The translations under genes were made by a program, and so were the position numbers. From Pseudooceanicola lipolyticus (lineage in GTDB: Bacteria; Pseudomonadota; Alphaproteobacteria; Rhodobacterales; Rhodobacteraceae): a DNA stretch of 64,000 bases. Shown in pieces: positions 1 to 64,000 of this stretch. Where the stretch lies: assembly GCF_002786325.1 (NCBI RefSeq), contig NZ_PGTB01000001.1, positions 124,001-188,000 of the forward strand, read 5' to 3'. Under the pieces are notes generated by a model. The model was given only the letters and a program-made list of their open reading frames with translations. It searched no databases and was not told the origin of the DNA. The first letter of the stretch is position 1; each line of letters starts with the position of its first letter.

Positions 1-576
1 GCCGTTGTCGCGCACTCTAAGGATAATCTGCTTCATCCGCTCGATCTCCGGCCCGGTGAGCGAGGAGGCGGGTTCGTCTAGCAGCAGCACCTTGGGCTGA
101 AGCGCCAGCGCCGAGGCGATCATCAACTGCTTGCGGTAGAAGATCGGCAGGCTGCCGGCAGGCGAATTGTGCATGTTGGCGGGAAATCCGACCAGGTTCA
201 GCGCCTCTTCCGCGCGTTCGATCTGTTCGGCGAAAGGGGCGTTGGGCAGGTGGCTTTCCACCGCGACCACAACGTTGTCGATCGCCGACAGCGAGGCGAA
301 GACGTTTTCACGCTGAAAGGTGCGAGCGATGCCGGCAAGGGCGATCCGATGGGCGGAAAGCCCCATGATCGACTTGCCGTTAAGCCGCACCTCGCCTTTG
401 GTCGGGCCGAAGGGCACCTTGGTCATGACGTTGAACAAGGTGGATTTGCCGCTGCCGTTGGGTCCGGCAATGCCGAATATTTGCTGTGGCAGGACGTCGA
501 AGCTCACATCGTTGACGGCTTTGAGCCCGCCGAAATGTTTCGCCACGCCGCGGACGGACAAGATGGGGTCAACCAT
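1..576 (-). CDS. Liv-type ABC transporter ATP-binding protein (partial)
   Basis: Cytoplasmic ATPase of a branched-chain amino acid/amide-type importer; 192 N-terminal residues are visible and the C-terminus lies outside the window. Walker A GPNGSGKST is at residues 38-46, the Q-loop glutamine is near 88, and Walker B VLLLDEPAS is near 163-171. The signature segment before Walker B reads LPIFYRKQ rather than LSxGQ, a drift also seen in the second LivG of this window. The ATG is preceded by GGAG at about 8 nt. It lies 99 nt downstream of a binding-protein gene, with a stem-loop in between, so the two are probably co-transcribed. Confidence 0.88.
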   Translation of the reverse strand, partial: MVDPILSVRGVAKHFGGLKAVNDVSFDVLPQQIFGIAGPNGSGKSTLFNVMTKVPFGPTKGEVRLNGKSIMGLSAHRIALAGIARTFQRENVFASLSAIDNVVVAVESHLPNAPFAEQIERAEEALNLVGFPANMHNSPAGSLPIFYRKQLMIASALALQPKVLLLDEPASSLTGPEIERMKQIILRVRDNG

Positions 577-597
577 GCGTTGGCTCCGGAAAAAGGG

Positions 598-643
598 GCC
601 TCTCCGCCGCGGCCGGTCACCGCATTTGCGGCGGGAAAGAGCC
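598..643 (-). promoter_or_regulatory. intercistronic stem-loop between binding protein and ATPase
   Basis: Two arms (CCGCCGC at the left and GCGGCGG at the right, with imperfectly paired GCCTCT/AGAGCC extensions) can fold around a loop that holds a smaller CCGCA/TGCGG hairpin. It lies directly after the binding-protein stop codon. A hairpin here would fit 3' protection or partial termination that keeps binding-protein mRNA above ATPase mRNA. There is no T-tract, so full termination is unlikely. Confidence 0.4.
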
Positions 644-675
644 GGGGGCAGAGAGGCAGTAGGGGAGTGTGGCGG

Positions 676-1908
676 TTATTTCTTCAGCCAGGGCGGCGTC
701 CGGAAATCCGCGTCCGCATAGTCATTCGGAGCGATCATGTTACGTTTGCCGTCCCAGATCTGCCAAAAGGTGGTGGGCGATCGGTCATCGCCCTGGGTGG
801 CGACATGGGTGGCCTGGTCGAATTCCAGGATGCCGGATGCAACCTCTTTCCTGGTCTGGCCGATGGCCGTGCCGATGGCATCGTGATCGGTGGGATCTCC
901 AACCGCGCGCAGGGCGTCGAAATAGATATTTGCCTCTTCGTACAACCCGACGCCATAGGCGCCAGATTCGATGCCGTAGCGTTCCTTGTATTCGGCCATG
1001 AGCCTCTGACCACGCGGCCATTTCGAGGTGTTGAGCGGGGCGGAGATCAGGTTGTAGAGCACGCCGGTCGAGGCTTCGCCAGTCAACGTCAGGAATTCGG
1101 GGACCGAGGGGGCGTATTGCAGAAACACCAGGCTGTCGGTCGGCTGTTCAAGGAACTGTTTCATGAACAGAGCCGAGTTGCCGGGGATATAATCCGTGTT
1201 GACGACCAGATCAGGGTTGGTTTCCTTCACCTTGGTGAGAATCACGGTCCAGTCGCTGACCGCGCCAAACGGGACGAGTTCGTCGACAACCACGTTCCAG
1301 CCACCTTCCGCAAAGCTTTTCTTCATGCCTTCGGAGATGGTCTTGGAGTAGGGGTTGTCGGAAGAGATGATCGCGACGGTCTTGTCATCGACGGTGATCT
1401 TGCCGCCGGCGGCCAGTCCGTCGACCATCGGCAGCAGATCGGTTTCATAGCCTTCGAAGCTGGCGGTATAGGACCAGCAGCAATTGTAGTATTCCGGGTC
1501 TTGCGACACGATCCCGGCGAACGCGGGCGAGGGACCTGCCGCGATATAGGGCATGTTCTCCTCGGCCATCAGGTCGACCTCGAACATCGACAAGCTGGCG
1601 TAGCCGGTCAGGATGACCTCGACCCCGTCGGTGCCCAGAAGACGTTCCACCGCGCTCGACACGTTGGCGGCGGAGTGGTCCTTAACATCGGCCACTTCCA
1701 GTTCAAAGGTGTACCCGGCGACGCCGCCGTTGGCGTTGGCTTCCTCGATCGCCCATTTGGCGCCGCGCACATATTCCTCGCCGTCCGAGGCGGTGGCCCC
1801 GGTCAGGGGGGCGAGGACCCCGATCTTGACCACATCGGCCAGGGCCGTGCTGCCCATCAGGGCAGCGGCAAGGCTGAGCGCCAGCGCTGTTTTATTGTGC
1901 TTTGTCAT
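676..1908 (-). CDS. Liv-type ABC transporter substrate-binding protein
   Basis: Periplasmic ligand receptor of type-1 (LivK/amide) fold, 410 residues. The N-terminus MTKHNKTALALSLAAALMG is a typical Sec signal peptide ending at an ALA motif near residue 24. The mature protein opens with VVKIGVLAPLTGATA, the usual first strand of this family. The ATG is chosen because AGGAGG lies about 6 nt upstream and the signal peptide begins there; longer in-frame versions only add arginine-rich sequence. The permeases must lie beyond the left edge. The ligand cannot be read from sequence. The divergent LuxR-family gene suggests regulated expression. Confidence 0.9.
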   Translation of the reverse strand: MTKHNKTALALSLAAALMGSTALADVVKIGVLAPLTGATASDGEEYVRGAKWAIEEANANGGVAGYTFELEVADVKDHSAANVSSAVERLLGTDGVEVILTGYASLSMFEVDLMAEENMPYIAAGPSPAFAGIVSQDPEYYNCCWSYTASFEGYETDLLPMVDGLAAGGKITVDDKTVAIISSDNPYSKTISEGMKKSFAEGGWNVVVDELVPFGAVSDWTVILTKVKETNPDLVVNTDYIPGNSALFMKQFLEQPTDSLVFLQYAPSVPEFLTLTGEASTGVLYNLISAPLNTSKWPRGQRLMAEYKERYGIESGAYGVGLYEEANIYFDALRAVGDPTDHDAIGTAIGQTRKEVASGILEFDQATHVATQGDDRSPTTFWQIWDGKRNMIAPNDYADADFRTPPWLKK

Positions 1909-1959
1909 GATGACCTCCTGTTGTTCAGGCCAGACTGACAGAGCAAGAGGTGGGCTGTG

Positions 1960-1979
1960 TACTGGCAAATCTTGCAAAA
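1960..1979. promoter_or_regulatory. lux-box-like element in the divergent promoter
   Basis: The segment CTGGCAAATCTTGCA keeps the CTG-NN-AxATCT-NN-CA core of the LuxR/TraR-type box; I count 10 of 16 specified positions of the canonical 20-bp box, mostly in the left half and centre. It also holds the perfect inverted repeat GCAA-ATC-TTGC. It sits 27 nt before the chosen regulator start and about 50 nt before the binding-protein start, a position from which LuxR could act on either gene. Confidence 0.4.
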
Positions 1980-2006
1980 AGAGCACCGTTTCGGCAGGAT
2001 CTTCCG

Positions 2007-2768
2007 ATGGCCGGTTCAGGTCGCGAGCGAAAGGATCAAGGCGTGCCGCTGGGCGAAATCGACTATTTGCCACAAGGAATGATGCAGGATCGCGACCAGT
2101 TTCTTGGCGAGGTTGAGCAATTCCTCGAGCCGATCGGCCTCATGCGGTTTTCCTATGCCGTCTTCAGCGGGGCCGGAGATGCAGCGGGAGACACGTTCTT
2201 CAAGCTCGAGAGCAACTATCCCATCGATTGGGCGACCCGGTATCAGGGGCTACATTACGATCAGATCGATCCGGTGATCGAAGTGGCTCGCATGTCGCGC
2301 GCGCCGTTCTTGTGGGGGGTGGGCGGCTTCCTCAAGCAGTTCCGCAAACGCCAGCGGCAGGTGTTTCACGAGGCGAGCGAATTCGGCATCGCCCACGGGG
2401 TTTCGATTCCGATCAGCGGCCGCCACGGGCTGGAGCTGGTCACCTTCACAGCCGAGAACCGCAGCGTCGTGCGCCAGGCCTTTGCAGATCATGGCGGCAA
2501 GCTGATCGTGGCGGGATATCATATCGCCGACGCGCTGAACGCACTGGCGGCACAGCCGGATGAGGCCGAAGGGCGGATGCCGCTGACCCCGCGCGAGCGG
2601 GAGAGCCTGATCTGGGTGGCCGAGGGGCTGACCAGCCAGGAAATCGCCGGGAAAATGAACATCTCCGCATCCGCGGTGAACTATCATCTGAACAACGCCG
2701 GGCAGAAGTTGTCGGCGCGCAACCGTCATCACGCGGCGCTGCTGGCCTTGAAGAAACAGTGGATCTGA
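2007..2768 (+). CDS. LuxR-family transcriptional regulator (solo)
   Basis: Cytoplasmic DNA-binding regulator of 253 residues with an N-terminal autoinducer-binding domain and a C-terminal LuxR HTH (LTPRERE onward, near residues 188-245). The ligand-pocket positions of TraR/LuxR proteins are recognisable: W75, Y79, D88, P89 and W103. The ATG chosen has AGGA 7 nt upstream. An in-frame GTG 57 nt earlier has no better ribosome site and would place the lux-box-like element inside the gene. No luxI-type synthase is in the window, so it is a solo here and could sense exogenous AHLs or another small molecule. It probably controls the divergent importer. Confidence 0.85.
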   Translation: MAGSGRERKDQGVPLGEIDYLPQGMMQDRDQFLGEVEQFLEPIGLMRFSYAVFSGAGDAAGDTFFKLESNYPIDWATRYQGLHYDQIDPVIEVARMSRAPFLWGVGGFLKQFRKRQRQVFHEASEFGIAHGVSIPISGRHGLELVTFTAENRSVVRQAFADHGGKLIVAGYHIADALNALAAQPDEAEGRMPLTPRERESLIWVAEGLTSQEIAGKMNISASAVNYHLNNAGQKLSARNRHHAALLALKKQWI

Positions 2769-3019
2769 ACGGCCATGTTCGCCTGCCCCGGGTGCGGGAT
2801 CGCGGCGGTCCCTTCCCGGGTGAAGGTCGGTTTCGGGCTTTGGACGGTGTTCTGGCAAGGGTCTTGTTAGTTTTTTCCGCTCGCTACAGGTGGCCCCGAG
2901 TATCTTTGCCTTGGGACGCGGTGGCGTTTGTCGCTGATCGAAGGCTGGGTCATGAACGTCGGTTATGCTGATGTCGGCACGCCGACAACCAACGCCGCGT
3001 TTACCTGGCAACACCCATT

Positions 3020-4939
3020 TCAAAGCTCAAGATACCCACGCGCTTGGTCCTTGGTTTCGAAAATATGTGTCCGGGCGTGGGGGAAGACCATTCCCAGTTT
3101 CATCCGCATGAAGGCCGAGCCGGAGTAGCGCGAGACCTTGCGGTAGAAACGCTCGGTCAGGTCCGCCACCATGCGGGCCCAGGCCGGCTCCAGGGCCTCG
3201 TCGATGCGGAAACCGTCATAGTTGACGATGACGTCCACCCGGCGATCCAGCGGCGCGCAGCGTTCGGCCACGAGGAGCCCGACCTGGTCGACCTCACCCT
3301 GTGTCCGCACGCGCATCTTTTCGAAGTTCAGGAACAGCTGGGTCGTGGTCGTATCCAGCGCGATCCGGTCCGGCAGGTCGAGGTGCAGCAGGTCGGTGCG
3401 CAGATCCATCTCCCGGTTGTGGAAGATACGCGCGTCCATTTCGGCCAGTTCGTCGATCAGCGGGCGCACTGCCATCAGGGCAAGGATGTCCCGGTCGAGA
3501 TCGATGCCCGGCGCAATCTCGGTCAGTTTCAGACCCTCCGGCGTCAGTTCAAAGACACAGCGCTCGGTGACATACAGCACCGGCTGGCCAAGCCGCGCGG
3601 CGCGGGCGCCCGAAAAGGTGACCTGTTCGACCTGGTCCAGGAATTTGCGCTGGTGGCCTTCCTGCCGGATCGCGACGGTGCCGTCGTCAATGACAACCTC
3701 CAGCCCCTTGGCCGTGAACGTCCCCGCGAACACCACCGCGCGCGCGTTCTGGCTGATGTTGATGAAGCCGCCCGCGCCGGCCAGCCGCGAACCGAAGCGC
3801 GAGACATTGACGTTGCCAGAGGCATCCGCTTGCGCAAGGCCGAGGCAGGTCATGTCCAGCCCACCGCCGTCATAGAAATCGAACTGGCTGTTCTGGGGGA
3901 TCACCGCGTCGGTGTTCACGGCGGCCCCGAAATCAAGGCCAGAGGCGGGCTGCCCACCGATCACGCCCGGCTCTGCTGTCAGCGTCATGTGTTCAAGCAG
4001 GCCCTCCTCGGCGGCCACCGCCGCCACCCCCTCGGGCATGCCGATGCCAAGGTTGACGACGCCATTGACCGGTAGCTCGAAGGCACAGCGCCGAGCGATC
4101 ACCTTGCGCGCGTCCAGCTTCATCGGCGGGATTTCCCCTTCGGGCGTACGTATCCGGTTGGTGAACCCCTGGTTGAAGGCGGTGGCATAGGTCTGCAGGT
4201 GGTTTTCCGGCTTCGACACCACCACCGCGTCGACCAGGATGCCGGGAATGTGCACGTCCCGTGCCGGCAGGGTCCGTGCCCGCGCCACGCGTTCCACCTG
4301 AACGATCACCACGCCGCCACAATTCTTGACCGCCATGGCCTGCGCCAGGTTGTCGATGGTCAGCGCCTCGCGCTCCATCGTGATATTGCCCGCCTCATCC
4401 GCCGTGGTACCGCGCAACAGAGCAACGGTCAGCCGCTGTGCGGGATAGAACAGCACCTCTTCGCCGCCGATCTGCATCAGTTCGACCTTCGGTTCGGTGG
4501 ACAAGGCGTTGATCGCGCCGCCGCCGTTGCGGGGATCGACAAAGGTTTCCAATCCGACACGGGACAGCATCCCCGGCTTGCCCGCCGCGATGTCGCGATA
4601 GAGCTGGCTGATGCAGCCTTGCGGCAGGTTCCAGCCCTCGATCTTTCCTTCCACGGCCAGCGCGGCGACCTTGGGGATCAGCCCCCAATGCCCGCCGACG
4701 ACGCCCTTCAGCAGACCTTCGTGGCCCAGACGGTTCAGCCCCCGCGTCTTGCCATCGCCCTGGCCTGCGGCAAAGACGAGGTTCAAGCCCTTCGGATGGC
4801 CGGTCTCCAGGAATCGCGCCTCGATCGCCGCCAGCAACTCATCCGGCACCCCGATGCCGACGAAGCCCGAGGTCGTGAGCGTATCGCCGTCCTTGATCAG
4901 GGCGGCGGCATCTGCTGCGGAAACGATCTTGTTCACCAT
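3020..4939 (-). CDS. Acyl-CoA:acetate/3-ketoacid CoA-transferase, fused alpha/beta subunits
   Basis: Cytoplasmic class I CoA-transferase of about 639 residues with both catalytic halves in one chain, followed by a C-terminal domain of about 110 residues usual for this longer family. The N-terminal half has DGDTLTTSGFVGIGVPDE; the C-terminal half has NLGIGMPEG and the TAEPGVIGG segment carrying the glutamate that forms the CoA thioester. It is the last gene of the minus-strand series and follows 3-hydroxybutyrate dehydrogenase by 9 nt. Activation of acetoacetate to acetoacetyl-CoA is the natural role in this context. ATG is preferred to a GTG two codons upstream. Confidence 0.85.
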   Translation of the reverse strand: MVNKIVSAADAAALIKDGDTLTTSGFVGIGVPDELLAAIEARFLETGHPKGLNLVFAAGQGDGKTRGLNRLGHEGLLKGVVGGHWGLIPKVAALAVEGKIEGWNLPQGCISQLYRDIAAGKPGMLSRVGLETFVDPRNGGGAINALSTEPKVELMQIGGEEVLFYPAQRLTVALLRGTTADEAGNITMEREALTIDNLAQAMAVKNCGGVVIVQVERVARARTLPARDVHIPGILVDAVVVSKPENHLQTYATAFNQGFTNRIRTPEGEIPPMKLDARKVIARRCAFELPVNGVVNLGIGMPEGVAAVAAEEGLLEHMTLTAEPGVIGGQPASGLDFGAAVNTDAVIPQNSQFDFYDGGGLDMTCLGLAQADASGNVNVSRFGSRLAGAGGFINISQNARAVVFAGTFTAKGLEVVIDDGTVAIRQEGHQRKFLDQVEQVTFSGARAARLGQPVLYVTERCVFELTPEGLKLTEIAPGIDLDRDILALMAVRPLIDELAEMDARIFHNREMDLRTDLLHLDLPDRIALDTTTTQLFLNFEKMRVRTQGEVDQVGLLVAERCAPLDRRVDVIVNYDGFRIDEALEPAWARMVADLTERFYRKVSRYSGSAFMRMKLGMVFPHARTHIFETKDQARGYLEL

Positions 4940-4948
4940 GGTCACAGC

Positions 4949-5737
4949 CTATGCCGCGGTCCAACCACCGTCCACTGGCAAGGCGATGCCGGTGATGTTT
5001 TCGGCCGCATCGGAACACAGGAACAACGCCACCCCGGCCAATTGCTCGACGGTGACGAATTTCTTCGTCCATTGCGCGGCCAGCAGAACGTCGCGCTTGA
5101 CTTCATCCTCGGTCATGCCGCGCGCCTTTGCAGTGTCGGGGATCTGTTTTGCCACCAGCGGTGTCAACACGTAGCCGGGGCAGATCGCGTTGCAGGTGAT
5201 GCCCGCCTCGGCCACCTCCAGCGCAACGGTCTTGGTCAGGCCGACGACACCGTGCTTGGCCGTGACATAGGCCGATTTGAAGGGCGAGGCGACAAGGCCA
5301 TGCGCCGAGGCGATATTGATCACCCTTCCCCAGCCCGCCGCCTTCATGTGCGGCACGGCGGCGCGGATCACGTGAAAGGCCGAGTTCATGTTGATGTCGA
5401 TGATCATGTCCCAGCGGTCTTTCGGAAAATCCTCGACCGGCGAAACCGTCTGCACCCCGGCGTTGTTGACCACGATATCGACCCCGCCAAAGCGCTCAGC
5501 CGCGCCGCTGACCAGCGCCTCGATCTCGTCGGGCTGTGTCATGTCGGCACCGTCGTGGACAACCTGCCCGGCGCCAAGACCGTCCAGTTCGGCCCGCATG
5601 TCCTCGATCTCGGCGGCGTCGCCGAACCCGTTCAGGATCACGTTGGCATTCGCCGCCGCAAAGCCCCGCGCAAGGCCAAGCCCGATACCAGAGGTCGACC
5701 CCGTCACAATGGCCGTCTTGCCGAGTAGGTCTGTCAT
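4949..5737 (-). CDS. bdhA: 3-hydroxybutyrate dehydrogenase (SDR)
   Basis: NAD-dependent short-chain dehydrogenase, 262 residues, interconverting 3-hydroxybutyrate and acetoacetate in the cytoplasm. The cofactor motif GSTSGIGLG, the NNAG motif and the catalytic SAYVTAKHG (Tyr and Lys) are intact. The segment AAQWTKKFVTVEQLAG and the end NITGIALPVDGGWTA are typical of bacterial BdhA rather than generic SDRs. It starts 1 nt after the stop of the SulP gene and ends 9 nt before the CoA-transferase, so the three are co-transcribed. Acetoacetate released by the BKACE enzyme upstream in the same unit is a plausible substrate. Confidence 0.88.
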   Translation of the reverse strand: MTDLLGKTAIVTGSTSGIGLGLARGFAAANANVILNGFGDAAEIEDMRAELDGLGAGQVVHDGADMTQPDEIEALVSGAAERFGGVDIVVNNAGVQTVSPVEDFPKDRWDMIIDINMNSAFHVIRAAVPHMKAAGWGRVINIASAHGLVASPFKSAYVTAKHGVVGLTKTVALEVAEAGITCNAICPGYVLTPLVAKQIPDTAKARGMTEDEVKRDVLLAAQWTKKFVTVEQLAGVALFLCSDAAENITGIALPVDGGWTAA

Positions 5738-5738
5738 G

Positions 5739-7502
5739 TCAGGAGCTCCTTAGGGTCTTGCGCTCGTCGGGACGGAATGCGCATTCGACGAAGACGCGCT
5801 TGTCACAATGGGCGCAGGTGTCCGGCGCGATATTGTCGACCGCGGCGGAGATGGCGGCTCCCTTGTTCATGAAGAAGCTGTCCTCGCCGATGATGACCGC
5901 CAGCCCCAATTGCCGAAGCCGTTCTGCCAGCGGCGGATAGTGGCACACCACGAAGAGGTCTCCGCCCGCCGCACGGCGGCGCTCGGCCTCAATCTCGAGC
6001 AGCTCGACGCCCGACAGATCAACATCGCCGACACCATGAAGGATCAGGATCAGGTTCACCTGCTCAGGTCGCCGCCGCGCCAGTGCCCGGAAACGGGCGT
6101 TGACGGTATCGACCGAGCCGAAGAACAGCGGTCCGTCGAGGCGCAGGATCAGCGTCGCGGGGCATTCCGGCAGCCCGAAGATCTCCGCATTGCGAATGGT
6201 GCGATGGCCGCCCGAGGTATCTGGTGCACCGATGGCCAGTACCGGGTTGGCGCTCTTGTTCAGAAAAACCGCGAGTGAGACCAGCACACCAACATAAATT
6301 GCCAGTTCGAGGTTCACCGTCAGCCCAACGAAGAAGGTCAGGCCGGCAATGACACTCTCGGTGCGGCTGGTTTCCAGCAGATGCCGGATCTCGGCGAGGT
6401 CGATCAGCTTGTACGCGACGTAGAGGATCAGCCCGGCTATGGCGGCGATCGGAACTAGGCTCACGAAGGGGCGAAACAGCGCGACAAGCACAACAAGGAA
6501 CACAGCCGCAGCGATGGCGGCAATGGGGGACGTGGCCCCCGATTCCAGGTTGACGCCCGAGCGGGTGAACGACCCTGAAGCCGGATAACATTGAAAGAGC
6601 GAACCGGCCACGTTCGACAGGCCCTGCCCCAGAACCTCCTGATTGGCATCGAAATCGGTGCGGGTCTTGTGCGCCATGCTGCGGCCGATGGCGATGGCCT
6701 CGAGAAGTCCGATCAGCGAAATGGCAAAGGCGCTTTCCAGCATCTCGGTCCAGTTTCCCGCGTCGAGAGAGGGCAGCGAAAATACCGGGTAGGCCGATGG
6801 GAGCGAACCGACAAAGGCAAGATCCCCTGCGGCCCCTCCGAACAACTGCACCACAACGGTCCCGGCAGCGATGGCAATCAGAAAACCGGGCCAGCGCGGC
6901 AGGTATCTGCGAAAGACGATCACGGTTATCAGCGTCACCAGTGCCGAGAGCATCGCGATCATGTTCGCCTCGCCCAACCGTCCGAAGACCGCCAACAGCC
7001 GGTCGATGATGCCGTGCGCCTGGGATTTCGGCAGGCCAAGCGCGCCGCCCATCTGGCTGACCGCGATCAGGAGCGCCGCGGCGGCGGTGAAGCCGATCAT
7101 CACCGAATGCGACACGAAGCCCGCCAACCGCCCGGCGCGGGCGAGCGCAAAGAAAAGCTGGATCACCCCGACCATCATGGCGAGCAGGATCGCGCCTTGC
7201 ACGAATTCCGGCGAGCCCGGTTCCATCTGGCCGGCAAGCGCACTGAAGACCACGGCGGAAATCGCTGTCGTCGGCCCCGAGACCATGACCAGAGACGAGC
7301 CGAAGAGCCCTGCCACCACGGGCGGCACCATCGCCGTGTACAGCCCGTATTCCGGCGGCAGTCCGGCAATGGCGGCAAAGGCCACCGCCTGCGGCAACAC
7401 GATGGCTGCGCCGGTCAGCCCGGCCAGCACGTCGGAGCGAAGGCTCGCGGCCGTGGCCGCATGCATCCAATCGAAGTTCACCAGGCCGGTCAGACGGTTC
7501 AT
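5739..7502 (-). CDS. SulP-family anion transporter with STAS domain
   Basis: Inner-membrane anion carrier of the SulP/SLC26 family, 587 residues. The opening LRSDVLAGLTGAAIVLPQAVAFA is the family's first membrane helix, followed by further hydrophobic helices to about residue 430. A cytoplasmic STAS domain follows (ILRLDGPLFFGSVDTV, DLSGVELLEIEAERR). The extreme C-terminus has a CAHC pair and a further cysteine, possibly a metal or redox site. Members move sulfate, bicarbonate or dicarboxylates and the sequence does not decide which. Its place directly after a sulfatase gene suggests sulfate as the handled anion; that is inference. Confidence 0.88.
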   Translation of the reverse strand: MNRLTGLVNFDWMHAATAASLRSDVLAGLTGAAIVLPQAVAFAAIAGLPPEYGLYTAMVPPVVAGLFGSSLVMVSGPTTAISAVVFSALAGQMEPGSPEFVQGAILLAMMVGVIQLFFALARAGRLAGFVSHSVMIGFTAAAALLIAVSQMGGALGLPKSQAHGIIDRLLAVFGRLGEANMIAMLSALVTLITVIVFRRYLPRWPGFLIAIAAGTVVVQLFGGAAGDLAFVGSLPSAYPVFSLPSLDAGNWTEMLESAFAISLIGLLEAIAIGRSMAHKTRTDFDANQEVLGQGLSNVAGSLFQCYPASGSFTRSGVNLESGATSPIAAIAAAVFLVVLVALFRPFVSLVPIAAIAGLILYVAYKLIDLAEIRHLLETSRTESVIAGLTFFVGLTVNLELAIYVGVLVSLAVFLNKSANPVLAIGAPDTSGGHRTIRNAEIFGLPECPATLILRLDGPLFFGSVDTVNARFRALARRRPEQVNLILILHGVGDVDLSGVELLEIEAERRRAAGGDLFVVCHYPPLAERLRQLGLAVIIGEDSFFMNKGAAISAAVDNIAPDTCAHCDKRVFVECAFRPDERKTLRSS

Positions 7503-7530
7503 GTTCCGGTGTCCTCGTGTCGGGGACGTT

Positions 7531-9117
7531 TCAGCCCCACTTGCCGATCATTATACCCGAGGTATCCTCGTCGCGGCGCAGCGCCCGGACGCCCTCGTCT
7601 GTCATCGTCACCCGGTTCTTTCGAGCGGTCAGCCGATCCAGCAGCCGGGCATGCATCTCCTGTCGAACAGTTTCATAGTCCGGGTGACGGCCGAGATCGG
7701 AGAACTCATCCGGGTCCTGTTCCAGATCAAAGAGTTGCGGCGCGAAGCCCCGGAAATGGATGTATTTCCACCTCTCGGTGCGCAGCATGTAGGCACGCGC
7801 ATCCGACGGGCCGACGCCAACGGTCTCGCGGGCGGCATAAAATGCATAGTCGATTTCCGAGAAGACCGCGTCGCGCCAGTCCTGCGGCACTTCACCCCGG
7901 AGCAGCGGCATCAGCGAGCGCCCTTCCAGCCGGTGATCAGCGGGCGGCGCACCGGTGGCTTCGAGGAAGGTCGGAACCAGGTCGATCGCTTCGACCAGCG
8001 CGTCGCAGGCGGTGCCGCGCGTGGCGTCGGCCTCGGCCCGGGGATCGCAGATGATCAGTGGCACGCGCACGGATTGCTCGTGAAACAGCTCCTTCTCGCC
8101 CATCCAGTGATCGCCGAGGTAATCGCCGTGATCCGATGTCAGCACGATCATGGTCTCATCCGCCTTGCCGGTTTCTTCCAGCCAGTCGAAAAGCCGCCCG
8201 AGATGGTCATCGATCTGCTTGATCAGGCCCATATAGGCCGGCAGCACGGTCTCGCGGGTGCCTTGGGCCGAAAAGACTTCGCTGACCTCCATCTTCATGA
8301 AGGCATCGAAGACCGGGTTGGGATCCTCGCGCTCCTTTTCGCTGCGCACGACCGGCAGGAAGGTCTCGGGGCCGTACATGTCGTGGTAGGGCGCCGGGGC
8401 CATGTAGGGCCAGTGCGGCTTGATATAGGACAGGTGGCAGAGCCAGGGGGTATCGCCGCTGTCTTCGATGAACTCGCGGGCGCGCAACGTCATATAGGCG
8501 GTTTCGGAATGCTCTTCCTTCACCCGCGCGGGGAGGTTCGAGTTCTTCAGGTGCCAGCCCGACAGGATCTCGCCGTCCGGTCCATCGGCAGCATTGGCAT
8601 AGTCGTTCCAAGGATTTTCGCCCTCGTAGCCTTGCTCGCGCAGCCAGTCGTTGTAGCGCAGCATCCCGCCCTTGTTGCGCAGCAGCGGCGTGGGGTGCAA
8701 GCCGTCGTCGCGCTCGTATGGGTCAAAGCCCGGCTGGCTGATGATCATCCCCAGTTCGGTCGTCGGGTTCAGCCCCAGCCGCGCCATGCCTTCACGGTCG
8801 GGCACCATGTGGGTCTTGCCGACCACCGCCGTACGCACCCCCAGCGGCCGCAGGTAGTCGCCCAGGGTCAACTCGCCCACCGGCAGCGGCACCCGGTTCC
8901 AGGTGGCCCCGTGACTGAAGACCGTGCGCCCGGTATAGCAGGACGCACGCGACGGACCGCAGACCGGCGATTGCACGTAGGCCCGGTCAAAGCGCACCCC
9001 CCGCGCGGCCAGCTTGTCGATATTTGGAGTGTGCAGATGCGGGTGACCGTAGCAGCTGAGGTAATCCCAGCGCAGCTGGTCAGCCATGATGAAAAGAATG
9101 TTCTTGATCATGCTCAT
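7531..9117 (-). CDS. Type I sulfatase / phosphonate monoester hydrolase family enzyme
   Basis: Alkaline-phosphatase-superfamily hydrolase of 528 residues that cleaves sulfate (or phosphonate/phosphate) monoesters. C53-G-P-S-R57 is the CxPxR sequence whose cysteine is converted to formylglycine. The metal-site signatures MADQLRWD at the N-terminus and TSDHGDYLGDH in the C-terminal half are intact. The tail from the FSEIDYAFY segment resembles phosphonate monoester hydrolases more than periplasmic arylsulfatases. There is no signal peptide, so it should act in the cytoplasm on an imported substrate. The start has GAGG 8 nt upstream. It lies 5 nt after the TRAP large permease and before the SulP transporter. 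Confidence 0.87.
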   Translation of the reverse strand: MSMIKNILFIMADQLRWDYLSCYGHPHLHTPNIDKLAARGVRFDRAYVQSPVCGPSRASCYTGRTVFSHGATWNRVPLPVGELTLGDYLRPLGVRTAVVGKTHMVPDREGMARLGLNPTTELGMIISQPGFDPYERDDGLHPTPLLRNKGGMLRYNDWLREQGYEGENPWNDYANAADGPDGEILSGWHLKNSNLPARVKEEHSETAYMTLRAREFIEDSGDTPWLCHLSYIKPHWPYMAPAPYHDMYGPETFLPVVRSEKEREDPNPVFDAFMKMEVSEVFSAQGTRETVLPAYMGLIKQIDDHLGRLFDWLEETGKADETMIVLTSDHGDYLGDHWMGEKELFHEQSVRVPLIICDPRAEADATRGTACDALVEAIDLVPTFLEATGAPPADHRLEGRSLMPLLRGEVPQDWRDAVFSEIDYAFYAARETVGVGPSDARAYMLRTERWKYIHFRGFAPQLFDLEQDPDEFSDLGRHPDYETVRQEMHARLLDRLTARKNRVTMTDEGVRALRRDEDTSGIMIGKWG

Positions 9118-9122
9118 CTGAA

Positions 9123-10418
9123 TTACCTCATGAGGCCCGGAAGGAAGGTCGCGACCTGCGGAATGATCAGCACCAGGATCAACCCGGTCACCAGCGCGAA
9201 AATGTAGGGCAGAACGCCCGCGAAAATCGCGCCCAGCCTGACGTCCGGAAGCACCGATTTCACCACGAATACGTTCATGCCGATGGGTGGTGTGATCAGG
9301 CCGATCTCGGAGACCAACACCACCAGGATGCCGAACCAGATCATGTCGATGCCGTTGATCTGCAACGCGGGCAGAAACACCGGCACCAGCAGGACCAGGA
9401 TACCGATCGCCTCGAACACCATACCCATCAGGATGGCGATGATGCAGACGAAGATCACCAGCTGGAAGGGCGAAAGCTCCCATTCGTCGACAAGGTCAAG
9501 CAGGTCGTAGGGCATGCCGCTCAGGTTGATGAACTGCGAAAACACGATGGCGCCCAGAAGCACGATAAAGATCGTCGCGGTGGTTGTGGTGGCATCTACG
9601 AGGCAATCGCGCCATTCGCCCAAGGTCAGCAAGTGGCCACGCATGACGGCGATCACCGCCGCGCCAAAGCTGCCGATCCCCGCGGCCTCGGTTGCGGTGA
9701 AAGCACCGGAATAGATGCCACCCAGCACGACAAGGAACAGGATCAAGACCGGCAGGGTGCCGCGAATGGCCTCCTTGCGGCGGGCGGGTTCCAGCGGCGG
9801 GGCCGAAGGCGCGGCCATAGGGTTGCGGCGCACGGTGATGCCGACAGCAATCAGGAACAGAATGACCAGCATCAGACCGGGCAGGATCCCTGCGATGAAC
9901 AGCAGCCCGATATCCTGCTCGGCGATCAGCCCATAGATCACCAGCGGCACCGAGGGCGGGATCATGATGCCCAGAGTACCGCCTGCGGCAATCGTCCCCG
10001 AGGCGAGCCGGTCGGAATACTTGTAATTGCGCATCGGCGGCATCGCGACCTTGGCCATGGTGGCCGCGGTGGCCAGCGTAGAGCCGCAGACCGCCGAAAA
10101 CCCGCCTGCTGCCAACACCGTCGCCAGCGCCAGGCCGCCCCGGAACCGTCCCAGCGCGGCATAGGCCGCGTCATAAAGATCCTGGCTGATCCGCGCATGA
10201 ACGATGAAGACGCCCATCAAGATGAAAAGCGGAATGACCGACAGGTTGTAATTCATGCTGTCGTGGAACACCTGCTGGCCCACCATGGCCAGCGACGCGT
10301 CGAACCCGCGCAGCATGGCAAAGCCGACAAAGCCCACGATCAGCGTCGCGAAACCGACGCGAAACCCGATGAAGCAAAGCGCGAATAGGACGGCGAACCC
10401 GATCAGAGCCGTGGTCAT
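9123..10418 (-). CDS. dctM: TRAP transporter large permease (DctM type)
   Basis: Inner-membrane ion-coupled transport subunit, 431 residues, almost entirely hydrophobic with about a dozen predicted helices. Family landmarks include SVIPLFILMG, GGLALATVLAAGGFSAVCGS, TIAAGGTLGIMIPPS and the C-terminal EIGLITPPIGMN. The ATG overlaps the stop of the small-permease gene (TGATG), which fixes the start. It works with the small permease and the binding protein just upstream to import one substrate. It is followed at 5 nt by the sulfatase gene, linking uptake to ester hydrolysis. Confidence 0.92.
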   Translation of the reverse strand: MTTALIGFAVLFALCFIGFRVGFATLIVGFVGFAMLRGFDASLAMVGQQVFHDSMNYNLSVIPLFILMGVFIVHARISQDLYDAAYAALGRFRGGLALATVLAAGGFSAVCGSTLATAATMAKVAMPPMRNYKYSDRLASGTIAAGGTLGIMIPPSVPLVIYGLIAEQDIGLLFIAGILPGLMLVILFLIAVGITVRRNPMAAPSAPPLEPARRKEAIRGTLPVLILFLVVLGGIYSGAFTATEAAGIGSFGAAVIAVMRGHLLTLGEWRDCLVDATTTTATIFIVLLGAIVFSQFINLSGMPYDLLDLVDEWELSPFQLVIFVCIIAILMGMVFEAIGILVLLVPVFLPALQINGIDMIWFGILVVLVSEIGLITPPIGMNVFVVKSVLPDVRLGAIFAGVLPYIFALVTGLILVLIIPQVATFLPGLMR

Positions 10419-10915
10419 CACACGTCCTCCAGATGATGTTTGTTGGGTTGGTTCGCGCCGGTGAGCAGACCCAGGATCTGGCTGACGACGCTTAACGCCG
10501 CCAGAACGGCGACAGTGCCGGTGATCCAGGCCAGCGGCCATTCAAGAACGATGGTGGTGGCGCCGGTATGCGCAGTCTCGATGGCCTGTTCAAACAGCAC
10601 GTAGACGATCAGGCACATGGAGAGGATCGAAAAGCCCTGCACCACCACATCGTAGAAACCGGGCGCCAGCGCGCGGATGCGGCTGTCGAACAATTCGACC
10701 ACGATGTGCTTGTCGCGGGCATTGGCGATGCCAAGGCCCATGAAGATCACCAGAGCCAGCATCGTCGAGATCATTTCCGACGCCCCGAAAACCGGGGCGC
10801 CGAGCAGGTAGCGGCCAATCACGTCGACAAAGGTCAGCAGCATCATCGCCGCGAGGACAATGCTGGAGAGGACTTCAAGCACCTGGATGATGCGGGTCAG
10901 AAAGCTGCTGGTCAT
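10418..10915 (-). CDS. dctQ: TRAP transporter small permease (DctQ type)
   Basis: Membrane subunit of 165 residues with four hydrophobic segments; it joins the large permease to form the TRAP membrane complex. The stretch LLTFVDVIGRYLLGAPVFGASEM is the conserved DctQ core in which an amphipathic helix leads into helix 2, and NARDKHIVVELF follows helix 2 as usual. It lies 22 nt after the binding-protein gene and overlaps the large permease at TGATG. The C-terminus is polar (NQPNKHHLEDV) and carries no extra domain. Confidence 0.9.
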   Translation of the reverse strand: MTSSFLTRIIQVLEVLSSIVLAAMMLLTFVDVIGRYLLGAPVFGASEMISTMLALVIFMGLGIANARDKHIVVELFDSRIRALAPGFYDVVVQGFSILSMCLIVYVLFEQAIETAHTGATTIVLEWPLAWITGTVAVLAALSVVSQILGLLTGANQPNKHHLEDV

Positions 10916-10937
10916 GGGTTTGCCTCCGTGACAGGGC

Positions 10938-11954
10938 TCAGTTGGTCATTTCGCCGATCTGGCTCTTGTAGAAATCCAGTGCGCCCTGGCCATCGATCCC
11001 GGCAGCTTCCGCCGCCTTCAGCCAACCCTCGGTGACAAAGGCAGAAGCCTCCTGCAGCGCGGTCTCGAAGGCTGGATCAACATCGACCACTTCGATCCCG
11101 GCATCGGCATAGGCCGCTTCGGCCATTGCCGCCGCTTCGTTCCAGGCCCGACCAAAGGCCGCGCCCAGCACTTCGCCCGACACGCTCATGATCGCCTCTT
11201 GGTCCTCGGGCGAGATCTCGGCCCACTTGTCCTTGTTGGCGAAGACCGAGAACGAGGTCGAGTAGATCGCGCCGCTGAACTTGGTGGTCGACTTGGTATA
11301 GGGCATCAACTGAAAGGCCTGCACCGCCTGCGGGTCAAGCCCGAGATGGCCATCGACCACCCCGCGCGAGATGATCTCGTTCGACTGCACCGCCGGTCCC
11401 GAGACCACGCCGGTGCCAAGTTTCTTGGTGATCTCTGCAAGCGGCCCCGGCAGTACCCACATCTTGCGGCCCGCCAGATCGTCGAGCGAATTGATCGGCG
11501 TGTCGGTCTGGCTGTAGAGCTCGGCCGGCGAGATGACGAATTGCGACAGCAGGTGCACCTGCTCGATTTCGTCCGCGAAATATTCCCGGTTGGTGGCCCA
11601 GAGCGCCTTGGACATCGCCTCGGCATCGTGGCTGCCGACAAAGGGCTGCATTGCCACTTTCGGGCCGACCGCCGCGTCGCCGAAGAAGCCGTTGAACATC
11701 ACCGCCACGTCGGCAATCCCGCGCTCGATCGCGGCAAGCTGTTCCGGCGGCGGGGCCACGGATTTCGGCGGGATGATGCCCGTCACGCGGCCTTCGGTCA
11801 CGCGCTCGACCTCTTCCACCCAGTTGGGCAGCACCGTCGAACAGGCGAAGTGGCTCGACGGCCAGAAGCAGTTGACCAGAAGCCGGGTCTTGGCCTCGGC
11901 GCCGGTCGCGGCAATGGCAACTGTCATCGCCGTCAGGAACGTGATGGATTTCAT
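10938..11954 (-). CDS. dctP: TRAP transporter substrate-binding protein (DctP type) with atypical ligand site
   Basis: Periplasmic TRAP receptor, 338 residues, with a signal peptide ending at GAEA near residue 21. Most DctP proteins carry an arginine in a K-I/L-R-V segment that salt-bridges a ligand carboxylate. Here the aligned segment is GRKMWVLPG, with W166 in place of that arginine, whereas the second TRAP receptor of this window keeps it. The ligand may therefore not be a simple carboxylate, or it may be held differently. First gene of dctPQM; followed downstream by sulfatase and SulP genes. A strong stem-loop separates it from the GST gene upstream. Confidence 0.88.
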   Translation of the reverse strand: MKSITFLTAMTVAIAATGAEAKTRLLVNCFWPSSHFACSTVLPNWVEEVERVTEGRVTGIIPPKSVAPPPEQLAAIERGIADVAVMFNGFFGDAAVGPKVAMQPFVGSHDAEAMSKALWATNREYFADEIEQVHLLSQFVISPAELYSQTDTPINSLDDLAGRKMWVLPGPLAEITKKLGTGVVSGPAVQSNEIISRGVVDGHLGLDPQAVQAFQLMPYTKSTTKFSGAIYSTSFSVFANKDKWAEISPEDQEAIMSVSGEVLGAAFGRAWNEAAAMAEAAYADAGIEVVDVDPAFETALQEASAFVTEGWLKAAEAAGIDGQGALDFYKSQIGEMTN

Positions 11955-12003
11955 CGTTAGTCCTCCTCGTTGTGACCGCCTCCTCCGGCGGCCTTGGCGT
12001 TAT

Positions 12004-12035
12004 GTTGACGGGCGACCTCTTATCGCCCGGTCAAC
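12004..12035 (-). promoter_or_regulatory. stem-loop between GST and TRAP genes
   Basis: Arms GTTGACGGGCGA and TCGCCCGGTCAAC pair over 12 bp with a single bulged base and a 7-nt loop. The structure overlaps the stop codon of the GST gene and precedes the TRAP receptor start by about 50 nt. It lacks a T-tract, so I read it as an RNA-processing or attenuation element, not a certain terminator. It may divide the long unit into two expression blocks. Confidence 0.5.
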
Positions 12036-12843
12036 TGTTCAGACTTCCATAGGCTCGAATGTCAGAGCCCTCAGCACGCCGTTTCCCGGTATAGGCCGCG
12101 AAGGCCCCGGCGGCATGTTCGTTCTGCCAGTCGAGCAGCGCGGTGCGGTAACTGTCCCGCGCCTTGACCCGCTCGAACCAGTCGGCCAGATGCGGCGTGC
12201 GCTCGAACGGCCACCCCATCAGGGCAAAGCGATGAACGTTCGGCATCCAGGCGATGTCGGCAAGCGAAAAGCTGTCGCCCGCCAAAAACGGCCGGCCATC
12301 CGACAGCAGAGCGTCAAGGTGGCGGAAGCCGTCGTCGGTGCGCGTTACCGCCTGATCCAGCCTGTCGCGGTCAAAACCGGCAGCAAAATCGCGGCGGAAT
12401 TGTTTCAGCCAGTCGTTGCCATGGTTGCGTTGGAAGGCCTCGGCGGCCTCCGCCGACGGCGGAGGGGCGGCCCGGAACAGGAACTCGAAGGTCAGGAGCT
12501 TCAGATCGACCTGTGCCGCATCGGCCAACTGCAAGAGTTCCGGCGCGTCGGTCGCGGCCAGCGCGCTGCCCTCACCCGCGACATGCTGGATGATGTCGAT
12601 CGATTCGATGATCAGATCGCCATTGTCGACGAAGGCCGGCACCAGCCCCTTGGGGTGGATCGCCTGGTACTCCGGCGTTGCATGTTCGTCCTTTTCCAGG
12701 TCGACGGGATGGCTTTCCCAGTCCCTGCCGGTCTCTGCCAGCACCAGCCGCACCCGCTGCGAACAGGACGACATCGGTGCGTGCCAAAGGTGCAGCCCCT
12801 CCAGCGTCTTCAGCGTTTGATCCTTCGGTTCGATATGTGGCAT
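12031..12843 (-). CDS. Glutathione S-transferase family protein
   Basis: Cytoplasmic protein of 270 residues with an N-terminal thioredoxin-like GST domain and an all-helical C-terminal domain. The active-site segment is PMSSCSQRVRL (S25, S26, C27, S28), and the glutathione gamma-glutamyl contact ESIDIIQ follows the usual cis-proline VPAF. A serine/cysteine-type site fits lyase, isomerase or reductive cleavage roles as well as conjugation. It follows the BKACE gene by 10 nt and so belongs to the catabolic unit, possibly acting on an electrophilic or ether-linked intermediate. Substrate unknown. Confidence 0.85.
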   Translation of the reverse strand: MPHIEPKDQTLKTLEGLHLWHAPMSSCSQRVRLVLAETGRDWESHPVDLEKDEHATPEYQAIHPKGLVPAFVDNGDLIIESIDIIQHVAGEGSALAATDAPELLQLADAAQVDLKLLTFEFLFRAAPPPSAEAAEAFQRNHGNDWLKQFRRDFAAGFDRDRLDQAVTRTDDGFRHLDALLSDGRPFLAGDSFSLADIAWMPNVHRFALMGWPFERTPHLADWFERVKARDSYRTALLDWQNEHAAGAFAAYTGKRRAEGSDIRAYGSLNS

Positions 12844-12853
12844 CGCGCGATCC

Positions 12854-13789
12854 TCAGAAATTCACCCGGTCGCCGCCCTTGAGCGCGAGGATCTCGCGCG
12901 CCTCGTCCGGTGTGGCGACTTCGCAGCCCAGGTCCTCCACGATGCGGCGGATCTTGGCGACTTGCTGGGCATTCGACTCCGCCAGCTTGCCGCGCGAGAT
13001 GAACAGACTGTCTTCCAACCCGACGCGCACGTTGCCGCCCATCTGGCTGGCGGTGGTAGCGAGGTTCATCTGCGCTCCACCCGCACCGAGCACCGACCAG
13101 CGGTAATCGTCGCCGAACAGACGGTCAGCGGTGCGTTTCATGAACACCAGGTTGTCAACCTCCGGGCCGATACCGCCAAGAATGCCGAAGATGAACTGGA
13201 TGAAGACCGGCGCCTTGAACAGCCCGATGTCCATGCAGAATTTCAGGTTGTACAGGTGGCCGACGTCGTAGCATTCGTGTTCGAACTTGATGTCATGCGG
13301 GGCCAGGGTTTCGGCCGCTTCCTTGATGTCGCGGAAGGTGTTGCGGAAGATGTTGCCGTCGGAGTTGGCGACATAGTCCTTCTCCCAGTCGAACTTCCAA
13401 TCATCATCGGAATACCGCTTGGCCAGCGGGTGAAACGAGAAGTTCATGGACCCCATGTTCATCGAACACATCTCTGGCGAGAATGTCTTGGCCGGGGTGA
13501 TCCGGTCCTGAATCGACAGCGACAGCGAACCGCCGGTCGAGATGTTCACCACCGCATCCGTTGCCTGCTTGATGCGCGGCAGGAAGGGCTGAAAATCCTT
13601 GACGTCGACCGACGGCGCGCCGGTTTCGTTATCGCGCGCATGCAGGTGCAGGATCGAAGCGCCGGCCTCTGCTGCCGCGACGGCCTGCGCCGCGATGTCG
13701 TCATAGCTGTAGGGCAGCGCGTCGGACATGGTGGGTGTGTGGATTGCCCCGGTGATGGCGCAGGTGATGACGGTTTTCTGGCGTGCCAT
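12854..13789 (-). CDS. BKACE (DUF849) beta-keto acid cleavage enzyme
   Basis: Zinc-dependent TIM-barrel enzyme of 311 residues. Characterised members condense a beta-keto acid with acetyl-CoA and split the product into acetoacetate and a new acyl-CoA (Kce, 3-keto-5-aminohexanoate cleavage enzyme, is the prototype). The zinc ligands are visible as H48-x-H50 in ILHLHARD, with the late acidic segment RVGLEDSLF. The N-terminus VITCAITGAIHTPTMSDALP is typical. It is 3 nt downstream of livM and sits with a 3-hydroxyacyl-CoA-dehydrogenase-like enzyme that could supply the keto acid, and with bdhA and CoA-transferase genes that could use acetoacetate. The specific keto acid is unknown. Confidence 0.87.
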   Translation of the reverse strand: MARQKTVITCAITGAIHTPTMSDALPYSYDDIAAQAVAAAEAGASILHLHARDNETGAPSVDVKDFQPFLPRIKQATDAVVNISTGGSLSLSIQDRITPAKTFSPEMCSMNMGSMNFSFHPLAKRYSDDDWKFDWEKDYVANSDGNIFRNTFRDIKEAAETLAPHDIKFEHECYDVGHLYNLKFCMDIGLFKAPVFIQFIFGILGGIGPEVDNLVFMKRTADRLFGDDYRWSVLGAGGAQMNLATTASQMGGNVRVGLEDSLFISRGKLAESNAQQVAKIRRIVEDLGCEVATPDEAREILALKGGDRVNF

Positions 13790-13792
13790 GGA

Positions 13793-14812
13793 TCAGGCTC
13801 CTTTGGATGTGTCGCGTTTTACGCGGTAGCCGAGCGGGAAAAGTTGCAGGTCGAAACGGTCACGGATGAAGCCCCAGACGCCCTTGGGGGCTTTTAGCAT
13901 CATCACGATGGCGACAAGGCCGAGCACCATGAGGTAGATCGTGCCCAGGTCGGCGAGGGTTTCGCGCAGCGCGAAGAAGATCAGCGTGCCGATGATCGGG
14001 CCTTCGATGGTGCCGATGCCGCCGATCACCACGATGAAGATCACGAAGGCAGTCCAGTCGTTGACCGAGAACGCGGCGTCAGGCGAAATGCGCAGTTTCT
14101 GCAGGAAGATCAGCGCGCCAACCATCGCCGTCAGCGCCGAGGTGACGACATAGACAAGGAATTTGGTGCGCCAGATGTCGATGCCGAGCGAGCCTGCCGC
14201 CAGCTCGTTGTCGCGGATCGCGGTCAGCGCCAGCCCCTTGCGGGAGCGCAGCAGCAGATAGACGGCGGTGACGACCAGCAGCGCCGCGCCGAGCGCGAGC
14301 CAGTAGCTGAGTGCCTCGCGCGCGGAACGGCCATCCGCCATCGAGCGCACGATATCGGTGGGCAGAGAGGTGCCGGAGCCGCCACCCAAGGCCGAAACCT
14401 GGGCGAAGACCAGCCGGAAGATCTCGGCCATGACCCAGGTGCCGATGGCGAAATAGGCGCCGCGCAGCCGGAAGATCAGCGCGGCGACCGGGACGGAGAT
14501 CAGCGCGCCGAGTACGCCTGCGGCGCCGATGGCGACCAGCGGATGCATCCCCACGAACATGGTCAGCGCGAACAGCATGTAGCCGCCGAAGCCGGCATAG
14601 GCCTGCTGGCCGACCGAAACCAGCCCGGCATAGCCCGCCAGCAGGTTCCACAGAGAAGCCAGCGACAGGTAGAGGAACAACTCGCCCAGCAGCCTCAGGT
14701 CCGCCCGGCCTGCCCACCAAGGCGCGGCGATCAGGATAGCAACGGCGATGGCACCGATCACGGCAGCCGCACGCGCGGCCGGAGAGGAGCGGGAGACGCG
14801 ATACTGACTCAT
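13793..14812 (-). CDS. livM: Liv-type ABC transporter permease (LivM)
   Basis: Inner-membrane permease of 339 residues with about ten hydrophobic segments. LivM landmarks include GYAGLVSVGQQAYAGFGGYM, LRLRGAYFAIGTWVMAE and the C-terminal VIGGIGTIEGPIIG loop that contacts the ATPases. It overlaps the end of livH (TGATG) and is followed after 3 nt by the BKACE gene, so importer and enzyme are co-transcribed. Its partners are livH, livF, livG and the Tat-exported binding protein of the same unit. Confidence 0.92.
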   Translation of the reverse strand: MSQYRVSRSSPAARAAAVIGAIAVAILIAAPWWAGRADLRLLGELFLYLSLASLWNLLAGYAGLVSVGQQAYAGFGGYMLFALTMFVGMHPLVAIGAAGVLGALISVPVAALIFRLRGAYFAIGTWVMAEIFRLVFAQVSALGGGSGTSLPTDIVRSMADGRSAREALSYWLALGAALLVVTAVYLLLRSRKGLALTAIRDNELAAGSLGIDIWRTKFLVYVVTSALTAMVGALIFLQKLRISPDAAFSVNDWTAFVIFIVVIGGIGTIEGPIIGTLIFFALRETLADLGTIYLMVLGLVAIVMMLKAPKGVWGFIRDRFDLQLFPLGYRVKRDTSKGA

Positions 14813-15672
14813 CAGGAAATCCTCGGGAATAGGCCGTTGGGACGCACGGCAAGGACAATGAGAAAGGCGATATGGCCTGCGAGCAGTTGCCAGCCGGGGT
14901 TTATCGCCGCGCCCAGCGTCTGCGCGACACCGAGAATGATGCCGCCCGCCAGCGTGCCCCAGAGGTTGCCTAGCCCGCCGATGATCACCGCCTCGAAGCC
15001 GAAGATGAGCCGGCCGCCGCCGATCGAGGGGTCAAAGCTGGTACGGATGCCCAGCAGCAGGCCGGCGATGGCCGTCACGGCCAGCGCCAATGCCATGGCG
15101 AGACCGAAGACGTGGCGCTTGTTCAAGCCCATGAGCTGCGCGATGTCCTGATTGTCCGACACGGCCCGGAAGGCGCGGCCAAGCGCGGTGCGGTAGAAGG
15201 TCCATTGCAGCCCGGCGATCACACCAACGGCAATCGCGAAGGTCAGCAGCGGCAGGACACCGATGGCCAGCGGACCAAGGCCGATGCTGGCGGTCTCCAG
15301 CGCGCCCGCATCCATCTTCTGCGGGTCGGCGGAATAACCTTCCAGCAGCGCGTTCTGGATGATGACGGACAGCCCGAACGTCACCAGCAGCGGCGGCAAG
15401 ATGTCGGTGCCCAGCGTCTGGTTCAGCACGCCGCGTTGCAGGACATAGCCGATCCCCGCCATTGCCGGCACCACCACGACCAGCGCCAACAGGGGATGCA
15501 GCCCCAGCACCACGGTCGTTGTCAGCCCCAGATAGGCGGCCAGCACGATCAGGTCGCCATGCGCGATATTCACCAGCCGCATGACCCCGAAGATCAGGCT
15601 GAGCCCGGCGGCGAAAAGCGCATAGAGCCCGCCCAGCAAGGTGCCCTGCACGATGGCGTTTAACCATTCCAT
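14812..15672 (-). CDS. livH: Liv-type ABC transporter permease (LivH)
   Basis: Inner-membrane permease of 286 residues. The opening QGTLLGGLYALFAAGLSLIFGVMRLVN and the following AHGDLIVLAAYLG are diagnostic of LivH. The coupling-helix region FGFEAVIIGGLGNLWGTLAGG lies near the C-terminus. It begins 1 nt after the livF stop codon and overlaps livM, consistent with equimolar production of the two permeases. Substrate class cannot be inferred from the permease alone. Confidence 0.92.
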   Translation of the reverse strand: MEWLNAIVQGTLLGGLYALFAAGLSLIFGVMRLVNIAHGDLIVLAAYLGLTTTVVLGLHPLLALVVVVPAMAGIGYVLQRGVLNQTLGTDILPPLLVTFGLSVIIQNALLEGYSADPQKMDAGALETASIGLGPLAIGVLPLLTFAIAVGVIAGLQWTFYRTALGRAFRAVSDNQDIAQLMGLNKRHVFGLAMALALAVTAIAGLLLGIRTSFDPSIGGGRLIFGFEAVIIGGLGNLWGTLAGGIILGVAQTLGAAINPGWQLLAGHIAFLIVLAVRPNGLFPRIS

Positions 15673-15673
15673 G

Positions 15674-16381
15674 TCATTCGATCCCGAAATAGGCGCGGCT
15701 GATCTCGTCGCGCGATACAGTTTGCGAGTTGCCTTCGAGCGAGACCCGCCCCTCTTGCAGGCAATAGACGCGCGACGAGACGGCCAATGCCTTGGTCACG
15801 TCCTGCTCGACGATCACCGCCGACATGCCGCCGCCGACGATGCCGGGCAGCGCGTCGTAGATGTCCTTGATGATGATCGGGGCGAGGCCGAGGCTGATCT
15901 CGTCGAAGAGGATCAGGTCGGGGTTCGACATCAGCGCGCGACCAATGGCGACCATCTGCTGCTGCCCGCCCGAGAGAGAGGTGGAGGCCTGGTGTTTGCG
16001 CTCTTCGAGGATCGGGAACAGCTCGTAGACCTTTTGCAAAGACCACGGGCCCTTGCGCCCGACCCGCCCACCGATGATGAGGTTTTCCTCGACCGACAGC
16101 GAGGGGAACAGCTGCCGCCCCTCCGGCACTAGTGCCAGCCCGCGCGCGGCGACTTGATCGGCCCTCAGCGCCCCGATGGGTTCGCCGCGATAACGGATCT
16201 GCTCGGGTTGGTTCGCCATTAGACCTGCGATGGAGCGCAGAAGCGTCGTCTTGCCCGCGCCATTGGCGCCGATGATGGCCAGCACTTCGCCCTGGGCCAA
16301 TGTCAGGTCGAGGCCGTAGAGCGCCTGGAAATCGCCGTAGAATGCGTCGAGCTTCGCAATGTTCAGAATGGGGTCAGGCAT
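15674..16381 (-). CDS. livF: Liv-type ABC transporter ATP-binding protein (LivF)
   Basis: ATPase of 235 residues. Walker A GANGAGKTT is at residues 38-46, the signature LSGGQQQMV is intact, and Walker B is LILFDEISLGLAP, the usual LivF form. The start overlaps the end of livG by 8 nt. It pairs with LivG as the ATPase heterodimer of the importer. The last residues ISRAYFGIE are the conserved LivF C-terminus, so the gene is complete. Confidence 0.92.
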   Translation of the reverse strand: MPDPILNIAKLDAFYGDFQALYGLDLTLAQGEVLAIIGANGAGKTTLLRSIAGLMANQPEQIRYRGEPIGALRADQVAARGLALVPEGRQLFPSLSVEENLIIGGRVGRKGPWSLQKVYELFPILEERKHQASTSLSGGQQQMVAIGRALMSNPDLILFDEISLGLAPIIIKDIYDALPGIVGGGMSAVIVEQDVTKALAVSSRVYCLQEGRVSLEGNSQTVSRDEISRAYFGIE

Positions 16382-17102
16382 CGACTTCGATCCCCAGGTA
16401 GATTTCCTTGACCTCGCGGCTGTCCATCACTTCGCGCGGGTCGCCCTCGGCGATCTTGCGGCCGAAATCGATCACCACGAGGCGGGAGACCACGGCCAGA
16501 AGCGCGTGAACCACATGTTCGATCCAGATGATCGAGACGCCGGTGGCGTGCACATCCTTGATGGTCTGCACCAGCGAATGGCATTCCGCCTCGGTCAGCC
16601 CACCCGCGATCTCGTCAAGCAGCAGCAGCTTGGGTTTCGCACAAAGCGCCCGCGTCATTTCCAGCCGCTTGCGGTTCAGCAGCGTGAGACTGCCCGCCGG
16701 CGTGTTGGCCCTGTCCATCAACCCGGTCTGCTCCAGCACATCGAGGCAGAGCGTTTCTGCCTCGCGCCCCGACAGGCCGGCGGCCTGCGTCGCGGCGATC
16801 ATGGCGTTTTCGAACACCGTCATGTGGGTGAAGGGCTGCGGCACCTGGAAACTGCGGGCGATCCCGGCGCGGCTACGCTGGGCCGCGCTTTGCGCAGTCA
16901 CGTCGCGGCCGTCAAAATGCACCTTTCCCGCATTGGGAGAGAGGGTCCCGGTGATCAGGTTGAACATCGAAGTCTTGCCCGCGCCGTTCGGCCCGATCAC
17001 GCCCAGGGCCTCACCCTGGCTCAGCTCATAACTCAGACCATCGGCCACCGTCACGGCACCGAAGGCTTTGGTCAGGCCGTCAAGTTTCAGGATCGTGCTC
17101 AT
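16374..17102 (-). CDS. livG: Liv-type ABC transporter ATP-binding protein (LivG)
   Basis: ATPase of 242 residues with Walker A GPNGAGKTS at 37-45, Q-loop RSFQVPQPF and Walker B LLLLDEIAGGLTE. The signature motif is replaced by LTLLNRKRLEM, similar to the drifted signature in the partial ATPase at the left edge, so this is a subfamily trait and not a defect. The C-terminal IYLGIEVD is the LivG end. It follows the binding-protein gene after 56 nt containing a strong hairpin. Confidence 0.9.
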   Translation of the reverse strand: MSTILKLDGLTKAFGAVTVADGLSYELSQGEALGVIGPNGAGKTSMFNLITGTLSPNAGKVHFDGRDVTAQSAAQRSRAGIARSFQVPQPFTHMTVFENAMIAATQAAGLSGREAETLCLDVLEQTGLMDRANTPAGSLTLLNRKRLEMTRALCAKPKLLLLDEIAGGLTEAECHSLVQTIKDVHATGVSIIWIEHVVHALLAVVSRLVVIDFGRKIAEGDPREVMDSREVKEIYLGIEVDA

Positions 17103-17122
17103 AAGAGCCTCGCATCAAGAGG

Positions 17123-17154
17123 AAGTGAGGGCGCCGGCCATCCCGGCGCCACTT
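17123..17154 (-). promoter_or_regulatory. intercistronic stem-loop after the Liv binding-protein gene
   Basis: AAGTG plus GCGCCGG pairs with CCGGCGC plus CACTT: 12 bp with a 3-nt bulge and a 5-nt loop. It lies in the 56-nt gap between the binding-protein stop and livG. No T-tract follows, so partial termination or 3'-end protection is more likely than full termination. This position is classic for keeping receptor levels above ATPase levels. Confidence 0.55.
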
Positions 17155-17158
17155 CGGA

Positions 17159-18439
17159 TCACGCAAGCAATTTCAGCTCGCCGGTGGTCGGAATGTCGGG
17201 CGCGTGCGCATTGGCCACGATCTTCAGATCGAAAGCATCGCCCTCTTTCTGCCATTGCCCGGCGACCAACGGCGTCTTGGTGACGTTGTTGATCGGGCCG
17301 TTCGCCCAATTGACGTTTCCGACGATGGTATCGAGGTTGGTTTCGGGGATCGCGGCGGCGATTGCCTCGTAATCCTCCAGATCCTCGGTCCGGCGCACCA
17401 CGTCCGCCACCACTTCGAACATCGCGTGCTTGAAGCCGATCGGCTGGGTCCAGGGCCGGCCCGAGGCCGCCGTGTACCCCTCGGCAAGCGCCTTGGCCGA
17501 CGCACCGGTCAGCGACGACGCGAAGGGGTGGTTCGGGGACCACCAGACTTCGGAGGAGAGCCCATCTCCGCGCTCGCCGAGGGATTCGATGACCGACGGG
17601 AACAGCAGCGCCTTGCCGATGGTCACGACCTTCGGAGTGAAGCCCTGCTGCGCCGCCTGCGCCCAAAAGGTGGCGAAATCCGGCGGGATCATGTTGCCGG
17701 TGACGATTTCTGCACCTGCGTCCTTGAAGGCGTTGATGTAGTTCGAGAAATCGTCGGTCAGCGGCTGATAGCGCCCCGGATCGGTCAGGTCGTATCCCGC
17801 GGCGGCGAGCGGTTTGGGCAGGCCCAGCTCCGCATCGCCCCAGGCATTGCCGTCAGCATCGTTCGGGAACAGCCCGCCGACCACCTTCGCCACGCCCGCC
17901 TTGTCCCACATGTCAAGGAAGGCGGCGATCACGTCCTCCAGCCCCCAGAAGAAGTGGTAGGTGTAGTCAAACCCCTGGCCCGGCACACCATTGCGGCCAA
18001 AGAAATAGGGCTGCCACGGGCAATCCGTCGTGATGCAGGGCACCTCGTTGATCTCGGCCTGATCCGAAACCGGGTTGACCGTGTCGGGGGTCGATGCCGC
18101 GACGATGATGTCGACCTCGTCGCCCAGGATGAGGTCCGCGGCCACTTCGGCAGCGCGGTTCGGGTTCGACTGGCTGTCCTTCGAGATGATCTCGATGTTC
18201 CAGGTCTTGCCGTTGTTTTCGATCCCGGCGTCGAATTGCTTTTGAATGGCGGCCAGAACGAATTCATCGGCCTCGGCAAAGCCCGCCAGCGGCCCGGTAC
18301 GGGGGCTGACATGGCCGACCTTGAGCGTCGGGTTCTGCGCATAGGCGCGGGTGCCGGTCAGGATCGCGGGCGTCGCCACCATCGCGGCCCCTCCGGCGAG
18401 GAACCCACGGCGCGTCGGGGTCAGCAGTGTCTTCGTCAT
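17159..18439 (-). CDS. Liv-type substrate-binding protein with Tat signal
   Basis: Periplasmic receptor of 426 residues. The N-terminus carries a twin-arginine signal (TRRGFLAGG, R10-R11) followed by a hydrophobic stretch and a cleavage region near TRAYA, so it should be exported folded through Tat. The mature part begins NPTLKVGHVSPRTGPLAG, a LivK-type first strand. The signal overrides longer start options. It precedes livG, livF, livH and livM, and follows the 3-hydroxyacyl-CoA-dehydrogenase-like gene after 55 nt that hold a small CCCGGC/GCCGGG hairpin abutting the ribosome-binding site. Ligand unknown. Confidence 0.9.
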   Translation of the reverse strand: MTKTLLTPTRRGFLAGGAAMVATPAILTGTRAYAQNPTLKVGHVSPRTGPLAGFAEADEFVLAAIQKQFDAGIENNGKTWNIEIISKDSQSNPNRAAEVAADLILGDEVDIIVAASTPDTVNPVSDQAEINEVPCITTDCPWQPYFFGRNGVPGQGFDYTYHFFWGLEDVIAAFLDMWDKAGVAKVVGGLFPNDADGNAWGDAELGLPKPLAAAGYDLTDPGRYQPLTDDFSNYINAFKDAGAEIVTGNMIPPDFATFWAQAAQQGFTPKVVTIGKALLFPSVIESLGERGDGLSSEVWWSPNHPFASSLTGASAKALAEGYTAASGRPWTQPIGFKHAMFEVVADVVRRTEDLEDYEAIAAAIPETNLDTIVGNVNWANGPINNVTKTPLVAGQWQKEGDAFDLKIVANAHAPDIPTTGELKLLA

Positions 18440-18494
18440 CGGTCTCTCCTCCTCCCGGCCTCCCCGCCGGGCTTGATGTGAAGTCTTCTGGCGC

Positions 18495-19424
18495 TTAGTC
18501 GTCGAGAATGCCGTCCAGCCGGGTCAGGTGGCGGCCCACGCGGGCGCGGACCGCCTCGGCCGCCTCCGGTGTCCATTTGCGGAATCCCTCGCCGGACTTC
18601 ATGCCCAGCTTGCCGTCCCGCACGAGTTGTTCGAGATAGGGCGACGGCCCCTGCCGGCTCTCCAGATCGAAGAGCACGTTCTCGTGGATATCAAGCGTCA
18701 GGTCGGTGCCCACGAGATCGGCGTTCTCCAGCGGGCCGAGCACGGCCAGCCGGCGGCCAAAGCAGGACTTCACCACCGTATCCACCGCCTCGGCATCGCA
18801 GATCCCGCGCTCGACGAGACTCACCGCCTCGCGCCAGAGCGCATGCTGCAGGCGGTTGCCGATAAAGCCGGGCACGTCCTTCTCGACCATGACCGGGGTC
18901 TTACCGGCACTGGTCAGCAGGGCCATCATGCCTTGTGCCACCTCGGGCGCGGTCCATTCGGTCTTGATCACCTCGACCAGCGGGATCATGTGCGGCGGGT
19001 TCCACCAATGGGTGCCAAGCGCGCGGCCGCGCAGCTTGAGCCCCTCCATGATCTTGGTGATCTGGATCACCGAGGTGTTCGAGGCCAGCACCGCCTTTTC
19101 CGGTGCATGCGCTTCGATCTCGTCAAAGATCCGGCGCTTGAGGTCAAGCTTCTCCGGCGCGGCCTCAAAGACGAAATCCGCGTCTTTCACTGCCGCCCGC
19201 ACCGACGAGCACAGCTCGATCATCTTCAGCGCACGGGCAATCGCTTCTTCCCGGACGCCCATCGACTTCAGGCTGTCAGATATCCGCTTTGGCGCAGATT
19301 TCAGCGTCTCTTCATGCGGGTCGGAGATCGTCACATATTGCCCGGCGCGGGCCAGCGTAAGGGCGATTCCATGGCCCATCAAACCGGCGCCGATGATGGC
19401 CATCTGCTGTTTCTTGGGAACCAT
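18495..19424 (-). CDS. 3-hydroxyacyl-CoA dehydrogenase-family NAD-dependent dehydrogenase
   Basis: Cytoplasmic dehydrogenase of 309 residues: N-terminal Rossmann domain (IIGAGLMGHGIA), then NTSVIQI, THWWNPPHMIPLVEV and the C-terminal helical domain with DVPGFIGNRL. Stand-alone proteins of this size often oxidise free 3-hydroxy acids (gulonate or carnitine-like substrates) rather than CoA esters. Oxidation of a 3-hydroxy acid to a 3-keto acid would feed the BKACE enzyme in the same unit; that link is inference. It is separated from the SDR upstream by 3 nt, which argues for tight co-expression. Confidence 0.85.
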   Translation of the reverse strand: MVPKKQQMAIIGAGLMGHGIALTLARAGQYVTISDPHEETLKSAPKRISDSLKSMGVREEAIARALKMIELCSSVRAAVKDADFVFEAAPEKLDLKRRIFDEIEAHAPEKAVLASNTSVIQITKIMEGLKLRGRALGTHWWNPPHMIPLVEVIKTEWTAPEVAQGMMALLTSAGKTPVMVEKDVPGFIGNRLQHALWREAVSLVERGICDAEAVDTVVKSCFGRRLAVLGPLENADLVGTDLTLDIHENVLFDLESRQGPSPYLEQLVRDGKLGMKSGEGFRKWTPEAAEAVRARVGRHLTRLDGILDD

Positions 19425-19427
19425 CGC

Positions 19428-20225
19428 TCAACCCGCCGTATAGCCGCCGTCGGCATAAAGGATATGCCCGGTGTAGAAATCCGATGCCTTCGAGGCGAGG
19501 AACAGCAGCGGCCCGGCCAGATCCTCCGGCTCGCCCAGACGGCCTTTGGGCACACGGGCGAGGAACTGCTTGCGCACCTCTTTTGCCTTCTCGGTGTCTT
19601 CGAACATCCAGGCGGTCAGAGGCGAGCGGAACACGGTGGGTGCAATGGCGTTCACGGTGATCCCGGTGGGACCAAGCTCGCAGCCCAGGGCCTTGACGAT
19701 GCCGTCGGTCGCGGCCTTGGAGGCGCAATAAGCGGTGTAGCCCGCCGGGTGGCCCAGCAGCCCGCGCGCCGAGGAAACCAGGACGATTTTGCCCCCGTCG
19801 CCCTGCGCTTTCATCTGGCCCGCCGCGGCGCGCGCCAGCAGCCAGCTCTGCGTGACATTGGCGTCCATCACGCTCTCGAATGTCTCGGGCGTCATGTCGT
19901 TGATCAGCGCGACCTTGTTCATGCCGGAGGCCACGACAAGGATATCGAGACGCCCGAAGGTGTTCACCGCCTCATCGACCAGCGCCTGACAGGCGCCCTC
20001 GTCATTGGGGCGCGTGTTGATGGCGCTGACTGCAACGCCCAGACCGAGACATTCCTCGGCAATCTCATCCAGCGCTGACGGGTTGCCCGCGGCCAGCACG
20101 AGGTTGCAGCCGGCCCCGGCAAGGATCCGGGCCGCAACCATGCCGAAAGCGCCCGAGGCCCCGGTGATCAGCGCCACCTTGTCCTTCACGTCGAACATCG
20201 ACAGGGGGTTGGTCATTGCGTTCAT
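19428..20225 (-). CDS. SDR-family oxidoreductase
   Basis: Short-chain dehydrogenase of 265 residues with the NAD(P) motif TGASGAFG and the catalytic YTAYCASKAA. The usual NNAG is VASG here, a tolerated variant. The C-terminus DFYTGHILYADGGY is the standard classical-SDR end. It lies 3 nt from the cupin gene upstream and 3 nt from the dehydrogenase downstream. It probably oxidises a secondary alcohol in the same pathway. Substrate unknown. Confidence 0.85.
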   Translation of the reverse strand: MNAMTNPLSMFDVKDKVALITGASGAFGMVAARILAGAGCNLVLAAGNPSALDEIAEECLGLGVAVSAINTRPNDEGACQALVDEAVNTFGRLDILVVASGMNKVALINDMTPETFESVMDANVTQSWLLARAAAGQMKAQGDGGKIVLVSSARGLLGHPAGYTAYCASKAATDGIVKALGCELGPTGITVNAIAPTVFRSPLTAWMFEDTEKAKEVRKQFLARVPKGRLGEPEDLAGPLLFLASKASDFYTGHILYADGGYTAG

Positions 20226-20228
20226 GGC

Positions 20229-20585
20229 TTATGCCTCCACCTTGGGTTCCGGGGAATAGGGGATCACCACCAGCATCTTGCAGGTGTCGTTGCTGCGGTT
20301 TTCGATCTTGCGGACCTCGTTCGGCGGGATGGTGCAGCTATCCATCTTGTATAGCACGGTTTCCGCGCCATCGACGATCACGGTCATCTCGCCCTCGAGC
20401 ACGACATAGACCTTCTCGAACGGGGTCGAGTCTGGGCCTGCGCCGCCACCCGGCAGGAACTGGCTGAACCCGATCCACTGGTTCTTCGGCCCGCTCTCTT
20501 CAAAGCCCTGGAGCCTGAGCCCGTGGCAGCCAAAATGGTTCGGCGCCTCGTAAGGGCCGGCGTCCTGGAAACGTTTCACATGCAT
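20229..20585 (-). CDS. Cupin-domain protein
   Basis: Small single-cupin protein of 118 residues. The two cupin motifs are recognisable as PFEKVYVVLEGEMTVIVDG and the later NRSNDTCKMLVV. Histidines are scarce in the first motif, so metal binding is uncertain and it may be an isomerase, binding protein or accessory protein. The start is set by MHVKRF, which follows the upstream cyclase stop by 65 nt holding a perfect hairpin; longer frames run through that hairpin. Member of the IclR-adjacent catabolic unit. Confidence 0.8.
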   Translation of the reverse strand: MHVKRFQDAGPYEAPNHFGCHGLRLQGFEESGPKNQWIGFSQFLPGGGAGPDSTPFEKVYVVLEGEMTVIVDGAETVLYKMDSCTIPPNEVRKIENRSNDTCKMLVVIPYSPEPKVEA

Positions 20586-20615
20586 GGCGTCCTCCCTCGC
20601 GCTTGCCGGAAAAGG

Positions 20616-20637
20616 GGCCGCCGGTCTCCCGGCGGCC
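20616..20637 (-). promoter_or_regulatory. perfect hairpin with short T-run between cyclase and cupin genes
   Basis: GGCCGCCGG and CCGGCGGCC form a perfect 9-bp stem with a 4-nt loop. Read in the direction of transcription it is followed by CCTTTTCC, a short T-run. It resembles a weak intrinsic terminator or attenuator after the first gene of the unit and may make the cyclase the most abundant product. Confidence 0.5.
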
Positions 20638-20650
20638 AGTCGGGGAGAGT

Positions 20651-21487
20651 TCAGTATTCGGAACCGTCTTCGATGCGGAAACCCTGTGTCTTGTCGATCA
20701 TCGCCACCAGGCGGATGATGCAGCCATCGCCGCGATCCCAGTTCCACGGGAAGAAGGCAAAGGTACAGCGCTTGCCGGTGACGGCATCCAGGTCGCCGCC
20801 GACATTCTCGATGCCCATGATGCCGTTCTTGAACAGGATGTTGTGCACCGGCTCCCAGTCCGGGAAGTCGTCTTTCCAGTCACGGCCGCCCGACCATTCC
20901 TTGTACTCTTCGGCCAGGTGCGGCAGCAGCGGCCCATTGCGCTGCGGACCGATCGCGGTGGCCAGCGGGTGGTCATTGGCCTGGGTATCGTGGCCGACGA
21001 CCTTGACGCCCTTTTCCACCATCCATTCACCGGCAGAGGCGACGAAACCGGGGCAATAGGCAAAGTAGTCGCCGTCTTCATACTGCTTGTGCCAGCCGGT
21101 GTTGATAATCAGCACATCACCCTTGCGGATCGCATGGCCACAGGCTTTCTCAAGATCTTCACCGGTGATCGGCTCCCACTTTTTCTTGGGCAGCGAGACC
21201 ACGATGCCGGAGCCGAAGAAATGCGGCAGCGGCACTTCGTCGATGAAGGGGGTGCCCTGTACCACATGGGCCGGCGCGTCGATATGGGTGGTGGCGTGCA
21301 TCGTGGTGGTAATACGCTGGCTCAGCACGCCGGACTTGGCCATGTAATGGATGCGCTCGATCTTGGTGTCTTCGAAATAGGGCCAGTTCGGGTTCTGAAA
21401 CCCGAAGCGGTGGCTGAGGTTGTAGAACTCCAGGCCCATGTCGTTGTCGGTGTTGCTCTGGAACTCGATTCCGCGGATTTCAACCAT
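20651..21487 (-). CDS. Cyclase-family (kynurenine formamidase-like) metal-dependent hydrolase
   Basis: Protein of 278 residues of the cyclase/formamidase superfamily (isatin hydrolase, kynurenine formamidase and relatives), which hydrolyse amides or lactone/lactam rings. The metal-site motif is H64-A-T-T-H68-I-D70-A-P-A-H74; the family usually has HxGTHxDxPxH, so the glycine before the second histidine pair is a threonine here. A second signature, KGDVLIINTGWH, follows. The start has AAGG about 9 nt upstream. It is first in the long minus-strand unit and directly opposite the IclR gene, the usual place for the step that commits the substrate. Confidence 0.86.
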   Translation of the reverse strand: MVEIRGIEFQSNTDNDMGLEFYNLSHRFGFQNPNWPYFEDTKIERIHYMAKSGVLSQRITTTMHATTHIDAPAHVVQGTPFIDEVPLPHFFGSGIVVSLPKKKWEPITGEDLEKACGHAIRKGDVLIINTGWHKQYEDGDYFAYCPGFVASAGEWMVEKGVKVVGHDTQANDHPLATAIGPQRNGPLLPHLAEEYKEWSGGRDWKDDFPDWEPVHNILFKNGIMGIENVGGDLDAVTGKRCTFAFFPWNWDRGDGCIIRLVAMIDKTQGFRIEDGSEY

Positions 21488-21570
21488 CGGATGCACCTTC
21501 TCTATTCGCCGGCGAGGGGCCGGCGTCGTTTGCGTCAAAACTGTCAGAGAGCTCCTCCCTCTGTCTCGAT

Positions 21571-21643
21571 ATACGGTACAGACGGCCCATAATACGGTCA
21601 ACAAATATCTGCATCGCGATTGACTTGAACCACATTGCGGTAC
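21571..21643. promoter_or_regulatory. candidate IclR operator repeats in the divergent promoter
   Basis: ATACGGT occurs at 21571 and again at 21592, exactly 21 bp apart (two helical turns), and a related TGCGGTAC lies at 21636-21643. All three share CGGT on the same face of the helix. They lie between the divergent IclR and cyclase genes. A TTGACT hexamer at 21620 is a possible -35 of the IclR gene, with a weak -10 near 21643. Binding by the neighbouring regulator is inference. Confidence 0.4.
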
Positions 21644-21702
21644 ATATGCTGTTGTGACAAATCGACGGCGATGACGGGCTTTTTGGAAAGGAGAGCGGGT
21701 AT

Positions 21703-22467
21703 ATGGCTGAAGAAAATGACAAAAAAGACCGCTCTGGCATTCAGGTCATTGCGCGCGCCGCCGAGATTCTGCGTGCCCTAAAAGAAGCGCGCAGTGGCCT
21801 CAGCCTCGGTCAGATCGCGACGCGGGTGGACCTGCCCCGCTCTACGGTACAGCGAATCATCGGCGCACTGGTGACCGAGCGCTTCGTCATCCAGGACCCG
21901 AAAGGCGGCGGCATCCGGTTGGGTCCAGAGCTGGGCGCCTTTGCGGAGGCCGCGAATTTCAATGTCGTCGAACGCTGCCGCGCAATCTTGACAGAGGTGA
22001 CACAGGAAACCGGCGAGACCACGGATCTTGCGGTGCTGCGCAACGGCGCCATGATTTTTCTCGATCAGGTGCCGGGGCTACATCGGCTGCGCACCGTATC
22101 CTCGGTGGGCGAGGTCTTTCCCCTCACCACCACCGCCAATGGCCGTGCCTGCTTGGCGCTGATGCCAGAAGACGAGGCGAAACGGTTGATCCTGCAGGAA
22201 AAGACTGGCGCCCTTTCAGAGAAAGAGACAGCCGAACTCCTCGAGCGGCTCGACGAAATTCGTCAGACCGGCTTTGCCCATGACCGGGATGAGCATACGG
22301 CCGGCATTTCGGCCATAGGTTTTGCCTTCCGTGATCTCAGCGGCAATTACCACGCGATTTCGGTGCCAGTGCCCAGCCTGCGGTTCGCGAAACTGCAAGA
22401 CCGGCTGGAAAATGCTCTGAAAAAAGCCCGAGAGCGGGTCGCGACAGAGTTCTCCAACGGGGTTTGA
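21703..22467 (+). CDS. IclR-family transcriptional regulator
   Basis: Regulator of 254 residues with an N-terminal winged HTH (GLSLGQIATRVDLPRSTVQRIIGAL) and a C-terminal GAF-like effector domain including LRTVSSVGEVFPLTTTANGRACLA and the late DEHTAGISAIGFAF. IclR proteins usually control adjacent catabolic genes in response to a pathway intermediate. It is divergent from the cyclase gene by 215 bp with repeated CGGT elements between, so the 18-kb minus-strand unit is the likely target. A GGAG lies upstream of the ATG. Confidence 0.9.
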   Translation: MAEENDKKDRSGIQVIARAAEILRALKEARSGLSLGQIATRVDLPRSTVQRIIGALVTERFVIQDPKGGGIRLGPELGAFAEAANFNVVERCRAILTEVTQETGETTDLAVLRNGAMIFLDQVPGLHRLRTVSSVGEVFPLTTTANGRACLALMPEDEAKRLILQEKTGALSEKETAELLERLDEIRQTGFAHDRDEHTAGISAIGFAFRDLSGNYHAISVPVPSLRFAKLQDRLENALKKARERVATEFSNGV

Positions 22468-22766
22468 AGGGCGACCGAGACCCTCCGATCGCAGGCACAA
22501 GGCCCCCAGTGGTCACACGCCCTACGAATATGTCTGCAAGATCTGGACTTCAGAGCCGGACAGATTCATCGTCAATCCGATCCACCAAGTGCCGGGACTG
22601 AACACCTGATCTCCTTCTCGTCGAAGATCGGCAGGCCGCAAAGCCTGGCCTGTGCCGGTGTAGGATCCCCAAGAATAGCTGAGCCAATCTGTAGCGCGTT
22701 TGCCCGCCCGTAAAGACGCAGGCAAACCGGTGCATCAGGCTGCAAACGATGGCGTGGTGGCTGATA
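22468..22766. other. noncoding segment holding a transposase remnant
   Basis: The 299 nt between the IclR and acdR genes carry no intact gene. They hold the 31-codon transposase tail described separately and a GGCAGGC/GCCTGgCC hairpin near 22630-22655. I could not identify terminal inverted repeats or a target duplication. Confidence 0.5.
22514..22609 (+). pseudogene. C-terminal remnant of an IS481-like transposase
   Basis: A frame ending in TGA translates as HTPYEYVCKIWTSEPDRFIV and then NPIHQVPGLNT. This matches the conserved C-terminal tail of IS481-type DDE transposases (TPYEYICKxWTSEPxRF, ending in PGLNT). Only the last 31 codons are recognisable; upstream the frame loses similarity, so the catalytic DDE domain is gone. 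The remnant sits between the IclR regulator and acdR and marks a past insertion or deletion at the boundary of two catabolic islands. Family assignment is from memory of the tail motif. Confidence 0.6.
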
Positions 22767-23243
22767 TCAAAACGGCAGCGGTGCGTTGTCCTTGACCTCT
22801 TTCATCACAAAAAAGGTCCGGGTCTGACGCACGCCGGGCAAGGCGATGAGTTGCTTGCCGTGCAACTTGTTGAAGTCGGACATATCGCGGACTCGGATTT
22901 TCAGTAGATAGTCAAAGTCGCCAGCCACCAGGTTGCAGTCGAGCACTTCCTTCAGCTTGGTCACCGCCTGTTCGAAGGCTTCAAAACTTTCCGGCGTCGA
23001 GCGGTCCAGCACCACACCGACCATGACGACCGCTCCGAGCCCGACGGATTGGGGCGCGATCTGCGCGTGAACGCCAGTGATGTATCCGTCCGCGAACAAC
23101 CGCTGGGTGCGGCGGTGGCAGGTTGCGGGGCTGACATTGACGCGGGTGGCGAGATCCGCGTTGGACAGGCGCCCGTCCGACTGCAGGGCGCGCAGGATAT
23201 TGAGATCGATTCGGTCGAGATCGCCTGTGGAAGATTCTTTCAT
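22767..23243 (-). CDS. acdR: Lrp/AsnC-family regulator of ACC deaminase
   Basis: Regulator of 158 residues: N-terminal HTH (LDRIDLNILRALQSDGRLSNADLATRVNVS, with ATCHRRTQRL as recognition helix) and a C-terminal RAM ligand domain (DCNLVAGDFDYLLKIRVRD). It is divergent from the ACC deaminase gene with 140 bp between them, the arrangement of the known acdR-acdS pair, in which the Lrp-like protein activates acdS when ACC is present. A concentric dyad lies in the gap. Its own expression is probably autoregulated, as is usual for this family. Confidence 0.85.
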   Translation of the reverse strand: MKESSTGDLDRIDLNILRALQSDGRLSNADLATRVNVSPATCHRRTQRLFADGYITGVHAQIAPQSVGLGAVVMVGVVLDRSTPESFEAFEQAVTKLKEVLDCNLVAGDFDYLLKIRVRDMSDFNKLHGKQLIALPGVRQTRTFFVMKEVKDNAPLPF

Positions 23244-23271
23244 ATTCTGCGTCTTGCTTTGCCGGGCCGGT

Positions 23272-23310
23272 ACATTTTTCGGAGATTATCATCGATACCG
23301 TAAAATATGT
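23272..23310. promoter_or_regulatory. candidate AcdR (Lrp-type) operator
   Basis: An outer inverted repeat (ACATTTTTCGG at the left, CCGTAAAATATGT at the right) encloses a concentric inner repeat TATC-ATC-GATA, giving a 39-bp AT-rich dyad centred near 23291. Lrp-family boxes are long, degenerate and AT-rich, and this is the most AT-rich symmetric site between acdR and acdS. Binding is inferred from position and symmetry. Confidence 0.45.
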
Positions 23311-23383
23311 CTGGCAAATTCGGAAGCACCTTTCCGGCAACATCGCCTAGCGTCTGGCGCAGCAAGTCAGCTAGGAGATACCC

Positions 23384-24403
23384 ATGTCGATGCTCGAAAA
23401 ATTCGAACGTTACCCTCTCACCTTCGGCCCCACGCCGATCGAACCGCTGCCGCGGCTATCGGAGGCGCTTGGTGGAAAGGTGGAGATTTATGCCAAGCGC
23501 GAAGATTGCAATTCCGGCCTCGCCATGGGTGGCAACAAGCTGCGCAAATTGGAATATATCGTTCCCGACGCATTGGCTTCCGGCGCCGATACGCTGGTGT
23601 CGATCGGCGGGGTCCAGTCGAACCACACCCGTATGGTTGCGGCGACAGCGGCCAAGCTGGGCATGAAATGCGTCGTCATCCAGGAAAAATGGGTGCCGCA
23701 TTTCGATGCTGTCTACGACCGGGTTGGCAATATTCAGATGACGCGCCTCATGGGCGCCGACAGCCGCCTTGTCGATGACGGTTTTGACATCGGCATCCGC
23801 AAGAGCTGGGAAGACGCAATCCAGTCGGTCAAGGACGACGGTGGCAAGCCCTATGCGATCCCGGCGGGGGCCTCGGTCCACAAGTTCGGTGCGCTTGGGT
23901 ATGTCGGCTTTGCCGAGGAGGTGGCGCAGCAGGAAAAGGAGCTTGGCTTCACCTTCGACTATGTCATCGTCTGCGTCGTCACCGGCTCGACCCAAGGTGG
24001 GATGATCGTGGGGTTTGCCGCACAGGACCGTGCCAGCCGGGTGATCGGCATCGACGCCTCCGGCACGCTCGAGCAGACCCGCGCGCAGGTGCGAGGGATT
24101 GTCGACAAGACCGCCGAACTGGTGGGGCTTGGCCGCGAGGTGCGCGAAGACGAGATCGTCATCAACCCGGATTATGCCTACCCGGCCTATGGTGTGCCGT
24201 CGGACGAAACAAATGATGCCATCCGCCTGGCCGCCCGCACCGAAGCGATGATCACCGATCCGGTCTACGAGGGCAAATCCATGCAGGGATTGATCGATCT
24301 GACGCGCAAGGGGTTCTTCCCTGACGGCGCTCGGGTTCTCTATGCCCATCTTGGCGGTGCGCCGGCATTGAATGGCTACAGCTATCACTACAAGGACGGC
24401 TAA
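23384..24403 (+). CDS. acdS: 1-aminocyclopropane-1-carboxylate deaminase
   Basis: PLP enzyme of 339 residues that opens ACC, the plant ethylene precursor, to 2-oxobutanoate and ammonia. The PLP lysine is K52 in [10 protein letters not shown] and the active-site serine is S79 in GVQSNHTR. Residues that separate true ACC deaminases from D-cysteine desulfhydrases are present: Y295-E296 in DPVYEGKS and L323 in AHLGG, all offset by one from the reference numbering. The ATG has GGAG 7 nt upstream. Divergent acdR supports the assignment. The enzyme suggests contact with plants, algae or their exudates. Confidence 0.93.
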
Positions 24404-24565
24404 GTCGGAGTGGCCCGGCGGTTTCCGCGCCCCGCCGGGCCGCACTTCTTCCTCGATGCGTGTTGGGGCGACCTCCCTGCTTTGCGAGAGCGGCGCGGCT
24501 GCGGGCCTCAACCGAGAGATTCTGGAACGGGCTGCGACACGATCACGGCACCGCCTGACTCGGGC

Positions 24566-25330
24566 CTAGCCAGCCAGCCAGCCCCCTTCGACCATCATGC
24601 AACTGCCCGTCGTGAAAGACGCCCGGTCGGAGGCAAGAAACAGGATGGCCTCGGCAACTTCCTCGGGTCGGCCCAGCCGCCCGAGGGCATGGCGCGCCAT
24701 CGACCGTGCCTTCGCGGCCTCGGGATCTGCGCTGCGGGCAAATCCACGGGCCAGCAACGGGGTGTCGATGGCACCGGGAATGACCGTGTTGACACGGATT
24801 CCCTCGTCGGCGTGCTCCAGCGCCATGCTCCGGGCAAGGCTCATCACGGCGCCCTTTCCCGCGAGATAGGCCGCGTTGTTGCGCCCCCCCGACAGGGCCA
24901 GTTGCGAGCCCACGAAAACGATGGACCCGCCGTGTTCGGACATCTGGGTGACGGCCTGATGCGCCCAAAGAAACGTGCCGTCGAGAACGGTATTGAGCAC
25001 GGCGGTCCAGCTTGGGTAATCGCCCTGGGCCACGGTCTTGCCATCGGACCAACCGGCGGCAGTCACCAGGATATCCATCCGGCCGAACCGGTCCCTGATC
25101 GCCCTCGCGTGCTCGGCCACGGCGGCGGGATTGCCGACATCGCCGGTCAGACACAGCGCATCGGGAAACGCCTTTTGCAACGGCTGAGGGTCAGCGCGAT
25201 CCACCAGCGCCAAACGCGCCCCGGCCGTGGCGAACAGGCGGGCAGTGGCCAATCCGATGCCCGAACCCGCCCCGGTTATGACCGCCGTGCGGCCCGCCAA
25301 AGGGGTGTTTCTATCGGTTTCAACGGGCAT
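24566..25330 (-). CDS. SDR-family oxidoreductase
   Basis: Short-chain dehydrogenase of 254 residues with TGAGSGIGLA, TAAG in place of NNAG, a catalytic serine in FVGSQLALSGG and AAYLAGKGA supplying Tyr and Lys. The C-terminal TTGSCMMVEGGWLA is normal. It is divergent from a TRAP receptor gene across 193 bp with several palindromes, so it may oxidise the imported substrate, as sugar-acid or polyol SDRs often do. A gap of 162 nt to acdS on the other side shows no feature. Substrate unknown. Confidence 0.85.
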   Translation of the reverse strand: MPVETDRNTPLAGRTAVITGAGSGIGLATARLFATAGARLALVDRADPQPLQKAFPDALCLTGDVGNPAAVAEHARAIRDRFGRMDILVTAAGWSDGKTVAQGDYPSWTAVLNTVLDGTFLWAHQAVTQMSEHGGSIVFVGSQLALSGGRNNAAYLAGKGAVMSLARSMALEHADEGIRVNTVIPGAIDTPLLARGFARSADPEAAKARSMARHALGRLGRPEEVAEAILFLASDRASFTTGSCMMVEGGWLAG

Positions 25331-25358
25331 GGTTTTTCCTTCGTGGTTATAGGTTAAG

Positions 25359-25453
25359 CCAATGAACTTATTGGATTAGGCCGAGATTTAGGGTGCCTGG
25401 AGCATTGCAATGCCCAAAGATCAGGCGCGTCATTCGACTTTTTAGTTCGAATG
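25359..25453. promoter_or_regulatory. palindrome cluster in the SDR/TRAP divergent promoter
   Basis: Three symmetric elements lie within 95 bp: CCAAT-N6-ATTGG at 25359-25374, the perfect 12-bp palindrome GCATTGCAATGC at 25402-25413, and CATTCGA-N9-TCGAATG at 25431-25453. The perfect palindrome is the best operator candidate. No regulator gene adjoins this pair, so a distant transcription factor is implied. Confidence 0.4.
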
Positions 25454-25523
25454 GCCGGTTCCTTCTAGCGATGATCGGGGAAACATGCAGCGTCATCGCC
25501 AACACTGATCAAGAGGAACCGCG

Positions 25524-26549
25524 ATGCGCATTTTTTCGAAACTGGCCCTTGGCGCGACTGTCGCGCTGTATCTTTCCCCGCTGGCGCTGGCCGCGCAGGA
25601 GGTGACGCTGCGCGTGCATTCTTTCGGGTCGCCGGCCTCGCTGGATCACACGGCGCATCTCGACCGCTGGGCGGAAAAGGTGGAGGCGGACAGCGACGGA
25701 CGTATCGCGGTCGAGGTCTATCCGTCGTTGCAGCTGGGCGGCAGTGTCGCCGATCTGGTGTCTCAGATGGAAGACGGGATCGTCGACATCATCTGGACCC
25801 TGCCGGGCTTTACCCCTGGCCGGTTTCCCGGCGCACAGGGGCTTGAACTGCCGTTCATGAACACCGGCACCTCGGCCACGATGAGCCCCGCCGCGATGGA
25901 GTTCATCGAAGCGAACCTGGCCAAGGAATTCGAAGGCATCAAGATCATTTCGGTTCACGCCACTGACGCCGCGCTGATTCATACCCATGGAACACCCATC
26001 CGCGCGCTTGAGGATTTCCAGGGCATGAAGCTTCGTGTCGCCGGCCGATTCATCGGTGAGGCGGTCAAGGGGCTGGGCGCCACGCCGGTCGGAATGGGGC
26101 TGGGCGACGTCTATGAGGCGCTGAGCCGCGGCCAGGTCGATGGCATGTTGATCAACTGGGCGATCACCCAGCCCTTCCGGTTCTATGAAGTGACCGATTA
26201 TCACACGGATTATCCGCTGTTTCAGTCGATGCTCATGACCCTGATGAGCCAGGACAGCTATGACCGCCTGCCCGACGACCTCAAAGCCGTGATCGATGCC
26301 AATTCCGGCATCGAATACGCTACCCGCATGGGCGAAATCTGGGACACGGCAACCGACCCGGCCCGGCAGGCCACGGTGGATGCGGGGGATGAGATCATCA
26401 CCTTGTCCGACGCCGAGATCGCGCGTTGGAAAGAGGCGGTGAAACCCGCCTATGATGCATGGATCGCCGAGATGGACTCGCGCGGTTATGACGGTGCGGC
26501 GCTGTTCCAGAGCCTTCAGGAGATCACCGCCAAATACGGCCGCAAATGA
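25524..26549 (+). CDS. dctP: TRAP transporter substrate-binding protein (DctP type)
   Basis: Periplasmic receptor of 341 residues with a Sec signal peptide ending at ALAAQ near residue 24. It retains the conserved arginine of TRAP receptors, R171 in GMKLRVAGRF, so the ligand is probably an organic acid. The start has GAGG upstream within AAGAGGAACCGCG. It overlaps the small permease gene by 4 nt (ATGA) and is first in the operon. The SDR divergent from it and the epimerase and oxidoreductase nearby suggest a sugar acid or hydroxy acid, which is inference only. Confidence 0.9.
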   Translation: MRIFSKLALGATVALYLSPLALAAQEVTLRVHSFGSPASLDHTAHLDRWAEKVEADSDGRIAVEVYPSLQLGGSVADLVSQMEDGIVDIIWTLPGFTPGRFPGAQGLELPFMNTGTSATMSPAAMEFIEANLAKEFEGIKIISVHATDAALIHTHGTPIRALEDFQGMKLRVAGRFIGEAVKGLGATPVGMGLGDVYEALSRGQVDGMLINWAITQPFRFYEVTDYHTDYPLFQSMLMTLMSQDSYDRLPDDLKAVIDANSGIEYATRMGEIWDTATDPARQATVDAGDEIITLSDAEIARWKEAVKPAYDAWIAEMDSRGYDGAALFQSLQEITAKYGRK

Positions 26550-27052
26550 TCACCCGACTGCGCGCGCCGCTGGAAACGGCGGCGAACACGGTGGCGTTGG
26601 CGGGGGGCTGCGCGCTCTCTGCCATCGCGCTGTTGACGGTGGGCGCGGTGATCAGCGAAGCCTTTGGCGCGCCGTTCCTCGGGGACAGCGAAATCGTGGA
26701 ACTGGTGGTCGGCGCCTCGGTCGCCAGCTTTCTGCCGCTCTGCCAATTGGCCGGTGGCCATGTCGCCATCACCCTGTTCACCGATCGCCTCCCGCGGCCG
26801 ATCAGGCTGGCCTGTGATCTTGTGGCCAGCGGTCTGATGCTGGTCGTGGCGATAATCTTGACATGGCGGACAGGTGTGGGCGGGCTCGACGCCTTTTCGC
26901 GGGAACGGGCCACGATGTTTCTGCAACTTCCCCTGTGGTGGGGCTTTTTCGCGTCCTTTCTGCCCTGCCTTTTGTGGGTGCTCTGCGCGGCATTTGTCAT
27001 GGTCGAACGCGCCTGCGGCGCCACCCCGAGACCGTCCGAGACACCGGCATGA
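26546..27052 (+). CDS. dctQ: TRAP transporter small permease (DctQ type)
   Basis: Membrane protein of 168 residues with four hydrophobic helices, the small subunit of the TRAP complex. It overlaps its neighbours by ATGA at both ends, which fixes start and stop. The segment GAPFLGDSEIVELVVGASVASFLPL corresponds to the conserved loop and helix 2 region, and ITLFTDRLPRPIR follows where DctQ proteins have the cytoplasmic loop. The C-terminal tail (RPSETPA) is short. Confidence 0.88.
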   Translation: MITRLRAPLETAANTVALAGGCALSAIALLTVGAVISEAFGAPFLGDSEIVELVVGASVASFLPLCQLAGGHVAITLFTDRLPRPIRLACDLVASGLMLVVAIILTWRTGVGGLDAFSRERATMFLQLPLWWGFFASFLPCLLWVLCAAFVMVERACGATPRPSETPA

Positions 27053-28365
27053 GCAGTTACGAAATCGGCCTGACCATGTTCGGCGGCGTGCTTGCCATGC
27101 TGATCCTGCGCGTGCCCGTCGCGGTTTCGATGCTGGTGGCCGGCGGGCTGGGCTATGCGGCGATCCTGGGCTGGGCGCCCTTGTTGGCGAACCTCAAGAC
27201 GCTGATGTTCAGCCGCTTTTCCAGCTATACCCTGTCGATCATTCCACTGTTCCTGTTGATGGGCGAATTTGCCACCAAGTCGGGCATGAGCACGGGGCTG
27301 TTTCGCTGCGCGCGCGCCTATCTCGGGCACCGCCCCGGCGGCCTGGCGCTTGCCACCATCGGGGGCTGCGCGGCCTTTGGCGCACTCTGCGGATCCTCGA
27401 TTGCCACCGCTGCCACGATGACCCATGTGGCCGGCCCGGAAATGCGCCGCCACGGGTATTCCGGCGCCCTGACCACCGGAACACTGGCGGGTGGCGGGAC
27501 GCTGGGTATCCTTATCCCGCCCTCGGTCATCCTCGTGATCTATGCGCTTTACACCGAACAGAGCATTGGCGCGCTGTTCGTCGCAGCGATGATCCCAGGG
27601 CTTTTGGCAGTGTTGGGATACATGGCGGTGATCTGGGTCTATGTAAAAATCTCGCCCCAATCGGCCCCCACCGCCGAACGGCACGGTTGGGCGATCCGGC
27701 TGCGGGAAACCCGCGCGGTCTGGTCGGCGGGTCTGGTGTTTTTTGTGGTTGTCGGCGGCATCTACAATGGCTGGTTCTCACCAACCGAAGCCGCGGCCAT
27801 CGGCGCGGTGGCCGTGGGGCTTTTGGGCGTGGTCAATGGCACGATCCGATGGCGGCAGTTCCAGGAGGCGGTTCAGAGCACGGCGATCAACACGGCCTTT
27901 ATCTTTCTGATCCTGCTCGGCGCCGAACTGTTTTCCTCGGCCCTTGCCCTGACGCGGATGCCCGCGGAATTGTCGGCGCAGATCGTGGCGCTCGAACTGC
28001 CGCCCTATGCCATCATCTCGATAATCCTGCTGGTCTATCTTGTTCTGGGCTGTGTTCTGGAAAGCCTTGCGATGGTTCTGCTGACCCTGCCGGTCTTTGT
28101 CCCGGTGGTGCTCGGGCTCGACCTGGGGATGAGCCCGGCGCAGACGCTGATCTGGTTCGGCATACTCGTGCTGATCGCGGTCGAAGTGGGGATGATCTCT
28201 CCGCCGTTCGGGCTGAACCTCTTCGTTATCAACTCGATGACTAAGGATGTTCCGATGAGCGCCACTTATCTGGGTGTTGCCGGCTTCTGTATCGTCGACA
28301 TCCTGAGGCTGGCGCTCCTGATGCTGGTTCCGGGGCTGACACTGTGGCTGACCGGCGTCAGCTAG
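27049..28365 (+). CDS. dctM: TRAP transporter large permease (DctM type)
   Basis: Integral membrane transporter subunit of 438 residues. Landmarks are SIIPLFLLMGEFATKSGM, GGLALATIGGCAAFGALCGS, GGGTLGILIPPSVILVIYA and the late EVGMISPPFGLNLFVIN. The ATG lies in an ATGA overlap with the small permease. The stop codon overlaps by 3 nt the stop of the convergent epimerase gene, so no terminator separates the two transcripts and antisense overlap is likely. Confidence 0.92.
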   Translation: MSSYEIGLTMFGGVLAMLILRVPVAVSMLVAGGLGYAAILGWAPLLANLKTLMFSRFSSYTLSIIPLFLLMGEFATKSGMSTGLFRCARAYLGHRPGGLALATIGGCAAFGALCGSSIATAATMTHVAGPEMRRHGYSGALTTGTLAGGGTLGILIPPSVILVIYALYTEQSIGALFVAAMIPGLLAVLGYMAVIWVYVKISPQSAPTAERHGWAIRLRETRAVWSAGLVFFVVVGGIYNGWFSPTEAAAIGAVAVGLLGVVNGTIRWRQFQEAVQSTAINTAFIFLILLGAELFSSALALTRMPAELSAQIVALELPPYAIISIILLVYLVLGCVLESLAMVLLTLPVFVPVVLGLDLGMSPAQTLIWFGILVLIAVEVGMISPPFGLNLFVINSMTKDVPMSATYLGVAGFCIVDILRLALLMLVPGLTLWLTGVS

Positions 28366-29345
28366 AACGCCGGGCAGGGGGCAGCGCCGTCATGCTCCAG
28401 CCCGGCCAGCCAGTCCGCATAGCCTTGCAGTTGTATCCGGAAATCTGGGGCGGCAAAGGACCGGCCGGTCAGATGCTGCAGGCGCTCCAGCGCCATGGGC
28501 GGCCGGTCGACCGCGAAGAAGGGGACATTCGCGCGGTTGGCATCCACGTCGGCGCTGACGCCGAATTGCCGGGCGACGGCCTCGGCAAAGTCGATGAGGT
28601 CCACAGACCGATCGGCCCCGAGGTTTACGATTCCGCCCTCCCACGGCGCCGTGACCAAGGCCGCCAGCATCTCGCAGGCGGTTTCGACATGGCACAGCGG
28701 TGCCGTGGCTGCGAAGGGCAGGTGGATATCCTCGCCGCGCCGCGCCAATTCGACCATGCAAAACGCGGGCGAGGGGGTGGCGCGCTGGCCGGAGCGATGC
28801 TCCCATTGTCCCCAGAGCACCCCGACGCGCGGGGTGAGAACCGGAATGCGATGCACCGCGCCCAACCGCAGCGCCAGCGCTTCGGCAGAGCTCTTGCTGA
28901 TCGCGTACAGGTTCTGCGGCTGCGGTGGCATGCTCTCGACCAGTATCTCTGCCTCCGCAAGGCTCCGGCCGTAAACCGCGACCGACGACAGCGCCATGAC
29001 CCGCCGAACGCCGCAGAGGGCGGCCTGTTCGATCACCGTGGCGGTACCGCCGATGTTGATCGCGACGATCTCGGCAGCATTGCCGGCGGCTTCGCGCTCC
29101 GCGTCCGGGGTTGCCGCGGCGGCATGGATGACCAACTCTGTGCCGGTCTCTTGCATCACCCGGGCCACGGTGTCGGCATCGCGAACATCGCCCGTGTGAT
29201 ACCGGGCACCGCGCTGCAGGGCTGCGCACATCCAAGGGGCTGGCAGTTCCGGCGCCAGGACATCAACGGAATGCCCCTCTGCAAGCAGGCGTTCGGTCAG
29301 GGCAAGCCCCAGAAAACCGGTGCCGCCGGTCAACAGAATACGCAT
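28362..29345 (-). CDS. NAD-dependent epimerase/dehydratase (extended SDR)
   Basis: Protein of 327 residues with the extended-SDR cofactor motif LLTGGTGFLG at the N-terminus, the catalytic YAISKSSAE (Tyr and Lys) and AVYGRSLAE before it. MRILLTGG is the natural start because the Rossmann strand begins there. It is convergent with the TRAP operon and divergent from an FAD-dependent enzyme with only 26 nt between the starts. Sugar-nucleotide or uronate chemistry is typical of the family, but the substrate is not readable. Confidence 0.83.
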   Translation of the reverse strand: MRILLTGGTGFLGLALTERLLAEGHSVDVLAPELPAPWMCAALQRGARYHTGDVRDADTVARVMQETGTELVIHAAAATPDAEREAAGNAAEIVAINIGGTATVIEQAALCGVRRVMALSSVAVYGRSLAEAEILVESMPPQPQNLYAISKSSAEALALRLGAVHRIPVLTPRVGVLWGQWEHRSGQRATPSPAFCMVELARRGEDIHLPFAATAPLCHVETACEMLAALVTAPWEGGIVNLGADRSVDLIDFAEAVARQFGVSADVDANRANVPFFAVDRPPMALERLQHLTGRSFAAPDFRIQLQGYADWLAGLEHDGAAPCPAF

Positions 29346-29371
29346 TGAAGACCTCTGGAAAGGGACGAAAA

Positions 29372-30763
29372 ATGAATGACGCCGGTGGACTGTCGATGCT
29401 GGAGTCCCAGATTGCAAGGGATCTGGACAAGATTGCATGGCCGTGCGCCTCTTGGGTCAAACCCGCCCTCGGTCCAGATGGCAAGAGGATGCTCAACGTC
29501 CTGGTTGTGGGCGCCGGGCAGGGCGGGTTGGCCATCGGGTTCCAGCTTTTGCGGGAACGGGTCGACGGGTTTGCGATCGTAGATGCCGCGCCTGCGGGGC
29601 AACGCGGCCCATGGAACACCTATGCCCGGATGAAAACCCTGCGCTCTCCGAAAGAGGTGACAGGCCCCGACCTCGACATCCCGTCGCTGACCTTTCAAAG
29701 CTGGTACGAGGCACAGTTCGGCGCTGCCGCCTGGAAGGACGTGGGCAAGATTCCCAAAGGCATGTGGGCAGAGTACCTTGGCTGGTACGAAAAGGTGCTC
29801 GGACTGCCGGTTGAGGGCGCCGCGCCGGTGGTGGCGATTCATCCCCATCCCGATCATGTTGCGGTCGAAATCGGCGGACCCGCGCCAAAAACGCTTTACA
29901 CCCGGCAGGTCGTTCTGGCCAACGGCATCGACGGTTTCGGGCGCTGGTGGATGCCCGACTTCATCTCGGATCTGCCGGAAGCAAGGCGCAACCATGCCTG
30001 TGATCCGATCGACTTTGGCGCGATGCGCGGCAAGGTCGTGGCGGTGCTGGGCGCCGGGGCGGCGGCCTTCGACAATGCGGCCGCTGCGGTGGAGGCTGGG
30101 GCGGAAAGCGTCCACATCTTCGTGCGACGGCCCGAAATTCAACGGGTCCAGCCCTTCAAGCAACTGTCCTACAACGGATTTCTGCGCCACATGGGAGATC
30201 TGCCGGTGCCGCTGCGCTGGCGGTTCATGCGCTATCTTCTGACCCTGCGCGAGGCGTTCCCGCAGGAAACATGGGACCGGGTGGCACGTCACGACAATGT
30301 CCAACTGCACACCGGTGAAGGATGGTGCGACGCCCGTATGCGGGGCGACCGGGTGGAAATCGAGACCACCCTGGGCCGGTTTACCGCCGATCACGTCATC
30401 TGCGGGACGGGACTGGAAATCGGGGCCGGCCACCGCCCCGAGCTGGCGCCTTTTGCCGACCGGATCGCGACATGGGCCGACCGCCACCCGCCAGCGCAAG
30501 AGGTTCCGCGCCTTGGGGCCTTTCCGTTTCTGGGCGACACCTTCGAGCTCTTGCCCAGAGACCCCGCCGACGCCGAGGCGCTGGCGCGCATCCGGGTCTT
30601 CACCTTCGGCGCGACGATGAGTTTCGGGCCCTCCGGTTCGTCGATCAATGCGCTCAAGTTCGGTCCCGGCCGGGTTGTCCGCGGGATCACCAGCGCGCTT
30701 TTCGCCGAGGGCGCAGAGGCGCATCTGGACGATCTCATGGCCTATGACACGCCTGAATTCTGA
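29372..30763 (+). CDS. FAD/NAD(P)-dependent oxidoreductase (flavin monooxygenase-like)
   Basis: Protein of 463 residues with two Rossmann motifs: VVGAGQGGLAIG at residues 45-56 for FAD and AVLGAGAAAFDNAAAA near 226 for NAD(P), followed by HIFVRRPE. This two-dinucleotide layout fits class B flavoprotein monooxygenases or pyridine-nucleotide oxidoreductases, but the Baeyer-Villiger/FMO fingerprint FxGxxxHxxxW is not visible. About 40 residues precede the first Rossmann strand. AAGGGA lies upstream of the chosen ATG. Its start is 26 nt from the divergent epimerase start, so the two share a compact promoter. Confidence 0.8.
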   Translation: MNDAGGLSMLESQIARDLDKIAWPCASWVKPALGPDGKRMLNVLVVGAGQGGLAIGFQLLRERVDGFAIVDAAPAGQRGPWNTYARMKTLRSPKEVTGPDLDIPSLTFQSWYEAQFGAAAWKDVGKIPKGMWAEYLGWYEKVLGLPVEGAAPVVAIHPHPDHVAVEIGGPAPKTLYTRQVVLANGIDGFGRWWMPDFISDLPEARRNHACDPIDFGAMRGKVVAVLGAGAAAFDNAAAAVEAGAESVHIFVRRPEIQRVQPFKQLSYNGFLRHMGDLPVPLRWRFMRYLLTLREAFPQETWDRVARHDNVQLHTGEGWCDARMRGDRVEIETTLGRFTADHVICGTGLEIGAGHRPELAPFADRIATWADRHPPAQEVPRLGAFPFLGDTFELLPRDPADAEALARIRVFTFGATMSFGPSGSSINALKFGPGRVVRGITSALFAEGAEAHLDDLMAYDTPEF

Positions 30764-31045
30764 GCCTTCGCCGGGCGCCAATCCCCTGTCGCGCGCTGGT
30801 CTGCGGCACTCGAAAACCGGATGCGGCGCGACCGACAATGCCCGTTTTGGGACATTTATATTCTTATCAGAAATTTAATCACCTCGATCAGCATGAGAGA
30901 AGGCGGTTATTTACACGTGAAAACAAGGGCTTGAGGCGTGTTTTGTGAATGTGACCCTCGGCTGGTGCTTGATTGACAAAAAACCCGCCTGTCCAGTGAA
31001 CATTCCGAGCAAGACATGTGCAGAACGACCAAACCGGAGAATTCG
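30764..31045. other. noncoding region upstream of the amidohydrolase/Dpp operon
   Basis: This 282-nt region holds no gene. It is AT-richer than its surroundings around 30850-30990. TTGACA at 30973-30978 is a good -35 hexamer, but the 17-bp-spaced -10 position (GTGAAC) is weak, so the promoter may need an activator. No operator with convincing symmetry was found. Confidence 0.4.
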
Positions 31046-31084
31046 ATGATCAAGGGCTTTGAAGCCAACCAGGTGCAAGCGTGA
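31046..31084 (+). CDS. 12-residue leader peptide coupled to the amidohydrolase
   Basis: A 12-codon frame (MIKGFEANQVQA) starts at an ATG with GGAGA 6 nt upstream, a better ribosome site than that of the next gene. It ends at a TGA that overlaps the amidohydrolase ATG (TGATG). The arrangement suggests translational coupling or a regulatory leader. The peptide has no run of a single amino acid, so classic amino-acid attenuation is not indicated. Conservation in relatives would be needed to accept it as a gene. Confidence 0.45.
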   Translation: MIKGFEANQVQA

Positions 31085-32718
31085 TGGGAACGCCCGTACA
31101 TGCAGAGACCGTTTTGAAGAACGGCAAGGTTTGGTGCGGCCTCGGCCTGCCTCTGGCCAGTGCCATTGCGCTGTGGGGCGGCCGGGTTCTGGCGACCGGC
31201 TCGGATGTCGAGATCGAGCCTCTGATCGGGCCGCAGACCACCGTGATCGATTTGGCCGGTCGGCTTGCAACGCCGGGGCTGAACGATGCGCATATGCACC
31301 TGGTGCCTTACGGCACCGCCATGTCCGAGATCGACCTGCGCCCCGCTACCGTGCCGACGCTGGAATCGTTGTTGGCATCGCTGCGGGATCGGGCCGCGAC
31401 CCTGCCCAAGGGCGATTGGGTGATCGGGCGCGGCTATGACCATTTCAAGCTGGATGTCGGCCGCCACCCGTATCGCGAAGAACTGGACGAAGCCTGCCCG
31501 GATCATCCGGTCTATATCGTGCGCACGGACGGACACCTTGCCGTGGCAAACTCGCTGGCTTTGAAGCTGGCCGGGATCACCGAGGACACGCCGTCGCCGC
31601 AGGGCGGGCTGATCGAACGGCAGAACGGCCGGCTGACCGGTCTGTTGGCCGAAACCGGCCGCGAGCCGGTGATGCAGGTGCTGCCCGAGAACTCGGTCGA
31701 GACGCTGGTGCAAAGCATCGAGCGGGGCGGCGCGGATCTTCTGTCGCGCGGGATCACCTCCTGCATGGAGGCGGCGGTCGGCATCCGCGACGGCTGGACC
31801 GAGATGCTGGCCTATCAGAAGGCGCATCGCGAGGGCCGGCTCCCGGTGCGGGTCTATGCGACGCTGATGGGCGACAAGGGCCGGACGGTCATGGCCGAAG
31901 CCGGTGCCGCGGGCATGGTTTCGGGCGGCGGCGACGACATGTTCCGCATCGGCCCGGTCAAGATCTTTACCGACGGCGCGGCGGGCGGGCGCACCGCCGC
32001 GATGACCCGGCCCTATCTTGGCGGCGATGAAACCGACACCGGCCTGCTCTGCCTCGACGATGCCGAATTGAACGCCATGATCGCGGACGGCCATCGCAAG
32101 GGCTATCGGTTTGCCATTCACGCCATCGGCGATGCGGCCATCGAGCAGGTGCTGAACGCCTTCGAGGCGGCGCTGGCCGAGGTGCCGGATCCGGATCGCC
32201 GGCACCGGATCGAGCATTGCGGCTGGCTGCGGCCCGATCAGATGGCGCGCATGAAGGCGATGCACGTTCTGCCCGCGCCGCAGCCCGCCTTTCTCTATTA
32301 CTTCGGCGATCTCTACCTGACCCTGATCGAAAAAGAGCGTGTCGAGGCCAGCCACCCGATGCGGACATGGATCGACGCGGGGCTGCATCCCTCGGCCTCG
32401 ACCGATTGTCCGGTGGTCGAGATCGATCCCTTTGCCAACCTCTACTCGATGGTGACCCGCAAGACCGAAAAGGGCACCCAGATCGGCACGGAACATATCC
32501 TGACCATGGAAGAGGCGCTGAACGCCTATACCTTCGAATCCGCCTATGCCGCACATGAAGAAACGATCAAGGGGCAATTGGTGCCAGGGCAGCTTGGCGA
32601 TGTCGCGGTGTTCGACACCGATCTGCTGACCTGCGCGGCCGAAGATATCCTGACCACCCGTTGCGATCTGACCATCTTGGGCGGGCGCGTGGTGTACCAG
32701 CGGGACCAGACCGTCTGA
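31084..32718 (+). CDS. Amidohydrolase of the YtcJ/NfdA group
   Basis: Metal-dependent TIM-barrel hydrolase of 544 residues, COG1574-like (N-substituted formamide deformylase group). Signatures are the metal-binding HMHLVPYG, the substrate loop VRTDGHLAVANSLAL, FAIHAIGDAAIEQVL, IEHCGWLRPDQ and the late ASTDCPV containing the catalytic aspartate. It lacks a signal peptide and acts in the cytoplasm. Members cleave C-N bonds of amides or formamides. It is the first enzyme of an operon with a Dpp-type importer and a second amidohydrolase, and overlaps dppB by TGATG. Its own ribosome site is weak; the leader frame probably drives it. Confidence 0.85.
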   Translation: MGTPVHAETVLKNGKVWCGLGLPLASAIALWGGRVLATGSDVEIEPLIGPQTTVIDLAGRLATPGLNDAHMHLVPYGTAMSEIDLRPATVPTLESLLASLRDRAATLPKGDWVIGRGYDHFKLDVGRHPYREELDEACPDHPVYIVRTDGHLAVANSLALKLAGITEDTPSPQGGLIERQNGRLTGLLAETGREPVMQVLPENSVETLVQSIERGGADLLSRGITSCMEAAVGIRDGWTEMLAYQKAHREGRLPVRVYATLMGDKGRTVMAEAGAAGMVSGGGDDMFRIGPVKIFTDGAAGGRTAAMTRPYLGGDETDTGLLCLDDAELNAMIADGHRKGYRFAIHAIGDAAIEQVLNAFEAALAEVPDPDRRHRIEHCGWLRPDQMARMKAMHVLPAPQPAFLYYFGDLYLTLIEKERVEASHPMRTWIDAGLHPSASTDCPVVEIDPFANLYSMVTRKTEKGTQIGTEHILTMEEALNAYTFESAYAAHEETIKGQLVPGQLGDVAVFDTDLLTCAAEDILTTRCDLTILGGRVVYQRDQTV

Positions 32719-33656
32719 TGCTGGGCCAGATCGTCAACAGATTGCTGATCTCGATCCCGGTTCTCTTCGGCGTGCTGATGCTGGGTTTCGGGCTGTTGAT
32801 CCTGGTCCCCGGCGATCCCGCCATCGTCATGGCGGGGCCTACCGCGACGCCCGAGGTTCTGGCCGCGATCCGGGTCGAGATGGGTCTGGACCGCCCGGTT
32901 GTTGAACAGTTTTTCAGCTATATTGGCCGGGTGATGCAGGGCGATCTGGGGCGTTCGCTGATTTCCAACAAGACGGTGGGATCCGAACTGTTGGCCGCCA
33001 TCGGGCCGACCGCGGAATTGATGTTCGCCTGTCTGATTTGGTCGATCCCGGTGGGCATCGGGCTGGGCACCCTTGCGGCGGTCAAGCGTGGCACGCTGAT
33101 CGACCGCATGATCATGGCGGTGTCGGTTGCGGGCGTGTCGCTGCCGATCTTCTTCATCTGCCTGATGATGATCCATTACTTCGGGGTGCAATGGCGTCTG
33201 TTGCCCTTCATCGGGCGCGGCGGACCGCTCTGGACCCTCGACGGGTTGCGCCATATCGCGCTGCCGGCATTGTCCCTTGGCGCGATCTTCATCGGGCCGG
33301 TGGCCCGGATGACCCGCTCTTCGGTGCTGGAGGTGCTCAAGCTCGACCATGTGCGCACGGCGCGCTCCAAAGGGCTGCCGGAAACCCAGGTGATCCTCAG
33401 GCACGGGCTGCGCAATGCGCTGATCCCGGTGGTGACATTGATCGGCCTTCAGGCGGGATACCTTCTGGGCGGGGCGGTCGTGACCGAGAGCATCTTTTCC
33501 TTTCCGGGCATCGGCCGGCTTGCGGTTGGGGCGATCCTGTCCTCCGATTTTCCGCTGGCGCAGGGCACGATCCTGATTCTCGCGCTGAGCTTCATCCTGA
33601 TCAACATGATCGTCGACATCCTCTATGCGCTGCTCGACCCGCGGGTGCAGTCATGA
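32718..33656 (+). CDS. Dpp/Opp-type ABC transporter permease (DppB-like)
   Basis: Inner-membrane permease of 312 residues with six helices. The opening NRLLISIPVLFGVLMLGFGLL and the coupling region RMTRSSVLEVLKLDHVRTARSKGL with downstream RHGLRNALIPVVT are diagnostic of the DppB class. It starts in a TGATG overlap with the amidohydrolase stop. The family carries peptides, nickel, or modified amino acids and opines; the two amidohydrolases in the operon favour an amide-type substrate. Confidence 0.92.
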   Translation: MLGQIVNRLLISIPVLFGVLMLGFGLLILVPGDPAIVMAGPTATPEVLAAIRVEMGLDRPVVEQFFSYIGRVMQGDLGRSLISNKTVGSELLAAIGPTAELMFACLIWSIPVGIGLGTLAAVKRGTLIDRMIMAVSVAGVSLPIFFICLMMIHYFGVQWRLLPFIGRGGPLWTLDGLRHIALPALSLGAIFIGPVARMTRSSVLEVLKLDHVRTARSKGLPETQVILRHGLRNALIPVVTLIGLQAGYLLGGAVVTESIFSFPGIGRLAVGAILSSDFPLAQGTILILALSFILINMIVDILYALLDPRVQS

Positions 33657-33736
33657 GGGCGGTGTTGCAAGCCACTTCTGCCCGGCCCGCGGGCGGCAAA
33701 CCCGAAACCGGACATGGACAGGACGGCAGCCAATGA
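33653..33736 (+). CDS. 27-codon open frame bridging dppB and dppC
   Basis: An ATG inside the dppB stop (ATGA) opens a 27-codon frame that closes in another ATGA overlap exactly at the dppC start. A ribosome leaving dppB could translate it and re-initiate at dppC, whose own ribosome site is poor. The predicted peptide (MRAVLQATSARPAGG onward) is basic and glycine-rich with no domain. It may be a coupling device or a chance frame; the exact double overlap is the reason to record it. Confidence 0.35.
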   Translation: MRAVLQATSARPAGGKPETGHGQDGSQ

Positions 33737-34617
33737 CACCTGTTGACGCACCATCTTGGGATGCTCCGGCTCCCGTTCGCCCGTGGTGGCAGCGGCTGTT
33801 GCGGGATCCGGTCGCTTTGGTCGCGGCGGTGGTTCTGGCGGTCATCGTGGCCTGCGCCATTGCCGCACCGCTGATCGCTCCGCATGATCCCTTTGCCAGC
33901 TCGCGGGCGGTGATGAAGCCGCCGATCTGGTCGGACAAAAGTGATCCGGCACATCTTCTGGGCACGGACGGGCAGGGGCGGGACATGCTGTCGCGCCTGT
34001 TCCACGGCACCCGCCTGACGCTGATCATCGGTGTCCTGTCGGTCGGTCTGGGGGGGGTGCTGGGCTCGTTGCTCGGTCTCTTGGCGGCGTTTCGCCCGAA
34101 GCTCGATCCATGGGTCATGCGGCTGGTGGATGTCATGCTGTCGTTTCCGGCCATCCTGCTTGGGCTGGCTCTGGTTGCGGTGGTGGGACCGGGCGCGATG
34201 CCGGTGGTGATCGCCCTTGCAATTGCCACCGTCCCCGACAGCGCGCGGATCGCCCGGTCGATCGCCGTGTCGGTGATGAAGCAGGAATATATCGAAGCCG
34301 GACGCGCATTGGGCCTGTCGTCTTATACGCTGTTTCATCGCTATCTGCTGAGGAACTGCGTCTCGACGATCATGATCTTCATGTCGATGCGGTTCGGACA
34401 GATCATCCTGATCGGCGCGGCGCTGTCGTTTCTTGGCCTCGGCGCGCGCCCGCCGACCGCCGAACTGGGGATGATGGCGGCGCAGGGCAGGGATTTCCTG
34501 CTGTTCGCCCCGCATATCGCGGTGATCCCCTCGGTTCTGATTTTCGTGATCGTCCTGGCCGCGAACATTCTTGGCGACGCGCTGCGCGATGTCCTCGATC
34601 CACGACTGAGATCCTGA
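33733..34617 (+). CDS. Dpp/Opp-type ABC transporter permease (DppC-like)
   Basis: Inner-membrane permease of 294 residues. It has the DppC-type N-terminus (LLRDPVALVAAVVLAVIV then PLIAPHDPF), the HLLGTDGQGRDMLSRLFHG segment and the EAA coupling region EYIEAGRALGLSSYTLFHRYLLRNC. It pairs with the DppB-like protein. The ATG is placed by the conserved N-terminal region; 77 nt separate it from dppB and are filled by a coupled mini-frame. Confidence 0.92.
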   Translation: MTPVDAPSWDAPAPVRPWWQRLLRDPVALVAAVVLAVIVACAIAAPLIAPHDPFASSRAVMKPPIWSDKSDPAHLLGTDGQGRDMLSRLFHGTRLTLIIGVLSVGLGGVLGSLLGLLAAFRPKLDPWVMRLVDVMLSFPAILLGLALVAVVGPGAMPVVIALAIATVPDSARIARSIAVSVMKQEYIEAGRALGLSSYTLFHRYLLRNCVSTIMIFMSMRFGQIILIGAALSFLGLGARPPTAELGMMAAQGRDFLLFAPHIAVIPSVLIFVIVLAANILGDALRDVLDPRLRS

Positions 34618-34652
34618 AGAAACACATGGAAAAAACAGGGAAAGGAATAACC

Positions 34653-36221
34653 ATGAAAAGACTACTAACGACAACGGCGCTGCTGTTTGCAGCGGGCCTC
34701 GCGCAGGCCTCAGAGCTGACGATTGTGCGCGAGGTGGACAGCAACAACTATGATCCTCACAAGTCCACCGCCCGAGCGGCTTCGGAGATCCTGTTCATGC
34801 TGGGCGACACGCTGGTATCGCTCGCGCCGGACATGCAGACCGTAGAGCCGGGCATCGCCGAAAGCTGGGAAGTCAGCGAAGACGGCAAGACCTATACCTT
34901 CAAGCTGCGCGAAGATGTGACCTTCTGCGATGGCAAGGCGCTGACCGCCGCCGATGTGGTCTATTCGATGAACCGCTGGATCGATCCCGAGACGAAATCG
35001 CCGGTCGCATGGCGCGCCGGCGAAGTCGAAAGCGTCACCGCCGTCGACGACTATACCGTCGAATACAAGCTGACCGCGCCCTTCTCGGAACTGCTCTACC
35101 AGTTGACGCAAGGGTTCGGCACGATCATCGATCAGGCCAATGTCGAGGCGCTGGGGCCTGACTTCGGGATTTCCGGTTTCAACGGCACAGGTCCCTATTG
35201 CTGGGTCGAATGGACCCCGCGCGACAAGATGATCCTCGAAAAGCACGAGGCATACACCTGGGGCGCGCCGTTCCATGCCAACACCGGCCCGGCGTCGATC
35301 GACCGGATCACCTGGCAGATCGTTCCCGAAGAGAACACCCGCACCGTCGCGGTGATCACCGGGCAAAGCCAGGTGACGCAATACGTGCCCTATATCGCGC
35401 TTGAACAGCTTGCCGCCTCGCCGGGCGTCGAAGTGGTGCGGTCTGATCTGGCCTTCTGGACCTATTTCATGGGCTTCAAGATCGACAAGGACACGGTTTC
35501 CGATCCGGCCGTGCGCAAGGCCATCAACCTCGCGGTGGATCAGGCGGCGATGTCCGAGGACCTGTTCTTTGGCGTGGTACAGCCGGCCTATTCCTATGTC
35601 AGCCAAGAGGCGCTGGATTGGAATTCCTCGATCGACGACAAGCTGCTGAAATTCGACCCCGCCGAGGCCAATCGCCTGCTGGATGAGGCCGGCTGGGTCC
35701 GTGGCGATGACGGCGTCCGGTCGAAAGACGGGGTCCGTCTGTCACCCACGGCCTATGTCTTTGCCGGGTCGACATGGGGCAAGCTGTCCGAGGCCGTGCA
35801 GGCCTATCTCCTCGAGATCGGGGTGGACATGCAGATCCAGGCCTTCGATGCCACGGTGGCATGGGGCAAGCTGGCAACGCAGGAGTTCGACATGTTCGGC
35901 ATGTCCTTCCCCTATGTCTCGTCGGGTGATGCGCTGAACCTGTATTTCCGCAGCCAGAACATGCCGTCTCCGAACCGGATGAACTGGGACGATCCCGAGA
36001 CCGATGCGCTGTTGCTGGCGGGGGCCACGGCGATCAGCGACGAAGACCGCGCGTCCGCCTATGGCGATGTGCTGGAGAAAGTCCACGATGCCGCTGTCTG
36101 GCTGCCGCTCTATCACGAGCCGATGGTCATCGCGCAGTCGTCGGACCTCGAGACTATCGTGCCGCACAACATCTATGGATCGGGCCTCTACAAAGGTCTC
36201 GACCTTAAATTCAAGGAGTGA
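34653..36221 (+). CDS. Dpp/Opp-type ABC transporter substrate-binding protein
   Basis: Periplasmic receptor (SBP_bac_5 family) of 522 residues with a Sec signal peptide MKRLLTTTALLFAAGLAQAS. Family signatures are GIAESWEVSEDGKTYTFKLR, TAADVVYSMNRW and FNGTGPYCWVEW. The ATG has AAAGGA 6 nt upstream; an in-frame ATG nine codons earlier would only lengthen the signal. It sits third in the transporter gene order and is followed by a perfect 10-bp hairpin. Ligand could be a peptide, opine or substituted amide. Confidence 0.92.
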   Translation: MKRLLTTTALLFAAGLAQASELTIVREVDSNNYDPHKSTARAASEILFMLGDTLVSLAPDMQTVEPGIAESWEVSEDGKTYTFKLREDVTFCDGKALTAADVVYSMNRWIDPETKSPVAWRAGEVESVTAVDDYTVEYKLTAPFSELLYQLTQGFGTIIDQANVEALGPDFGISGFNGTGPYCWVEWTPRDKMILEKHEAYTWGAPFHANTGPASIDRITWQIVPEENTRTVAVITGQSQVTQYVPYIALEQLAASPGVEVVRSDLAFWTYFMGFKIDKDTVSDPAVRKAINLAVDQAAMSEDLFFGVVQPAYSYVSQEALDWNSSIDDKLLKFDPAEANRLLDEAGWVRGDDGVRSKDGVRLSPTAYVFAGSTWGKLSEAVQAYLLEIGVDMQIQAFDATVAWGKLATQEFDMFGMSFPYVSSGDALNLYFRSQNMPSPNRMNWDDPETDALLLAGATAISDEDRASAYGDVLEKVHDAAVWLPLYHEPMVIAQSSDLETIVPHNIYGSGLYKGLDLKFKE

Positions 36222-36232
36222 TCTCCGCCTCC

Positions 36233-36260
36233 GGGCCGCGCCTGTGAAACGGCGCGGCCC
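36233..36260 (+). promoter_or_regulatory. perfect stem-loop after the Dpp binding-protein gene
   Basis: GGGCCGCGCC and GGCGCGGCCC form a perfect 10-bp GC stem with an 8-nt loop, 12 nt after the binding-protein stop. C residues, not T, follow, so it is not a classical terminator. It probably protects the receptor mRNA and lowers read-through into the downstream amidohydrolase and ATPase genes. Confidence 0.6.
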
Positions 36261-36311
36261 ATCCCCCCTGCGCCGATCTCCGGTTTTCACCTTTTACGAA
36301 AGACCCTCGTC

Positions 36312-37745
36312 ATGTCCGTCACCGTCATCCGAAAAGCAGCCTGGATCGTAGCCTATGATCCCGAAGCGGGCACCCACACATATCTCAGGGATGGGGACGT
36401 CGCCTTTGACGGCGACAAGATCGTACACGTCGGCGGAACTTATGAGGGCGCGGCCGAAACCGAAATCGACGGGCGCGCCCGGCTTGTCTCGCCGGGGTTG
36501 GTGAACATCCATTCCCATCCGAGTTCCGAGGCAATGAACAAGGGCTTCCTGGACGAGCTGGGCTCGCCTCGGCTGGGCATGTCGTCGCTTTATGAATTTA
36601 TGCCGCTCTTTCGCTGTGACGACGAGGGGCGCGAAGCCTGTGTGCAGGTCACCTATTCCGAGCTGCTGAAATCCGGGGTCACGACGCTGGTCGATCTCTC
36701 GGTCAATTGGGACGGCTGGATCGAGACCTTTGCCGCGTCGGGCCTGCGCGGTGTCGTCAGCCCGATGTACCGGTCGGCTCGGTGGTACACCGACAACGGC
36801 CATGTGGTGAATTATGAATGGGACGAGGCCGCGGGCAAGGCCGATATGGACGCGGCGGTCAAGACGGTCGAGGCCGCGATCAACCATCCCTCGGGGCGTC
36901 TGTCGGGCATGATCTCGCCCTCGCAGATCGACACCTGCACGCCGGACCTTATTGCCGACAGCTTTGCGCTGGCGCAGGAGAAGGGGCTGCCGTTCCAGAT
37001 CCACGCGGCGCAGTCGGTCGTGGAGTTCACCGAGATCACGCGCCGTCACGGCGTGACACCCCTGGAATGGCTGGACAGCCTGGGTGTGCTCAAACCCGGG
37101 GCAATCATCGGCCACGGCATCTTCCTGAACGACTATCCGAATGTGTTCTGGCCCGAAGCGCAGGATTTCAAACTGTTGCAGGAGTCCGGCGCAGCGGTTG
37201 CCCATTGTCCAACCGTATTCCAGCGCCGCGGCATCGCGATGAACACCGTTGGCCGCTATATCCGCGGCGGTGTCCCTGTGGGCATCGGGACCGACACCTA
37301 TCCTCACAACATGCTCGAAGAGATGCGGACCGCGCTGTACCTCAGCCGGATAATGTCGAAGAACCCCTACGACCTGCGCACCTCCGACATCTTTGACGCG
37401 GCGACACTGGGCGGGGCCAAGGTGCTGGGCCGCGAGGATATCGGCCGCCTTTCGGTTGGCGCCAAGGCCGACCTGTTCCTTGCCGATCTGGCCGATCCGG
37501 CCATGATGCCGGTGCGCGATCCGCTTCGGTCGCTGATCTACGTGGCGGCGGAACGCGCGGTGCGCGACGTGTTTGTCGACGGGCGTCACGTCGTGGTCGA
37601 CGGTGAGGTGCCGGCCTTCGATCTGCCCGAGGCGCTGGCGCGGCTCGAAGCGGCGCAGCGCCGCGCCGAAGAGCAATTCGCCACCCTCGATTTTGCCGGG
37701 CGCACCCACCAGGACGCCTCGCCCTATGTTTATGGACAAGCCTGA
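36312..37745 (+). CDS. Amidohydrolase of the cytosine deaminase/SsnA group
   Basis: Cytoplasmic metal-dependent hydrolase of 477 residues, COG0402-like. Metal ligands are readable: H67-S-H69 in NIHSHPSS, H231 in FQIHAAQS, H268 in IIGHGIF and D328 in GIGTDTYPHN. Relatives deaminate aminated heterocycles or dechlorinate triazines. An amidohydrolase of a different group opens the same operon, so the substrate may need two successive hydrolytic steps. It ends 2 nt before the ATPase gene dppD. Confidence 0.85.
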   Translation: MSVTVIRKAAWIVAYDPEAGTHTYLRDGDVAFDGDKIVHVGGTYEGAAETEIDGRARLVSPGLVNIHSHPSSEAMNKGFLDELGSPRLGMSSLYEFMPLFRCDDEGREACVQVTYSELLKSGVTTLVDLSVNWDGWIETFAASGLRGVVSPMYRSARWYTDNGHVVNYEWDEAAGKADMDAAVKTVEAAINHPSGRLSGMISPSQIDTCTPDLIADSFALAQEKGLPFQIHAAQSVVEFTEITRRHGVTPLEWLDSLGVLKPGAIIGHGIFLNDYPNVFWPEAQDFKLLQESGAAVAHCPTVFQRRGIAMNTVGRYIRGGVPVGIGTDTYPHNMLEEMRTALYLSRIMSKNPYDLRTSDIFDAATLGGAKVLGREDIGRLSVGAKADLFLADLADPAMMPVRDPLRSLIYVAAERAVRDVFVDGRHVVVDGEVPAFDLPEALARLEAAQRRAEEQFATLDFAGRTHQDASPYVYGQA

Positions 37746-37747
37746 TC

Positions 37748-38740
37748 ATGGGCCAGTCACAGCCCCCCCTGCTTGAGGTTGATGACCTCGCCGTCGAGTT
37801 TCACACCGGCGGCACGGTGCAGCGCGCGGTTCAAGGCGTGTCTTTCTCGCTCGAGCGGGGCAGAACGCTGGGCGTGGTCGGCGAATCCGGCTGCGGGAAA
37901 TCCGTCACGTCGCTGTCGATCATGCGCCTCGTGCCGCAGCCGCCGGGGAAATACGCCCGCGGCGAGATACGTTTTGACGGGAAGGATCTGTTGGCCCTGC
38001 CCGAGTCCGAGATGCGCAAGCTCAGGGGCGCGCGCATCGGGATGATCTTCCAGGAACCGATGACCTCGCTCAATCCGGTCTATACCTGCGGCGAGCAGAT
38101 CGTCGAGACGCTGATGATCCATTCCACGCTAACGACGGCCGAGGCCCGCGAAAGGGCAATCGAGATGCTGGGTCTCGTCGGGCTTCCTTCGCCGCGCAGC
38201 AGGGTAGACGATTATCCTCACCAGCTGAGCGGGGGGCAGCGGCAACGGGTGATGATTGCGCTGGCGCTGGCCAACGATCCCGACCTGCTGATCGCGGACG
38301 AACCGACGACGGCACTGGATGTGACGGTACAGGCGCAGATCCTCGACTTGATGGGTGATCTTCGGAGCCGCACCGGAGCCGCCGTGATGCTGGTGACGCA
38401 TGACCTGGGCGTGGTGGCGCAGACCTGTGACGATGTGGTGGTGATGTATGCCGGGCGCGTGGTGGAGCGCGCGGGCACCGCCGCGCTCTTCGCCGATCCG
38501 CAGCATCCCTATACCGTGGGGCTGATGGCGGCGATCCCGCGGATCAACACGGCGGTCGGGCGGCTTGCGACGATCCCCGGCTCGGTGCCGCCGCCTTGGG
38601 CCGCACTCTCGGGCTGCCGTTTCGCCAGCCGCTGCCCGCTGGCCACCGATCAATGCCGCACCGAGGATCCGCCGATGACCGAGATCTCGGCCGGCCACGC
38701 GGTTGCCTGCTGGCGCGCGCCGATCGAGGTGGCGGCATGA
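37748..38740 (+). CDS. Dpp/Opp-type ABC transporter ATP-binding protein (DppD-like)
   Basis: ATPase of 330 residues with Walker A GESGCGKS, the signature LSGGQRQR and Walker [13 protein letters not shown]. The C-terminal oligopeptide-transporter extension contains [15 protein letters not shown], whose cysteines resemble the [4Fe-4S] ligands described for the Dpp ATPase. It overlaps the next ATPase gene by ATGA. It forms the heterodimeric motor with the DppF-like protein. Confidence 0.93.
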
Positions 38741-39798
38741 GTGCAATGCTTGAAGTCCGGGGACTGACCAAGCATTTCCCCGTCCACCGCGGCGTGTTGC
38801 GGCGCGTGGTGGGACAGGTCAGGGCCGTCGAGGATGTCAGCTTTGACGTGGCGCAGGGCGAGACGCTGGCCATCGTGGGCGAGTCCGGCTGCGGCAAGTC
38901 CACGATCGGGCGCACCTTGCTGCGGCTGATCGAGGCGACGGCCGGATCGGTGCGGTTGGAAGGCGAGCATGTGCTGAACCAGCCCGAAGCGAAGATGCGC
39001 GAGATCCGCAAGCAGATGCAGATCATCTTTCAGGATCCCTTCGGTTCGTTGAACCCGCGCATGACGGTTTCAGAAACGCTGGCCGAGCCGCTTTTGCTGC
39101 ATGGCCTGGCCACGGCGAAGGATGTGCGCGAGAAAGTATCTAACCTGCTGGAGACCTGCGGGCTGCAACCTTGGCACGCCGAGCGTTATCCGCACGAGTT
39201 CTCGGGCGGGCAGCGCCAGCGCGTGGGCATCGCCCGCGCCCTCGCCACGCGGCCCAAGCTGATTGTCTGCGACGAGCCGGTTTCGGCGCTCGACGTGTCG
39301 GTGCAGGCGCAGATCGTGAACCTGTTGAAGGATCTCCAGCAGCAATTCGGCATCGGCTATGTCTTTATCAGCCACGATCTTGCCGTCGTCCGGCACATGG
39401 CTGACCGGGTGGCCGTGGTCTATCTTGGCCGGATTGTCGAAGAAGCGCCGACCGCCGATCTCTTTGCCCGGCCGAGCCATCCCTATACCCGATCGCTGAT
39501 CGACGCGGCGCCGCGGCCCGATCCGGGCGAAAAGACCGCACGGGCCCCGCTGGAAGGCGATCTGCCCTCCGCGCTCGCGCCGCCGTCTGGCTGCGCCTTT
39601 CATCCCCGCTGTCCGATGGCGCAGGATCTGTGCCGGACCGAGCGGCCGGCGCTGCGCAAGCTGGGCCAGGCGCGCGTCGCCTGTCACTTTGCCGAAACCG
39701 TCACCGCCACCGGATTGACCACGGCCGCCGCGCCGTCGCCGGCCTTTCGCGACCGGCTCGCGGTGCTGAATGCCGCTCGAACACATGAGAAACCATGA
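38737..39798 (+). CDS. Dpp/Opp-type ABC transporter ATP-binding protein (DppF-like)
   Basis: ATPase of 353 residues with Walker [24 protein letters not shown], signature FSGGQRQRV and Walker B LIVCDEPVSALDVS. The C-terminal extension GCAFHPRCPMAQDLC matches the DppF cysteine-rich segment. The start is fixed by the ATGA overlap with the DppD-like gene and by the conserved start MLEVRGLTKHFPV. It overlaps the following ThDP-enzyme gene by ATGA as well. Confidence 0.93.
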   Translation: MSAMLEVRGLTKHFPVHRGVLRRVVGQVRAVEDVSFDVAQGETLAIVGESGCGKSTIGRTLLRLIEATAGSVRLEGEHVLNQPEAKMREIRKQMQIIFQDPFGSLNPRMTVSETLAEPLLLHGLATAKDVREKVSNLLETCGLQPWHAERYPHEFSGGQRQRVGIARALATRPKLIVCDEPVSALDVSVQAQIVNLLKDLQQQFGIGYVFISHDLAVVRHMADRVAVVYLGRIVEEAPTADLFARPSHPYTRSLIDAAPRPDPGEKTARAPLEGDLPSALAPPSGCAFHPRCPMAQDLCRTERPALRKLGQARVACHFAETVTATGLTTAAAPSPAFRDRLAVLNAARTHEKP

Positions 39799-41345
39799 CT
39801 GAATACCCCACTATGAACGGCGCCGAATCCGTGGTGCGCAGCCTGCACGGGGCGGGTGTAAGCGTCTGCTTCGCCAATCCGGGAACCTCCGAGATGCAGT
39901 TCGTCGATGCCCTCGACCGGACCGGGCTGATGCGCTGTGTTCTGGGCCTTTTCGAAGGTGTCGTAACCGGCGCCGCCGACGGCTATGCGCGAATGGCCGG
40001 CGTCCCGGCCGTGACGCTGCTGCATCTTGCACCGGGACTGTCGAACGCCAGCGCCAACATGCACAACGCGCGCAAGGCGCGGTCGCCGATGCTGAACCTC
40101 GTGGGCGACCACGCCGTGCGCCACCGTGGCTATGACGCACCGCTGACTTCGGATGTCGCGGGGGCCGCGGCTCCCTTCTCCGATTGGGTGAAGACGGCGA
40201 CCAGCCCGGACACCTTTGCCCGTGACGCGATGGAGGCCCTGGGCGCCGCCATGGCCCGGCCGAACCGGGTTGCAACGCTGATCGCCCCAGCGGATATCGG
40301 CTGGGATGAGGGTGGGGTGGTCGCGCCGCCACCGCCGCCGCCCGATTTCGCACCGCTGGACGAGCATGCGCTGGAACGTGCCGCCGGGATGCTTGACGCC
40401 GAGACCGTGCTGCTGGTGGGGGGCCGCGTGCTGGAACAGCCTGACGCCGTGGCGCTCTTGCACGGGATCGCGGATAAGACCGGCGCACGGGTGCTGGCGC
40501 CGACGTCGAACCGCCGATGTGACCGCGGGGCGGGCCGCGCCGGGATCGACAAGGTGCCCTATCCCATCGACATGGCGCTTGAGACGCTCGCGCCGTTTAA
40601 GCGCGCGGTATTGATCGAGACCGTGCCGCCGGTCGCCTTCTTTGCCTATCCGGGAAAGCCCAGCCTGTTGCTGCCCGCAAGCTGCGAGGTGATGACGCTT
40701 GCCGGGTTGGACGGGGATGGCCCCGCCGCGATCGCAGCACTGGCCGAGCGGGTCCGGGCCAGCAAGCTGATCGCGCCGGTGGAGCTGCCGCCAAGCCCCG
40801 CAGCGGGCGCGATCACTCCGGCCACGATCGCTGCGGCCATTGCACATGCGCTGCCCGACAACGCCATCGTCGTGGACGAGAGCATTTCGGGGGGCCGCGA
40901 CATCTGGCGCGCCACCAGGGCCGCCGCGCCACATGCGTGGATTTCCTTGACCGGCGGCGCCATCGGCGACGGCATTCCGATGGCGCTTGGCGCCGCAGTG
41001 GCCTGTCCGGATCGGCCGGTCGTTTCGCTGCAAGCCGACGGTTCTGCGATGTACACGATCCAAGCATTGTGGAGCCAAGCCCGCGAACAGGCCAACGTCA
41101 CCACGGTGATCTTTGCCAACCGGACCTACGAGATCCTCAAGAAAGAGCTGTTCGCCGTCGGCGCCAATCCCGGCCGCTCGGCGCTGGACATGCTGGATCT
41201 CGACCGGCCCCATCTCGATTTCGTGTCGCTCGCCCGCGGCATGGGGGTTCCGGCCCGGCGCATCGAAGACGCCGCAGAGCTGCAACGGGCCATCGCCGAC
41301 GCGGCACACGAGCCCGGGCCGTACCTGATCGAGGCGATGATGTAG
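39795..41345 (+). CDS. Thiamine-diphosphate enzyme of the acetolactate synthase/benzoylformate decarboxylase family
   Basis: Cytoplasmic ThDP enzyme of 516 residues with three domains. The N-terminal PYR domain has FANPGTSEMQFVDAL and the cofactor-activating glutamate in LFEGVVTGAADGYARM. The C-terminal PP domain has GDGIPMALGAAVACPDRPVV and the metal motif ADGSAMYT leading to FANRTYEIL. Members decarboxylate or condense 2-keto acids. It is last in the Dpp/amidohydrolase operon and may process the keto acid released from the imported compound. The start codon overlaps the preceding stop. Exact reaction not readable. Confidence 0.85.
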   Translation: MTEYPTMNGAESVVRSLHGAGVSVCFANPGTSEMQFVDALDRTGLMRCVLGLFEGVVTGAADGYARMAGVPAVTLLHLAPGLSNASANMHNARKARSPMLNLVGDHAVRHRGYDAPLTSDVAGAAAPFSDWVKTATSPDTFARDAMEALGAAMARPNRVATLIAPADIGWDEGGVVAPPPPPPDFAPLDEHALERAAGMLDAETVLLVGGRVLEQPDAVALLHGIADKTGARVLAPTSNRRCDRGAGRAGIDKVPYPIDMALETLAPFKRAVLIETVPPVAFFAYPGKPSLLLPASCEVMTLAGLDGDGPAAIAALAERVRASKLIAPVELPPSPAAGAITPATIAAAIAHALPDNAIVVDESISGGRDIWRATRAAAPHAWISLTGGAIGDGIPMALGAAVACPDRPVVSLQADGSAMYTIQALWSQAREQANVTTVIFANRTYEILKKELFAVGANPGRSALDMLDLDRPHLDFVSLARGMGVPARRIEDAAELQRAIADAAHEPGPYLIEAMM

Positions 41346-41366
41346 GGACAGATGCAACGCCCTGAC

Positions 41367-41383
41367 GCAATTCGATTAATTGC
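41367..41383. promoter_or_regulatory. inverted repeat upstream of the hydantoin operon
   Basis: GCAATT-CGATT-AATTGC is a perfect 6-bp inverted repeat with a 5-bp spacer, in the 123-nt gap between the ThDP-enzyme stop and the next receptor gene. It contains a T-N11-A arrangement compatible with LysR-type regulators, and a LysR gene ends this operon. It is the best operator candidate for the hydantoin genes. Confidence 0.4.
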
Positions 41384-41468
41384 AACCGCCGCTGACAAGT
41401 CTCTGGGTCAGGGGCGACGACGTGAAGACCCTTGTTCCAGCGACGCAACTCACAACAGGAGAGCCCGG

Positions 41469-42308
41469 ATGACCAGACAACTCACACTCGGTACCATCGC
41501 AACGCTTCTCGCCCTCGGCGGGGCCGCCCAGGCGCAGGAGACCACCTATACCGTCGCCTTGGACGGGACATTTGCACCGCATGCCATGCCTGCACTGTCG
41601 GGCGGCATCGAAGGCTTCAACGTCGATCTGGCCAATGAGATCGGTGAACGGCTTGGCGTGTCGATGGATATCGTGGCGACGCAATTCTCGGGAATCCTGC
41701 CGGGTCTTGCCGCCGGGACTTATGATTTCGTCGTCGCCCCCGTGACCATCACCGAAGAACGCGCCGGCAACCTGTTGTTTTCCGAAGGCTACCTGAACAC
41801 GGATTTTCAGTTCGTGGTCAAGGCCGGCACCGAAGAGATCACAAGCCTTGAGGAGCTGAGCGGAAAAACCATCGCGGTGAACAAGGGGTCTGTCTATGAC
41901 TCCTGGGCTCGCGAAAAGGCCGAGGAGATCGGCTGGATCGTCGAAAGCTATGGCACCAACAGCGATGCGGTTCAGGCCGTCGTCTCGGACCGCGCCTTTG
42001 CCAATGTCGCGGGCAACACCGTCTCCGCCTGGGCGGTCAAGCAGAATCCGGCCATCGAGCTCAGCTACCTGTATTCCACCGGGCTGGTCTGGGGCATGCC
42101 CTTCAAAAAGGGCGATGAAGCGCTGCGCGACAAAGTCGAAACCGTTATCGAATGCCTGAAGCTTGACGGCACCATGGCCGCGCTGAGCGAGAAATGGTTC
42201 GGCGTCACGCCGGCTTCGGGTTCGGCGGCGGTCACGCCGCAGCCCGGTTTTGGCCAGCCCGGCTTTGAAGGCTATGCCATGGATGATCACACGCCGGGTT
42301 GCGACTGA
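41469..42308 (+). CDS. Polar amino-acid-type ABC transporter substrate-binding protein
   Basis: Periplasmic receptor (SBP_bac_3 family) of 279 residues with a signal peptide ending at GGAAQA near residue 22. The mature part carries YTVALDGTFAPHAMP, GGIEGFNVDLANEIGERLG and YDFVVAPVTITEERA, the usual order of ligand-site strands. GGAG precedes the ATG. It heads an operon with an ATPase, two permeases and hydantoin-degrading enzymes, so hydantoins or N-carbamoyl amino acids are plausible ligands. Confidence 0.9.
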   Translation: MTRQLTLGTIATLLALGGAAQAQETTYTVALDGTFAPHAMPALSGGIEGFNVDLANEIGERLGVSMDIVATQFSGILPGLAAGTYDFVVAPVTITEERAGNLLFSEGYLNTDFQFVVKAGTEEITSLEELSGKTIAVNKGSVYDSWAREKAEEIGWIVESYGTNSDAVQAVVSDRAFANVAGNTVSAWAVKQNPAIELSYLYSTGLVWGMPFKKGDEALRDKVETVIECLKLDGTMAALSEKWFGVTPASGSAAVTPQPGFGQPGFEGYAMDDHTPGCD

Positions 42309-42309
42309 T

Positions 42310-43077
42310 ATGACCCTGTCTCGCACCCCTGGGGGAGAGTCGGCCACGGCCACTCTGTCGCTGCGAGCCTTGCACAAGTCCTTCGGCACCATTCCGGTGC
42401 TGAAGGGGATAGACCTGCACGTTCAGCGCGGCGAGATGGTTTTTGTCCTGGGCCCTTCGGGGTCTGGGAAATCGACCATGCTGCGCTGTTGCAACCGGTT
42501 GGAAGAACCCGATTCCGGCGCGATCTTGATCGAGGGTGATCTGCTCACCGGACCCGGTGTTGATCTGAACAAGATGCGCCGGCGGATCGGCATGGTGTTC
42601 CAGTCCTTCAACCTTTACCCGCATCTCTCGGCGATGGGAAATGTCACCCTTGCGTTGCGGCGGGTGTTGAAGTTGTCCCGCGCGCAGGCCGAAGCCGAAG
42701 CCATGGCCGCGCTGCGCAGTGTCGGCCTGTCCGACCGGGCGCGGCATTATCCGGCGCAGCTTTCCGGCGGACAACAACAGCGGGTGGCCATCGCCCGCGC
42801 GCTGGCGCTGAAGCCAAGCGTGATGCTTTTCGACGAACCGACCTCGGCGCTGGACCCGGAACTGGTGGGCGATGTTCTGGACGTGATGCGCGAGGTCAAG
42901 GATCAGGGCATGACCATGCTGGTGGTCAGCCACGAGATGCAGTTTGCCCGCGAGGCCGCCGACCGGGTGGTCTTCATGGACGGCGGCGCCATCGTCGAAC
43001 AGGGGCCGCCGGACCGGTTTTTTTCCATGCCAGAGCAAGAGCGGACCCGCGCGTTCCTGTCGCGGATGCGTGGATAA
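42310..43077 (+). CDS. Polar amino-acid-type ABC transporter ATP-binding protein
   Basis: ATPase of 255 residues with Walker A GPSGSGKST, Q-loop VFQSFNLYPHLSA, signature LSGGQQQRV and Walker B LFDEPTSALDPE, all intact. A leader of about 17 residues precedes the first strand. It starts 1 nt after the receptor stop codon. It drives import with the two permeases that follow. Confidence 0.93.
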   Translation: MTLSRTPGGESATATLSLRALHKSFGTIPVLKGIDLHVQRGEMVFVLGPSGSGKSTMLRCCNRLEEPDSGAILIEGDLLTGPGVDLNKMRRRIGMVFQSFNLYPHLSAMGNVTLALRRVLKLSRAQAEAEAMAALRSVGLSDRARHYPAQLSGGQQQRVAIARALALKPSVMLFDEPTSALDPELVGDVLDVMREVKDQGMTMLVVSHEMQFAREAADRVVFMDGGAIVEQGPPDRFFSMPEQERTRAFLSRMRG

Positions 43078-43082
43078 AACGC

Positions 43083-43757
43083 ATGGACCTGTTTCTCGAT
43101 CAGTTCGTCAATCCGGAGGTTCTGGCCAAATATGCGCCCCTGATCCTCAAGGGCGCCGGCGTGACCGTCGTGCTGTCGCTGCTGATCGTGCTGGCCGGGA
43201 TCGGGTTTGGCGCTTTGCTGGCCTGTCTGCGCGCCTATCGGCTCCGGCTGGTTTCGTTTCTGATCGTGGTCTTTGCCGATGTCTTTCGGGCGCTGCCGCC
43301 GCTGGTGCTGATCCTGCTCGTGTTCTTCGGTCTGCCCAATATCGGCGTGGTGCTGTCGTCCTTTACCGTCTTGTTCATCGTGCTGACCCTCGTGCTTGCC
43401 GCCTTTGCCGAAGAGATCGTCTGGGCGGGCATCACCTCGATCCCGAAGGGCCAATGGGAAGCGGCGCGCAGCACCGGGCTCGGCTTTACCCAGGCGCTGT
43501 TTTACGTGGTGCTTCCGCAAGCGGTGCGCATGGTTATTCCGCCCCTGACCAACAGGGCCATCGCAATCACCAAGATGACGGCGCTTGGCATGGTCATTGG
43601 CGTGCCGGATATCCTGGGGCAGGCGACGACCGCGCAATCCTTCAGCGCCAATGCCTCGCCGCTGACGCTGGCCGCGGTGGCCTATGTGCTGCTGTTTCTG
43701 CCCTTTGTCATCGCCTCGCGCTGGCTCGAGGCGCGTTTCGCGCGCCCAGGGAGCTGA
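43083..43757 (+). CDS. Polar amino-acid-type ABC transporter permease
   Basis: Membrane protein of 224 residues. It has the HisM-type N-terminal helix segment LILKGAGVTVVLSLLIVLAGIGFG and the coupling region SIPKGQWEAARSTGLGFTQALFYVVLPQAVRM. It lies 5 nt after the ATPase gene and 3 nt before the second permease, with which it forms a heterodimer. Complete, about five helices. Confidence 0.92.
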   Translation: MDLFLDQFVNPEVLAKYAPLILKGAGVTVVLSLLIVLAGIGFGALLACLRAYRLRLVSFLIVVFADVFRALPPLVLILLVFFGLPNIGVVLSSFTVLFIVLTLVLAAFAEEIVWAGITSIPKGQWEAARSTGLGFTQALFYVVLPQAVRMVIPPLTNRAIAITKMTALGMVIGVPDILGQATTAQSFSANASPLTLAAVAYVLLFLPFVIASRWLEARFARPGS

Positions 43758-43760
43758 AGC

Positions 43761-44426
43761 ATGGACGCGATCCTGCAACAATTCTTCAACATCGAGATCA
43801 TGGCGAAATCCATGCCGCTTGTGCTCAAGGGCCTTGGCATGACGCTGTTGATCTGTGCCGTGGTCATCCCGCTGGGAGCATTGGGCGGGCTGGCGGCGGC
43901 GCTGGCCTCGGTCTCTGGCAACCGGTTTCTTCGCAGGGGCGCGATTGCCTTTGTCGATCGGTTCCGGGCGATCCCACCGCTGGTGCTGCTGATCTTCATC
44001 TATGCGGGCCTGCCATTCGCAGGCATGCGCATTTCGCCCTTCGCGGCGGTCACGCTTGGGTTTTTCCTGAACAATTCCGCCTATTTTGCCGAGATCTTCC
44101 GGGCCGGCCTGTTGTCGGTCCCGAAAGGTCAGGCCGAAGCCGCGCGTTCAACCGGGCTGACCCGGGCGCAAACCCTGATCTGGGTCACCCTGCCGCAGGC
44201 GGTGCGCAACGTGTTGCCCGACCTGCTGTCCAACATGGTCGAGATCGTGAAACTGACCTCGCTCGCCTCGGTCGTCTCGCTGGGCGAGATACTGCACGCT
44301 GCCGGGCTGGTACGCTCATTGACCTACAACGCCTCGCCGCTTGTTCTGGCGGCAGGCATCTACCTCTTGCTGCTTTGGCCGCTGATCCGACTGATCAGCC
44401 ACTTCGAGCGGCGGATTGCGAGCTAA
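43761..44426 (+). CDS. Polar amino-acid-type ABC transporter permease
   Basis: Second permease of the importer, 221 residues. The coupling region SVPKGQAEAARSTGLTRAQTLIWVTLPQAVRN and the helix SMPLVLKGLGMTLLICAVVIPLG identify it. It is homologous to the preceding gene and probably arose by duplication. It is followed after 16 nt by the N-carbamoyl hydrolase, tying transport to catabolism. Confidence 0.92.
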   Translation: MDAILQQFFNIEIMAKSMPLVLKGLGMTLLICAVVIPLGALGGLAAALASVSGNRFLRRGAIAFVDRFRAIPPLVLLIFIYAGLPFAGMRISPFAAVTLGFFLNNSAYFAEIFRAGLLSVPKGQAEAARSTGLTRAQTLIWVTLPQAVRNVLPDLLSNMVEIVKLTSLASVVSLGEILHAAGLVRSLTYNASPLVLAAGIYLLLLWPLIRLISHFERRIAS

Positions 44427-44442
44427 ATAAGGAGTACGAGAG

Positions 44443-45378
44443 ATGCGGGAAATCGTGATTGGCGCGGCGCAGATGGGGGGCATCCAGAAGGACGACAGCC
44501 GCAAGGCGGTGGTGGACCGGATGCTGGCCCTGCTGGCACAGGCCGCCGAGGCGGGATGCGATCTTGTGGTCTTCCCGGAACTGGCCCTGACGACATTCTT
44601 TCCGCGTTGGTGGATGGAGGATCAGGCGGAGGTCGACCGCTGGTTCGAGACCGAGATGCCGGGAGCGGAGACCCAGCCGCTGTTCGACGCGGCCAAGCGC
44701 CATGGCATCGCCATTACCTTTGGCTATGCGGAGAAGACGCCGGAGGGCCGGTATTTTAACACCTCGATTCTGACCGACCGCAGTGGGACCATCATCGGCA
44801 AGTATCGCAAGGTCCATCTGCCGGGCCATTCCGAATACGACACTGAACGCGCCTTTCAGCACCTCGAAAAGCGTTATTTCGAGCCCGGCGATCTTGGGTT
44901 TCCGGTCTGGCGCAACCTCGATGCCTGGATGGGGATGTGCATCTGCAACGACCGCCGCTGGCCGGAGGTCTATCGCGAGATGGGGCTTCAGGGTGTTGAA
45001 CTGATCACGCTGGGCTATAACACCCCGGCGGTGAACAGCCAGGACAGCGCCGAGGGCCTGAAAGAGCGGCTTTATCATTCCGAGCTGTCGATGACCGCGG
45101 GCGCCTATCAGAACGCGGCCTGGGTAGTCGGCGTGGCGAAATGCGGCGACGAGGACGGTCATCCGCTGATGGCGGGCTCGATCATCGTGGATCCCAACGG
45201 TTTTGTCGTCGCCCGGGCCGAAACCGACGGTGACGAATTGGTGGTACATGCCTGTGACATGGACCTCTGCGACTTTGGCAAGCGGACGATCTTCGACTTT
45301 GCCCGCCATCGCCGGGTGGAACATTACGGGCGGATCACCGGGCAGACCGGGGTTGTCCTGCCCGACGAGGCGGGCTGA
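44443..45378 (+). CDS. N-carbamoyl-D-amino acid hydrolase (nitrilase superfamily)
   Basis: Cytoplasmic hydrolase of 311 residues that removes CO2 and ammonia from N-carbamoyl-D-amino acids. The catalytic triad is visible: E46 in VFPELAL, K123 in KYRKVHLPG and C168 in MCICNDRRWPE; the CNDRRWPE segment is characteristic of D-carbamoylases rather than generic nitrilases. Length matches the family. With the D-hydantoinase and hydantoin racemase downstream it completes a 5-substituted hydantoin to D-amino acid route. GGAG lies upstream of the ATG. Confidence 0.9.
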   Translation: MREIVIGAAQMGGIQKDDSRKAVVDRMLALLAQAAEAGCDLVVFPELALTTFFPRWWMEDQAEVDRWFETEMPGAETQPLFDAAKRHGIAITFGYAEKTPEGRYFNTSILTDRSGTIIGKYRKVHLPGHSEYDTERAFQHLEKRYFEPGDLGFPVWRNLDAWMGMCICNDRRWPEVYREMGLQGVELITLGYNTPAVNSQDSAEGLKERLYHSELSMTAGAYQNAAWVVGVAKCGDEDGHPLMAGSIIVDPNGFVVARAETDGDELVVHACDMDLCDFGKRTIFDFARHRRVEHYGRITGQTGVVLPDEAG

Positions 45379-45511
45379 GCTGCGCGGCGGCACAAGACGG
45401 GCTGATCCTTCCCGATATCTGGCGCCTTGCCTGCGGCGGAGGCCAGCCTGTCGCGCAGCTTTTTGCAGACAAATATGCAAGGTTGGTGGGGATCGAGCCG
45501 CGCTCGATCCC
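45379..45511 (+). promoter_or_regulatory. structured intercistronic region inside the hydantoin operon
   Basis: The gap holds two possible structures. GCTGCGCG at 45379 can pair with CGCGCAGC at 45452, which is followed at once by TTTTT, resembling an intrinsic terminator with a long (65-nt) branched loop. Then GGGATCGAG at 45489-45497 and CTCGATCCC at 45503-45511 form a perfect 9-bp hairpin ending 29 nt before the next start. Together they may set a lower expression level for the second half of the operon. Confidence 0.4.
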
Positions 45512-45540
45512 GCCACGACCGAAAATCAACGGAGACTGAT

Positions 45541-46473
45541 TTGACTAGTCTGATTAACAGAAATTCGGAAGGCGTTTTCATTATCGCCGCGACGCCCTTC
45601 GACGACACCGGCGCCATCGATTATGACAGTACCGACCGGATGGTGGACTTTTACCTGGAAACCGGGGTCAGCGGCATGACGATCCTGGGCATCATGGGTG
45701 AGGCGCCCAAGATGGCCGGAGACGAGGCGCAGAGCTTTGCCAGCCACGTGATCAAGCGGGTCAACGGGCGCGTGCCCGTGGTGGTCGGCGTCTCGGCCGC
45801 GGGGCTGGACAACATGGCGCGCCTCAGCGCCACCGCGATGGACGCCGGGGCAGGCGGCGTGATGGTCGCGCCCCAGCCCGGGATGGCCACCGAGACCAAG
45901 CTCAAAGGCTATATGGCACAGGTCTGCGCGGCGCTGAAAGACACGCCGATCTGTTTTCAGGACTACCCGCAGACCACCAGCGTGCAGGTCTCGGTCGAAA
46001 CCATTCTGAGCCTGACCGTGGATCATCCGCAGATCGTAATGCTGAAACACGAAGACTGGCCGGGGTTGACCAAGCTCAGCCGGGTGCGGGCAGAAACCGG
46101 CACCGCCGATGTGCCGCGCCTGTCGATCCTGACCGGCAACTCGGCGCTGTTTCTGGCACAGGAAATGCAGCGCGGCGCCGATGGCGCGATGACAGGCTTT
46201 GCCTATCCCGAGATGCTGGTGCAGGTTGTCGCAAGGCACAAGGCCGGCGACGTGGACGGGGCGGAGGACCTGTTCGACGCCTACCTGCCGATGGTGCGGT
46301 ACGAGCAACAGCTGGGTCTCGGCCTTGCGATCCGCAAGGAGGTGCTGCGCCGGCGCGGCGTCATCGCGAGCAACAAGGTCAGGGCGCCGGGACCCGCGTT
46401 GACCGCACGAGACCACGAGGAGCTGACGCGGTTGATGGCGCGTCTGGAAAAGAGACTGGGAGAATTGAACTGA
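45541..46473 (+). CDS. Dihydrodipicolinate synthase (DapA)-family aldolase/lyase
   Basis: TIM-barrel Schiff-base enzyme of 310 residues. The catalytic lysine lies in IVMLKHEDW and the tyrosine in ICFQDYPQTT. The start is a TTG with GGAGA 6 nt upstream; no ATG or GTG with a ribosome site is available before the barrel. DapA relatives in catabolic operons cleave or condense pyruvate-derived keto acids, so a role in biosynthetic lysine formation is unlikely. It lies between carbamoylase and hydantoinase genes, suggesting it handles the carbon skeleton of the imported compound. Confidence 0.85.
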   Translation: MTSLINRNSEGVFIIAATPFDDTGAIDYDSTDRMVDFYLETGVSGMTILGIMGEAPKMAGDEAQSFASHVIKRVNGRVPVVVGVSAAGLDNMARLSATAMDAGAGGVMVAPQPGMATETKLKGYMAQVCAALKDTPICFQDYPQTTSVQVSVETILSLTVDHPQIVMLKHEDWPGLTKLSRVRAETGTADVPRLSILTGNSALFLAQEMQRGADGAMTGFAYPEMLVQVVARHKAGDVDGAEDLFDAYLPMVRYEQQLGLGLAIRKEVLRRRGVIASNKVRAPGPALTARDHEELTRLMARLEKRLGELN

Positions 46474-47261
46474 TGGATCTGGGACTGGCAGGAAAACGCG
46501 CCTTGGTGATGTCGTCGTCCAGAGGCTTGGGGCTTGGCTGTGCGCAGGCACTGGCCGCCGAGGGCGCGCATGTGCTTCTGACCGGGCGTTCGGGCGACAA
46601 GCTGGCCCGCGCAGCGGCAGAGATCAACGCCGCGGGGCCGGGCAAGGCGGATTTCGTCGTCGCCGATCTGACCTCTAAGAGTGTTGTGGACACGCTGATC
46701 GCGGCGGCCGAGGAATTTCTCGGGGGCGTCGACATTCTTGTCAACAACACCGGCGGCCCGCCGCCCGGCCGTATGGTCGAGGCCGATACCGCCGTGCTTG
46801 CGGCGCAATTTGACACCATGGTGATGACGGTGGCCTCGCTGACCTCCCGATTGTTGCCCGCGATGCAGGCGCAGGGCTGGGGCCGGGTCATCACCATCGG
46901 ATCGTCCGGCGTGATCCAGCCGATACCCAATCTTGGCCTGTCGAATGCCATCCGCTCGGCGCTTGTGGGCTGGTCGAAGTCGCTCTCGAACGATGTCGCG
47001 GCAGATGGCGTGACCGTCAACATGCTGTTGCCGGGACGCATCCACACCGAACGGGTCGACGAGCTGGACGAAAACGCCTCTCGCAAAAGCGGCAAGCCGC
47101 TTGATGATATCCGCGTCGCCTCGAAGGCGACGATCCCCGCCGGACGTTATGGGACGGTCGAGGAATTCGGCGCCGTCTGCGCCTTTCTCGCCTCGCAACA
47201 GGCAAGTTATGTCACCGGCAGCCTCGTGCGCTGCGACGGTGGCGCCATCAAGTCGGTATAG
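46473..47261 (+). CDS. Atypical SDR-family protein lacking the YxxxK motif
   Basis: SDR-fold protein of 262 residues with the nucleotide motif SSSRGLGLG and NNTGGPPPG. At the position of the catalytic YxxxK it reads LSNAIRSALVGW, so the Tyr-Lys pair is missing, as in a divergent branch of the family annotated as 3-oxoacyl-reductase-like. It may use another proton donor or act without redox chemistry. It overlaps the DapA-like gene by TGATG and precedes the hydantoinase by 4 nt. Confidence 0.8.
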   Translation: MDLGLAGKRALVMSSSRGLGLGCAQALAAEGAHVLLTGRSGDKLARAAAEINAAGPGKADFVVADLTSKSVVDTLIAAAEEFLGGVDILVNNTGGPPPGRMVEADTAVLAAQFDTMVMTVASLTSRLLPAMQAQGWGRVITIGSSGVIQPIPNLGLSNAIRSALVGWSKSLSNDVAADGVTVNMLLPGRIHTERVDELDENASRKSGKPLDDIRVASKATIPAGRYGTVEEFGAVCAFLASQQASYVTGSLVRCDGGAIKSV

Positions 47262-47265
47262 GCAC

Positions 47266-48732
47266 ATGTACGATCTGGTTATCAAGAACGGCACGATTGT
47301 CACGGCCGCGGACACATACAGCGCCGAAATCGGGATCAAGGACGGCAAGATCGCCACCATTGGCACCGGGCTGGAGGCCAGCGACACCATCGATGCCACC
47401 GGCAAGCTGGTTCTGCCCGGCGGGATCGAGGCGCATTGCCACATCGCGCAGGAAAGCGCGACAGGGGGCATGACCGCGGATGATTATCGTTCGGGCTCGA
47501 TCAGCGCGGCCTTCGGTGGCAATTCCTGTTTCGTGCCCTTCGCGGCGCAGCACCGCAACATGGGCGTGATCGAAACGCTCGATCTCTACGACAGCCGGGC
47601 GCAAGGGGCGTCGGTCATCGACTATGGCTATCACCTGATCGTGGCGGACCCGACCGAGAAGGTGCTTGCCGAAGAACTGCCCGAGGCGTTCCGGCGCGGC
47701 GTCACCTCCTTCAAGGTCTTCATGACCTATGACCTGATGAAGATCGATGACCGTCAGTTCCTCGACATTCTAAGCATCGCCAAGGAAAACGGCGCGCTGA
47801 CCATGGTTCATGCCGAAAACTCGGGCATGATCGCCTGGATGTCCGAGCGACTGGTCGAGGCCGGCCATACCCAGCCGCGCTATCACGCGGTCAGTCACCC
47901 GGCGCTGGCTGAATCCGAGGCGATCAACCGTGCGATTTCTTTGGCCAAGCTGGTGGATGCGCCGCTTTTGATCGTGCATGTCTCGACACCCGAAGGCGCG
48001 GCGCTGGTCAGCGATGCACGCATGGCCGGTGCCAAGATCTTTGGGGAAACCTGCGCGCAGTATCTGTTTCTCACCCGCGACGATCTGGATCGTCCGGGGA
48101 TGGAGGGGGCCAAGTTCATGTGCTCGCCTCCGCTGCGAGACAGCGCCACGCAAGAGGCGCTGTGGCGGCATCTTCAGGCCGGGACGTTCAGCGTGTTCTC
48201 GTCCGATCACGCGCCTTATCGTTTTGACGAAAGCGGCAAGCTTGCCAAGGGGCCGGATGCCACCTTCAAGCAGATCGCCAACGGGATGCCGGGGATCGCG
48301 CTGCGCCTGCCGCTGCTGTTTTCCGAGGGCGTCGCCAAGGGGCGCATCACCCTGCAACAATTCGCCGCCCTCTCGGCAAGCAATGCGGCCAAGCTGTATG
48401 GTCTGAGCTCCAAGGGCAGCATCGCCATCGGCATGGATGCCGACATCGCGATCTGGGATCCGAAGGAAAGCCGCACGGTCAAGGTCGAGGATCAACACGA
48501 CAACATGGATTACACGCCGTTCGAAGGCTGGACCGTCACCGGCTGGCCGGTCACGGTTCTGACGCGGGGCGCGCGGGTGATCGATGGTGGCGCGCTGGTT
48601 GCGGAACCGGGCCATGGCCAATACGTCGCCCGCGATAAGATCGACCTGACGGGCTATCCGGGTCACCGGGCCGCCGAGCTTGACCCGGCGACAAATTTCG
48701 GCGCGCGGATCATGCCGGAGACGCGTTCGTGA
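47266..48732 (+). CDS. D-hydantoinase / dihydropyrimidinase
   Basis: Cytoplasmic binuclear metal amidohydrolase of 488 residues that opens hydantoins or dihydropyrimidines to N-carbamoyl amino acids. Metal ligands are all present: H57-C-H59, the carboxylated lysine K150 in TSFKVFMTYD, H182 in MVHAENSG, H238 in LIVHVSTPEG and D314 in FSSDHAPYRF. The product is the substrate of the D-carbamoylase upstream. Racemase downstream in a GTGA overlap completes the pathway. Length and motifs fit D-hydantoinase rather than allantoinase. Confidence 0.92.
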   Translation: MYDLVIKNGTIVTAADTYSAEIGIKDGKIATIGTGLEASDTIDATGKLVLPGGIEAHCHIAQESATGGMTADDYRSGSISAAFGGNSCFVPFAAQHRNMGVIETLDLYDSRAQGASVIDYGYHLIVADPTEKVLAEELPEAFRRGVTSFKVFMTYDLMKIDDRQFLDILSIAKENGALTMVHAENSGMIAWMSERLVEAGHTQPRYHAVSHPALAESEAINRAISLAKLVDAPLLIVHVSTPEGAALVSDARMAGAKIFGETCAQYLFLTRDDLDRPGMEGAKFMCSPPLRDSATQEALWRHLQAGTFSVFSSDHAPYRFDESGKLAKGPDATFKQIANGMPGIALRLPLLFSEGVAKGRITLQQFAALSASNAAKLYGLSSKGSIAIGMDADIAIWDPKESRTVKVEDQHDNMDYTPFEGWTVTGWPVTVLTRGARVIDGGALVAEPGHGQYVARDKIDLTGYPGHRAAELDPATNFGARIMPETRS

Positions 48733-49385
48733 CCGGCCCGATTGTCGTCATCAACCCCAATTCGAACCAGGCGGTGACCGACGGTCTGGACCGCGCGCTG
48801 GCGTCCTTCCGCCTGACCGGCGGGCCGGCCATTGAATGCGTCACCCTGACCGAAGGGCCCTTCGGGATCGAATCTCAGCTGCATTCCGATCAGGTCGTCC
48901 TGCCGCTGGTCGATCTGATTGCGCGCCGCAGCGATGCCGCGGCCTTTATCATTGCCTGTTACTCGGACCCCGGGATCGACGCCTGCCGCTCGGTGTCGCC
49001 CGTGCCGGTCTTCGGCATTCAGGAAAGCGGTTTGCTGACCGCGTTGAGCCGGGCGGACCGCATCGGGATCGTGGCCATCGCGGAAGCCTCGGAAAAGCGG
49101 CATCGGCTCTATATGCGGCGCATGGGCGTGTCGTCGCGGATCGCCGGGGAACGCGCGCTGAACATGACGGTCGACGAAACCGCCCGCGGCACCGGGACTT
49201 TCACGCGCCTGCAAGAGGTGGGCAGGGCGCTGATCTCGGACGGGGCCGAGGCGCTGGTGCTGGGCTGTGCCGGCATGGCCGTTCACCGGGCCCCGCTGGA
49301 ACAGGTTCTGGGCATTCCGGTGATTGACCCCACGCAGGCGGCGGTCTCGATGGCGATGGGAACGGTGCTGGCGAACCAAATTTGA
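48729..49385 (+). CDS. Asp/Glu/hydantoin racemase
   Basis: Cofactor-independent racemase of 218 residues with the two catalytic cysteines C77 (FIIACYSDPG) and C180 (LVLGCAGM). It interconverts D- and L-5-monosubstituted hydantoins so that all substrate can be used by a D-specific hydantoinase. The start is a GTG in a GTGA overlap with the hydantoinase stop. The N-terminal VVINPNSNQAVTDGL is typical. Member of the hydantoin operon. Confidence 0.9.
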   Translation: MTGPIVVINPNSNQAVTDGLDRALASFRLTGGPAIECVTLTEGPFGIESQLHSDQVVLPLVDLIARRSDAAAFIIACYSDPGIDACRSVSPVPVFGIQESGLLTALSRADRIGIVAIAEASEKRHRLYMRRMGVSSRIAGERALNMTVDETARGTGTFTRLQEVGRALISDGAEALVLGCAGMAVHRAPLEQVLGIPVIDPTQAAVSMAMGTVLANQI

Positions 49386-49403
49386 AAGCGCTAGACATGC
49401 GGC

Positions 49404-50309
49404 ATGAAGATCGCAAGACGCAATGACCTGTCGCTTCGCCTGCTGGAAATTTTCGGCACATTGATGCTGCGGCAAACCACGGTTGCCGCGGCCGAGGAAC
49501 TGGGAATTTCCCAGCCTTCGGTGTCGACCGCGATCAAGCAACTCGAAGAGCAGCTGGGCTTTGAACTGTTCGAGCGCGAGAAAAAGCGCATGATCCCCAC
49601 GAACGAGGCGCGCAGCCTGTTCCAGGAGGTCGAGCCGCTGTTCGAACAACTCCGTTCGGTGGAATCCTGCGTGCGGGATCTGCGCGGCGGCACCGTGGGC
49701 AAGCTGCGCATCATGGCGACGCCGCCGCTGGGCCATTCGGTGGTGCCTGGCGCGCTTTCGGCCTTTCTGGCCGATCGTCCCGGCGTGACCGTGCAATATG
49801 ATGTGCGGCGGATGGACGCCGTGATTGACGCCGTTGCCATCGGGGCCGCAGATATCGGGCTTTGCCTCGGGTTGGACAGCCATCCCGGCGTCGATGTGAC
49901 CACCATACAGTGGGAGCGGATGGTGGCATTGATGCGCGATGATCACCCGCTGGCGGCGCTGTCGATTGTCAGCCCGCAAGATATTGCCGGCCATAATCTC
50001 ATCGGGCTGGATCGTGCCTCGAGTCTCGGGCTGATGGTGCAGAACGCCTTTGACCTCGCGCGCGTGCCCTATACGCCGCAGATAGAGGTGCGCTATTGTC
50101 ACACGGCGGCGGTGCTTGCGCATTCAAGCAACGGGATCGCCGTGGTGGATTATCACACCTCGACCTTCTTGCCCAACATGGCCCTGACCAGCCGCCCGTT
50201 CGACCCGGCAATCTCGGTCCCCGCCTGCGTGATTTCGCGCCCGGGCCGGTCGCTGTCACGCCTGGCGCTGGAATTTCAGAGGACATTCCTTGCCGCCCTG
50301 ACGGGATAG
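49404..50309 (+). CDS. LysR-family regulator of the hydantoin operon
   Basis: Regulator of 301 residues with an N-terminal winged HTH (RLLEIFGTLMLRQTTVAAAEELGISQPSVSTAIKQLE) and a C-terminal LysR ligand domain of periplasmic-binding-protein fold. It is 18 nt downstream of the racemase gene on the same strand, so it is probably co-transcribed with, and controls, the operon that begins near 41469. The inverted repeat at 41367 is the best target seen. Inducer probably a hydantoin or N-carbamoyl compound; that is inference. Confidence 0.87.
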   Translation: MKIARRNDLSLRLLEIFGTLMLRQTTVAAAEELGISQPSVSTAIKQLEEQLGFELFEREKKRMIPTNEARSLFQEVEPLFEQLRSVESCVRDLRGGTVGKLRIMATPPLGHSVVPGALSAFLADRPGVTVQYDVRRMDAVIDAVAIGAADIGLCLGLDSHPGVDVTTIQWERMVALMRDDHPLAALSIVSPQDIAGHNLIGLDRASSLGLMVQNAFDLARVPYTPQIEVRYCHTAAVLAHSSNGIAVVDYHTSTFLPNMALTSRPFDPAISVPACVISRPGRSLSRLALEFQRTFLAALTG

Positions 50310-50404
50310 GGGCAGCGCATTGGGTGCATGTTGAATGGCCCCTGGCTGTGGGCCCATGGCCTTCGCCAACATCAGCCCACACCCAGATGACCCGCTTGCC
50401 TGTG

Positions 50405-50668
50405 CTACACAGCTTTGGGTTCAGCTTGCTCAGCCCGCTGAAACACCGCCAAGGTGGCAAAGACCCCGGCAAGCACGAAAACGTGGCCGATCGTCGAAAC
50501 TCCGAACGCCACATAGCTGCCGATCGCCACGGCGAAAATCGTACTCCACATCCATGCGAGGATTTGCATAAGCATATGCGCTGTCATCAATGGAAAGCTG
50601 CGAAGAGGATTGCGGCGCTCGTTCATCACCACGTCCCATGCCAGTTTGACTGAAGATCTGGAAATCAT
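50405..50668 (-). CDS. Small hypothetical membrane protein
   Basis: Protein of 87 residues with two hydrophobic helices (MQILAWMWSTIFAVAIGSYV and, after FGVST, IGHVFVLAGVFATLAVF) and polar ends. Reality of the gene is supported by a strong ribosome site (AAGGAGGAG about 3-8 nt before the ATG) and by the charge pattern of a small inner-membrane protein (RSSVKLAWDVVMNERRNP before the helices). I do not recognise a function. It is convergent with the LysR gene and isolated from the M29-like gene by a 391-nt gap. Confidence 0.6.
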   Translation of the reverse strand: MISRSSVKLAWDVVMNERRNPLRSFPLMTAHMLMQILAWMWSTIFAVAIGSYVAFGVSTIGHVFVLAGVFATLAVFQRAEQAEPKAV

Positions 50669-51059
50669 TTTCTCCTCCTTTTTCTTTGTGCCTTGGATAC
50701 GCGCGCACCGGAGCGGCAGATCAACTTTTTCACGAAGTCGTCAGAAACATCCCGAAGGTGTGGGAGAAGGCCGGGGGCATTTCCGGAGCATCGCTATCGC
50801 TCTGACGCATTCGCATTTCAGGGATCGCCGGACGCGCGCGATCATCCGATTCCCGATCCAGTGTCGCGACGTCCTTCTCGGACATCGCCGGCTTGGTCGA
50901 TGCGGCAGTGCCAAACGCCGATGCCATGTGCTCGATCACCAAGTTCGGCATGGCACTCGGTCCGGTGGCGTGCTCCTGCCTCACTCAATCCGCTGATCAT
51001 TGCCGGATGGACACCGGTCTTCCTGCCCGGCCCGCAGCGTGTCCATCTTGGCCTGGTCG
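50669..51059. other. gap without a supported gene
   Basis: These 391 nt hold only short open frames without ribosome sites, signal or domain features. A minus-strand frame ending near 50730 and a plus-strand frame near 50693 were considered and not accepted. Base composition is slightly less GC-rich at the left end, near the promoter of the small membrane protein. I see no RNA gene, repeat or terminator. Confidence 0.5.
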
Positions 51060-52139
51060 CTAGAGCCCGATCTCGCGTTGAGGCGCCTCGAACGCCTGGC
51101 GCAGCTCTAGGCAACCGTCAAGAATGGCGCCCCCGCCGGGCAGGAGATGCGGACGGAAGACGCCATCTTTCCAAAGAGCAATACCGTCGGCTTCAACGGT
51201 CGGGTCGATCACGTTCCAGCTGATTTCACCTGGAGGTTCGGCGCCGCAGGTGTGGAAATGCAATATTCGCGGGTTTCCGAAGGCAGAGCCGCTCCAGACC
51301 TCGTAAGAGCGTTCGATTGGCCCCTCGAATCGGCAGCCGGGATGGATGCCCGCGTGCCACGAGTGCACGGCGCGATGGTCGAGGCCGTAACGTTCGGCGA
51401 CGGACGTCAGATGCTTGGTCGCGCGCCGTGCGCCGGCATCGTCCCCGGTGAATTCGGTGAACCTGCCCTGCTCGAAATTTGCAAAGACCTCGGGCGGCAA
51501 GGTGACGGTGAACGGGTCGTAATAGCGCGCACCGGTACCGGTAAGGAATCCCGGCATCGCCACCCGGCCCGAGAAACCCTCGGCGCTAATGGGCGAGAAC
51601 ACCGATAGTGGAAACCTCAGACAATGCGTGTCCGAGGGGGCGTGACCGCGCGGTGCGCGCCCGCGGACATCGGTGCCGCGGCCACAGGTGATCCGGATCT
51701 CGGTTGCGGCGGCAAGGGCGCGGTCGGTCAGGTCGCGCAGGGCCACGAGCGCCGGGTAAGGGATGGTTCCGAAAGTCGAGGCGAGGGTACGGGCATCGAG
51801 CGCATAGCACTGCACGGTGCGCGTCGCTGTCGAGGGGGTCTCGAACCGCAGCTGGTCGCCCAGGCGCGACAGCGACACCACGACATCGGCATCGGCATCG
51901 GCAAACTGCGGAAGTAGCTCGGCAGGGATGCTGCGGGCCTCGGGGTGAAATCCGGTGTCCACCTGGCGGACATCGCAGCCAAGAGAATGCGCCGCCGTCG
52001 CCACGCATGGGGCAAGATCAGCGGAATAGAACCTGTGTCCGGGGTCTTCAATGGCAAGCAGAACGCGCTCGCCAGCCCGGACCCCGGCGCAGGTTTCAAG
52101 AAGGTTGATCGCGCCCGGATTGATTGACGCGGCAGTCAC
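51060..52139 (-). CDS. M29 aminopeptidase/NicX-like family protein
   Basis: Protein of 359 residues resembling the aminopeptidase T/2,5-dihydroxypyridine dioxygenase (NicX) superfamily: CAGVRAGERVLLAIEDPGH at the N-terminus, then an alpha/beta domain, then candidate metal-site segments HSWHAGIHPGC and ILHFHTCG. In the late region where NicX has an HxD pair, this protein reads GEISWNVIDP, so metal binding cannot be taken for granted. The start is a GTG in a GTGA overlap with the preceding gene. With two CMD-family proteins and a nearby Rieske oxygenase, ring degradation is a reasonable guess. Assignment is tentative. Confidence 0.5.
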   Translation of the reverse strand: MTAASINPGAINLLETCAGVRAGERVLLAIEDPGHRFYSADLAPCVATAAHSLGCDVRQVDTGFHPEARSIPAELLPQFADADADVVVSLSRLGDQLRFETPSTATRTVQCYALDARTLASTFGTIPYPALVALRDLTDRALAAATEIRITCGRGTDVRGRAPRGHAPSDTHCLRFPLSVFSPISAEGFSGRVAMPGFLTGTGARYYDPFTVTLPPEVFANFEQGRFTEFTGDDAGARRATKHLTSVAERYGLDHRAVHSWHAGIHPGCRFEGPIERSYEVWSGSAFGNPRILHFHTCGAEPPGEISWNVIDPTVEADGIALWKDGVFRPHLLPGGGAILDGCLELRQAFEAPQREIGL

Positions 52140-52495
52140 GAGACGCTGTCGCAGTCTTGCTGCGCCTTGAACTGTGCGAAGGCTTCGAGCGCCTTGGCGC
52201 CGTAGGCGATAGAGGGCCCCCCGCCCATGTAGGCGGCCATCTCGACCACCTCGGTCACCTCTTCTTCGGTGGCCCGGAGCCGCGCGAGCGAGCGGGCATG
52301 GAAGCCGATGCAACTGTCACAACGCGTCGAGATGCCGATTCCGAGGGCGATGAATTCTTTCGTCTTCTCGCTCAGGGCGTCCTCGCGCTTGGCGGCGCGG
52401 GACATGGTCGAAAACCCCTTGAACAACTCCGGAGCGCGGCGGCCAAGACGAGCGATGCGATCCTCGGTTTCTGAAATGAATGCCAGCCAGTCCAT
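52136..52495 (-). CDS. Carboxymuconolactone decarboxylase (AhpD-like) family protein
   Basis: Small all-helical protein of 119 residues with the redox/catalytic motif C59-D-S-C62 and H66 (TRCDSCIGFH), as in AhpD-like disulfide reductases. It could be a peroxidase-type reductase or a ring-cleavage partner. It starts 4 nt after the stop of a second CMD-family gene and overlaps the M29/NicX-like gene. A longer N-terminus is possible but would overlap the previous gene. Confidence 0.85.
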   Translation of the reverse strand: MDWLAFISETEDRIARLGRRAPELFKGFSTMSRAAKREDALSEKTKEFIALGIGISTRCDSCIGFHARSLARLRATEEEVTEVVEMAAYMGGGPSIAYGAKALEAFAQFKAQQDCDSVS

Positions 52496-52499
52496 GGTT

Positions 52500-53078
52500 T
52501 CACGTCGCCTTGTAATAGCCGATAACATCGCCGTCAGTGGTCACGCCGAGGCCGTTGAGCAGGCGGTTCGCGTAGTTGAAATAGCCGACGATCTGGTTCA
52601 CTTCGAGGATCTCGCCATCGTCAAGCCCGGCGTCGCGCAGCGCGACGACATCCGCCTCGACCATGTTTCCGGGGTTCAGCGTGAGCTTTTCGGCATAGCG
52701 CAGGATCGCCAGTTCGCGACCTTCGAACACGGTTTCGGGTTGGCCCGCGTCCAGCGCGGCACGAATGGCGTCTGCCCGCTCTGCGTCACCGATCAAATGC
52801 GCGGCGTTCGCCCAGTGATTGGCGAAGGAATAGGGACAGGCGTTGAGCGTCGAGACCCAGGCACTGACGACTTCCTGCAACCAAGTCGGCAGGGCGTTGG
52901 AGTCGTCATGCAATGCGGCGCGGTAGAGGATGACATGGCCGCGCATCGTGCTGGGACGGAGCGAATGCACGCGCATCACATTGTCGACAGTTCCGTGGGG
53001 TGTGCGGGCTAGATCGAGCACCTCACGCAAGTCCGGCCCCGCCTCGTCGTCCGGAATCATTCTGATCCATGCGCCCAT
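52500..53078 (-). CDS. CMD/peroxidase-related family protein with altered active site
   Basis: Protein of 192 residues of the alkylhydroperoxidase-related group (MIRMIPDDEA-type N-terminus, internal CMD helix bundle). The active site is C81-P-Y-S84 with H88, whereas the group normally has CxxC-HH; the second cysteine is serine. Peroxidase cycling by a CxxC pair is therefore doubtful. Start ATG has GGGAG 7 nt upstream and is preferred to a GTG two codons earlier. It is divergent from a LysR gene with 154 bp between. Confidence 0.8.
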   Translation of the reverse strand: MGAWIRMIPDDEAGPDLREVLDLARTPHGTVDNVMRVHSLRPSTMRGHVILYRAALHDDSNALPTWLQEVVSAWVSTLNACPYSFANHWANAAHLIGDAERADAIRAALDAGQPETVFEGRELAILRYAEKLTLNPGNMVEADVVALRDAGLDDGEILEVNQIVGYFNYANRLLNGLGVTTDGDVIGYYKAT

Positions 53079-53210
53079 TCCCACGCTCCCGTTAGGCGGA
53101 TTCGCCTGTTAGTGTTGCATGTCCGGGCCGTTCGGGAGGGCGCCGGCCGATTTCTTGGTATCGGCAAGGATAATGCGGTTGACCCAAGCGGATCAGCAAA
53201 AAAGCATAAT

Positions 53211-53231
53211 CCTAAACATTAGGTGGCCTAA
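53211..53231. promoter_or_regulatory. triple alternating operator before the LysR start
   Basis: CCTAA-aca-TTAGG-tgg-CCTAA gives two overlapping inverted repeats sharing the middle unit, ending 1 nt before the LysR ATG. Its position suggests autoregulation and control of the divergent CMD genes. TTGACC at 53179 is a possible -35 but its spacing to CATAAT (20 nt) is poor. Confidence 0.45.
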
Positions 53232-53232
53232 T

Positions 53233-54177
53233 ATGATTCGAAATCTGCCCTTTACCACGCTTCGCAGTTTCGAATGCGTTGCGCGCCTCGGGAGCATCAG
53301 CCGCGCCGCCGAAGAGCTGAACGTGACGCAAAGCGCGGTCAGCCAGCAGATCAAGGCGCTGGAGGAATGGACCGGGTGCAGTCTTCTGGTGCGCAGCCGA
53401 TCGGGCAGCCGTCCGACCGACGATGGGGCCATGCTGGCCCGGACGATCGCCAGCGGTCTCGGTCAGATTTCCGATCTGTGTTCGCAAATCCAGAGCCGCA
53501 GGCAGAAGAACGCGACGATTGTGGTCGCTTCGCTGCCAGGGTTCGCGGTGAACTGGCTGTTCCCGCGGCTGATCCGCTTCGACGAGCAGAACCCGCAACT
53601 GTCGGTTTCGATCAATACCAACGTCTCGGGCGGCGACCTCGCCGCGGGGGACTGGGACCTATCAATTCGCTATGGTCTGGGCAGCTATCGCGGGATGCAC
53701 GTTGAGAAACTGTTGCCCGAGACATTGGTGCCGGTCTGCGCGCCGCGTTTGCTGACGGAAGGGCCGCCGCTGGAGACTCCGGGCGACCTTGCGCGGCATA
53801 CGCTTCTCATCGACGATGTGGCCGATTGCGGTGGCGAGCCGCCGACGTGGTCCTACTGGGCCGAGGCGGCCGGGATCAGCCTGCCGAAGCCGCAGAACAT
53901 GCGCCAGTTCGGGCAATCGAACATGGTGGTTCAGGCGGCGATCGAGGGCTACGGCGTGGCGCTGGGACGTTCGCCGCTTGTCGAGGCGGCGCTGGCGGAC
54001 GGTCGCCTGGTGGCGCCACTTCGGCACGAGGTGCCATCACAATACTCCTACTGGTTGGTCTGCAACCGGAATGCGCTCCGGTCGGCCCGTTTGCAGAGCT
54101 TCCGCGCGTGGCTGCTGGAGGAGTCGCGCAGTTCACGCAGCGAAGCAATGTTAAGCTCTGCTAATGCAACACATTAA
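53233..54177 (+). CDS. LysR-family regulator (GcvA-like)
   Basis: Regulator of 314 residues: N-terminal HTH with LRSFECVARLGSISRAAEELNVTQSAVSQQI and a C-terminal effector domain with the GcvA-type phrase SIRYGLGSYRGMHVEKLL. The ATG is chosen because the HTH begins at once and the palindromic operator abuts it. It lies between the divergent CMD/M29-like genes and the Rieske oxygenase operon and probably regulates both. Confidence 0.88.
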   Translation: MIRNLPFTTLRSFECVARLGSISRAAEELNVTQSAVSQQIKALEEWTGCSLLVRSRSGSRPTDDGAMLARTIASGLGQISDLCSQIQSRRQKNATIVVASLPGFAVNWLFPRLIRFDEQNPQLSVSINTNVSGGDLAAGDWDLSIRYGLGSYRGMHVEKLLPETLVPVCAPRLLTEGPPLETPGDLARHTLLIDDVADCGGEPPTWSYWAEAAGISLPKPQNMRQFGQSNMVVQAAIEGYGVALGRSPLVEAALADGRLVAPLRHEVPSQYSYWLVCNRNALRSARLQSFRAWLLEESRSSRSEAMLSSANATH

Positions 54178-54244
54178 GCATCGGCTATTTTAGTGAGCGT
54201 CTCGGACCCGGCACACTGATCCTGTCTCGCAGCGGGTAAGGTGC

Positions 54245-55300
54245 ATGTTTCTGAGAAATTGCTGGTATGTCGCCGGATGGGGCGCGGATTTCGGGCGTCA
54301 GCTGAGCGCCCGGACGATTCTTGGTGACGAGATTGTCATTTTCCGCAGGACCAACGGGAGCGCCGTGGCGCTCGAGAACGCCTGCCCGCACCGCAAGCTG
54401 CCACTGTCCGAGGGTGCGCTGCGTGGCGATACGGTGGAATGCGGCTATCACGGCCTGACGTTTGATTGTTCCGGGGCCTGCGTCGCCGCGCCGACGCAGC
54501 CCGACAACATCCCGCGTCGTGCGCGCGTGCGCAGTTATCCGGTTGTCGAACGCTACCGGCTTCTTTGGATCTGGATGGGCGATCCGGACCTGGCGGACCC
54601 GGAGAAAATTGTCGAAATCGAGGAGTTCGATAATCCCGAGTGGGGGCAGACCGACGGCGGGACAATTGACATCGATTGCAACTACCTGTGGGTCTGCGAC
54701 AACCTGTTGGATCCCAGCCACGTGGCCTGGGTGCACGTGTCTTCCTTTGCCGGGGCGGGCACGGATAGCGAACCCCTGACGGTGGCGCGGCGTGGAAACG
54801 GGGTGCTGGTCCATCGCTGGATCATGGGAACGAAACCCAGCCCGTACTATGCGCCGCTGCTCAAGTTCAAAGGCGCTTGCGACAGGCTGCAGCATTACGA
54901 GATGATCTACCCGGGCATCGGTATCAACAAGTCCGTCTACACGCCGGCCGGGACCGGAGGAGATGGCTCCAAGGCGGTTGCGCTCACCTACATCAACATC
55001 TCGTATAACTTCATGACGCCGATAGACGCGGACAGGACACGTTACTTTTGGTTCCAGCACCGCAATACGGATGCAACGGACAAGGCTATTTCCGAGAAGA
55101 TGAATGCCGGCGCCCGGATCGCATTCGAGGAAGACCGTGCAGTCCTTGAGAAGGTGCATTGGGGCATGAAGCACAAGGCCAGCCCGTCGCTGGACCTCGG
55201 CCTCGATGCCGGGGCGAAACTTTTCCGGCTCGGCATGGAGAAATTGATCGCGGGGGAAAGTGCGCAGATGACAGAGGTGCAGGACGGGGCGCTGCCTTGA
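54245..55300 (+). CDS. Rieske non-heme iron oxygenase, VanA type
   Basis: Oxygenase subunit of 351 residues. The Rieske [2Fe-2S] ligands are C47-P-H49 and C66-x-x-H69 (CPHR ... CGYHG). The mononuclear iron ligands fit D156-x-x-H159-x4-H164 in the LLDPSHVAWVH segment. VanA-type enzymes O- or N-demethylate methoxy- or methylamino-substituted substrates. No reductase partner is encoded in the window, so electrons must come from elsewhere. It is followed by a polar amino-acid importer and RidA, which hints at a nitrogen-containing substrate. Start has AAGG upstream. Confidence 0.88.
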   Translation: MFLRNCWYVAGWGADFGRQLSARTILGDEIVIFRRTNGSAVALENACPHRKLPLSEGALRGDTVECGYHGLTFDCSGACVAAPTQPDNIPRRARVRSYPVVERYRLLWIWMGDPDLADPEKIVEIEEFDNPEWGQTDGGTIDIDCNYLWVCDNLLDPSHVAWVHVSSFAGAGTDSEPLTVARRGNGVLVHRWIMGTKPSPYYAPLLKFKGACDRLQHYEMIYPGIGINKSVYTPAGTGGDGSKAVALTYINISYNFMTPIDADRTRYFWFQHRNTDATDKAISEKMNAGARIAFEEDRAVLEKVHWGMKHKASPSLDLGLDAGAKLFRLGMEKLIAGESAQMTEVQDGALP

Positions 55301-55389
55301 TCCGCTGACGCCAAGACCCAAACGACCATTTCAATCAATCCGGCCCGTAAAGTAGAAACCAATGGCCGGCTCGCCAACAAGGAGACGAC

Positions 55390-56217
55390 ATGATGACATT
55401 CCCCAGACGGACTCTGCTGTTCGGTGCGCTTGCCGGCGCACTTTGCCTTGGCCTGACCATTCCGGGCGGCGAGGCCCGCGCCCAGGCGACGGAACAGACC
55501 TCGCTGCTCGACAAAATCCAGTCGCAAGGTGTGTTGCGGGTGGGAACCACCGGGGACTATTACCCGATGACCTTCCGCGAGGTCGGTGAAGACGAGTTCA
55601 TCGGCCATCAGATCGACGCGGCGCGAGAGCTTGCCAAGGACCTTGGCGTGGAAGTCGAATTCGTCACCACGGATTGGAAGACAATGATCACCGGCATACA
55701 GGCAGGGCGCTACGATATCGCGATGAGCGGTACCTCGATGAGCCTGTCTCGAGCCAAGGTCGTGGGTATGAGCACCCCATGGGGCATCAACGGCTTCGTG
55801 CCGATCATCCTCAAGCAGAACGCGGACAAGTTCAGCTCTTGGGACGATCTCAACAGCCCGGACGTGACCGCGGGTGTCACGCTCGGCACCACGATGGAAG
55901 ACTATATCCGCGCCGAGTTGCCCAATGCGAATGTTCGCAGCGTCGAAAGCCCGGGCAATGGCTGGCAGGAGGTTCTCGCCGGGCGGTCGGATTACACCGT
56001 GACCACACTGGTCGAGGCATCGGGCCTGCAGGAGCGTTACGAACAGATCCAAATGATCTTTCCAGATCAGGCCCGCAGCGCGCTGCCGATGGCCTTTCTC
56101 ACGCCGATCGACGATCAGATCTGGCTTAACTATGTAAACAACTGGGTGTTCCTCAAACAGACCGCGGGATATTTCGACGAACTCAACGAGAAATGGGGCG
56201 TCGTGCTAAAGCAGTAA
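55390..56217 (+). CDS. Polar amino-acid-type ABC transporter substrate-binding protein
   Basis: Periplasmic receptor (SBP_bac_3 family) of 275 residues with a signal peptide ending near GEARAQ (residue 31). The mature domain includes LRVGTTGDYYPMTFRE and RYDIAMSGTSMSLSRAKVVG. GGAG lies 6 nt before the ATG. It is separated from the Rieske gene by 89 nt. The ligand pocket sequence differs from the hydantoin-operon receptor, so the ligand is probably different. The ATPase and single permease follow. Confidence 0.9.
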   Translation: MMTFPRRTLLFGALAGALCLGLTIPGGEARAQATEQTSLLDKIQSQGVLRVGTTGDYYPMTFREVGEDEFIGHQIDAARELAKDLGVEVEFVTTDWKTMITGIQAGRYDIAMSGTSMSLSRAKVVGMSTPWGINGFVPIILKQNADKFSSWDDLNSPDVTAGVTLGTTMEDYIRAELPNANVRSVESPGNGWQEVLAGRSDYTVTTLVEASGLQERYEQIQMIFPDQARSALPMAFLTPIDDQIWLNYVNNWVFLKQTAGYFDELNEKWGVVLKQ

Positions 56218-56247
56218 GCCCCTCCGCGGCTTGAAGTGACCAAGACC

Positions 56248-56640
56248 ATGAACCCGAAAATCGAAACCTATTCGTCGAACCGCCCTTGGGAAGTGACGCA
56301 TCGTCACTCCCGAGGGGTCAGCTATGGCGGCATTTTCGAGACCTGCCTCACGTCGCCCTCCAACCCGGACGGCACCATCATCGGCAAGGGTGATCTCTAC
56401 GCTCAGACCGTCCGGTGTTATGAAATCATCCTCGAAACCATGAAGACCGCCGGATACACGCCCGAGGATCTGGTGCGCTGCGATGTGTGGCTTCTGGACA
56501 CGGCGCAATACGAAATTGCCGCGAGGGCGCATCGCGACATGGTGCCGGAGACCATTCGCCCGGTGCTGTCGTTCATCGGCTGCGCGAACTTCTGGCACCC
56601 CGACATCCTGGTCGAGGTCTCGGTGAGGGCATTCCGGTGA
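56248..56640 (+). CDS. RidA/YjgF-family protein
   Basis: Small trimeric-type protein of about 130 residues. RidA proteins hydrolyse reactive enamines and imines to keto acids. The substrate-binding arginine is present in TIRPVLSFIGC and the acidic residue in ILVEVSV. The start is uncertain: ATG before NPKIETYSSNRPWE matches the family's usual N-terminus and an upstream GTG has no ribosome site. It overlaps the ATPase gene by GTGA, so it is embedded in the transporter operon, where it suggests imine-forming metabolism of the imported compound. Confidence 0.82.
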   Translation: MNPKIETYSSNRPWEVTHRHSRGVSYGGIFETCLTSPSNPDGTIIGKGDLYAQTVRCYEIILETMKTAGYTPEDLVRCDVWLLDTAQYEIAARAHRDMVPETIRPVLSFIGCANFWHPDILVEVSVRAFR

Positions 56641-57386
56641 CTTCGGACACGAACATCGCCGTCCGGCTGACCTCGGTGCACAAGTCCTATGGCGATTACG
56701 AGGCGCTAAAAGACATAGATCTCGAAGTGCAGTCCGGTGAAAAAGTCATCATCTGCGGGCCGTCGGGCTCGGGCAAGTCGACGCTGATCCGTTGTATCAA
56801 CCGGCTGGAGGCTCACAGCAGCGGGCAAATCGTCGTGGACGGGATCGAACTTGATGGCGATACCAAGCACCTTGCTGCGATCCGCAAGGACGTCGGCATG
56901 GTCTTCCAGCAGTTCAACCTGTTTCCGCATATGACCGTGCTTGAAAACCTCGTACTCGCTCCGATGCGGGTACGCGGTACAAGCCGGGCGGCGGCCGAAG
57001 CTATGGCGCTGGCTCTGTTGGAGCGGGTGCGAATTCCAGAGCAGGCGCACAAGTATCCGGCGCAGCTTTCGGGCGGACAGCAGCAGCGGGTGGCGATTGC
57101 GCGGGCCCTTTGCATGAAGCCGCGCATCCTGCTCTTTGACGAGCCGACATCGGCGCTGGACCCGGAAATGATCAGCGAAGTTCTGGATGTGATGGTGGAA
57201 CTCGCGCGTGAAGGCATGACAATGATTTGCGTCACCCACGAGATGGGGTTCGCGCGCAAGGTGGCCGACACGATGGTTTTCATGGACCAGGGTCGGATCG
57301 TGGAAAAGGCACCGGCGTTGCAGTTCTTCGACGCGCCGGAAAACCCGCGGACGCGGCTGTTCCTCGACCAGATACTTTCACACTGA
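56637..57386 (+). CDS. Polar amino-acid-type ABC transporter ATP-binding protein
   Basis: ATPase of 249 residues with Walker A GPSGSGKST, Q-loop VFQQFNLFPHMTV, signature LSGGQQQRV and Walker B LFDEPTSALDPE. The GTG start lies in a GTGA overlap with the ridA stop and is fixed by the conserved first strand. It pairs with the permease 12 nt downstream. Confidence 0.92.
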   Translation: MTSDTNIAVRLTSVHKSYGDYEALKDIDLEVQSGEKVIICGPSGSGKSTLIRCINRLEAHSSGQIVVDGIELDGDTKHLAAIRKDVGMVFQQFNLFPHMTVLENLVLAPMRVRGTSRAAAEAMALALLERVRIPEQAHKYPAQLSGGQQQRVAIARALCMKPRILLFDEPTSALDPEMISEVLDVMVELAREGMTMICVTHEMGFARKVADTMVFMDQGRIVEKAPALQFFDAPENPRTRLFLDQILSH

Positions 57387-57398
57387 AGGATGTGACGT

Positions 57399-58169
57399 TT
57401 GCAAAACCCCGTTCGGCTTGCCGTCATCGGTGCCGCCCTGCTGTTACTGGGCGGGTGCGCGCAAAGCAATTACACTTGGGGCTGGCACGTGGTGTCGCCG
57501 TTTGATGCACGCGGCCTGACGAACGTGCAGTTCCTGCTCAACGGCGTCTTCTCGACCATCTCCGTGGCGCTGGTATCAATCACGCTTTCGGTGCTTCTCG
57601 GCTTGATCTTCGCTTTGCCGGCACTGTCTTCGAACCGCTACCTGCTGTTTCTCAACCGTGCCTATGTCGAGCTGTTTCGCGCCGTGCCGATGCTGGTGCT
57701 GATCCTGTGGGTGTACTACGGCGTGCCTGTCTTGACCGGATTGCAGCTGAGCGTGTTCGTCGCGGGGGTGATCGCACTGGCGCTCTGCGACAGCGCCTTC
57801 GAGGCCGAAATCTTCCGCGCCGGGCTGCAATCGGTCGAGGAAGGCCAGCGCGAGGCGGCCGACGCGCTGGGGCTGAGCTATGCCGACAAGCTGCGCTTTG
57901 TCGTCCTTCCCCAGGCCGTGAGGCGTGTTCTGCCGCCGCTGGGGAACCAGTTCGTCTACATGCTGAAGGCATCCTCGCTGCTCTCGGTTATCGGCTACAG
58001 CGAATTGACGCGCAGAGCCAACGAGCTTGTGGTGGTCGAATACCGGCCGCTGGAGATCTACAGCCTGCTTGTGTTGGAATATCTCGTGCTCATTCTTCTG
58101 GCCTCTTTTGGCGTGCGCAGGCTGGAACGCCACCTGGCGCGCAGCGACCGAAGCGCAGGAAGATCCTGA
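57399..58169 (+). CDS. Polar amino-acid-type ABC transporter permease with lipobox-like N-terminus
   Basis: Membrane permease of 256 residues with the coupling region EEGQREAADALGLSYADKLRFVVLPQAVRRVLPP. The start is a TTG with AAGGA 7 nt upstream. The first 20 residues end in LLLLGGCAQ, which fits a lipoprotein signal peptide (L-G-G-C lipobox), unusual for a permease. A WGWHVVSPFD stretch follows before the first transport helix. Only one permease is encoded, so a homodimer is expected. Last gene of the operon; 124 nt then separate it from a convergent regulator. Confidence 0.87.
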   Translation: MQNPVRLAVIGAALLLLGGCAQSNYTWGWHVVSPFDARGLTNVQFLLNGVFSTISVALVSITLSVLLGLIFALPALSSNRYLLFLNRAYVELFRAVPMLVLILWVYYGVPVLTGLQLSVFVAGVIALALCDSAFEAEIFRAGLQSVEEGQREAADALGLSYADKLRFVVLPQAVRRVLPPLGNQFVYMLKASSLLSVIGYSELTRRANELVVVEYRPLEIYSLLVLEYLVLILLASFGVRRLERHLARSDRSAGRS

Positions 58170-58293
58170 ACGGCTCTGCCCTGAACGCGAGGGGGAGGGC
58201 GCCATGGCGATCAGCTCAGTCTACCCGAGGTATGGGAGTCGACTTACTCCAACTGCTCCAGCCTTTTGGCATCTGCGGCTCAGGCGGACAGCG

Positions 58294-59973
58294 TCACACC
58301 TCCAAGCGATATTTGTTGATTTTGTTGTAAAGCGTTCGAGTGCTCATTCCGAGTTCTTGTGCCGTCTTTCCCCGGTGGAACCCATTGCGCAACAAGGCGT
58401 CGGCAATCCAGTCCCGTTCGGTTCTGGGACGCTCGGCCCCTGCCTGTGGCAAGCCGGTGTTCACATCGGAAAGGATGTTCTGATCAAGGGGGCCGAGGTG
58501 GCGCTGGCCGACGATGCCATCGGCGCTGTTGATGGCGCGACGAACGATGTGGCGCAGCTCTCTGACGTTGCCCGGCCAGTCATATTCGAGCAACCGGCGC
58601 AGGGCGGCATTGGTAAAGCGTGGCGTGTCGCCCAGAGCCTCGCGGCCGAAATGCAGCGCCAGTTCCGGGATGTCGTCAGGGCGCTCACGCAGCGGCGGCA
58701 GGGCCAGCTCTTCGGCGGCGAGCCGGAAGTAGAGATCGCGGCGGAAGTGATCGCTGCTGCGGGGGTCAATTGAGCTGGTGGCGATGATCCTGGCGCGCAC
58801 CTGCCGCGCAGAGGTCTCGCCGATGCGCTGTATCAGGCCCTCGTCAGCGAAGCGTAGCAGCTGGCCCTGATGTCCAGGGGAGAGGGCGACGACCTCTTCG
58901 AGGATGGCTGTTCCGCCAGAGGCCAGCTCCAGCGCACCTCGCGAAGTGGCCGTGCCGAGCAGCAGGGCGCTGCCGTCCTGCTCCGTCAGGCTGGGGCAGT
59001 CGATCACCACCGGCGCACGGCGGGTGCGGCGCCCGGAACCGTGCAGCACCCGTGCCGCCAGCGTCTTGCCGGTGCCGGTTTCGCCGCGGATCAGCACCGG
59101 GTCGTCGCGGTGCGCAAGATCGCGCAGCCTGCGCCGCGCCTCCTGCATCGAATGCGACGATCCGACCAGCGCGGCGTCTGCCGTGGTTTCGGCCGCCTCG
59201 ACTGCGGCAAGCCGTGGGATCGCCTTGAAGCTTTCGGCCACGTCCCGCAGCGTCTGTTCCAGCGGGATGCGGTCCAGCGTCGAGCCGGCGATATAGCCCT
59301 GGGCGCGGCTGATCCGGGTCACCGCCAATGCCTTTTCCGGCGAGGTAATGGGGCCGCCGATGCAGAGCTTTTCGATCGGGGCCGGGATACCAGCGAGGAT
59401 GCGGTTGATCTGGGCCGCCGCGCTTTCCACGCTCCAGCGCGTGGAAACGCCGGTGCTGCCGCCGGTAAAGCCGATATTGACGCAAATGGTGCCGGCACCT
59501 GCCTGCACCATCGCATGTGCCTGCGCGTTCGACACCACGTGCGCCAGCGCCTGCAGCCCGCGGGCAGAGGCCTGGCGCACCAGTTCGAGCTCGCGGTCAA
59601 AGCCCAGTCCCTCCCGGTCGAGCACGGTGGCAATGCGGCCGTCGAGCAGCGAGGTCGGAGGGAAGTTGCAGACGCCGGAAAATCCCAGCTCGCGGGTCCT
59701 GTCGACCAGCGCCGCGATGTCGAGCCCGGGGTCCGATACGCTGAGCCCGGCAAAGACCGGCGCCTTGCATCGCCCGAGGATCTCGCGTTCGGCAAATTCG
59801 AAGACCCAGTCATTTGCCGAGCGCACCGGGAGGTAGGATGTGAGCGAGGAGGCGCCCTGTACCCGGAACCGCCCGGCATTGAGCGCCAGCAGGTAATCGG
59901 CCCCGGCGCTGTCGGCGGCCTGTGCCGTCATGCCCGAGCCGACCACGGCACCGAAACGAAAATCGCGGCTCAT
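58294..59973 (-). CDS. PEP-hydrolase-like TIM barrel fused to GAFTGA-less AAA+ domain and Fis HTH
   Basis: Predicted transcriptional regulator of 559 residues in three parts. Residues 1-250 match the PEP-hydrolase/COG5564 TIM barrel (ALNAGRFRVQG, GVCNFPPTSLLDG, GFTGGSTG). Residues about 270-495 form an NtrC-type AAA+ domain with Walker A GETGTGKT (297-304), a changed Walker B AILEE (356-360) and DLYFRLAAEELALPPLRERPDD. The GAFTGA loop is absent: between 338 and 346 the chain reads LLGTATSRG. Residues about 515-559 are a Fis-type HTH. Without GAFTGA it should not remodel sigma-54 holoenzyme and may act on sigma-70 promoters. It overlaps its paralogous partner gene by ATGA. Confidence 0.85.
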   Translation of the reverse strand: MSRDFRFGAVVGSGMTAQAADSAGADYLLALNAGRFRVQGASSLTSYLPVRSANDWVFEFAEREILGRCKAPVFAGLSVSDPGLDIAALVDRTRELGFSGVCNFPPTSLLDGRIATVLDREGLGFDRELELVRQASARGLQALAHVVSNAQAHAMVQAGAGTICVNIGFTGGSTGVSTRWSVESAAAQINRILAGIPAPIEKLCIGGPITSPEKALAVTRISRAQGYIAGSTLDRIPLEQTLRDVAESFKAIPRLAAVEAAETTADAALVGSSHSMQEARRRLRDLAHRDDPVLIRGETGTGKTLAARVLHGSGRRTRRAPVVIDCPSLTEQDGSALLLGTATSRGALELASGGTAILEEVVALSPGHQGQLLRFADEGLIQRIGETSARQVRARIIATSSIDPRSSDHFRRDLYFRLAAEELALPPLRERPDDIPELALHFGREALGDTPRFTNAALRRLLEYDWPGNVRELRHIVRRAINSADGIVGQRHLGPLDQNILSDVNTGLPQAGAERPRTERDWIADALLRNGFHRGKTAQELGMSTRTLYNKINKYRLEV

Positions 59974-60614
59974 GTCGGGGCGACCTCCAGGTGGACGAAG
60001 CCGTCGACCTTCAACCGGTGTAGCCCCAGCTGGTCATCGTGCAGGGCAGAGGTATAGGCCAGGATCTCGGACTTCGGCTTTTCGCGGCGGATCGCATCGA
60101 CGATGGATTGCAGCGCGGCACGGTAGATGCCCTCCCTCGCCAAATCCGGGGCGTCGTGCAGGCCGGGGTGCAGCACCAGCCGTTGCAGACCGGCATCAAG
60201 CGCCTGGCGCGCCTGATCGAGCGAGACGAAGAAGGCCATCGTCTCAAATCCGGCCTGGGCGGCCCGGGCGAGATAGCCGTATTCGAATTCCGGGGTGGCC
60301 GGGATGGTGGACATGGATTGCCGCGTGGTGCCTTCCAGCAGGATCGACGAGGGCCAATTCGTCACGCCGCGATACCCGGCTGCGCGCAGGGCCGCGTGAA
60401 AGGCCGCCTCGGTGCCAAAGGGATCGCTCGCCAGCACACCGGCCCAGCGGCCATGGCCCGGTGTCTCGCGCAGGACGCGGTTGTGGTCCATCCGCGGCAT
60501 GACAAAGGCCAGATCGGCCTGGGTTTCCGTCAGCCCGACGAGGCAGGGACAGAAGATTGTGTCGAGGCCGTCGGTGCGGGGGGCGTCATGGCCGGTGATG
60601 ATGAAATGCTGCAT
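59970..60614 (-). CDS. Divergent PEP-hydrolase-like TIM-barrel protein
   Basis: Protein of 214 residues homologous to the TIM-barrel input domain of the next gene: AGVLASDPFG against AGLSVSDPG, RGVTNWPSSILLEG against SGVCNFPPTSLLDG, FFVSLDQARQALDAG against HVVSNAQAHAMVQAG. It is about 50 residues shorter than the full barrel and lacks the N-terminal strand with NAGRFR, so it may be an incomplete barrel, a dimerisation partner or a decoy. It is first in the two-gene operon and couples to the regulator through ATGA. Start ATG opens opposite the Liv operon promoter. No characterised homologue comes to mind. Confidence 0.6.
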   Translation of the reverse strand: MQHFIITGHDAPRTDGLDTIFCPCLVGLTETQADLAFVMPRMDHNRVLRETPGHGRWAGVLASDPFGTEAAFHAALRAAGYRGVTNWPSSILLEGTTRQSMSTIPATPEFEYGYLARAAQAGFETMAFFVSLDQARQALDAGLQRLVLHPGLHDAPDLAREGIYRAALQSIVDAIRREKPKSEILAYTSALHDDQLGLHRLKVDGFVHLEVAPT

Positions 60615-60622
60615 GCCGGCAG

Positions 60623-60733
60623 TTCAGCAGGTTTCAGCATAATTCGGAAGCAATTTCTGAAAAGTACCGAGATTGGTGGTGGCGCGCCGGGCGCCATCGT
60701 CATAAGTTACTGAAAATAATGAAATATTTTTCC
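60623..60733. promoter_or_regulatory. CTGAAA/TTTCAG repeat cluster in the regulator-Liv divergent promoter
   Basis: Half-sites occur as TTCAG at 60623, TTTCAG at 60632, CTGAAAA at 60657 and CTGAAAA at 60711. TTTCAG and the first CTGAAA form an inverted pair with 19 bp between. Around the last copy, GAAAATA and TATTTTTC make a second inverted repeat (60713-60733). I found no -24/-12 sigma-54 promoter here. The cluster is the best candidate target of the adjacent regulator. Confidence 0.4.
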
Positions 60734-60803
60734 GTGAAGGCGCGCGTCCTACCGTTGTTGCATGCCGCCTTGGGCTGTCCAATACCAAACCAGGGGAGGC
60801 ACA

Positions 60804-61670
60804 ATGACACTATTCTTCATCGTGACGCTGAACGGCCTGACGCTGGCGGCGCTCTATTTTCTGGCCGCCAGCGGCTTCAGCCTGATCTTCGGGTTAATGC
60901 GCACCATCAACATGGCGCATGGCGCCTTGTTGCTACTGGGAGGCTATGTGGGCTTCAGCGTGACCGAAGCCACCGGCCTCTGGGGGCTGGGGGTGCTGGG
61001 CGGCGGCCTTGTGGCGGCCTTCGCGGGGGCGCTGGTGCAGTTCGGGGTGCTGGGTTGGATGCAGGGCGACGAGCTGCGCCAGACCCTCGCCTCGATCGCG
61101 ATCTCGATCATCATGGCCGATCTGATGCTCTGGTATTGGGGCGGGATCACCTATCAGGTGGAGCTGCCAGAGATGCTTGCGGGCGGCCAGCGCCTGCCGC
61201 TGCTTGGGGTGGGGTATGCCAGCATTCGCCTGGCTCTGATGGGGTTTGCGCTGGTCACCGGCGTGGCGCTTTGGCTGCTGATCCAGAAGACGCGGTTTGG
61301 CGCCGTGATCCGCGCCGGTGTCGACGACCAGGCAATGCTGCGGGCGCTTGGCTTCCCGATCGAACGGATCTTCATCGGCGTCTTCGCGTTGGGCGGAATG
61401 TTGGCGGGCATGGCTGGCGTGGTGGCGGCCTCGGCGCTGTCGATCGCGCCAGGCACCGATCTGCAATTCCTGCTGTCCTCGCTGGTCGTGGTCATCGTCG
61501 GCGGCATGGGGTCGGTCGGCGGCGCGGCTCTGGGTGCGCTTCTGGTCGGGCTCGCCGAGCAATACGGTCTGGCCTATGCGCCGACCTATGGCGCGGTTTT
61601 CACCTTTGCAATCATGGTTCTGGTCTTGGCGGTGCGGCCGCAGGGGCTGATGGGAAAGGCTGAGGCATGA
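60804..61670 (+). CDS. livH: Liv-type ABC transporter permease (LivH)
   Basis: Inner-membrane permease of 288 residues. The opening LNGLTLAALYFLAASGFSLIFGLMRTIN and AHGALLLLGGYVG are LivH hallmarks; VVVIVGGMGSVGGAALG is the late coupling loop. The ATG has GGGGAGG about 6 nt upstream, a strong site suited to the first gene of an operon. It overlaps livM by ATGA. The binding protein gene comes third, an order different from the other Liv cluster of this window. Confidence 0.92.
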   Translation: MTLFFIVTLNGLTLAALYFLAASGFSLIFGLMRTINMAHGALLLLGGYVGFSVTEATGLWGLGVLGGGLVAAFAGALVQFGVLGWMQGDELRQTLASIAISIIMADLMLWYWGGITYQVELPEMLAGGQRLPLLGVGYASIRLALMGFALVTGVALWLLIQKTRFGAVIRAGVDDQAMLRALGFPIERIFIGVFALGGMLAGMAGVVAASALSIAPGTDLQFLLSSLVVVIVGGMGSVGGAALGALLVGLAEQYGLAYAPTYGAVFTFAIMVLVLAVRPQGLMGKAEA

Positions 61671-62635
61671 AATATGCTCCGCTCCTGATCGGGCTGCTGT
61701 CGCTGCCCTTTTTGCTGAACGATTTTTGGCTGACCCAGGTCGCCACGCGGGCGCTGATCCTCGGCATCACCGCGTTAAGCCTCAGCTTTCTCGCGACCTA
61801 TCTGGGTGTCGTCTCCTTTGCCCAAGCGATGATGGCGGGTGTCGGGGGCTATACCATCGCCTTTTTCGGGCCGAATACGGTGGAGGTCGGGCGCGAACTG
61901 CCGTTCTGGCTGTCGATCCCGTTGGCGCTGGCGCTGGCGACGCTGACCGGCGCGCTGACCGGCCTGATCGCACGGCGCTCGCGCGGCATCTACGCAATCA
62001 TGATCACGCTCGCCATCGGCGTGGCCTTCTTCTACTTCACCCGGCAGAACTATTCCCTGTTCAACGGCTGGACCGGGTTCTCCGGTGTCCGCGCCCCTGA
62101 GGTCATGGGCATCAGTCTACGTGCGCCGGCGCCGCTCTACCTGACAAGCCTCGCAGTCTCGGTGATGGCGCTGGCTCTCGTGGCGGGCTTTGTCCGCGCG
62201 CCTCTGGGGCTGACCATCCAAGCGTTGCGCGACTCGCCGGGCCGGGTGCGCGCCTTGGGCATTCCGACGACACTTCCTATTGTCGCGGCCTTTGCCTTTT
62301 CGGGCTTTCTGGCCGGGGCAGGGGGCATCCTCAACGTCTGGTACAACGAGCGGATCTCGTCTTTTTCGGTCGGACTGGGCCCGATCATCGACATCCTGAT
62401 CATTTGCGTGATCGGCGGGCTGCGGCATCCGGCGGGGGCCTTCATTGGCGCGATCGCCTTCGTGCTGCTGGAAACCTTCGCCGTCGACCTGATTGACCGC
62501 GACCGCTTTAACACCCTGATCGGTTTGGTGCTGCTGGCCATCGTCATGCTGGCGCCACACGGGCTGCAGGGCCTGGCAGCGGGGCTTGTCTCGCGCCTGC
62601 GGCCCGGACCCGCCACCGCAAAAACCACGACCTGA
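61667..62635 (+). CDS. livM: Liv-type ABC transporter permease (LivM)
   Basis: Inner-membrane permease of 322 residues with SFLATYLGVVSFAQAMMAGVGGY, RRSRGIYAIMITLAIGV and the coupling loop CVIGGLRHPAGAFIGA. Start is fixed by the ATGA overlap with livH. It forms the heterodimeric channel with LivH and precedes the receptor gene by 23 nt. Confidence 0.92.
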   Translation: MKYAPLLIGLLSLPFLLNDFWLTQVATRALILGITALSLSFLATYLGVVSFAQAMMAGVGGYTIAFFGPNTVEVGRELPFWLSIPLALALATLTGALTGLIARRSRGIYAIMITLAIGVAFFYFTRQNYSLFNGWTGFSGVRAPEVMGISLRAPAPLYLTSLAVSVMALALVAGFVRAPLGLTIQALRDSPGRVRALGIPTTLPIVAAFAFSGFLAGAGGILNVWYNERISSFSVGLGPIIDILIICVIGGLRHPAGAFIGAIAFVLLETFAVDLIDRDRFNTLIGLVLLAIVMLAPHGLQGLAAGLVSRLRPGPATAKTTT

Positions 62636-62658
62636 CTCATCAAATGGGAGGAACCAAG

Positions 62659-63897
62659 ATGAACAAGTTCAAGACAGCCGCCTCGATCCTGGCGCTCTGC
62701 TGCCTCGCGGCGCCGGCTATGGCCGAGGACATCAAGATCGGCGTGATCTCGGTGCTCGAAGGCGCCTTCGCCGGGCCCGGCATGGACGGGGTGCGCGGCG
62801 CCAAACTGGCAGTGATGGAGGCTGGCGGCGAAGTGAACGGAAACGAGATCGAGGTCATCACCATGTCCTCGGACGCCAGCCCGGACAGCGCGGTAAATGC
62901 GGCGCGCAAGCTGATTGAACAGGACGGCGTCGACTTCATCGTCGGACCGCTCTCCGGCTCCGAAGGTCTGGCTCTGCGCGACCTGTCGAAATCCTACCCC
63001 GAGGTGACGTTCCTGAATGGCTCCTCGGCCTCGCAGGACACCACCCTGCGCGATGCCTCCGCGAACTTTTTCCGCTTTGGCGGCGACGGGGCGCAATGGA
63101 TGGTGGGCGTGGGTGACTATGCCTATAACGAGCTCGGCTATGAAAGCGTGGCCATCGTGGCCGAGGATTACTCTTTCCCCTACACTCAGGTGTTGGGCTT
63201 CATGGCGGAGTATTGCGAGGCCGGTGGACGCGTGCCAGAGAAGTTCTGGACGCCGATCGGAAACAAGGATTACTCCTCGGTCGTCTATTCGATCCCGCAG
63301 GATGTCGACGCCATTTTCGTGGTGCTGGGTGGGGCAGATGCGGTCAACTTCCTGACGCAGTACGCCCAGGCCGGTGGCGACAAGCCGATCATCGGCAGCT
63401 CTGTCACCATCGACCAGTCGGTGCTGGATTCCCACGGTCCGTTCAAGAATTTGCTGATCGGCGCCCCTTCCGGCACGCCCACGGTGAGCAATTTTGACGG
63501 CGCGGAATGGAAGGCTTTCACCGCGTCCTACAACGAAGCCTTCCCGGACGGCTTCTCTGCACCTTCGATCTTCGGCCACCACTATTACATGAGTGCCAAG
63601 GCCGCGATGCTGGCACTCGAGGAAGTCGGCGGTGACCTCTCGGACGGGCAGGAAGCTTTCCGCGAGGCGCTGGCCAAGCTGGAGTTCACCACCCCCACCG
63701 GGGGCACCATGCGGCTCGACGAAAACCGCAACGGCATCGTCGACAACTTCGTGACCGAGGTCTTCGAGCGTGAGGACGGCACCTTGGGCAACCGGGTGGT
63801 CAAGGTGGTGCGCGATGTCGATCAGTACCTGGGGATGGACAAGGAGGAATTCCTTGCCATGGGCCCCGTCAGCCGGGACAACCCCTCGTGCCCGTGA
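62659..63897 (+). CDS. Liv-type ABC transporter substrate-binding protein
   Basis: Periplasmic receptor of 412 residues with a signal peptide ending at APAMA near residue 23. The mature part begins EDIKIGVISVLEGAFAGPGMDGVRGAKLAV and includes LSGSEGLALRDLSKSYPEVTFLNGSSASQ, typical of the type-1 fold. GGGAGGA lies 6 nt before the ATG. It overlaps the next ATPase gene by GTGA. The importer is divergent from the TIM-barrel regulator pair, which likely senses the imported compound or a metabolite of it. Confidence 0.9.
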   Translation: MNKFKTAASILALCCLAAPAMAEDIKIGVISVLEGAFAGPGMDGVRGAKLAVMEAGGEVNGNEIEVITMSSDASPDSAVNAARKLIEQDGVDFIVGPLSGSEGLALRDLSKSYPEVTFLNGSSASQDTTLRDASANFFRFGGDGAQWMVGVGDYAYNELGYESVAIVAEDYSFPYTQVLGFMAEYCEAGGRVPEKFWTPIGNKDYSSVVYSIPQDVDAIFVVLGGADAVNFLTQYAQAGGDKPIIGSSVTIDQSVLDSHGPFKNLLIGAPSGTPTVSNFDGAEWKAFTASYNEAFPDGFSAPSIFGHHYYMSAKAAMLALEEVGGDLSDGQEAFREALAKLEFTTPTGGTMRLDENRNGIVDNFVTEVFEREDGTLGNRVVKVVRDVDQYLGMDKEEFLAMGPVSRDNPSCP

Positions 63898-64000
63898 GAC
63901 CCGATCACACCCATCCCAATGCCCTGGAAGTCCGGGGCATTGGGCGGCGCTTCGGCGGGTTCTGGGCGGTGCAGGACGTGAGCCTCACCGTCCGCCCCGG
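63894..64000 (+). CDS. Liv-type ABC transporter ATP-binding protein (partial)
   Basis: Only the first 35 or so codons are inside the window. The frame reads NALEVRGIGRRFGGFWAVQD and then VSLTVRPG, the first strands of an ABC ATPase just before Walker A, as in LivG. The GTG start overlaps the receptor stop (GTGA). Continuation beyond the right edge is expected to give LivG and then LivF of this importer. Confidence 0.8.
   Translation, partial: MRPDHTHPNALEVRGIGRRFGGFWAVQDVSLTVRP

What the first reader, a model, noticed from the sequence alone, without database searches (positions are those of the whole stretch)
58294..59973. AAA+ regulator with an enzyme-like TIM-barrel sensor and no GAFTGA loop
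The chain joins a PEP-hydrolase-like TIM barrel to an NtrC-type AAA+ domain and a Fis HTH. Walker A (GETGTGKT) and the DLYFRL arginine-finger region are present, but the stretch that should hold GAFTGA is about a dozen residues shorter and reads LLGTATSRG, and Walker B is AILEE rather than the usual LFLDE. GAFTGA is required for contact with sigma-54 in characterised activators; AAA+ relatives without it (TyrR, some Rhodobacter NtrC proteins) act with sigma-70. An enzyme-fold sensor driving such a module would be a new kind of one-component metabolite switch.
Basis: partly seen in the sequence, partly recalled or inferred. Interest (0 to 1): 0.8.

Follow-up and report, generated by a model that had tools for sequence, protein, structure and literature searches.

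The report
Metabolite regulator that dropped sigma-54
This is a bacterial gene switch made of an enzyme-like sensor, a worn-down motor domain and a DNA-binding domain; relatives that keep the sigma-54 contact loop sit beside a sigma-54 promoter, while this one and relatives without the loop lack that promoter wherever it could be checked, so they probably now work with ordinary RNA polymerase.

Summary
In detail: 559 aa on the minus strand, with a PF09370 barrel, a Sigma54_activat AAA+ domain and a Fis HTH. The GAFTGA loop is deleted (9 residues fewer than PspF), Walker A and arginine fingers are kept, and Walker B is AILEE. It is not a lone oddity. Of 91 barrel-AAA+-Fis regulators aligned, 9 keep GAFTGA and 82 do not; 66 of the 82 have also lost at least one other ATPase motif.

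The new result is at the presumed target promoter, the divergent gap before an ABC-importer/UPF0261/PF09370-enzyme operon. All 9 GAFTGA+ loci carry a -24/-12 sigma-54 promoter there; 0 of 36 testable GAFTGA-less loci do. Outside the window's wider clade a direct-repeat operator occurs in 27 of 27 gaps, with or without GAFTGA; the window's inner clade has a different palindrome in 10 of 10. Loop and promoter were lost together, most simply by a switch to sigma-70. The barrel lacks a histidine invariant in the paralogous enzymes, so it is probably a non-catalytic sensor.

GAFTGA-less regulators are known (TyrR, HupR, R. capsulatus NtrC), so this is a new variant. Ligand, sigma factor and direction of control are untested.

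The parts
58294..59973 (-). P0001: one-component regulator, PF09370 barrel + AAA+ (Sigma54_activat) + Fis HTH, no GAFTGA
59218..59952 (-). PF09370 TIM-barrel sensor domain, residues 8-252; two histidines invariant in the sampled enzymes are N166 and I205 here
58711..59169 (-). AAA+ Sigma54_activat domain, residues 269-421
59062..59085 (-). Walker A GETGTGKT, residues 297-304
58936..58962 (-). remnant of loop 1, LLGTATSRG (residues 338-346), where GAFTGA would be
58501..58689 (-). AAA+ lid, residues 429-491
58309..58428 (-). Fis-type HTH (HTH_8), residues 516-555; recognition region STRTLYNK instead of the SRKTLYNK type of OpA-bearing relatives
59970..60614 (-). P0002: truncated PF09370 barrel, overlaps P0001 by 4 bp; a homologue lies next to the divergent promoter in the 45 gaps examined (gaps were picked by such a gene)
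60615..60803 (.). divergent intergenic region: promoters of P0002-P0001 (-) and of the transporter operon (+); no good -24/-12 element on either strand (best 4 of 8 forward, 3 reverse)
60646..60658 (.). OpB palindrome GGAAGCAATTTCT, proposed operator, present in 10 of 10 loci of the inner clade (up to 1 mismatch)
60701..60706 (+). CATAAG, -10-like element at +55 from the start of OpB; a TAA lies at this distance (within 1 bp) in 10 of 10
   Evidence: function inferred
60804..61670 (+). livH-type permease, first gene of the presumed target operon (ORF listed from 60762; ATG at 60804 matches the homologues)
61667..62635 (+). livM-type permease (name from its place in the operon)
62644..63897 (+). 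periplasmic binding protein (Peripla_BP_6); livG, livF, UPF0261 and the PF09370 enzyme follow, ending beyond the window

Best explanation
P0001 is a one-component regulator descended from a sigma-54 enhancer-binding protein. Its barrel is a paralogue of the PF09370 enzyme encoded in the divergent operon, probably non-catalytic, and senses a metabolite of that pathway (inferred). The AAA+ domain has lost the sigma-54 contact loop but keeps Walker A and arginine fingers, so it probably still binds ATP and assembles (inferred). The Fis HTH binds the OpB palindrome at 60646-60658 (inferred from conservation). Bound there, centred near -61 of a -10-like element, it controls the livHM-SBP-livGF-UPF0261-enzyme operon through sigma-70 RNA polymerase, most likely as a class-I-type activator, and probably represses its own promoter, since OpB begins 31 bp upstream of the P0002 start codon. 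Shown by sequence: loss of GAFTGA; absence of -24/-12 at the target; co-occurrence of GAFTGA with -24/-12 in relatives; conserved operators and gene cluster; relaxed AAA+ constraint. Inferred: that the operon is the target, the ligand, the ATP role, the sigma factor and the sign of control.
For: 9 of 9 GAFTGA+ loci carry -24/-12 (obligatory GG/GC plus 6-8 of 8 other positions) in the divergent gap towards the operon; 0 of 36 GAFTGA-less gaps exceed 4 of 8 in that direction. Of 9 sites scoring >=7 in 311,614 strand-bases of GAFTGA+ loci, 8 lie at this promoter; of 14 such sites in 2,790,034 strand-bases of GAFTGA-less loci, none lies in a tested gap. OpA (up to 2 mismatches) in 27 of 27 gaps outside the window's wider clade, 9 with and 18 without GAFTGA; OpB in 10 of 10 of the inner clade. 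HTH recognition residues differ between OpA loci and the window's wider clade. AAA+ identity exceeds barrel identity only in the GAFTGA+ clade, 77 v 69%; inner clade 62 v 79%. Enzyme His183: 88 of 88 enzymes, 0 of 48 regulators sampled. Conserved neighbourhood. RpoN is present in the genome, so the loss is not forced.
Against: No experiment. GAFTGA+ is one side of a single branch, so 9/9 v 0/36 is about one evolutionary contrast, not 45 independent ones. The generic sigma-70 scan finds no promoter in 60560-60830; the -10-like element is weak (3-5 of 6), and I saw no -35. Operator motifs were derived from the same gaps that they were counted in. Operator continuity is shown only outside the window's wider clade: its 18 gaps have no OpA, and in its outer members OpB is found in 0 of 5 and 2 of 3. 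The second enzyme histidine (227) is kept in 6 of 48 regulators, all six close relatives of P0001, so loss of catalysis rests mainly on His183. Activation rather than repression is inferred from geometry and ancestry. 37 of 82 loci, all GAFTGA-less, lacked the divergent layout and could not be tested.
Confidence: 0.6

Rival explanations
1. It is a ligand-relieved repressor (TyrR-like main mode): OpB-bound protein blocks sigma-70 promoters on one or both sides, and the ligand releases it.
For: OpB begins 31 bp upstream of the P0002 start codon, where it could block that promoter; a GAFTGA-less relative, Caulobacter NtrC, also represses genes (PMC10274813 passages).
Against: GAFTGA+ relatives with a -24/-12 promoter must activate the same operon (general knowledge of sigma-54), and OpA stays 88-158 bp upstream of the first gene in two GAFTGA-less groups (15 loci). 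Fixed spacing, +37 to a TGG(C/A)A box in 7 of 8 loci of one group and about +55 to TAA in 10 of 10 of the inner clade, suits contact with polymerase.
Confidence: 0.22
2. It still activates sigma-54 polymerase through a non-canonical loop, at a promoter elsewhere or a degenerate one.
For: The genome keeps RpoN and other activators with GAFTGA or GAFPGA.
Against: No -24/-12 at the presumed target in any of 36 GAFTGA-less gaps; the loop is absent, and AAA+ is less conserved than the barrel in all seven GAFTGA-less groups measured.
Confidence: 0.05
3. The AAA+ domain keeps ATP hydrolysis for another partner or for DNA remodelling, as its authors predict for Caulobacter NtrC at sigma-70 promoters.
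For: Walker A lysine, two Walker B acids and both finger arginines are all kept in 16 of 82 GAFTGA-less rows, P0001 among them, all in the window's wider clade; dN/dS of the AAA+ domain is 0.07-0.09 in the inner clade's three pairs.
Against: 66 of 82 GAFTGA-less rows have lost at least one of these features, among them loci that keep operator and gene cluster, so hydrolysis looks dispensable for the shared job.
Confidence: 0.15
4. It is a decaying, non-functional gene or an assembly artefact.
For: Draft genome, 439 contigs, 5.68% contamination; AAA+ decay in the family.
Against: Syntenic orthologues in Ruegeria, Shimia and Pacificibacter, dN/dS 0.03-0.09 where computable in the inner clade's pairs, conserved operator and HTH.
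Confidence: 0.02

Closest known systems
Rhodobacter capsulatus NtrC (and Rhodobacterales NtrC)
   Same: AAA+ regulator with the GAFTGA loop deleted; passages of PMC10274813 say that it activates through sigma-70 and that ATP binding rather than hydrolysis is essential
   Different: Response-regulator receiver instead of a TIM barrel; two-component, not one-component
TyrR, DhaR, HupR, VpsR (GAFTGA-defective relatives)
   Same: Defective GAFTGA; TyrR, DhaR and HupR reported sigma-70-dependent (PMC3162934 passages). TyrR is likewise a one-component metabolite sensor (recalled), with a loop deleted at nearly the same place
   Different: Sensors not PF09370 (recalled). For this family the GAFTGA+ relatives and their sigma-54 promoters are at hand at the same operon
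GAFTGA+ PF09370-AAA+-Fis regulators (Billgrantia, Aquisalimonas, Ectothiorhodospiraceae, Chelativorans YIM 93263, Ancylobacter)
   Same: Same three domains, same neighbour genes
   Different: Intact loop and ATPase motifs, -24/-12 promoter at the target, OpA operator
PF09370 / TBST proteins (PDB 2p10 Mll9387; C-terminal half of plant Tm-1-like proteins)
   Same: Same barrel family; many glycine, arginine and other positions kept (Tm-1 from PMC5028733 passages)
   Different: P0001 lacks the two histidines invariant in the 88 operon enzymes sampled

Membership tests
sigma-54 enhancer-binding proteins | Sigma54_activat AAA+ domain | tested here: met
   PF00158 99.5 bits, cut-off 20.2
sigma-54 enhancer-binding proteins | GAFTGA loop contacting sigma-54 | tested here: not met
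   Loop deleted in the alignment to PspF
sigma-54 enhancer-binding proteins | Walker A and arginine fingers | tested here: met
   GETGTGKT and FRRDLYFRL aligned with PspF, R162 and R168 positions arginine
sigma-54 enhancer-binding proteins | Walker B ending in DE | tested here: inconclusive
   AILEE: first acid is E instead of D
sigma-54 enhancer-binding proteins | -24/-12 promoter at the target operon | tested here: not met
   Best forward match 4 of 8 in the window gap, against 6-8 in GAFTGA+ relatives; that this operon is the target is inferred
GAFTGA-less sigma-70-acting AAA+ regulators (TyrR / R. capsulatus NtrC kind) | AAA+ domain of the same family without GAFTGA | tested here: met
GAFTGA-less sigma-70-acting AAA+ regulators (TyrR / R. 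capsulatus NtrC kind) | Acts with sigma-70 polymerase | not testable with these tools
   Only indirect: no sigma-54 promoter, fixed -10-like element; consensus sigma-70 scan found nothing
PF09370 barrel | Match to the family model over its length | tested here: met
   219.7 bits, model 18-267 of 267
PF09370 enzyme (catalytically active) | Histidines invariant in 88 of 88 operon enzymes | tested here: not met
   N166 and I205 in P0001; six close relatives keep the second one; that these histidines are catalytic is inferred

The most novel reading that the evidence does not exclude
One regulator-operon pair preserves successive stages of a sigma-factor switch: a ligand-gated sigma-54 enhancer-binding protein became a promoter-proximal sigma-70 activator. 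It lost the GAFTGA loop and the -24/-12 promoter together while keeping sensor and, in many lineages, operator, with the operator moving from 60-73 bp upstream of the -24 box to a fixed place about 60 bp upstream of a sigma-70 start. Its AAA+ ring survives first as an ATP-binding scaffold (this protein) and, in other lineages, as a motif-less spacer. The sensor is an inactive copy of the enzyme that it regulates.
Probability: 0.35. Interest if true: 0.75.

Novelty: new variant of a known kind. Interest (0 to 1): 0.6.

Why it matters
How ATP-driven sigma-54 activators turn into sigma-70 regulators (TyrR, HupR, NtrC of Rhodobacter) is, as far as I know, described mainly from the end points. Here both states exist at one orthologous operon, even in one genus (Chelativorans YIM 93263 with GAFTGA and a full -24/-12; Chelativorans ZYF759 with neither), with the same kind of operator. 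That makes the switch testable by promoter and protein exchange. It also gives a sensor with a likely ligand, a metabolite of the paralogous enzyme, and so a handle on the unknown function of the UPF0261/PF09370 pair to which the plant Tm-1 resistance protein is related.

Tried and rejected
Lone degenerate copy: rejected, 82 of 91 rows lack GAFTGA. Pseudogene: rejected by dN/dS. Sigma-54 promoter on the reverse strand of the gap: not found; the best reverse score in the 36 GAFTGA-less gaps is 5 of 8, in L115.

Several independent losses of GAFTGA: left open. The enzyme-rooted careful tree needs at least two if loss is irreversible, but an AU test does not reject one GAFTGA-less clade (p 0.508; the held tree scored 0.19 better). 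The quick tree placed the GAFTGA+ clade beside a nine-row GAFTGA-less group; the careful tree placed it beside 42 GAFTGA-less rows (support of that group 79/82).

A TGG(C/A)A box at exactly +37 from OpA in 7 of 8 loci of one GAFTGA-less group (TGGCA in 6, TGGAA in L122; none in L144) looked at first like a relic -24 box. Its spacing differs from the +60 to +73 of GAFTGA+ loci and these gaps fail the -24/-12 test, so I read it as a sigma-70-type element, unproven.

sigma-70 consensus scan of the window gap: nothing. Rfam scan of 57000-64000: nothing. Own-genome search for OpB-like sites: one exact (this promoter), two with 1 mismatch, five with 2; the others were not followed. Paper searches: PF09370 (0 papers); TIM barrel + enhancer binding protein + Fis (0 papers); UPF0261 (5 listed), PEP hydrolase (1 listed), GAFTGA (4 listed of 5, 40 listed of 53), TIM-barrel signal transduction or sigma-54 (15 listed of 651). 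None of the titles and abstract openings listed was about this regulator. Only PMC3162934, PMC10274813, PMC12316311 and PMC5028733 were opened, as passages. The phylum search added one further fused regulator that I used (L166). Structure prediction could not be run.

Full report
WHAT IS THERE. The ORF at 58294-59973 (-) encodes 559 aa with a PF09370 barrel, a Sigma54_activat AAA+ domain, its lid and a Fis HTH, all above Pfam cut-offs. Upstream and overlapping by 4 bp lies P0002 (59970-60614, -), a truncated PF09370 barrel (54.4 bits, model 76-189 of 267). Divergent from this pair runs livH-livM-SBP and then, reaching beyond the window end on the same contig, livG-livF-UPF0261-PF09370 enzyme (Pfam for livH, SBP, UPF0261 and the enzyme; the liv names of the rest are my reading from place and sequence). 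The genome has three PF09370 matches, all in this cluster, and one RpoN match. Of its Sigma54_activat proteins I read six: one with GAFTGA (AcoR-like), one with GAFPGA (DctD-like), and four without (NtrX-like, NtrC-like, one more receiver protein, and P0001) (the names are my reading, not a database result). The other six rows are weaker or partial matches (one is a second piece of the NtrC-like protein) and were not read.

THE FAMILY. In the window's GTDB family 35 of 198 genomes have PF09370; three matches were identified as fused regulators, the window's, L036 and L037. Of 385 class genomes 38 have a barrel match; eight further fused regulators were read from them (L041-L045, L047, L048, L054). 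A scan of named genomes found 568 stretches encoding a relative of the barrel, of which the best 80 were kept; whether the other 488 are fused was not seen. Of the 80 I dropped L147 (cut by the contig end) and used only the open part of L080, leaving 78 full rows of 537-595 aa. With the window protein, the ten regulators and L166 this gives 90 full rows plus one partial, 91 in all. Rows are not independent: L041 and L083 have zero branch length, and many are Bradyrhizobium.

MOTIFS. GAFTGA is intact in 9 of 91: L087, L088, L089, L091, L105, L107, L119, L128, L137. All nine also have a canonical Walker A, LxLDE and FR(E/A)DL(L/Y)YRL. The other 82 lack GAFTGA. Sixteen of these 82 keep the Walker A lysine, two Walker B acids and both finger arginines; P0001 is one, and all sixteen belong to the window's wider clade. 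The other 66 lost at least one: the Stappia group has GERGLGRT or GEKGLGRT, lysine to arginine; the Bradyrhizobium/Rhizobium group mostly keeps Walker A but lost Walker B and the fingers; L043, L044, L045, L047, L048 and L054 lost all. Mean pairwise identity by domain in eight groups (62 of the 91 rows): GAFTGA+ clade AAA 77%, barrel 69%; the seven GAFTGA-less groups all have AAA below barrel (62 v 79 in the inner clade; 46 v 71, 59 v 82, 82 v 90, 40 v 63, 46 v 73, and 75 v 89 for a group of two). Among 16 close pairs dN/dS of the AAA+ domain is 0.06-0.23, except 0.54 in one pair with dS of only 0.02. In 13 of the 14 GAFTGA-less pairs the AAA+ value exceeds the barrel's (by 0.01 in one); the 14th had no barrel value. 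In the two GAFTGA+ pairs it is 0.08 v 0.07 and 0.06 v 0.14. So the motor is relaxed but under selection.

PROMOTER TEST. Of 82 loci (window, L036, L037 and 79 of the 80), 45 have a divergent gap between a short PF09370 gene and livH or UPF0261; the other 37, all GAFTGA-less, were not testable in this way, nor were the short loci. The pattern demanded GG at -25/-24 and GC at -13/-12 and scored eight other positions of TGGCACGN4TTGCW (a consensus from memory). All 9 GAFTGA+ gaps score 6-8 in the operon direction (8 of 9 at 7 or more; L091 6; resampled controls reach each score in at most 4% of 300). None of 36 GAFTGA-less gaps scores above 4 forward; on the reverse strand the best is 5 (L115). 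Over the whole loci, sites scoring 7 or more number 9 in 311,614 strand-bases of GAFTGA+ loci, 8 of them at this promoter, and 14 in 2,790,034 strand-bases of GAFTGA-less loci, none in a tested gap; sites scoring 6 or more number 27 and 133. Four of those 14 are one orthologous site about 320 bp before an ABC gene upstream of the regulator in Bradyrhizobium; I did not follow it. The split does not simply follow taxonomy: Chelativorans YIM 93263 (L107, 8 of 8) and Ancylobacter (L128) are alphaproteobacteria with GAFTGA, Chelativorans ZYF759 (L115) has neither loop nor promoter, and two Oceanospirillaceae loci (L085, L086) have neither. Caveat: GAFTGA+ is one side of one branch of the tree (97/81; 92), so this is in effect one contrast.

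OPERATORS. Aligned gaps show a direct repeat TTACYCA-N3-TTACYCR (OpA). With up to 2 mismatches it is present in 9 of 9 GAFTGA+ gaps (1-2 mismatches, none exact), 8 of 8 of the Stappia/Microvirga group, 7 of 7 Ensifer/Mesorhizobium and 3 of 3 others (27 of 27), and in 0 of 18 gaps of the window's wider clade. The inner clade instead has RGAARYNNTTTCY (OpB) in 10 of 10 (up to 1 mismatch); in the window it is GGAAGCAATTTCT at 60646-60658. OpB is found in 0 of 5 and 2 of 3 of the outer members of the wider clade and in 1 of 9 GAFTGA+ gaps, so the operator of the outer members is not settled. The motifs were derived from the same gaps, so the enrichment is partly circular. As an internal control, OpA sites in the whole loci number 8 in the Stappia/Microvirga group (all eight at the eight promoters), 17, 14 and 7 in the GAFTGA+, Ensifer and other groups, and OpB sites 47 in the inner clade's 367,818 strand-bases. 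The HTH differs in step: (S/A/G)RKTLYN in the OpA groups, (S/T/A)(T/P)RTLY in the wider window clade. In GAFTGA+ loci the -24 box lies 60-73 bp after the best OpA start; in the Stappia/Microvirga group a TGG(C/A)A box lies exactly 37 bp after it in 7 of 8. In the inner clade a TAA within a -10-like hexamer (3-5 of 6 matches) lies at a fixed distance from OpB, hexamer start +54 to +56, in 10 of 10; for L073 I measured from the one-mismatch site that aligns with the others, not from its exact match 20 bp upstream. Taking that hexamer as -12 to -7, OpB is centred near -61, a class I position (inference; start sites unknown).

THE SENSOR. Comparing 88 non-identical operon enzymes (at least 50% identical to the window's enzyme, so the more distant Bradyrhizobium-type ones are left out) with 48 of the 90 full regulators, many positions are shared (for example R35, R37, S43, N103, E128, GGP 206-208, S231, R235 in P0001). 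His183 of the enzyme (88 of 88) is N 39, D 4, V 3, A 1, G 1 in regulators, never H. His227 (88 of 88) is E 35, H 6, G 5, I 1, A 1; the six with H are L037, L070, L071, L072, L073 and L075, the closest relatives of P0001, which itself has I. I infer a binding-competent, probably non-catalytic barrel that reads a metabolite of the neighbouring enzyme; the inference rests mainly on His183. The enzyme family's reaction is not established as far as I know; the name PEP hydrolase is an annotation.

HOW IT MOST LIKELY WORKS. Ligand in the barrel changes assembly of an ATP-binding but sigma-54-blind AAA+ core. OpB-bound protein then activates the transporter/UPF0261/enzyme operon with sigma-70 polymerase, and may repress its own pair of genes. 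Precedents, seen as passages: R. capsulatus NtrC lacks the loop, is reported to activate through sigma-70 and needs ATP binding rather than hydrolysis (PMC10274813); TyrR, DhaR and HupR are listed as GAFTGA-defective and sigma-70-dependent (PMC3162934). A repressor reading is the main rival.

NOVELTY. The architecture and the loss of GAFTGA each have precedents. The paired loss of loop and -24/-12 at one orthologous operon, with the operator kept across both states outside the window's wider clade, is to my knowledge not described; my searches of the held library (several lists were capped) listed no paper on it. I call it a new variant of a known kind.

Noticed in passing
59970-60614 (-): P0002 homologues: a short PF09370 protein lacking the C-terminal part of the barrel (GGP...GASS...RLPxE in the window's copy) that sits at the divergent promoter in the 45 gaps, GAFTGA+ and GAFTGA-less alike (the gaps were picked by its presence); positions N120, P122, E145 and D98-P99-F100 of the enzyme are kept in 44 of 45. 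Possibly a co-sensor or antagonist of the regulator.
   Followed up: partly
own genome C15, C55, C218 (two genes), C309: Four of the six Sigma54_activat proteins read in this genome (P0001 included) lack GAFTGA and a fifth has GAFPGA, although RpoN is present.
   Followed up: partly
L080 10001-11704: Regulator of Zongyanglinia marina has its frame open only from position 10157, inside the barrel: frameshift or sequencing error; the livG match is also in two pieces there.
   Followed up: no
L095, L096, L099, L102 at about 8480: A conserved -24/-12-like site (TGGCGCGACGATTGCA) about 320 bp before an ABC ATPase match upstream of the GAFTGA-less regulator in Bradyrhizobium.
   Followed up: no
L090, L115, L117, L123, L129, L141, L122 divergent gaps: TGG(C/A)A box exactly 37 bp from the OpA start in 7 of 8 loci of a GAFTGA-less group: a relic -24 box or a new -35-like element.
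   Followed up: partly
L006, L007, L010 (family genomes): PF09370 enzyme matches in long open frames (759-763 aa) that might be UPF0261-PF09370 fusions like plant Tm-1; not read.
   Followed up: no
window 53119-57386: Upstream neighbours: a LysR-like regulator and a RidA/YjgF-like protein (my reading), a Rieske/VanA_C oxygenase and a family 3 solute-binding protein, and a polar amino acid ABC ATPase (my reading). The oxygenase, solute-binding protein, RidA-like protein and ABC ATPase were used as queries; apart from scattered ABC ATPase matches and one solute-binding match (L131) they did not recur at the other loci.
   Followed up: partly
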